Origin: a virus
IMG/VR virus record: IMGVR_UViG_3300030329_000436
Coordinates: 1 to 24,930 of that record
DNA length: 24,930 bases
Reading direction: 5' to 3' (one strand)
Made by a program: the position numbers and the translations under genes. The number at the start of each line of letters is the position of its first letter. Positions within the stretch are counted from its first letter, which is position 1. Positions 1 through 24,930 of this stretch are shown one piece after another. A model generated the notes under the pieces. It ran no database searches, was not told where the DNA came from, and saw only the letters and a list, made by a program, of their open reading frames with translations.

Positions 1-429
1 GGCAAAGCTATCCGCGCCAAGTTCATGGATGGGATGCCTGCATTCAAGAAGCTGCGAAAAGCGATTGACCACAGCGTCAGCACCAAGGGGTTTTTGATTG
101 GTCTTGATGGTCGCAAGCTGCCAGTACGGAGCAAGCACTCAGCACTTAACTTGTTGCTGCAAAGTGCGGGAGCCGTGGTGATGAAGCAGGCCACAGTAAA
201 CTTGAACAAGGTCATTCGTCGGATGAACCAGCACAAGTCAGACCATAATTTAGTTAAGCAGGTCGCACACATTCATGATGAAGTGCAGATTACCTGTCCA
301 GGGGAGGTGTCCCATGCCGTGGGGACTGTCGCGTGTCGAAGCATTGTCGCAGCCGGAGAAATGTTCAATCTGTCCTGTGTCCTCGATGCAGAGTTTCGAG
401 TCGGTGCCAACTGGGCCGAGACTCATTGA
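1..429 (+). CDS. DNA polymerase family A, C-terminal part (T7 gp5-like)
   Basis: This is the 3' end of a gene entering from outside the window; the frame is open from base 1. It encodes the end of the palm/fingers of a family A replicative DNA polymerase. Bases 274-282 encode His-Asp-Glu of motif C (HDEVQ), whose Asp binds a catalytic metal. The block before it (RSKHSALNLLLQSAGAVVMK) is the conserved helix of this family. The extreme C-terminus (G-x-NWA-x-x-H, then stop) resembles the end of T7 gp5, so the gene ends naturally and is not truncated by the homing endonuclease ORF that follows. The ATG at 25 is internal, not the start. Family assignment is firm; phage-type is inferred from the neighbours. 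Confidence 0.95.
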   Translation, partial: GKAIRAKFMDGMPAFKKLRKAIDHSVSTKGFLIGLDGRKLPVRSKHSALNLLLQSAGAVVMKQATVNLNKVIRRMNQHKSDHNLVKQVAHIHDEVQITCPGEVSHAVGTVACRSIVAAGEMFNLSCVLDAEFRVGANWAETH

Positions 430-433
430 TCTG

Positions 434-826
434 GTGTATGCTGCTGGTTACCTGGATGCAGAGGGTTGTTTCAGGTTTCACAAAACACCAAGTGTGACGG
501 TTAGTAACACATACCCTTACACACTTATTTTTTTGCGAGATATGTTTGGCGGGTCAATACGAACAAAACCCTATGTACCAAACTGTCGAACTACTTATGA
601 GTGGTCTGCTTTTGGAGACAACGCGAAAAAATGTATTAACCGTGTGTTGCCTTTTTTACGAGAAAAGAAGCCACAGGCTCAAATACTTCTTGAGTTGTTA
701 AGGTATCCCGCTCGGTCGGTTAGGAGAAAAAGACTTACGGAACTACTGTCTGACAAGAAAAGAATTGATTACACAACGACAAGGATGTCGAAGGAAACCG
801 CATGGATGAGAAACGAACGCTGTTGA
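434..826 (+). CDS. LAGLIDADG homing endonuclease, free-standing
   Basis: A small protein whose N-terminus carries one LAGLIDADG-type motif (AAGYLDAEGCF), followed by the family's usual pattern: SVTVSNTYPYTLIFLRDMFGGSI, a YEW strand and a KKPQAQILLELL helix. One motif per chain implies it acts as a homodimer that cuts a long DNA site. The frame is open further upstream inside the polymerase gene (ATG at 386 or 275), but the recognisable domain starts at the GTG at 434, five bases past the polymerase stop. No start has a clear Shine-Dalgarno, so the start is uncertain. The end overlaps the exonuclease gene by 25 bases, and the exonuclease ribosome site lies inside this gene. The gene is visibly more AT-rich than its neighbours, as expected for a mobile element. 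Both flanking genes look intact, so it needs no intron or intein. Confidence 0.8.
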   Translation: MYAAGYLDAEGCFRFHKTPSVTVSNTYPYTLIFLRDMFGGSIRTKPYVPNCRTTYEWSAFGDNAKKCINRVLPFLREKKPQAQILLELLRYPARSVRRKRLTELLSDKKRIDYTTTRMSKETAWMRNERC

Positions 827-1554
827 TTGACGGTGATATTCTCCTTTATGGAGAGTCAGCCGCTGTAGAGGTTGAGACGGATTGGGGCAACGATTGGTGG
901 ACTCTGCACGGAGATGCAAGGGAAGCCAAAGAGCGAGTAGACATTTGGATTGCAGATATCAAGCAACTTCTTGATGCGACTAATGTTGTTCTCACTTTGA
1001 CGGGTGACAAGAACTGGCGCAAGGATGTCTTGCCAACTTACAAAGCCAACCGCAAGGGTAAGCGAAAGCCGGTTGTGTACCTGGAACTCAAGAAGTACGC
1101 CATCGACACATACAAGACCGTGATGTACGACAACCTTGAGGCCGATGATGTCATGGGCATTCTCCAGACCAACCCAGACAACGACCATGAAACCGTGATT
1201 GTGTCTGAGGATAAGGACATGATGACGGTTCCTGGCAAGTTGTACCGACCCATTCGGCCTGAAGAGGGTGTGGTAGATATTTCGCCAGAGGACGCAGACT
1301 ACAATCACTTTAAGCAGGCTCTGATGGGGGACACGACTGACGGCTACGCAGGCTGTCCAGGCATTGGTCCCAAGACTGCGGAGAAGATTCTCAAGCAGGC
1401 GGACCCTTCTGACTGCTGGGGTCTGATTATGGCTGCATATGAAAAAGCGGGACTCACCGAAGAGGACGCACTCACTCAAGCCCGTGTTGCTCGTATTTTG
1501 AGGCACGGGGAATACTGCACAAAGAAAGAAGAGGTAAAGCTGTGGACCCCATGA
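802..1554 (+). CDS. 5'-3' exonuclease (T7 gp6 / PIN-FEN family)
   Basis: A 250-residue phage exonuclease of the FEN/PIN family, which degrades host DNA and removes primers during replication. Metal-binding acidic residues are visible in order: D10 and D12 in LLIDGD, the basic arch YKANRKGKRKP at 80-90, E113/D115/D116 in LEADDV, and D137/D139 in VSEDKD. The helix-three-turn-helix DNA clamp GCPGIGPKTAEKIL lies near 184-197, preceded by GDTTD. It is somewhat shorter than T7 gp6 (about 300 residues). The ATG at 802 is preceded by AAGGA about seven bases upstream. The gene lies directly downstream of the polymerase/endonuclease pair, which fits a replication operon. Confidence 0.93.
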   Translation: MDEKRTLLIDGDILLYGESAAVEVETDWGNDWWTLHGDAREAKERVDIWIADIKQLLDATNVVLTLTGDKNWRKDVLPTYKANRKGKRKPVVYLELKKYAIDTYKTVMYDNLEADDVMGILQTNPDNDHETVIVSEDKDMMTVPGKLYRPIRPEEGVVDISPEDADYNHFKQALMGDTTDGYAGCPGIGPKTAEKILKQADPSDCWGLIMAAYEKAGLTEEDALTQARVARILRHGEYCTKKEEVKLWTP

Positions 1555-1880
1555 ATCGTCAGGAATACTTCAAGTTTCACCAAGACCTATGTGACGAGGC
1601 TCTTGAGCTTTCCAAGAGGAAGAATGCTGATTATGCCGGAGCAGATGGAAATCATCCTTTTGCAAACTTTACTCGATGTGAGAACATGGGTATTTGCACC
1701 ACAGAAAAGGGGTTCCTGGTCCGGCTTACAGACAAGATGAGTCGTTTGTCTACGTTTTCTGAGACCGGGCAGTTTATGGTTGCTGATGAGTCGTTTAGAG
1801 ACACGTTGATTGATGTGGTGAACTACATTTGCTTGCTGGGTGCTTATGTGGAGGCTAAGAAAAATGAGCGTCACAGGTAA
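1542..1880 (+). CDS. DUF1599-like (nucleotide-modification-associated / MazG-like) protein
   Basis: A 112-residue all-helical protein with the blocks KNADYAGADG-x-x-PFANF, RLTDKMSRLSTF and ESFRDTLIDVVNYICLL. The acidic/helical pattern (D-x-x-NY, RLxDKxxRL, DxxxDxxNY) is that of DUF1599, a small phage family proposed to associate with nucleotide metabolism or modification and distantly reminiscent of MazG-type pyrophosphohydrolases. No enzymatic role is demonstrated. The start is taken as GTG at 1542, with GAGG at 1531-1534 at good spacing, giving a 13-base overlap with the exonuclease. An ATG at 1551 overlapping the exonuclease stop (ATGA) is an alternative. Confidence 0.75.
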   Translation: MDPMNRQEYFKFHQDLCDEALELSKRKNADYAGADGNHPFANFTRCENMGICTTEKGFLVRLTDKMSRLSTFSETGQFMVADESFRDTLIDVVNYICLLGAYVEAKKNERHR

Positions 1881-2082
1881 TAATGAACGACTATTAGAGA
1901 AAAAACCAACGATCCCAAAAGATGTTGTGGAGTGGTTAGATCAAATTTTTCCTTTGGTCAGCCCCAACTTGGATGACTCAGAACGGTCGATCTTTTTTCG
2001 ATGTGGTCAGCGGTCGGTCGTTGATTGTCTTTTTGCCCTGTACAAACAACAAAACGAAAACATACTTTCTGACGGAAACTAA
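1864..2082 (+). CDS. small conserved phage protein, function unknown
   Basis: A 72-residue protein of unknown function. The core, WLDQIFPLVSPNLDDSERSI followed by FFRCGQRSVVDCLFAL, resembles small conserved proteins seen before the portal gene in many T7-like phages (pattern: WLxxxFPxxxPxLxxSERxI, then GQRxVVDxL). I do not know a function. The ATG at 1864 is preferred over an earlier in-frame ATG at 1840 because GGAGG at 1850-1854 stands nine bases before it. The gene overlaps the previous coding region by 17 bases, so the two are probably translationally coupled. Confidence 0.75.
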   Translation: MSVTGNNERLLEKKPTIPKDVVEWLDQIFPLVSPNLDDSERSIFFRCGQRSVVDCLFALYKQQNENILSDGN

Positions 2083-2084
2083 CT

Positions 2085-2273
2085 ATGTGTATATCTTCCC
2101 CAAAGCCGCCGAGAATGCCTGCACAGCCTGCCCCACTTCCCCCACCGCCCCCTCGATCTGAAACGGTAGCTTCACAAGGTGCGGGTACTGCAAAGCAAAA
2201 GGGTGTTCAGGTAGCGGCTCGGCGCAGAGGCACCCGTGGCATGAAGACGGCGGGACTTCAGATTTACTCCTGA
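2085..2273 (+). CDS. small Pro-rich protein of the portal-upstream cluster
   Basis: A 62-residue protein starting two bases after the previous stop. The N-terminal half is proline-rich (MCISSPKPPRMPAQPAPLPP and onward); the C-terminal half is basic and glycine-rich, ending in RRRGTRGMKTAGLQIYS. Short proteins with an N-terminal M-C-x-x-SPK-Pro stretch and a basic (R/K)RRG...L tail are common immediately before the portal gene in podophages, at the place where T7 keeps its small virion/tail-assembly proteins gp6.7 and gp7.3. By position and composition it may play such a role; no catalytic motif is visible. A GGAAA tract lies upstream of the ATG. Confidence 0.65.
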   Translation: MCISSPKPPRMPAQPAPLPPPPPRSETVASQGAGTAKQKGVQVAARRRGTRGMKTAGLQIYS

Positions 2274-2283
2274 TTGGAGCATC

Positions 2284-3825
2284 ATGTATCAGACCGGAAA
2301 AGCCCTCTACACGCAGCTTGAAACCCTTCGGTTCTCATTTCTGGACCGTGCCAGAGACTGTTCGCGTCTGACCATTCCGACTCTGATTCCCGACGAGGGC
2401 CACACCGCTGGGCGAAAGTTCCCATGTCCGTACAACGGAACCGGGGCCAGGGGGGTAAACAACCTCGCATCTTCATTGCTCCTCAGTCTTCTTCCACCAA
2501 ACTCTCCGTTCTTCCGACTTGTTTTGGATGATGCGGCAATGAGACAGGTGGAGGGACTGCCTGATGTAAAGACTGAGGTTGAGCAAAGCCTAGCTGACAT
2601 CGAGAAAGCGGTCATGAAGGAAGTGGAATCCGAAAACATTCGGGTATCCATGTTTGAGATTCTCAAGCACTTGATCGTGGGTGGTAACTGTTTGATTCAG
2701 TTCCCCGATGAAGGTGGTGTGCGAGTGTTCCCCCTGTCCCGTTATGTCGTTCAACGGTGTGCAATGGGCAAGCCACTTCACATTGTCACCAAAGAATCTG
2801 TCCAACCTGACCAGCTTCCTGAAGAGATTCAGGGACAAGTTGGCGGGATGATGTCGGAAAGCCCGGACAAGTCGGTTGATTTGTTCACCTGCATTCACCG
2901 TGTTTCTGAAAAGAAATATGAGGTCTATCAGACTGTGGGTGATGTTGAAGTACCGGGCAGTAGAGGTTCATACCCTCATGAAAAGCTGCCGTTTATTCCA
3001 CTCCGAATGTATTCGGTTGAAGGTGAGGATTATGGGCGATCTTACGTCGAACAGTATCTCGGTGATCTCCGCAGCCTGGAAGGGCTTACGCAAGCTATTG
3101 TTGAAGGTGCCGCTGCCGCAAGCAAAATACTGTTCCTCGTGTCCCCTAACGGAACAACCCGTGCAAGAACGCTTGCGAAGAGCGCGAACGGGAGTATCGT
3201 TGAAGGAAATGCAGCAGATGTGTCCGTACTACAGTCTCAGAAGCAGGCTGATCTTGGTATTGCGGCCTCGACGGCTAACGCGATCACGGAGCGGTTGTCA
3301 TATGCCTTCCTGCTCACAGAATCCACCATCAGAAACGCCGAACGAGTAACTGCTGAAGAAATCCGGCTGCTCAGTCAGTCGATTGAAAAGCAACTTGGTG
3401 GTGCCTTCAGTCTCCTCAGTTCTGAACTCCAGCTACCCCTGGTAAACAGAATGATGGATCGACTTCAAAAGGCTAGAAAGCTCCCGAAGCTCCCCAAGAA
3501 GTTCATTGCCCCCACCATCATCACAGGTGTTGAAGCTCTAGCCAGAGGAAACGACCTCCAGCGTCTCGACTTCTTCTTGCAGGGCATGACACAAACGGTC
3601 GGTCCAGAGGTGATCGGTCAGTTCGTACACATGCGAGAGTACATCAAGAGACGGGCAACTGCTCTTGGTATTGATCTACAAGGTCTCATTAAGACCGAAG
3701 AAGAGTTGCAGGCTGAAATGCAACAGGCGCAACAGCAGCAGGCAATTCAACAGTTTGGGCCACAAGCCCTGGATATCGCGGACAGGCAGTTCCGTGACGC
3801 ACAACAAATCGAGCAAGGAAGCTAA
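2284..3825 (+). CDS. portal / head-tail connector protein (T7 gp8-like)
   Basis: A 513-residue podophage portal. The N-terminus contains the family signature: R-D-C-S-x-L-T-I-P-T-L, then PYNGTGARGVNNLASSLLLSLLPPNSPFF. The middle contains PLSRYVVQRCAMGKP and the stem/clip-like segment PHEKLPFIPLRMYSVEGEDYGRSYVEQYLGDLRSL with its conserved glycines. The C-terminus has NAERVTAEEIRLLSQSIEKQLGGAFSLLS, ending in a Gln-rich barrel-like tail (QQAQQQQAIQQF). The portal forms the dodecameric ring at one capsid vertex, through which DNA is packaged and ejected and to which tail tube A binds. Start supported by GGAG at 2276-2279. It is followed after three bases by the scaffold gene. Confidence 0.95.
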   Translation: MYQTGKALYTQLETLRFSFLDRARDCSRLTIPTLIPDEGHTAGRKFPCPYNGTGARGVNNLASSLLLSLLPPNSPFFRLVLDDAAMRQVEGLPDVKTEVEQSLADIEKAVMKEVESENIRVSMFEILKHLIVGGNCLIQFPDEGGVRVFPLSRYVVQRCAMGKPLHIVTKESVQPDQLPEEIQGQVGGMMSESPDKSVDLFTCIHRVSEKKYEVYQTVGDVEVPGSRGSYPHEKLPFIPLRMYSVEGEDYGRSYVEQYLGDLRSLEGLTQAIVEGAAAASKILFLVSPNGTTRARTLAKSANGSIVEGNAADVSVLQSQKQADLGIAASTANAITERLSYAFLLTESTIRNAERVTAEEIRLLSQSIEKQLGGAFSLLSSELQLPLVNRMMDRLQKARKLPKLPKKFIAPTIITGVEALARGNDLQRLDFFLQGMTQTVGPEVIGQFVHMREYIKRRATALGIDLQGLIKTEEELQAEMQQAQQQQAIQQFGPQALDIADRQFRDAQQIEQGS

Positions 3826-3828
3826 CAC

Positions 3829-4566
3829 ATGGCAGAACGAATTCAGATGGATACTGGGGTAACCGGACCTGAAGCACCTGTTGAAACCACAGAAGAACAA
3901 GCTGTTGACCGACCGGAATGGCTCCCAGAAAAGTTTCAGTCACCTGAAGACATGGCGAAGGCGTATGGTGAACTTGAATCAAAAATGGGTGAAGAACCCG
4001 AGTCATCTGAAAATGAGCAAGAGTATGAGGAAGACCACACCCAAGAAGTTGAAGGTGTTGCCATCACGGAAACGGCAATGGAAGAGTTCTCCAACGAGTT
4101 CTACGAAAAAGGCGACCTGTCTGAAGAAACCTTGGACCGCATTCAAGATGAGTTTGGGGTCTCGAAAGAGATTGCAAGGGCATACGTCGATGGTCAAAAG
4201 GCGTTGGTTGAACAGGCACAGCAAACGATTTTCGCTGAAGTTGGTGGGCAAGAGAACTACCAAGAGATGCTTGAATGGGCTAAGACAAACCTGACTGAAT
4301 CTGAGATTAACGCTTACGATTCTGCGATTGTTTCTAACGACATTGAAACTGCTCGTATGGTCGCAAAGGGACTTCATGCTCAGTACATAGGATCAGAAGG
4401 TATTAACCCGTCCCTGGCACATGGGTCGGCAGCATCGGTTGCTGGTACAGAAGGGTATGGAAGCTGGCAGCAAGTTTCAGCAGATATGGCAAAGCCTGAG
4501 TACAAGAATGATCCTGCTTTTAGAGAGATGGTGAAGAACAAGTTGAGCGTGTCCCGCTTGACTTAA
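3829..4566 (+). CDS. capsid assembly scaffolding protein (T7 gp9-like)
   Basis: A 245-residue, strongly acidic protein between portal and capsid genes, the standard place of the scaffold. It carries the scaffold-type motif DRPEWLPEKFQSPEDMAKAY near residues 27-46, followed by a low-complexity Glu-rich region (about 55-75) and predicted helices (FSNEFYEKGDLSEETLDRI, EFGVSKEIARAYVDGQKAL). The C-terminal part (YGSWQQVSADMAKPEYKNDP) resembles the conserved end seen in T7-like scaffolds. It would guide capsid-subunit assembly and then leave the procapsid. AGGAAG precedes the ATG. Sequence conservation of this family is low, so position weighs heavily in the call. Confidence 0.9.
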   Translation: MAERIQMDTGVTGPEAPVETTEEQAVDRPEWLPEKFQSPEDMAKAYGELESKMGEEPESSENEQEYEEDHTQEVEGVAITETAMEEFSNEFYEKGDLSEETLDRIQDEFGVSKEIARAYVDGQKALVEQAQQTIFAEVGGQENYQEMLEWAKTNLTESEINAYDSAIVSNDIETARMVAKGLHAQYIGSEGINPSLAHGSAASVAGTEGYGSWQQVSADMAKPEYKNDPAFREMVKNKLSVSRLT

Positions 4567-4591
4567 ATAATTCGGGGGAGGGATTTGGGGG

Positions 4592-4801
4592 ATGGAAGAG
4601 CATCTAACTACCATTGCGGTGGGGTTGGTGATCCCAACTATTCTTGGGATGTTTGGGTTCCTGTGGAAAGTCAATGCCAGGATTTCTCGAATAGAGAGAG
4701 ACCTAAAGGCACACGACAACAGAATCGGGCAAAACACTAGAACCTTGCAATCACACTTTGAAAAGGCATTCACAATAAGAAAGAGCATCAGTGATATATG
4801 A
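4592..4801 (+). CDS. small membrane protein, N-terminal TM plus coiled coil (holin-like candidate)
   Basis: A 69-residue protein with one hydrophobic segment (about 6-25, TIAVGLVIPTILGMFGFLWK), then a basic/acidic amphipathic stretch with coiled-coil character (NARISRIERDLKAHDNRIGQ). Small one-span proteins with a heptad tail are typical of phage holins, antiholins and XhlA-like lysis accessory proteins, but the sequence alone does not settle this. It follows the scaffold gene after 25 bases that hold a very G-rich ribosome site (GGGGGAGGG, then GGGGG next to the ATG). The stop overlaps the start of the next gene (ATGA at 4798), suggesting coupled translation. Confidence 0.7.
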   Translation: MEEHLTTIAVGLVIPTILGMFGFLWKVNARISRIERDLKAHDNRIGQNTRTLQSHFEKAFTIRKSISDI

Positions 4802-5160
4802 TTCGATTACTCTTTCTTGCCCTGCTTTTAACTGGGTGTAAGGCAACTACTTTTTTACCAACCGGCCCTGAAACAACAACACAACGATTGGTGGAATCCG
4901 CATCGTCGGAACCACTCACGGTACTGTCTGTGACGGGCGGCTTGTGTCTACTGGCCGGGATGGTGCTGCTGGTTGTTACTTCTGGCCGCAAGGGCTGGTA
5001 TCCCGTAATTGGCGGATTGCTGCTCGTGGTTTTGAATTACGTCGTAGCCCGTTATTCGCACTATTTATTTGCACCGGCCATTGTGTTTACGGGCATGATA
5101 AGTGCTGCTTGGACATACAAAACCATCAAACAAATTCTTCTGGAGAAGAAATCAAAATGA
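4798..5160 (+). CDS. predicted multi-span lipoprotein, function unknown
   Basis: A 120-residue protein beginning with a short lipoprotein signal peptide: MIRLLFLALLLTGC, lipobox L11-T12-G13-C14. A short Thr-rich linker precedes three hydrophobic segments (about 39-62, 67-86 and 91-110) and a basic tail (LLEKKSK). A lipid-anchored N-terminus combined with several membrane spans differs from the usual o-spanin or u-spanin designs. I recognise no family. It is coupled by overlap to the genes on both sides (ATGA at 4798 and at 5157), so the three small membrane proteins are probably made together. A role in lysis or envelope modification is an inference from topology. Confidence 0.7.
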   Translation: MIRLLFLALLLTGCKATTFLPTGPETTTQRLVESASSEPLTVLSVTGGLCLLAGMVLLVVTSGRKGWYPVIGGLLLVVLNYVVARYSHYLFAPAIVFTGMISAAWTYKTIKQILLEKKSK

Positions 5161-5297
5161 CTACCCTTGCTACGTTTTCCGATTTTCTTGGGACCGTTTG
5201 GTTCATGGTTCTTTTGTGCGCTGCCAGCTTTGGTGCTGGTGTCGTGTTCAAGGGGCCGTTTCTCAAGATGATTACCGGGGGACGATACTCCGGGTGA
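5157..5297 (+). CDS. 46-residue single-span membrane protein
   Basis: A very short gene, MTTLATFSDFLGTVWFMVLL and onward, with one hydrophobic span at about residues 12-32 and a short basic tail (KGPFLKMITGGRYSG). The ATG overlaps the previous stop (ATGA) and is preceded by GGAGA at 5142-5146. The frame is open far upstream, but the upstream part overlaps the lipoprotein gene in another frame and is not expected to be coding. It completes a trio of coupled small membrane proteins. Function unknown. Confidence 0.65.
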   Translation: MTTLATFSDFLGTVWFMVLLCAASFGAGVVFKGPFLKMITGGRYSG

Positions 5298-5470
5298 TTC
5301 TAGGCTTCCCATTGTTAGGGAAGTCTGAACTGTGTTGATGTCGAAGTAACTCTAGGCACAGAAGCGCGGCCCGTTGCGGCGGATAACCGGACAGCTAGAA
5401 GTGCGGCATGAGCCTGTCGTCTAAACACGATGTGTTTTTGTTGTACCTCTAACTTTTTTCGGAGATTCAA
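5298..5470 (+). promoter_or_regulatory. hairpin-rich leader of the major capsid gene
   Basis: A 173-base noncoding gap, the largest inside the structural cluster. It holds three candidate stem-loops: AGGCTTCCC/GGGAAGTCT (5302-5310 with 5318-5326, one G-U pair), GACAGCT with AGcCTGTC (5390-5396 with 5411-5418, one bulge), and AAACAC/GTGTTT (5423-5428 with 5432-5437) followed by T's. Just before the start lies TAACTTT (5450-5456), then GGAGAT (5461-5466) five bases from the ATG at 5471. In T7 the equivalent gap carries the strong class III promoter and the gene 10 leader with its UUAACUUUA translation enhancer. A phage promoter is therefore expected here, but I cannot identify its sequence. Confidence 0.55.
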
Positions 5471-6520
5471 ATGTCTAATATGACAGAATCCCGCCTTGGT
5501 CTGAACAAGGGCGGGTCGGACAACTTTGAACTGTTCCTGAAGCAGTTCTCGGGAGAGGTTCTCACCTCGTTTGCCGAGCGCAACGTGATGATGCCCCTTC
5601 ACACCGTCCGAACGATTACGAGCGGTAAGTCCGCTCAGTTCCCGATGACCGGCGCAACCACTGCCGCTTATCACACTCCTGGTAACGAGATCCTTGGCAC
5701 CGCCATCGACCACTCCGAGCGCGTCATTCACATTGACAACCTTCTCGTCTCCAGTGCTTTCATTGCAAACATTGATGAAGCAATGAATCACTATGACGTA
5801 AGGTCAATTTATAGCCGCGAAATCGGCTATGCGCTCAGTAACCATGCGGATAAGGCACTCATTCGTACCGCTCTCGCCGGTTCGATGGATGCTGCTGATC
5901 CCATTGGTAACGCTGGTGGCGGCAACCTCGTCGTTGGTACGGCTGGTGACACCATTGTTGACAAGCTGCTTGAATTGGCTCAGAAGTTTGACGAAACCGA
6001 TATTCCTCAAGGTGATCGGTTTGCAGTCGTGAACCCCGCGACGTTCTATGCCATCCTCAAGGCTGCGGGTGACGCAGGAACCACCGCTGGCGCAAACACC
6101 GCTGCTGCGGTTCTGAACCGTGACTACGGCGGCACTGCCAGCCCGACTCGCGGCGATCAGGCTCTCATGGTCGGCGGCATTCAGGTTCTCATGTCCAACC
6201 ACATCCCCACTGGAAACGAAGATGATGACAACAGTGGAACGGTGGACACGGTTCTTGGTTCGACTTTGGTTCGCAACGCACCGTTCAACGATGCAGGCGT
6301 TTCCGACGCTGATGCTGATGAGGGTTACTCAGGTGTGAACTTTACCAACACCGTTGGGGTGGGTTTCCACCGCTCGGCTATTGGTACGGTCAAGCTGCTC
6401 GACCTTGCTGTCGAAAGTGACTACCTTGTCCAGAACCAGGGTACGCTCATGGTCGCCAAGTACGCGATGGGTCACAACTACCTTCGCGCTGACGCTTGCG
6501 TCCAGCTCAAGTCGGCCTAA
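5471..6520 (+). CDS. major capsid protein (T7 gp10-like)
   Basis: A 349-residue capsid subunit of the HK97 fold as found in T7-like phages, close in length to T7 gp10A. Diagnostic parts include the N-terminal FELFLKQFSGEVLTSFAERN, HTVRTITSGKSAQFPMTG, the strand/helix region HIDNLLVSSAFIANIDEAMN followed by HYDVRSIYSREIGYALSNHA, and GDRFAVVNPATFYAIL. The C-terminal part contains GVGFHRSAIGTVKLLDLAVE and a final YLRADACVQLKS. It would form the icosahedral shell around the scaffold core. The ATG is backed by GGAGAT five bases upstream. It is preceded by a long leader and followed by a terminator-like hairpin, consistent with separately boosted expression. Confidence 0.96.
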   Translation: MSNMTESRLGLNKGGSDNFELFLKQFSGEVLTSFAERNVMMPLHTVRTITSGKSAQFPMTGATTAAYHTPGNEILGTAIDHSERVIHIDNLLVSSAFIANIDEAMNHYDVRSIYSREIGYALSNHADKALIRTALAGSMDAADPIGNAGGGNLVVGTAGDTIVDKLLELAQKFDETDIPQGDRFAVVNPATFYAILKAAGDAGTTAGANTAAAVLNRDYGGTASPTRGDQALMVGGIQVLMSNHIPTGNEDDDNSGTVDTVLGSTLVRNAPFNDAGVSDADADEGYSGVNFTNTVGVGFHRSAIGTVKLLDLAVESDYLVQNQGTLMVAKYAMGHNYLRADACVQLKSA

Positions 6521-6539
6521 TTTCGGCCACACAACTCAA

Positions 6540-6570
6540 GGGTTGGGTCTCCCACTGGGAGGCTCAACTC
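6540..6570 (+). terminator. terminator-like hairpin after the capsid gene
   Basis: A long stem-loop lies 20 bases after the capsid stop: bases 6540-6553 pair with 6557-6570 around a three-base loop (ACT), giving 14 pairs including three G-U pairs. The tail that follows is CATTTT-like rather than a long T run. T7 has its main terminator at exactly this place, after gene 10, so a partial terminator that lowers readthrough into the tail genes is likely. An RNA-processing or mRNA-stabilising role is an alternative. Confidence 0.6.
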
Positions 6571-6597
6571 ATTTTCACAACAGAAAGGTGATGACTT

Positions 6598-7206
6598 ATG
6601 GCAATGACCACCACGACCAAGCTGATGGCCGTAAACACGATTCTCAGTACCGTGGGAGAAGCCCCAGTCAACAACCTCACTTCTGTTACAGCAGATGTTC
6701 GCATCGCAGAGTCTGTCCTTGATGAAGTCTCCAGAGAGATTCAGTCTGCCGGTTGGCACTTCAACACTGAAAAGGAAGTCCAACTGCCCCCAGACTCCAC
6801 AGGACAAATCAACCTAGCAAGCAACATTGTTCGTGTTGACCTTGAAGATGCAAACATAGATTCCGATTTTGACATCGTGATTCGTGGCACAAAGCTCTAC
6901 AACAGAAAGTCACACACCTACACGTTTACCAAAACGCTCAAGTACACCACTGTTGCGCTGATGGAGTGGGACTACATGCCGGAGCCTGCAAAGCGTTACA
7001 TCATGATTCGAGCCGCTCGTATCTACCAAGACCGGGTTCTGGGGTCTGAAAAGATTTCCGCATTCACCCGTGGTGATGAGATGGCAGCTTTGGTTACACT
7101 TCGTCAGTTTGAAATGGATACGGCTGACTACTCTGTGTTCGACAACTACGACGTTGCTCGTATTGTTGATCGTGATTCCGTGATTGACCGACTCGATAGG
7201 GGTTGA
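6598..7206 (+). CDS. tail tubular protein A (T7 gp11-like adaptor)
   Basis: A 202-residue tail adaptor that forms the ring under the portal. It matches the gp11 family pattern: an N-terminal AVNTILSTVGEAPVNNL, then ADVRIAESVLDEVSREIQSA followed by GWHFNTEKEV, and a C-terminal PAKRYIMIRAARIYQDRVLG followed by DEMAALVTLRQFE. Length is close to T7 gp11 (196). The ATG is preceded by AAGGTGATG. The next gene starts one base after the stop, as is usual for the gp11-gp12 pair. Confidence 0.95.
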   Translation: MAMTTTTKLMAVNTILSTVGEAPVNNLTSVTADVRIAESVLDEVSREIQSAGWHFNTEKEVQLPPDSTGQINLASNIVRVDLEDANIDSDFDIVIRGTKLYNRKSHTYTFTKTLKYTTVALMEWDYMPEPAKRYIMIRAARIYQDRVLGSEKISAFTRGDEMAALVTLRQFEMDTADYSVFDNYDVARIVDRDSVIDRLDRG

Positions 7207-7207
7207 A

Positions 7208-10105
7208 ATGCTGATTAGCAAGACTCTTCCAAACCTGATGAACGGGGTTTCTCAACAGCCCGACGCGCTTCGGTACGACACCCAGGCTACGGCACAAGAA
7301 AACGCCTACCCATCTGTGGTAGAGGGCTTGACTAAGCGGCTGCCCACTGAACATGTCTGTAAGACGAACCTGTCTACTGATGCCAAGACGTTTGTACACA
7401 CGATCAACCGTGGAACCCCTGAGCAGTACAGTGTGCTGATTCGAGACCAACTGATTCGTGTGTATGACATCAACGGCAATCTGCAAACCGTTGAGATGGG
7501 CGCAGACTGTGGTGCTGACACGGACAACGTTACCTACTTGGACACGGACAATGCAGACACTGCAATCAAAGCTACGACCATTGCAGATGTGACATTCATT
7601 GCAAACACCGAGACAAAGCCAACAATGGGAGGGGTGTCACAAACCTCTCCGAACCCATACGAAGCTCTGGTGTTTATCAAGCAAGCCGCAGACACGGTTT
7701 ACAAGATAGATATTACCCAAGGCACTAGAACCATCGCAGGATCGTACAATGCGGATGACACCCCAACGGTTTCAGAAATTAGTTCAAATTTGCAAACATC
7801 CCTAAATAACGAAACTGCCAGCCAGTCTTACACAGGAGCCACGACGGCACCTAATCTGGGTGTGGGTAGTAATAAAGTGGCGCAGGCGTTTAAGGTGGAA
7901 ACTACATCCAAGATAACGGGCATCTCCTGGAAAACAGCTAATGGATACGCTTGGCCTGCATCACATACCAACATGAAGTGGTCGATCTGGACCGACAGTG
8001 GGAGTGACACTCCTGGAGTACGGCAAACTGACTATAGCTATGCTAATTGGCCTACTACAAATAATACCATTCAACGGGTCACGTTTGATTTTACACCCGC
8101 CGCTGATACACGGTATTGGATCGTTGTAGAACCCGGTCAGGATTATCAAGGACAGCCGTTTACCTATGTTCCCACGGGGTGGATGCACAACGCCAGTGGT
8201 GATTATCCTGTTGGCGGTGATTTCACTGCGACAGCGTTCTACTCTAATGCTGCTCAGAGCGGTGACATGTGGTTCAAAGTTCACCAAGAGGAAAATTCAA
8301 CTGAACCAAATCTGCTTGTTGAGGCTGACGATGAAGTTCTGTATATCACTTCTTCAGAAGACTTTACCATTACAGTGACAACCAATCTTTCTCCAACTTA
8401 TATTGATGTGTTTAAGGGAGATGCCCAAACCGTTGCCGAACTTCCGACACGCGCAAAAGACGGAATGATCCTTCATATTGAAGGAGATGTAGACGGTGGT
8501 GAAGATGATTACTATGTCAAGTTTGTGTCTTCATCTGCCCCCGGTGAGCTTGGAAAAGGTGTTTGGGAAGAATGTGCCGCACCAGGAATAGAAAACATTC
8601 TCGAACCTGCAAATATGCCTCACCTGCTTATTAAGCAAGAAAACGGTACGTTTGTGTTTAAGAAAGCTGACGGCCAAGACCACACCAGTTCGGCAGCGGG
8701 AACCCCAACATACGATTACAGTAAGTTTGTTTGGGGAATGCGGTCAGTAGGTGATACCAAGAGCAACCCTGACCCGACATTCGTTACAGACGGCATCTCA
8801 AACATGTTCCTGTTCAAAAACAGGTTTGGCATTTTGTCAGGCGAAAACATTGTCATGAGCGAGGCTGGAGAGTTTTTCAACTTCTTCCGGTTTACGGTCG
8901 TGGATTTGCTCGACACCGCCCCAATCGACATTGCGTCTGCTACAGGTGAGATTTCTTCCTTGAAGTCGGCTACTCCTGTGTCAGAAAAACTAATCTTGTT
9001 TTCAGAAAAGTCACAGTTTATTCTCCAATCGGACACAGTTCTGTCTTCTAAGACTGCTTCTATCGCTCGTTCAACGAGTTACGACAGCATCGTTGCGGCA
9101 GACCCTGTAGCATCTGAAAACTCTGTGTTCTTCGCATTTGATCGTGGTTCTTACTCAGGACTTCGTGAGTATGTCCCGATTGACATCGAAAACAACTATG
9201 AAGGCGTGGACATTTCAAGTCAGGTTCCCAAGTACATTCCTGGGAAAATCACCAAGATGGCTTCTGCAACACATGAGAATGTTGTGTGTTGTTTGGCAGA
9301 CGGTGATACAGACGCGATTTATGTATACAACTACTACAACACTGACCAGAAACGGATTCAAAGCGCATGGCACCGATGGGAGCTTGGCACTGGATCAAAG
9401 ATTTATGACATCGAGTTTGTCAACACCGATCTATTTGTGACCGTGTATAGAGCAGAGGGAGTGTTCATCGAAAAGATGGCTGTTGAAGTTGGAAAGACCG
9501 ACACAGGATCTGATTATGTGTCCCGTCTTGACCGCCGATTTACCCAGGCTTCGACAGGAGTTTCTGTTAGCAACGACACCATCACAATGCCGTACAAAAA
9601 GACTGCGGGTCGAAACATTGAGATCATTTCTACGGCAGGTGAACGTATTGCGGTTTTAACTCAGGCCGATGGTTCTAACCAGATTACAGCAGAACGTGAC
9701 ATGACCGGCGTGAACTTTTATGCCGGAGAAGCCTATGAGATGTCATACACTTTTTCAGACCTAGTTCTGAGAGAGGGAACGCAGTCCGGTGGACTTGCGG
9801 TGATGACTGAGGGCCGTATGCAGGTTCGTTACGGAACGATCACATACGGAAGCTCTGGCGCATTTACGGTGAACGTGACCCCAGATTTCAGGGACACAAG
9901 CACCCACGAATTCACCGGCAAGATCCTTGGTGCTGGTACACTGCTCTTGGGTTCTGTTCCTATGGAGTCTGGTGAGTTTAGGTTCCCGGTGTTTTCCAAA
10001 GCAGACCAAGTTGCTATCACCGTAAAGAACGACACGCCGCTACCGACATCCATTCTGTCAGCAGAGTTCGAGCTTTCATGGAATCCAAGATCACGCAGAA
10101 TGTGA
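7208..10105 (+). CDS. tail tubular protein B / nozzle (T7 gp12-like) with inserted beta domain
   Basis: A 965-residue tail nozzle subunit. The N-terminus MLISKTLPNLMNGVSQQPDA is the classical gp12 opening; later parts include FLFKNRFGILSGENIVMSEAG, DTAPIDIASATGEISSLKSA and YVYNYYN...AWHRWELG, all shared by the family. It is longer than T7 gp12 (794 residues). Much of the surplus lies at about residues 205-365, a Ser/Thr/Trp-rich beta domain with AQAFKVETTSKITGISWK, MKWSIWTDSGSDTPG, FDFTPAADTRYWIVVEPGQ and MWFKVHQ. This resembles 'choice-of-anchor'/carbohydrate-binding-like sandwiches. The start at 7208 is chosen over one at 7184 because of the family N-terminus, the AGGGG upstream, and to avoid overlap with gp11. 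Confidence 0.94.
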   Translation: MLISKTLPNLMNGVSQQPDALRYDTQATAQENAYPSVVEGLTKRLPTEHVCKTNLSTDAKTFVHTINRGTPEQYSVLIRDQLIRVYDINGNLQTVEMGADCGADTDNVTYLDTDNADTAIKATTIADVTFIANTETKPTMGGVSQTSPNPYEALVFIKQAADTVYKIDITQGTRTIAGSYNADDTPTVSEISSNLQTSLNNETASQSYTGATTAPNLGVGSNKVAQAFKVETTSKITGISWKTANGYAWPASHTNMKWSIWTDSGSDTPGVRQTDYSYANWPTTNNTIQRVTFDFTPAADTRYWIVVEPGQDYQGQPFTYVPTGWMHNASGDYPVGGDFTATAFYSNAAQSGDMWFKVHQEENSTEPNLLVEADDEVLYITSSEDFTITVTTNLSPTYIDVFKGDAQTVAELPTRAKDGMILHIEGDVDGGEDDYYVKFVSSSAPGELGKGVWEECAAPGIENILEPANMPHLLIKQENGTFVFKKADGQDHTSSAAGTPTYDYSKFVWGMRSVGDTKSNPDPTFVTDGISNMFLFKNRFGILSGENIVMSEAGEFFNFFRFTVVDLLDTAPIDIASATGEISSLKSATPVSEKLILFSEKSQFILQSDTVLSSKTASIARSTSYDSIVAADPVASENSVFFAFDRGSYSGLREYVPIDIENNYEGVDISSQVPKYIPGKITKMASATHENVVCCLADGDTDAIYVYNYYNTDQKRIQSAWHRWELGTGSKIYDIEFVNTDLFVTVYRAEGVFIEKMAVEVGKTDTGSDYVSRLDRRFTQASTGVSVSNDTITMPYKKTAGRNIEIISTAGERIAVLTQADGSNQITAERDMTGVNFYAGEAYEMSYTFSDLVLREGTQSGGLAVMTEGRMQVRYGTITYGSSGAFTVNVTPDFRDTSTHEFTGKILGAGTLLLGSVPMESGEFRFPVFSKADQVAITVKNDTPLPTSILSAEFELSWNPRSRRM

Positions 10106-10557
10106 GCCTTACGGTTCGACCCTCGTTACCGGGGGACTGTGTGTATCTGGCAAAACACTTACGGGAGGCGGATCGAAATGAAGTACAAGCAGTGTTGGGT
10201 AAATGTAACCTTGAAGCTCTTGTATTTTCATGGTCACACACCGAAAAGCCGTACACCATCGTCGAAGGTGAAACACCTGCGGGTGTATTTGGTGTGGCAC
10301 CGACTGAACCAGGAGTAGGTTGTATCTGGTTGTTAGGTACAGACGCTCTTGTGAGAGGCCGATGGAGGTTTCTCCGTGAGTCTCGTAAGTGGCTTGAACA
10401 TGTTTCAGAGGGGTATCACCTTCTTTACAACTACGTCGATGAACGAAACACCGTCCACATCAGGTGGATTGAGTGGCTTGGTTTCACATTCATTGCTCGA
10501 CACGAAACCTATGGACATGAACAACGTCCGTTCCTTGAATTTGTGAGGATTGTCTAA
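10078..10557 (+). CDS. internal virion protein A (T7 gp13-like, GNAT-fold)
   Basis: A 159-residue protein in the gp13 position, directly after tail tube B (28-base overlap) and before gp14. The N-terminal half follows an acetyltransferase-like pattern (TVRPSLPGDCVYLAKHLREA, then AGVFGVAP...GCIWLLGTDAL). The C-terminal block HLLYNYVDERNTVHIRWIEW followed by LGFTF matches the T7 gp13 block (LWNYVWVGNTSHIRFL). In T7, gp13 is needed for virion assembly or infectivity; catalytic acetylation has not been shown, and this copy may be purely structural. No strong ribosome site precedes the start, so translation is probably coupled to gp12. Confidence 0.85.
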   Translation: MESKITQNVSLTVRPSLPGDCVYLAKHLREADRNEVQAVLGKCNLEALVFSWSHTEKPYTIVEGETPAGVFGVAPTEPGVGCIWLLGTDALVRGRWRFLRESRKWLEHVSEGYHLLYNYVDERNTVHIRWIEWLGFTFIARHETYGHEQRPFLEFVRIV

Positions 10558-11186
10558 TGTGCGTATTTACTGCTGCTGCTGCTGGTGCTGCCGGTATGTC
10601 TGCTGCTGGCGCAGCGGCTGCGAATGCGGCCCTTATATCCGCTATAACAACCGGCGTGACTATGGCCGCACAGGCTCAACAGGCAAACGCACAAAACAGG
10701 ATGATGGCTCGAAGGCAGGCTGAAGGCACAAAGCTGGCAAAAGAGAACTACCGATCACAACAGGTTGCCGCACTTCAGCGCACCAGCCAGGAACGAGAAG
10801 CGGCTGCCAACGAGATCGGAAAGATTGAAAGTGAATCACGACGGGCTACCTCCCTTGCACAACTTTCAGCCATTGAAAGAGGAGTTGCAGGATCGTCCAT
10901 CGACATGATCTATTCAGACTTCAAGGCTCAAGAGCTTCGATACCAGACAAACATTCGCAAGTCTTTGAGCTTCCGAGAGCAAGTCATTCAAGACAACCTG
11001 AACCAAGCTCGAATGGGCATGGCATCAAACATCGCCAACCTCCAGTTCATGCCCCGTAGTGGTCCGAACCTGTTGGCAGGTGCGTTGCAAGTCGGTGGGG
11101 ATGCGTTTGGTGCGTATCAAAGAGCCTCGTTCTACGGACCAAACCCACGAACAACACCAACAAATTTCGTTGAAAGGCGGACATAA
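10557..11186 (+). CDS. internal virion protein B (T7 gp14-like)
   Basis: A 209-residue ejection protein. It starts with a hydrophobic Ala/Gly-rich segment (about residues 5-38), followed by a long Gln/Arg/Glu-rich helical region (QAQQANAQNRMMARRQAEGT) and the conserved middle LAQLSAIERGVAGSSIDMIY. In T7, gp14 leaves the virion during infection and forms part of the outer-membrane channel. The start overlaps the previous stop (TAATG) and follows GAGGAT. The TAATG junction with the next gene at 11184-11188 indicates tight coupling across the core-protein operon. Confidence 0.88.
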   Translation: MCVFTAAAAGAAGMSAAGAAAANAALISAITTGVTMAAQAQQANAQNRMMARRQAEGTKLAKENYRSQQVAALQRTSQEREAAANEIGKIESESRRATSLAQLSAIERGVAGSSIDMIYSDFKAQELRYQTNIRKSLSFREQVIQDNLNQARMGMASNIANLQFMPRSGPNLLAGALQVGGDAFGAYQRASFYGPNPRTTPTNFVERRT

Positions 11187-13429
11187 TGGCTAAAGCACCT
11201 GTCCCAGAATTCAACCCGTTCCGGGCAATAACCCCTGCCGCGACAATGGGAGATTTCTACCGGCAACCTGGGATGATGTCGGTCCCAGAAACCGGGCTTG
11301 GACAAGTGGCGGAAGCCCTTCGAGGTCTCAGCCCCAGCATCAACGAATACATTGGCAAAGTAGCGGACGCTGAGAACGAAGCTCAGATGACGCAGGGTCA
11401 GATTGATGCCGAGCGTCTTGACGCAGAGCAGGCCCGTGAGGTTTCTCGCGGCAACTTTGTAAAGCTGGAAAAGGATGGGGTGATCCCAGAAGGTGCTTCA
11501 CCGTTCCGGCTGGCAGCAATGCAGCAAGCGGTGGGCAGGCAGGCTGTAGAAGCCGGACTCAGGGACGTACTCAACCGGAACATCCTGAAGTTTTCTGACC
11601 CATTCAACGAAGAAGACCCCGCTGCGTTTGTGCAAGATCAGTTTGTCGAGATGACTCAGGGCATGGGGTTCTACGCCCAGGCGGCTGCAACCGATGCCCT
11701 TGATGCTGTCGAGCGCAACTTCTTGAACAGAACGTCACTGCTCCGTGCAGAAAGGATTGTGGAGCAAAACCGCAATGATTTGACATCAAGTTGTTATCAG
11801 ATTTTCCATGCGGATTACGATGGCATTGAGTTCCCTGTTGCAGAGATGACCAAGCGTCTTCAGAAAAGCGCAGACGAACACTACAAGAACACAGGGGAAT
11901 CGGGAAGAGACCAACTGTTGCAATCGGTTCAAGCTGCCGCGATGGCTGCTGCCCGTGACGGCGACATCTTAGACGCTGAAGACTACATTGCTGCATTTAG
12001 AGACGTTGTAATACACGAAAAGCGTCTTGGTGAGTCGATGGATCAACAACTTGACGAACTGAGCGATAGGGCCGCCGAGGCTGACGAACGAGCCGGGAAT
12101 GAGATGCTTGAGGAGTTGCGAGAAAAAAACGCGCTTACTCAGGCAGCGGGGGTTCAGGCGGCTCAATCCGTTTTCTCAAAGTTGGGGCATAATGGTTTGA
12201 GAAACGCGGATGAAGACACAATCAAAGAAGAGGCATTGAACTACCTTCGAGATGAGCTAGGACTCAGTGAAGAAGACGCTCAACTTGCATCTTCAGTCGC
12301 GGTCGAAGACTTGACCAGGTTGAGACGAGGTGGCTCTATGTCTGAGGAAACCAGAGAAGAGTACACCTCTATTATCATTTCAGACGATCTCACAAAACAG
12401 CAACGAATAGACAGACTCCGTGGGATTAGGTCTGATTTGACTGACGAAGAGTATTTCAAGGCGGTTGAACTTATTTCTAACCGCGAGGACGTAGACAACA
12501 ACAAACGAGAGGTTGAAAACACAACCATCGTTCGCAGTCGGGTGTCTATATCAAACAACCTTGTCGGTCAGCTTGCCGAAAACGCGGGTATAGGGCCAGA
12601 GGCTACGGCGATCTTGGTGAGTTCTTTCGCGGGTGAAGTGAACGCAATCATTCAAGAAGAGGCTCAGGGAGAGGGTTCTGCCGACGAAAGGTCTAAGCGG
12701 GTTGTTGAGCGAATCGACGCTCTCACCAAGACGTACACGGACAACATTCAGGAGATCACTGAAGAGCTTTCTAAAGACGCGCCGCAAGCTGTCAAGGAAG
12801 CAATTCAACGGGAGAGAGAAATTAGAATGGAAGAGTCTGATGAACCTCCGATTTTGAGGACTCCTGGTGATTCTCTTTTATGGTGGGATTCTTCTGCTCG
12901 GTTAAACCTTGAGACAATTCAAGACGAAAACTCATCAGAAAAAGAAAAAGAAAAAGCAAGAGAAACTTTATACAAGAACGCTTTGGAAAGAAGAGAGCGT
13001 TTCTTCTCGATTGCACATTCTGCTGGTATTCCCATTAAATCAGAATTAAGTACCGGGTCTGCCGGAAATGTAATAATTCACCTAACTGATGACAACAAGG
13101 GTGAAGAACTAAGAATGGCTTCAATCACTGGTTTTACCTTAGATGAGATTATGAATCTAAAAACGGAAGCTGGTGTTGACATCCCAATTGAAGTTCTAAG
13201 CCCAAAGCACTCGGTCCTTGTACCCGGAATGACCAGTGTTTCGGATTTGGATGCGTTCTGGAAAACAGAAGAAGGTCTGGAAAAAATCGTAGAGATTATG
13301 GAAGCACTTCCACCTGTACACAGATCCCTCCTAAGAGGAACTGATGATGAAGATGTGAAAAATTTCGTCCGTCTTCAGCGAAACATTCTCAAACGATACA
13401 GGCCAAACAACCAAGTTGGAGATAGCTGA
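11186..13429 (+). CDS. internal virion protein C (T7 gp15-like)
   Basis: A 747-residue, mostly helical protein between gp14-like and gp16-like genes, the same order and size as T7 gp15 (747 residues in T7). The N-terminus (FNPFRAITPAATMGDFYRQP) and the block RGLSPSINEYIGKVADAENE followed by AQMTQGQID fit the family's opening. The rest is charged helical repeats with no enzyme motif. In T7 this protein stacks within the internal core and forms the periplasmic tunnel on ejection. The segment at about 12820-13200 is more AT-rich and Lys/Glu-rich (EKEKEKARET) than the first half. The assignment rests mainly on gene order, size and overall style. Confidence 0.85.
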   Translation: MAKAPVPEFNPFRAITPAATMGDFYRQPGMMSVPETGLGQVAEALRGLSPSINEYIGKVADAENEAQMTQGQIDAERLDAEQAREVSRGNFVKLEKDGVIPEGASPFRLAAMQQAVGRQAVEAGLRDVLNRNILKFSDPFNEEDPAAFVQDQFVEMTQGMGFYAQAAATDALDAVERNFLNRTSLLRAERIVEQNRNDLTSSCYQIFHADYDGIEFPVAEMTKRLQKSADEHYKNTGESGRDQLLQSVQAAAMAAARDGDILDAEDYIAAFRDVVIHEKRLGESMDQQLDELSDRAAEADERAGNEMLEELREKNALTQAAGVQAAQSVFSKLGHNGLRNADEDTIKEEALNYLRDELGLSEEDAQLASSVAVEDLTRLRRGGSMSEETREEYTSIIISDDLTKQQRIDRLRGIRSDLTDEEYFKAVELISNREDVDNNKREVENTTIVRSRVSISNNLVGQLAENAGIGPEATAILVSSFAGEVNAIIQEEAQGEGSADERSKRVVERIDALTKTYTDNIQEITEELSKDAPQAVKEAIQREREIRMEESDEPPILRTPGDSLLWWDSSARLNLETIQDENSSEKEKEKARETLYKNALERRERFFSIAHSAGIPIKSELSTGSAGNVIIHLTDDNKGEELRMASITGFTLDEIMNLKTEAGVDIPIEVLSPKHSVLVPGMTSVSDLDAFWKTEEGLEKIVEIMEALPPVHRSLLRGTDDEDVKNFVRLQRNILKRYRPNNQVGDS

Positions 13430-16400
13430 TGTCAATGATTGATACGTCTTCTTGGGAAGAAGATTTCCGCAGAGAAGACGCGCTGGAAGTTGACCAGACC
13501 AACCAAGCTGATGCGTACCAAGAAGACGAAGGGTTCTGGTCGAGTTTTGGTGACATTGCGATGGCTCCCATTCGCGGCATTGCCGGTGCAGCAGAAGGTA
13601 TCTACAGCCTTGCTGACACCCTGGCGTTCGACCTGCTTCCAGACGCTGAAGAAAATTTTGGTCTTGGTGGGTCAGAAACCTTTGCCGGTGCTGCTATCGA
13701 AACCATTGTCCAGTTTGGTGTTGGATTCCTAGCCCCTGGTGTTGGTGGTCTTTCTGTAGCGTCCAAGCTCGGAAAGCTCAGTAAAGTCAGCAAGATGGTT
13801 GACGCTGGCAACAAGGCGGTCAAAGCCAACATGGCGGCTGGCAAGAAGGTTCCGGCTCTGCTGATGGCCCGTGGTATGGAAGCTGGGAAGTATGCAGTGG
13901 CCGGTGCGGTAGCTGACTTCACCGTATTCCAAGGACACGAACAACGACTGTCGAACCTGATTCAAGAGGTTCCTGCACTTCAGAACCCGGTGACTGAGTT
14001 CCTGGCTGCTGATGAAGAAGACCCAGAACTTGTTGGCAGGCTGAAGGCTGCAATTGAGGGCGCAGGTCTTGGCATCATGGTGGACTCGGTTCTGATTGGT
14101 ATTCGTGCCGTCAGAGCGGGAGTCAAGGCAGGGGGTGGTGATAAGAAAGCCGCCACTATTGCGTTCGAGCAGCGTCAGAAGGAACTCATGCTTGAAGAAG
14201 CAGAGGCCGTTACAAACAAAGTGTCTCAAGACATTACTGACGAAGCCTCACAAGAGATGGACCGCCTGTTTGATATCGACGAAGATCCCTTGCCGCTAGG
14301 CCAAAAACTTGATGAAGATGCACCCAAGAAGCCTGCAACCTACGAAGACGATTACCCCGTAAAAAGGGGTGTAGAGGCGATGCAATCTCGAATCAATAGA
14401 GAAGCATCGCAGGGTGAACTCACCCAAGACGAAGCCCTGTTTGCAAATAACTTCCTTTCAAGGATGAGCCAAAAAGGTGAACTTGAAAAAACAGGGATTC
14501 GATTCAGAACGAACAAGAACTTTGGTGGAAAGGGTGTTGCAGGACAGTTTAATCCCTTCAAAAAAGTCATAACTGTGGCAACTCAAACTGTCCGAGACGG
14601 TGGATTTAAGAGAACTTTTGTTCATGAAATCTGGCACGCTGTAGAAAAACAAATTGACCCAGCACACATCAAGGCCATGCGTCGGGATCTTCACAAAGCT
14701 CGTAAAGCGTTTGCCAAAAAGTACGGCGTTGACTACGACAAGATGTTCAACGGCAAAACCGGAGGCGCAAAAAGAGAGTTCCTTAAGTTTGTAGATAAAA
14801 AGGGCATCAGTAAAAAAGAGTTTTACCGTCTCACGGACGTAAACGAGTGGCTTGCTGAAAACATGGCAGACGTTACGCTTACCCGGTTAGACCTTGAAGA
14901 CGATACAAAAAGGCTTATTGGGTTCCTCCGCTTTCAGTTCCGAAACTTGCTGACTGAAATCAAGACCGTCTTTGGTAAAGGAACCTACGACAAAATTGCC
15001 CGTGGGTTCCTGGAGGGCACATACACCGCACCTCGAAAGTCTGTTCCAGACATGCTTGACGCTTCGACAATGGCGCGGTCAGGCCGACAGGTTTCGTATG
15101 ACATTGATCCAAGGTCTGCTGATGATCTTCAGGATGTTCTGCTAAACCCCGAAAACCGGGGCGGAAACCAACAAATGCTTGGCGAGGCCGTGGACGCGAG
15201 GGTCAGAGAAAGACTGGCGCAGGGGGCAGACGATTTGGCGGAGTCACAGCGTCGTGTTGAAGAATCGTCTGCACCACATAGACGAGAAACCCAAGCAGAG
15301 TTTGACGCTAGTGTTGGAAGAGAGCTTTCGGAAACACAAGCAGCAGCACGACAAGCAATTCACGACGCAGAGTTCTTAGATGAAGCAGCCGGGACTCGAC
15401 TTACCGAGCTAGAGCAGCAAATGAAAGACATGTCGGAAACGTCCGAAGAGGCTCGACAGGTTCTTATCAAGCATAGGGCGCAACTTGGTGCCATGCGTGA
15501 AGTGCTTACGGCAGCCGGTCGAAAAATGAGTGAGCTTGTTGGGAAAAAAAACTCTGAACTAACGTCAAGGGACGTTGCAGAGTTTCTTATACAGCAGCAA
15601 AACTACAAGACGCTTGCAAACAATGTCCGGGCAACACAAAGTGAAATAGGTAGAAACCTTCAGTCTATACAGAGGCCCACTGGTGAAGGGTTGTCGGGAG
15701 AGATTTCTACAAGTATTGCAGAAGACGCAATTCCAAACAGGTTCTCTTTAGATAACCTTGAGGATGAAGAAACCGTCAACTACATCATAGACATGGCCGG
15801 TGGTCTTGACCGAGCATTGGAAGAGGTGACAAAGTTCAGAGTTACCTGGGATGGTGGAAATGGAAACCTTTCAGGCGCACTTGGAGTTGCCCGTGGCAAG
15901 GCAGGATTGACCGGAGCTTTGACCGAGTGGTGGATGAACTCGATTCTTTCTGGACCCACAACCATGATCGTAAACGGTGCGTCAGGTGTTGCAACAACCC
16001 TGTTGGCCCCGCTCGAACGATCCGTAGGTCTTGCGCTTACGGGCCGCCTTGAGGAAGCCGGGGTGGAGTTCGGAAGGCTTCTGAACATTCCTAACGAGAT
16101 TAGAGATTCTCTTCGGGGGGCAGGAGCCGCTATGAAGTCTGGCGAGGGCCAACTTGAAAATGTTGGAAGTAGAGCAGACGAACGAGCAGCTTCTGGGGGT
16201 CAAATCGAAAGGTTGATTGACGATAAGTTTGGAGGACGGAGGGCGCGAACCCATACCGGGGAAATCGAATTTCTATCTGATGAAGACAGCGTGGCTGTAG
16301 CTGCTTCAAAGTGGATGGCAAGGAATGTAATCAACGCTCCTGGCAAGCTGCTGCTCGGTACAGATGAGTTCTTCAAACAGTTGAACTACAGGACGGCTGT

Positions 16401-17967
16401 AAGGGCTGAGTTGTATAAGCAAGCTATGCGAGATCGGGCGATTAGCCCAAGTCAATACGACAACTACGTTGAAGCAAACTACACTCGTATTGTTGGTGAC
16501 GGCCAAAGAATGAGTCGGGAAAAGTTTATCAAAGAAGCAAACCGTAAATTCCCTCAGACAGTGGATAACTACATCACAAAGAGGCACACATACATAAACA
16601 AACAGATGAGGCGGTTTAGCCCTATTGCAGAACGAGCTTTGGCTCAGGCGAGAGAAAACACTTTTACCACTCCTTTGAGTGCTGATAGAGGTGCGCTGAG
16701 TGGAGTTGGCAAAACTGTTTCAGATACTGTTATCAAGTACCCGCCACTGAGACTCGTCCTTCCATTTGTTAGAACTCCAACGAACATTATTCAGTTTGTA
16801 ATGGACCGTGTTCCGGTTGCAGGGCAGATATCGAGGAGCAACAACACTCGCGGATACCTCGGTAAAGAGTTTGCAGGGTTCCGATCAGAACTCTTGAGTT
16901 CAAACCCAGACATTCGTGCGGACGCAGTTGGAAGGCTTGCAACCGGCACACTGTTCTTTAGTGGCGCAGCTATGGCAGCTATGAACGGCGGCATCACTGG
17001 TGGGGGTCCAGCAGACCGAAACCAACGCAGGATTAAGGAACAAACCGGGTGGCAACCTTATTCGATCAAGGTGGGAGATAGCTACATCTCGTACCGAAGG
17101 TTGGACCCGTTTGCATCATTCTTTGGCATTGCCGCCGACCTAGTTGACATCATGACACACGGTGATGAAGAACAGAGAACAGAAGCTGGAGACATAGCAC
17201 TTGGCGCGATGATGGCTATCTCGAAGAACATCACCTCCAAGACCTACCTTAAGGGAATCCAAGACCTGTCAGGAATCCTGTTCGAGCCTGAAATGACTGT
17301 GAAGGGTTTTGCCAACCGCACTATTTCCTCTTTCTTGATCCCCAACATTGCAGCACAGACGGCCCGTGCGGGTGAGGGCAACTTCACGGACATTCAAAAC
17401 CTGACGGACGCTCTCAAGGCTCGTATCCCTGGCCTTAGTGCAGAGGTTCCCCCACGCCGCAACATGTTTGGAGACCCCATCCAAGACAACGGTGTCAACG
17501 TGCCGGTCGATCTGGTCAACCCGTTTTCGTACTCGACGGTCAAGGATGACAAGATCATGACTGAACTCGACCAGATCGGTCACGGGTTCACATCTCCAAG
17601 GTCTCTTAAGGGTGGTGTGGAGCTTCGTGACTACTACAACTCCCGTAACCAGTCGGCTTACGACCGCTGGCAAGAGATCGCATCTCAGACGAAGATTCAG
17701 GGTAGGACTCTAAAGCAAGAAATCACCAAGCTGATGAAGTCCGCCAAGTACAAGCGACTGCCATACAAGTCTCTTGATGGTATCGACAGAAGCCCACGAG
17801 CCAGACTAATTCAGTCGATTCTGAACAAGTATAGAGCAAAAGCCTTTTCAGAAATGCTGCGAGAATTCCCTGAAGTCAGGGAACGTAATGAAATCACTAA
17901 AATGATAAAGGGACGCAGAACAGCGGGTCGAGATTACCAAGACCTTCTCGCGCTCATTGAGGACTAA
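13429..17967 (+). CDS. large internal virion protein D (T7 gp16-like) with HExxH metalloprotease motif
   Basis: A 1512-residue ejection protein in the gp16 position (T7 gp16 is about 1318). After an N-terminal amphipathic/hydrophobic part (about 40-115), residues 370-490 carry a zincin-type site: H399-E400-I-W-H403 within FVHEIWHAVEKQ, and a likely third ligand in NEWLAENMADV (E473 or E477). The middle (about 590-790) is coiled-coil-like and Glu/Arg-rich. The C-terminal third has YPPLRLVLPFVRTPTNIIQF followed by VMDRVP, a Gly/Ala-rich hydrophobic segment near 1170-1190, and YSIKVGDSYISYRRLDPFAS, a block seen in large internal proteins of marine podophages. T7 gp16 carries an N-terminal transglycosylase; I see none here. 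GGAGAT and a TGATG overlap support the start. Confidence 0.88.
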   Translation: MSMIDTSSWEEDFRREDALEVDQTNQADAYQEDEGFWSSFGDIAMAPIRGIAGAAEGIYSLADTLAFDLLPDAEENFGLGGSETFAGAAIETIVQFGVGFLAPGVGGLSVASKLGKLSKVSKMVDAGNKAVKANMAAGKKVPALLMARGMEAGKYAVAGAVADFTVFQGHEQRLSNLIQEVPALQNPVTEFLAADEEDPELVGRLKAAIEGAGLGIMVDSVLIGIRAVRAGVKAGGGDKKAATIAFEQRQKELMLEEAEAVTNKVSQDITDEASQEMDRLFDIDEDPLPLGQKLDEDAPKKPATYEDDYPVKRGVEAMQSRINREASQGELTQDEALFANNFLSRMSQKGELEKTGIRFRTNKNFGGKGVAGQFNPFKKVITVATQTVRDGGFKRTFVHEIWHAVEKQIDPAHIKAMRRDLHKARKAFAKKYGVDYDKMFNGKTGGAKREFLKFVDKKGISKKEFYRLTDVNEWLAENMADVTLTRLDLEDDTKRLIGFLRFQFRNLLTEIKTVFGKGTYDKIARGFLEGTYTAPRKSVPDMLDASTMARSGRQVSYDIDPRSADDLQDVLLNPENRGGNQQMLGEAVDARVRERLAQGADDLAESQRRVEESSAPHRRETQAEFDASVGRELSETQAAARQAIHDAEFLDEAAGTRLTELEQQMKDMSETSEEARQVLIKHRAQLGAMREVLTAAGRKMSELVGKKNSELTSRDVAEFLIQQQNYKTLANNVRATQSEIGRNLQSIQRPTGEGLSGEISTSIAEDAIPNRFSLDNLEDEETVNYIIDMAGGLDRALEEVTKFRVTWDGGNGNLSGALGVARGKAGLTGALTEWWMNSILSGPTTMIVNGASGVATTLLAPLERSVGLALTGRLEEAGVEFGRLLNIPNEIRDSLRGAGAAMKSGEGQLENVGSRADERAASGGQIERLIDDKFGGRRARTHTGEIEFLSDEDSVAVAASKWMARNVINAPGKLLLGTDEFFKQLNYRTAVRAELYKQAMRDRAISPSQYDNYVEANYTRIVGDGQRMSREKFIKEANRKFPQTVDNYITKRHTYINKQMRRFSPIAERALAQARENTFTTPLSADRGALSGVGKTVSDTVIKYPPLRLVLPFVRTPTNIIQFVMDRVPVAGQISRSNNTRGYLGKEFAGFRSELLSSNPDIRADAVGRLATGTLFFSGAAMAAMNGGITGGGPADRNQRRIKEQTGWQPYSIKVGDSYISYRRLDPFASFFGIAADLVDIMTHGDEEQRTEAGDIALGAMMAISKNITSKTYLKGIQDLSGILFEPEMTVKGFANRTISSFLIPNIAAQTARAGEGNFTDIQNLTDALKARIPGLSAEVPPRRNMFGDPIQDNGVNVPVDLVNPFSYSTVKDDKIMTELDQIGHGFTSPRSLKGGVELRDYYNSRNQSAYDRWQEIASQTKIQGRTLKQEITKLMKSAKYKRLPYKSLDGIDRSPRARLIQSILNKYRAKAFSEMLREFPEVRERNEITKMIKGRRTAGRDYQDLLALIED

Positions 17968-17970
17968 ACC

Positions 17971-19620
17971 ATGCCATCAAACTCGTCACCATTTAGCTAC
18001 GTCAGGTACGTTTCGACAGGGAGTGCTGGACCGTACAGCATCAACTTTGATTACCTGTCATCAACGCATCTTGCGGTATTGATTGACGGGGTAGAGCAAT
18101 CCTCATCTACATACACTTTGGATACCAGTGCCAACACTGTTACATTTGATGAAGCGGTTGCAAACGGCGCGGTTGTTCTTATTCAAAGAACCACTCCTAA
18201 AGGCAAGACTGGGTTCCAAAGTGATGTAGCGGACTTTTCTGATGGTTCGATCCTCACGGCAGCGGACCTGGATCAAGCTACTCTTGGACTGCTGTATGTG
18301 GCACAGGAAGCCGACGATGGTGGCACAACAAACGCGCTGAACACTGACAAGACAGACCTTAAGTGGGACGCAAACGACAAGGCCATCAAGAACCTTGCAA
18401 CCCCGACTTCGGGACTTGAAGCAGCAACTAAAGACTACGTTGACGCTATTGCCTCGTTTGGTACACCGAGTTCTCTCCAGATTTACTCGTTTACTACTGA
18501 CGGTTCAACGACATTTACAATGGACCCTGAGCCTGGATCTTCAGACCCCAGAACATTCATTGTAGATGTTGGTGGTGTTCTTCAGCGACCCACAACGGAC
18601 TTCACGATCTCAAACAACGTCCTGACGTTTGGTTCTGCACCAGACTCTGGACAGACGCTGACCGTTCGCAACATCGGCCTGACTAGAGACACGCTTGCAC
18701 AGCCGGTTAGAGCAGACACAAACTCGGACGTTTCGCTTCAGATCAAGCGGAGAACTAGCCAGACCGGCGACCTTCAGCAGTGGCAGCTTGCAAATGGAAC
18801 TGCTGCTTCCAAGGTTGACAAAGACGGCAACGCTACTCTTGCTAGTCTGATTTCGTCAGGCACCACTGAGCTTACCGGCAATGTGTCGGTCAACACCAAC
18901 AAGTTCAACGTGACGGCAGCTTCTGGCAACACTACGATTGCTGGTACTCTTGGAGTCACCGATGCCACGACCCTTAGTGCAGCCACCCAGGTCAACGCTA
19001 CTTTGACGGCGACTGGTCTTGCCACACTGAGCGGCGGAGTTGCAACAGCGACGGGCAACATTACCACGACATCCGGCAACATCACTTCAACCAGTGGTCA
19101 CCTGTATGTACCTGGGTCGGTGGTTCAGGTTCAGTGCTTTTCAACTAAGAACACAAATAACCAAACTCTTTCTGCGGATGTTCACACAACCCTGAACGAT
19201 GGTACAGATGACATTGCCGTAACAATCACGCCAAAGTCTACATCAAGCAAAATTATTATTGATGTCCATCTTTCAGCAGATGTCTACTCCCATAACCACA
19301 CCGTAAGCCTTAAAAGATCAAATGCAACAAGTGGAACAATAAACGCACTTCATGCAGATGACACAAGTGATCGCAATGTAGGTTTGTCTGTGCTAGGCGA
19401 TATTTACAACTCTCTCGATGGAGATAGCACTCCTAGTTGCGCTAGTTTCAAATACTTTGACGATGCTTGGTCTTCGGGTTCGACAGAAGCACTTACATAT
19501 ATGGTCACACTGCGAACGAATAGCGCGGGCGATGTGGCTATTAACGGCCACTCGGACGAAACAACAGGCGTTTATGAACGCCTATACACAATCATCACCG
19601 CCACAGAAATCGCAGGGTAA
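17971..19620 (+). CDS. tail fibre protein with T7 gp17 N-terminal domain
   Basis: A 549-residue fibre. Residues 1-150 form the T7 tail-fibre attachment domain (YVSTGSAGPYSINFDYLSST, QRTTPKGKTGFQSDVADFSD, then GSILTAADLDQATLGLLYVA). A second short beta domain lies at about 165-230 (YSFTTDGSTTFTMDPEPGSS). Residues 290-370 are Thr/Ser/Ala/Gly-rich repeats (TTSGNITSTSG) expected to make a triple beta-helix shaft. The last 175 residues form a separate tip domain (PGSVVQVQCFSTKN to YERLYTIITATEIAG). It attaches to the tail nozzle and is the probable host-recognition protein. GAGGA at 17959-17963, inside the upstream gene, supports the start. Confidence 0.92.
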   Translation: MPSNSSPFSYVRYVSTGSAGPYSINFDYLSSTHLAVLIDGVEQSSSTYTLDTSANTVTFDEAVANGAVVLIQRTTPKGKTGFQSDVADFSDGSILTAADLDQATLGLLYVAQEADDGGTTNALNTDKTDLKWDANDKAIKNLATPTSGLEAATKDYVDAIASFGTPSSLQIYSFTTDGSTTFTMDPEPGSSDPRTFIVDVGGVLQRPTTDFTISNNVLTFGSAPDSGQTLTVRNIGLTRDTLAQPVRADTNSDVSLQIKRRTSQTGDLQQWQLANGTAASKVDKDGNATLASLISSGTTELTGNVSVNTNKFNVTAASGNTTIAGTLGVTDATTLSAATQVNATLTATGLATLSGGVATATGNITTTSGNITSTSGHLYVPGSVVQVQCFSTKNTNNQTLSADVHTTLNDGTDDIAVTITPKSTSSKIIIDVHLSADVYSHNHTVSLKRSNATSGTINALHADDTSDRNVGLSVLGDIYNSLDGDSTPSCASFKYFDDAWSSGSTEALTYMVTLRTNSAGDVAINGHSDETTGVYERLYTIITATEIAG

Positions 19621-19631
19621 CTGGAGAAACC

Positions 19632-20243
19632 ATGACTCAGAAAATCGACACAGTTATGCTCAAGAGCGTGGCATCAAAAACGCCTAATGTTAAGTCTGCT
19701 GGCAACGAGGGCAAGGTGGTGCAGCTTGATTCCGGTGGACAGATTCCCGTGGGTTACCTTCCAGATCCCGATATCCAGACTTCCAACCAAATGGTTCTGG
19801 AAATAGCGGACATGAAGAACGCGCCGCTGAACATTGTGGATGGTTATGTAGACCCGTTCGACAGTGACACCATAGGGTCAACAAGCACCAACGAAACTTA
19901 CGACGCAAGTTCTGACTACTACCACAGCAGTACAAACATGACTTTGGTAAGCGCGGCATACACCGCTTCGTCCGCACCAATTCGTGGATCTATCAGCGTG
20001 TCGGCTCAGTTTGTAGATTCTTCTACTGTCAACACTGATTTCACAGCAGAGATTAGCCGAGACAACGGCACGACCTGGACAGCAATCACACTGACCGCTG
20101 GCGCAGTAAATAGCAGTTTTACGCTGTATTTTGGAGAATCGGACATCTCTGGTCAGCCATCTGGAACATCGGTCAAGTACCGAATCAAAACACTTAACAG
20201 CAAAAACATCCGAGTTAGTGGTGTTGTGATTCGATGGAGCTAG
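19632..20243 (+). CDS. second fibre-like / tail-associated structural protein
   Basis: A 203-residue protein directly downstream of the fibre. The N-terminus (VVQLDSGGQIPVGYLPDPDI) resembles the linker that often precedes tip domains in phage fibres (pattern: L-D-x-x-G-x-I-P-x-x-x-LP). The C-terminal part is a beta-rich domain (RGSISVSAQFVDSSTVNTDF, EISRDNGTTWTAITLTAGAV, then YRIKTLNSKNIRVSGVVIRW) of a type common in marine phage structural proteins. It may form a short fibre or be a fibre-tip partner. GGAGAAACC precedes the ATG. No enzyme motif is seen. Confidence 0.75.
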   Translation: MTQKIDTVMLKSVASKTPNVKSAGNEGKVVQLDSGGQIPVGYLPDPDIQTSNQMVLEIADMKNAPLNIVDGYVDPFDSDTIGSTSTNETYDASSDYYHSSTNMTLVSAAYTASSAPIRGSISVSAQFVDSSTVNTDFTAEISRDNGTTWTAITLTAGAVNSSFTLYFGESDISGQPSGTSVKYRIKTLNSKNIRVSGVVIRWS

Positions 20244-20245
20244 TA

Positions 20246-20458
20246 ATGAATGACGAGCTAATGCTGACGCTCGGTCGGTTAGAAGGAAAAGTAGATTCTC
20301 TAATCACCCGACAAGCTCTTATAGATCAAGAGTTAGAAAAGCTCGATCACCGGCTTCGATCTGTTGAACATTCAAGAAGCTGGATAGTAGGAGCGGCAGC
20401 AACGATTGGCGCTGGCTTGTCGCTTTTTATTCAGTGGGTTACAAAAGGAGCGTCATGA
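20246..20458 (+). CDS. small coiled-coil plus C-terminal TM protein (XhlA/holin-like)
   Basis: A 70-residue protein: a heptad-like N-terminal half (LTLGRLEGKVDSLITRQALI, then DQELEKLDHRLRSVEHSRS) followed by one hydrophobic segment near the C-terminus (WIVGAAATIGAGLSLFIQWV) and a short KGAS tail. This layout is that of XhlA/hemolysin-type lysis accessory proteins. The position between fibre and small terminase matches where T7 keeps its holin gp17.5. The start at 20246 is preferred over an in-frame ATG at 20234 because GGAG at 20236-20239 is six bases upstream. The stop overlaps the next start (ATGA). Confidence 0.75.
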   Translation: MNDELMLTLGRLEGKVDSLITRQALIDQELEKLDHRLRSVEHSRSWIVGAAATIGAGLSLFIQWVTKGAS

Positions 20459-20802
20459 ACACACAAAAACTTTTCGACAGCACCGTCGCGGTTTCATCCG
20501 CAGTGGGTTCAACTTTTGTTCCTCCTATGGTAAAGGGAAACCGGGGCGTAGTAGATTTCAAACTGAAGGCCACTACCGGGGGGTCAGGAACGAGCCGAGT
20601 TACTATTAGGCTCCAGGGAAGACTTTCTGAAAACCAAGATTGGGTGGATGTAATGCTAGATGACACCTCTTGGTATTGTGAGTTGGGTACATCTCTCCCC
20701 GGTTTAACATTTCAAGACATTCAGTTGTTTCCCGAAATGAGGGCAAACATTTCAGCACAGAACTTTACCAGTGCAACTATTCTCGTTTTACTTGGACATT
20801 AG
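20455..20802 (+). CDS. small beta protein, paralogue A
   Basis: A 115-residue protein of unknown function. It shares a clear pattern with the gene at 21000-21326: a hydrophobic strand ending in L-x-GRLS-x-x-x-DWV-x-V, then DIQLFPEMRANISAQNFTSA followed by a final LVLLGH. The two must be diverged duplicates. The composition suggests a compact beta fold. Located between the holin-like and terminase genes, it could be a decoration or tail-accessory protein, but this is a guess. GGAG at 20447-20450 lies four bases before the ATG at 20455; an upstream in-frame ATG at 20434 would overlap the previous gene more and lacks a site. Confidence 0.7.
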   Translation: MNTQKLFDSTVAVSSAVGSTFVPPMVKGNRGVVDFKLKATTGGSGTSRVTIRLQGRLSENQDWVDVMLDDTSWYCELGTSLPGLTFQDIQLFPEMRANISAQNFTSATILVLLGH

Positions 20803-20811
20803 GAGAACACA

Positions 20812-21003
20812 ATGTCAAAAGCAGGTACAGGAAAATTTGATGCCGGTCGCGGTGTTACTGGACACGCAGGAAGCCAGAGATCACGAGCTACTAAATCGGG
20901 CCGATCTGGAAGACCAGCAGGGGGTCGCATTCGATCCGCTAACAAAAACTTGCAGATTTCAGGGACAAAGAAGAAGAAGAAGAAGAAGGATGAGTACAAA
21001 TGA
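20812..21003 (+). CDS. small Lys/Arg/Gly-rich basic protein
   Basis: A 63-residue, strongly basic protein (MSKAGTGKFDAGRGVTGHAG, then Arg/Ser/Gly-rich, ending KKKKKKKDEYK). It has almost no hydrophobic core, so it is probably disordered and nucleic-acid binding or structural. It sits between the two paralogous beta proteins. AGGAGA precedes the ATG and the stop overlaps the next start (ATGA at 21000), both supporting real translation. The AAG-repeat encoding the Lys tract (about 20970-20990) is the only simple repeat in the coding part of the window. Confidence 0.6.
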   Translation: MSKAGTGKFDAGRGVTGHAGSQRSRATKSGRSGRPAGGRIRSANKNLQISGTKKKKKKKDEYK

Positions 21004-21326
21004 TTACCAAAACGCTTATTCCGTCCAGGGCAGCCGCATCTGAAACCGTAACCGGATCAACATTCCAAATCCACATGCCCAAGTCAAACCGTGGCATTGT
21101 CCAGATGACCAGCACTTCGGGACACACAGCTAACAACATCACTCTGACTTTGTATGGTCGGCTTTCTAGTGACATGGATTGGGTAGAAGTAAGTGGTTCA
21201 GCCATCACGTTGTCTGCCGCAGGCACGGACGCGGTTGAAGACATTCAACTTTTCCCCGAGATGTACGCAAAGGTTGCATGTGCGACCACTGAGTCCACCA
21301 CCTACATCGTGCAGTTGGGATGTTGA
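21000..21326 (+). CDS. small beta protein, paralogue B
   Basis: A 108-residue paralogue of the 20455-20802 product: LTLYGRLSSDMDWVEVSGSA and EDIQLFPEMYAKVACATTES, ending YIVQLGC, align with the other copy at the GRLS, DWV, DIQLFPEM and terminal LG positions. N-terminal halves are more diverged. Function unknown. The ATG overlaps the stop of the basic protein, and the small terminase starts one base after its own stop, so it belongs to the packaging operon. A structural or decoration role is possible but unsupported by motif. Confidence 0.7.
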   Translation: MITKTLIPSRAAASETVTGSTFQIHMPKSNRGIVQMTSTSGHTANNITLTLYGRLSSDMDWVEVSGSAITLSAAGTDAVEDIQLFPEMYAKVACATTESTTYIVQLGC

Positions 21327-21327
21327 C

Positions 21328-21546
21328 ATGAACCAGGACGGACTCAAGGAACTTCACAACGCCATTGCAAACGAGTTGCTGATGAGAATTAAGAGTGGTG
21401 AGGCGGCTCCGGCTGACCTCAGTGTTGCTCGTCAGTTTCTCAAAGACAACGGCATTGACGCAAACACCGGCCAGTCCGAACCCCTGTTGAATCTTGCCAA
21501 GGTTCTCCCATTTGATCCTGAAGAGCCTGTAGAAGATGTAGGATAA
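21328..21546 (+). CDS. terminase small subunit (T7 gp18-like)
   Basis: A 72-residue protein immediately upstream of the large terminase. The pattern LHNAIANELLMRIKSGEAAP followed by ADLSVARQFLKDNGID is the helical core found in podophage small terminases (DNA maturase A). These bind the concatemer and stimulate the large subunit. The frame is open further upstream (to 21193), but that part lies inside the paralogue B gene; the ATG at 21328, one base past that stop, fits the family's N-terminus. It is slightly shorter than T7 gp18 (89 residues). Five bases separate it from the next gene. Confidence 0.88.
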   Translation: MNQDGLKELHNAIANELLMRIKSGEAAPADLSVARQFLKDNGIDANTGQSEPLLNLAKVLPFDPEEPVEDVG

Positions 21547-21551
21547 AAGGC

Positions 21552-23225
21552 ATGACAGACCCCCGACTACAAGACTTCAGAAACTTTCTGTACTTGTGTT
21601 GGGAACATCTTGGTCTGCCAGACCCCACCCCAGTCCAGTACGACATTGCTGAGTACATTCAAAACGGACCAAAACGTCGCTGCGTGATGGCGTTCCGTGG
21701 TGTTGGCAAGTCTTGGATCACCTCGGCATTCGTAGTGCATCAGTTGTTGTTGGACCCGACAAAGAACATCCTGGTGGTCTCAGCATCCAAACAACGTGCC
21801 GATGACTTTTCGACGTTTACGTTGCGGTTGATTGATGAGATGCCAATCCTGCAACACCTCAAACCAAATGAGAACCAACGAAACTCAAAGATCGCCTTTG
21901 ATGTCGGTCCTGCACCTGCTGCACATGCTCCGTCAGTAACCTCAAAAGGTCTTCAGTCGCAGATAACCGGAGCCAGAGCCGACCTGATTATTGCAGACGA
22001 TGCGGAGTCCTTGACCAATTCCGCCACTCAAATGATGCGTGACAAGATGTCTGAACAGGTCAAGGAGTTCGACGCTGTTCTCAAACCCGGTGGTCAGATC
22101 CTGTACCTGGGAACACCACAGACAGAAGCCAGTATTTACAACCAGCTACCAGAGCGTGGGTACGACATCCGAATCTGGCCTGCACGAATTCCATCTGAAA
22201 AACAACGTCTTGGATATGGAAATAGATTGGCACCCCTCATTGCCGACATGGATCTTGAGGAGAGTGAGCCGGTAGACCCAAAGAGATTCAACACATTTGA
22301 CCTGCTTGAGCGGGAAGCGTCTTACGGGAAATCCGGTTTCGCCCTCCAGTTCATGCTGGACACCACACTGTCTGACGTTGATCGTTACCCGTTGAAGCTG
22401 TCTGACCTTGTGGTGATGCGTCTCGACAAAGAACACGCTCCTGAGAAGATCATCTGGGCCGGTAGTCCCGAGTATGCCTACAAGGATCTTCCATGTGTTG
22501 GGATGGCTGGAGACAGGTACTACATGCCGATGGGTGTCTCAGGAGAGTTCCTGAAGTATCAAGGCTCAGTCCTCGCAATAGACCCAAGCGGACGCGGAAA
22601 AGATGAAACCGCTTTTTGCGTTTGTAAGATGCTGAACTCGACCTGTTTCGTGACTGCTGCCGGGGGTCTCCCAGGTGGGTATGACAATGACACCTTGAAA
22701 TCGCTGGCGGTGATCGCCAAGGAACATCAGGTCAATGAGGTCATCATCGAATCCAACTTCGGTGACGGCATGTTCACGGCTCTGTTCCAGCCAGTTCTAG
22801 CAAAGATACATCGCGTCACGATCAACGAAGTTCGCCACAATATCCAGAAAGAACGACGCATTTTGGATGTTTTAGAGCCGGTCATCCAAAACCACAAACT
22901 GATCGTAGATGAGGCTGTAATTCATAAGGATTACAACTCCACTGCCCATCTTCCTCCAGACAAGGCACTGAAATACCAACTCTTCTACCAGATGACCCGG
23001 CTGACTCGTGACAGGGGATCACTGGCTCACGATGACCGTCTGGATGTGTTGGCAATCGCCGTGAACTACTGGACTGAACAGATGTCCAGGGATGTAGATG
23101 AGGCCATGAAGTCTCACAAGAACGACAAACTCCACCGAGAACTCGACAAGTTCGTCGATAATGCCCTCGGCAGAAAGACTAATCAGGAACCATCATGGAT
23201 AAACTCGCAGAACTTCGGGCAGTAA
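21552..23225 (+). CDS. terminase large subunit (T7 gp19-like)
   Basis: A 557-residue packaging motor. The ATPase half has Walker A FRGVGKS (48-54), Walker B LIIADD (145-150) with E152, and the coupling motif YLGTP (185-189). The nuclease half has AIDPSGRGKDE (342-352; D344 a metal ligand), IIESNFGDG (398-406; E400, D405) and LAHDDRLD (491-498), the usual RNase H-like acidic set. Length is near T7 gp19 (586). It pumps DNA into the procapsid through the portal and cuts concatemers. AAAGG precedes the ATG. The last 31 bases overlap a small downstream ORF. Confidence 0.96.
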   Translation: MTDPRLQDFRNFLYLCWEHLGLPDPTPVQYDIAEYIQNGPKRRCVMAFRGVGKSWITSAFVVHQLLLDPTKNILVVSASKQRADDFSTFTLRLIDEMPILQHLKPNENQRNSKIAFDVGPAPAAHAPSVTSKGLQSQITGARADLIIADDAESLTNSATQMMRDKMSEQVKEFDAVLKPGGQILYLGTPQTEASIYNQLPERGYDIRIWPARIPSEKQRLGYGNRLAPLIADMDLEESEPVDPKRFNTFDLLEREASYGKSGFALQFMLDTTLSDVDRYPLKLSDLVVMRLDKEHAPEKIIWAGSPEYAYKDLPCVGMAGDRYYMPMGVSGEFLKYQGSVLAIDPSGRGKDETAFCVCKMLNSTCFVTAAGGLPGGYDNDTLKSLAVIAKEHQVNEVIIESNFGDGMFTALFQPVLAKIHRVTINEVRHNIQKERRILDVLEPVIQNHKLIVDEAVIHKDYNSTAHLPPDKALKYQLFYQMTRLTRDRGSLAHDDRLDVLAIAVNYWTEQMSRDVDEAMKSHKNDKLHRELDKFVDNALGRKTNQEPSWINSQNFGQ

Positions 23226-23371
23226 TGGACGAGTTCGTCGATGCCTGGGATGAGTTCCTGATGGACGAGATCAATACAGCTACCCTCACAGACCATGTGA
23301 TTGACCTGATGAGAACTATTGATGACATCACAGGTATCAAAGACCCTAGAACGCCCCCAGAGGCTGACTGA
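23195..23371 (+). CDS. 58-residue acidic protein overlapping terminase end
   Basis: A short ORF starting inside the last 31 bases of the large terminase gene, in another frame. The product (MDKLAELRAVMDEFVDAWDE, then FLMDEINTATLTDHVIDLMR, ending TPPEAD) is strongly acidic and amphipathic helical. AGGA stands at 23185-23188, seven bases before the ATG. T7 also has small genes after gp19 (gp19.2-19.5), but I see no recognisable similarity. Function unknown. Real coding is supported by the ribosome site and the lack of stops in a long frame with terminase-like codon use. Confidence 0.55.
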   Translation: MDKLAELRAVMDEFVDAWDEFLMDEINTATLTDHVIDLMRTIDDITGIKDPRTPPEAD

Positions 23372-23406
23372 GACGTTTCAGAAGGAAATAAGGGTCTACC
23401 TACCAG

Positions 23407-23419
23407 AACTACTTAAAAC
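23407..23419 (+). repeat. 13-base direct repeat, copy 1 (AACTACTTAAAAC)
   Basis: Exact 13-base sequence that recurs at 23965-23977. Both copies lie in noncoding DNA, 38-60 bases upstream of a gene start (23458 and 24037 respectively). This placement fits a shared promoter or regulator site, though the element is short and AT-rich. Confidence 0.4.
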
Positions 23420-23457
23420 CCCTTAGAAGGCCATACAGAGCTTTTCAGGAGAATCCT

Positions 23458-23757
23458 ATGTCACAGACCAGTAAGGGCGGTAAATACGCTCGTAATTTTT
23501 CATACGGTAAACGAAGAAAAAGGTCGTATAGGTCTGGGCTGGGTGACGATGACCAAGAAAACGTTGGAAAGCCTGTTCCACCCATATATCCTATCCCTCC
23601 TATGCTGGATGGGCCAAGACAACCCACCATCGTTCAACCAGATAAACAGCCCCAAAAGCACCAAACACAATGTTCACCAAATAAACATGGTGGTTTTAGT
23701 TGTAAAAATCTCAGCACAACCAAGCCACGCAAAAAGCGTTGTCAATACGGATGTTAG
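23458..23757 (+). CDS. cationic, Pro- and Cys-containing protein, function unknown
   Basis: A 99-residue protein with a basic N-terminus (GGKYARNFSYGKRRKRSYRS), a Pro-rich middle (KPVPPIYPIPPMLDGPRQP) and a C-terminal Lys-rich part with four cysteines (CSPNKHGGFSCKN and KRCQYGC) that could bind a metal or form disulfides. No family is recognised. CAGGAGA at 23445-23451, six bases before the ATG, supports this start. An alternative frame at 23543-23920 overlaps most of it but has no comparable ribosome site and runs through the structured region downstream, so I prefer this one. Confidence 0.55.
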   Translation: MSQTSKGGKYARNFSYGKRRKRSYRSGLGDDDQENVGKPVPPIYPIPPMLDGPRQPTIVQPDKQPQKHQTQCSPNKHGGFSCKNLSTTKPRKKRCQYGC

Positions 23758-23776
23758 GATTAAGGACAACTATTTG

Positions 23777-23793
23777 AGAAGCATCAGGCTTCT
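23777..23793 (+). other. hairpin AGAAGC/GCTTCT
   Basis: Six perfect pairs around a five-base loop (ATCAG), lying 20 bases after the cationic-protein stop. No T run follows, so it is a weak terminator at best. Confidence 0.4.
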
Positions 23794-23818
23794 TGGGGTC
23801 GATCAAACTCAGGACTCA

Positions 23819-23937
23819 GGAAAATTCCCGATCCTATACCCACCCTACATCCTCTATGAACCAGGATTGAGTGCATCCTTGACTGGTTCGTGGGGGGGTA
23901 GGGGGGGTCTCCTAAACTAGGATCTTGGAAAATTCCC
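23819..23937. repeat. nested inverted repeats flanking G7-TA-G7, bounded by direct repeats
   Basis: From the outside in: direct repeat GGAAAATTCCC (23819-23829 and 23927-23937); inverted repeat GATCCTA/TAGGATC (23830-23836 with 23918-23924); CCCACCCTAC (23839-23848) facing GTAGGGGGGG (23898-23907), nine of ten pairs; and GAACCAG/CTGGTTC (23858-23864 with 23883-23889) enclosing a possible inner GAT/ATC pair. Together these allow one long branched-free hairpin of about 95 bases. The G7-TA-G7 tract (23892-23907) could instead fold as a G-quadruplex. Confidence 0.6.
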
Positions 23938-23964
23938 ATAAATCTAACTATTTCAACTACTTAC

Positions 23965-23977
23965 AACTACTTAAAAC
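23965..23977 (+). repeat. 13-base direct repeat, copy 2 (AACTACTTAAAAC)
   Basis: Second exact copy of the element at 23407-23419. It is preceded by an extra half copy, making a tandem CAACTACTTA pair at 23954-23963 and 23964-23973. A degenerate third copy (AACTCAGTTAAAAC, 24023-24036) touches the start codon of the next gene. Confidence 0.4.
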
Positions 23978-23979
23978 AT

Positions 23980-24020
23980 AGTGGTGGTAGATGAATTAAA
24001 AGAATAGATTTCTAACCACT
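23980..24020 (+). promoter_or_regulatory. bulged hairpin upstream of the dockerin-like gene
   Basis: AGTGGT (23980-23985) and TAGA (23988-23991) pair with TCTAACCACT (24011-24020), giving ten pairs with a two-base bulge and an A-rich loop of 19 bases. It ends 16 bases before the ATG at 24037, a place where it could affect translation or mark the end of upstream transcription. Confidence 0.4.
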
Positions 24021-24036
24021 GAAACTCAGTTAAAAC

Positions 24037-24504
24037 ATGTTTAAGTCAGTTATAGCTCTTGTTCTACTCATTAATTCAATCGAGTACACTGTACAGACTA
24101 CTGGGCCTAGAACTGTAGTTGAAGGTACAGTACGACTGCATTTTAACGAAGACCAACAAACCGATTGTTTACAACACACCTTTGAACTCATCAAAGGACG
24201 TTTGGGTGGGCCTGTAACTTCTTCCCAACCTGGACAACCAATGTTGGCGTTTGACACCGTGGTTCATGTTGACAATCAAGTGTCCATTGAATGGTGTCGA
24301 ACCATCAGCGATTTGCAAAACCTTCCTTGCGAATCACCACGACATTTCAACTTTTACGTCATCAAAAATACCTACACCGCTCAAGACCTCACCAAACTAC
24401 TCGCAGAGTGGGGAAACACCGACAGCGTGTGGGATCTCAATCTCGATGGAGCAGTAGATGGTCTTGACTTGACCTATGTACTTGGGAACTGGGTCAATGA
24501 ATAG
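24037..24504 (+). CDS. secreted protein with C-terminal dockerin-like calcium loop
   Basis: A 155-residue protein with an N-terminal hydrophobic signal-like segment (MFKSVIALVLLINSIEYTVQ), a beta-rich middle with three cysteines (C44, C87, C98), and a C-terminal dockerin type I-like end. That end has the helix TAQDLTKLLAEWG (114-126), then the calcium-loop pattern DLNLDGAVDGLD (133-144; D133, N135, D137, D141, D144) and helix LTYVLGNW. A complete dockerin has two such loops; here the first loop is degenerate. This repeat style is very common in planctomycete exported proteins. No good Shine-Dalgarno precedes the ATG, which sits in the palindrome AAACATGTTT. It is probably an accessory (moron-like) gene acquired from the host. 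Function unknown; calcium binding or cell-surface attachment is inferred. Confidence 0.75.
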   Translation: MFKSVIALVLLINSIEYTVQTTGPRTVVEGTVRLHFNEDQQTDCLQHTFELIKGRLGGPVTSSQPGQPMLAFDTVVHVDNQVSIEWCRTISDLQNLPCESPRHFNFYVIKNTYTAQDLTKLLAEWGNTDSVWDLNLDGAVDGLDLTYVLGNWVNE

Positions 24505-24512
24505 GAGTAGAT

Positions 24513-24791
24513 ATGTTGGTCATGGTTCGTTGGGTAGACATCATCGGTGAAGATCAAAGTCCTTGGTCAACCATCGAAGAAGCCAAAGCCATGAAACCCG
24601 CTCCAATCACCACCATCGGAAAGGTCGTAGAGAATACCGACCAATATCTGACCGTTGCATCCAGTTGGGACGAGTCAGGTGAGTTCCTGGGGAACTTGAA
24701 CTGCATCCCGAAGGGAGTGATTCAAGAAGTGTCGGAAATCAACCTTGACGTTTCTGACCAAGTATCTGGTGATTTTGACGAAAAAATCTGA
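24513..24791 (+). CDS. small conserved phage protein (VRWVDI family)
   Basis: A 92-residue protein whose opening (MVRWVDIIGEDQSPWSTIEE, then AKAMKPAPITTIGKVVENT) and the parts YLTVASSWDES and CIPKGVIQEVSEI resemble a small beta-barrel-like protein common in early or accessory regions of phages (pattern VRWVDI...W-x-x-x-EEAKAMKP...ASSWD...IPKG-x-I). I know of no function. AGGAG at 24503-24507 precedes the ATG at 24513 by five bases and overlaps the dockerin gene stop; an ATG at 24522 closer to the family N-terminus is possible. Confidence 0.75.
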   Translation: MLVMVRWVDIIGEDQSPWSTIEEAKAMKPAPITTIGKVVENTDQYLTVASSWDESGEFLGNLNCIPKGVIQEVSEINLDVSDQVSGDFDEKI

Positions 24792-24930
24792 CAGGGTATT
24801 ATCGCAAAATTTGTTGCAAAGTCCCCCATAGGGTGGGTCGGTTTTCAACGTATAAAAAGCGAACCCGCGCACACGTTTGCGCGATCGCTTGACCGTAAGC
24901 CTCTGCAATGCATCGATTCCGAGTAGACTT
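24792..24930. other. noncoding end of window with GC hairpin
   Basis: No supported complete gene. It contains a GC-rich hairpin CGCGCA/TGCGCG (24866-24871 with 24878-24883, loop CACGTT), partly overlapping GCGATCGC (24881-24888), and a short GCTT/AAGC stem (24886-24889 with 24896-24899). An ATG at 24908-24910 opens a frame that leaves the window, but no ribosome site precedes it. A promoter for the next operon could lie here; I cannot name one. Confidence 0.35.

Follow-up and report, generated by a model that had tools for sequence, protein, structure and literature searches.

A putatively exported phage protein with a divergent dockerin-like tail, and comparable tails in other uncultured viruses

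Gene content of the locus

The window, that is, the whole 24,930-nucleotide stretch analyzed here, is an IMG/VR virus record. Its gene order is T7-like, running from the end of a DNA polymerase gene through exonuclease, connector, MCP, tail, and internal virion protein genes to the terminase large subunit (TerL), with phrog_449, 267, 446, 457, 308, and 38 matched in T7 order and the Pfam T7 terminase domain detected at an E value of 6.1e-40. Judged from their sequences, the TerL, head-tail connector, MCP, tail, and internal virion proteins occur in the order expected of a T7-like (Autographivirales-type) phage. No RNA polymerase gene was seen in the window, which is a fragment, and neither a tRNA or Rfam match nor a clear repeated phage promoter was found in it.

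The ORF at positions 24037 to 24504 (plus strand) encodes an exported-looking protein of 155 amino acids with a dockerin-like C terminus, and its assignment as a gene is backed by homologues and dN/dS values. The ATG sits two codons past an in-frame stop, and no Shine-Dalgarno-like motif was found upstream, as was also the case for 4 of 20 other genes checked. The upstream neighbor is TerL, used here as the clade marker (21552 to 23225, plus strand; phrog_38, E value of 4.7e-113; 104 relatives). Downstream lies a 92-amino-acid ORF conserved in the phage clade (24513 to 24791, plus strand; phrog_25889, E value of 2.8e-5), with homologues in ∼25 relatives. The location of the 155-residue ORF among late genes points to late expression.

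Signal-like N terminus and predicted beta-sandwich

The preliminary description of this DNA had noted a signal-like N terminus, and this was borne out. Residues 1 to 13 (24037 to 24075, plus strand) gave the highest N-terminal hydrophobicity among 21 window genes tested (Kyte-Doolittle 9-mer, 3.31), a value attained by 20/10,000 shuffles of the protein. By sequence, the protein has the hydrophobic N-terminal signal segment expected of a Sec-exported protein. In the AlphaFold2 model (pLDDT 75, pTM 0.70), the first long strand begins at residue 14, and residues 14 to 112 (24076 to 24372, plus strand) form a predicted beta-sandwich, followed by two C-terminal helices.

The beta-sandwich had no specific structural match. 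Fold searches with the model remained at noise level (PDB Z ∼6 at best, Foldseek E value of >0.1), and a match in BFVD was to another viral model (A0A516MFS6, E value of 1e-6, 21% identity), so that the function of the modeled protein cannot be read from fold searches. Many of the noise-level PDB matches were beta domains of carbohydrate-active enzymes, and dockerins classically join modules to scaffolds. Both observations would suit a secreted carbohydrate-binding protein whose sandwich binds envelope or matrix sugars and is joined to other modules through the tail. The likeness in overall shape to carbohydrate-binding and other CAZyme beta domains (CBM2-type chains, Z 5 to 6) is, however, at the tool's stated noise level, and no binding residues were identified, which makes this reading very doubtful. 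A globin match in the whole-protein Pfam, PHROGs, and NCBIfam scans was rejected as spurious.

The C-terminal tail is related to dockerins

The C terminus carries an intact calcium-loop motif, D-x-N-x-D-G-x-V-D-x-x-D, at residues 133 to 144 (24433 to 24468, plus strand), assigned from the sequence and from dockerin profile and PDB matches. All ligand positions are kept (D133-L-N135-L-D137-G-A-V-D141-G-L-D144). The loop is followed by a helix ending in LGNW at residues 142 to 152 (24460 to 24492, plus strand; residues 142 to 150 in the model), as the preliminary description had claimed. This second repeat is thus complete with respect to the dockerin pattern D-x-N-x-D-G-x-[VI]-[DN]-x-x-D plus helix. 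The first repeat, at residues 113 to 126 (YTAQDLTKLLAEWG; 24373 to 24414, plus strand), is degenerate and consists of a helix without a calcium loop (residues 115 to 124 in the model), so that two full loop-helix repeats are not present. When the protein and its homologues (family 1) were compared by hhalign with the two-repeat tail of the L173 type, which itself matches the dockerin_GC model at an E value of 4.6e-4, the alignment had a probability of 97.5% over 42 columns and paired YTAQDLTKLLAEWG with the repeat-1 helix. Homology of family 1 to the L173-type beta domains outside the tail received no support from the comparison.

With the single sequence, dockerin_GC (NCBIfam NF041540), a probably mainly planctomycete model, was the sole match among 18,950 models, scoring 14.2 bits for the whole protein and 16.5 bits for the isolated C terminus against a cut-off of 29 and covering model positions 16 to 64 of 67. 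Pfam Dockerin_1 was the sole match of the isolated C terminus (E values of 0.03 to 0.04; 14.5 to 16 bits, cut-off 22.9). The 155-residue protein reached the curated single-sequence cut-off of no dockerin model, and a dockerin_GC scan of 24 related viral records gave no match at an E value of 0.1 or better. The family profiles resembled known dockerins more closely. The whole-family profile matched dockerins alone in the PDB up to an E value of 1 (best, 0.0043), and a profile of five family C termini, from which the interhelix insert of some members had been cut out by hand beforehand, matched PDB dockerins at E values of 3.9e-6 to 3.4e-5, with 10 of its 11 PDB matches up to an E value of 1 being dockerin or cellulosomal-enzyme chains. 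On these comparisons, the dockerin resemblance of the tail exceeds chance. The profile check of the C terminus proposed in the preliminary description thus returned dockerin models, below cut-off for the protein and at 3.9e-6 for the family, and its dockerin repeat holds at the level of family profiles, whereas the single sequence falls under the curated cut-offs and loop 1 is degenerate.

Because the first calcium loop is degenerate, leaving a helix-only repeat 1, the tail is best described from its sequence as dockerin-like and divergent, not as a canonical two-loop type I dockerin. It shares the loop-plus-helix arrangement and ligand spacing of type I dockerins (PF00404; PDB 6kg9, 6kgc, 6kge, and others) but has one intact loop instead of two, no attached cellulosomal enzyme, and no known cohesin partner. 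Family 1 resembles the GC-type dockerin-anchored proteins of NF041540 in combining a signal-like start with a dockerin-like tail at the C terminus. It differs from them in its score of 14 to 16.5 bits against the cut-off of 29, in the loss of the first calcium loop, in being virus encoded, and, in some members, in an insert of 10 to 20 residues between the two helices.

Distribution and optional presence of the gene

Family 1 was virus-only, occurring in ∼14 other IMG/VR contigs, some of them near-identical, from several unrelated phage types. The homologues (40 to 48% identity to the window protein), first found by tblastn on TerL relatives, lie just after TerL, as in the window, in relatives L002, L014, L015, and L016; those in other phage types are at L083, L084, L085, L086, L195, L199, L214, L218, L242, and L264. 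A signal-like start is present in every complete member, in L083 and L084 only if translation begins at a GTG that precedes the first ATG, and the N-terminal segment remains signal-like throughout while its sequence varies. Close pairs gave dN/dS values of 0.16 to 0.28, and the gene is under purifying selection. No homologue of the 155-residue protein was found in 50,697 phage records, a plasmid search gave no match, and 84,980 species genomes yielded no homologue of family 1 or of family 2, described below, by exact-short-peptide seeding, which is weak for fast-evolving proteins. The earlier proposal that the gene is host derived is accordingly unsupported, no cellular homologue having been found within the limits of that seeding.

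The sister phage L008, whose TerL is 96% identical, lacks the gene. In blastn of the window against L008, the stretch from 23939 to 24499 (plus strand) corresponded to a near-exact empty site, with 93 bases in L008 where the window holds 561 and flanks that are 91 to 94% identical. The view of the locus as a phage-encoded accessory gene of a T7-like phage is supported. The clean absence also argues against a virion or assembly component, in which the calcium loop would be a structural module as in other viral motif carriers and the hydrophobic start would not be a signal peptide. Such a role would fit the adjoining packaging and virion genes and the dockerin-like repeats in probably structural viral proteins that have no signal segment, but the N terminus is signal-like in all complete members, and the role is considered improbable.

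At seven loci besides the window, in different phage types, the family 1 gene directly follows a homologue of a 69-amino-acid TM/coiled-coil ORF (window positions 4592 to 4801, plus strand) or, at three of these (L085, L086, and L199), homologues of both this ORF and a 120-amino-acid ORF with a lipobox (LLLTGC) and TM segments (4798 to 5160, plus strand). This arrangement would be consistent with a lysis or egress factor that is exported late and, jointly with the TM/coiled-coil and lipobox products, breaks through the envelope of an atypical Gram-negative host. The tie to the lipobox ORF is loose, however, because relatives without family 1 (the records of L004 and L025) carry it as well. In addition, in the window's own clade the gene is far from both ORFs, and the TM ORF is only weakly XhlA-like (E value of 0.12), its holin role being unproven. 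A lysis factor is therefore regarded as rather unlikely, though less so than a virion component.

Dockerin-like motifs and tails in other viral proteins

A degenerate motif, DLNxDxxVDGxDL, matched 106 IMG/VR stretches. The carriers included exported subtilase-like proteins of ∼470 amino acids with two-repeat GC-type tails (up to 26.9 bits, E value of 4.8e-6), encoded at L184 4020 to 5423, L174 2532 to 3932, L217 3534 to 4952, and L258 2696 to 4102 (all minus strand) and at L180 8555 to 9958 and L207 3167 to 4591. Their subtilase motifs (NHGTAVAG and GTSFSSP) were recognized by eye, and Glu (IETG) occupies the position of the usual catalytic Asp. Other carriers were long viral proteins without a signal segment and with internal dockerin-like loops, among them L216, L228, L186, and others (MAILKNYNP...) and L171 and L203 (MYKAKGSKASFDLLF...); these are probably structural. 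From the sequences, the motif is neither rare in viruses nor confined to exported proteins. The preliminary view that such repeats are unusual in phages was not supported, given the 106 stretches, but searches of named phage records revealed no such repeat.

A second exported-looking family of ∼345 amino acids (family 2), encoded at 79 loci, is strongly conserved (dN/dS of 0.04 to 0.09 where measurable) and has a dockerin-related C-terminal tail of the form SCPSDLNEDGxVGFxDLLxVL...ILKVLSEWGxC. It occurs in the T7-like clade and in other phages, and in L116 it adjoins a T4-type head gene. The tail profile matched EF-hand and dockerin chains about equally (E values of 0.0007 to 0.02), so that dockerin membership is less certain for this family, and its predicted structure was unusable (pLDDT 40). 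Like family 1, family 2 is viral, looks exported, ends in a dockerin-like tail, and is found in part in this T7-like clade, but its main domain seems unrelated, it is far more conserved and widespread, and it keeps its intact loop in repeat 1 instead of repeat 2. Comparison of the two families outside the tail gave no support for homology. In L116, a T4-like contig, the 345-residue family is directly followed by a second, different exported dockerin-like ORF (3464 to 4297; ..WEDLNYDDRVDFGDLLMVL..).

Of the 61 family 2 loci examined, at least 11 had an ORF ending in a PEP-CTERM-like sequence within ∼900 bases downstream, often immediately adjacent. Those at L096 3431 to 4054, L105 9073 to 9702, L111 5084 to 5701, L116 4333 to 4953, and L147 7652 to 8287 combine a signal-like start with a PAP/PTP motif, a hydrophobic stretch, and a basic tail. 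For three such ORFs, PEP-CTERM was the best or second Pfam match at E values of 0.002 to 0.012, just under the cut-off, with related NCBIfam matches. The PEP-CTERM-like family found downstream of family 2 is encoded at 34 IMG/VR loci. The open-access literature searched yielded no paper on dockerin-tailed or PEP-CTERM proteins encoded by phages, which leaves their absence from the literature unproven.

Proposed role and host

The reading preferred here, given about an even chance of being correct, is that the gene encodes an exported accessory protein whose tail tethers it to the envelope or matrix of the host. The protein would be optional and probably made late; the host Sec system would export it, its signal segment would be removed, and the small beta-sandwich would be the working domain. 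The dockerin-like calcium tail would hold it at the outer envelope or in the extracellular matrix, the role proposed for such tails on proteins of the host itself. The data show the gene, its conservation, its optional presence, and its relation to dockerins, whereas export, calcium binding, tethering, timing, and benefit are inferred. Export and tethering are favored by the signal-like starts, the dockerin-profile tail, the intact loop ligands, and purifying selection, as well as by the near-exact presence/absence relative to L008, the spread over phage types, and the late-gene neighbors (TerL, virion, TM, and lipobox ORFs). Against them stand the missed curated dockerin cut-offs, the degeneracy of one of the two loops, and a fold search that gave no function. 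Comparable tails on unrelated exported viral proteins, some subtilase-like, are what a portable tag would predict. Because similar motifs are also present in viral proteins that lack a signal segment, the tail does not necessarily imply tethering at the surface.

The displayed protein would most likely alter the surface to the benefit of the phage, either through receptor masking, which would prevent the loss of progeny to the dying cell or its debris or would exclude rivals, or through assistance in breaching the envelope at lysis. Confidence in any single one of these tasks falls well short of even, and superinfection exclusion, raised in the preliminary description, is a guess.

That the host is a planctomycete is plausible but unproven. 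Planctomycetota would fit the combination of the GC-type dockerin match with the PEP-CTERM-like neighbors in related loci. PEP-CTERM has been reported in Planctomycetes, Verrucomicrobiae, Cyanobacteria, and Proteobacteria (PMC1569441), and cohesin/dockerin modules have been reported in freshwater Planctomycetes (PMC6461901).

Some bacteria use calcium-loop tags of this type to position proteins on their surface, and the recurrence of similar tags on exported proteins of several kinds, in many uncultured viruses, raises the possibility that viruses may be borrowing a host system for surface placement. More specifically, a broad set of aquatic viruses, probably with planctomycete-like hosts in common, could encode their own exported set of unrelated dockerin-tailed, subtilase-like, and PEP-CTERM-like proteins and use host surface sorting to remodel the surface of the infected cell, the window gene being one exchangeable part. 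This broader proposal is tentative, and somewhat more probably wrong than right. If viruses do carry host surface-sorting tails, these would offer, for uncultured phages, a clue to the host that can be read from sequence and would define a new class of viral envelope-remodeling proteins. The dockerin-like tails are readily testable for calcium binding and surface placement.

Additional features of the window

Between the DNA polymerase and exonuclease genes, an ORF at 275 to 826 contains AGYLDAEGCF, which resembles the LAGLIDADG homing-endonuclease motif; Pfam gave no match to this ORF up to an E value of 1. A basic 99-amino-acid ORF at 23458 to 23757 has a good Shine-Dalgarno motif and is also absent from sister phages L001 and L008. 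The ∼180 bases at 23761 to 23938 have no evident gene, are 94% identical in L001 and L008 and ∼75% identical in L002 and L004, and include two copies of GGAAAATTCCC, at 23819 and 23927; this stretch is perhaps a control, packaging, or terminal element.
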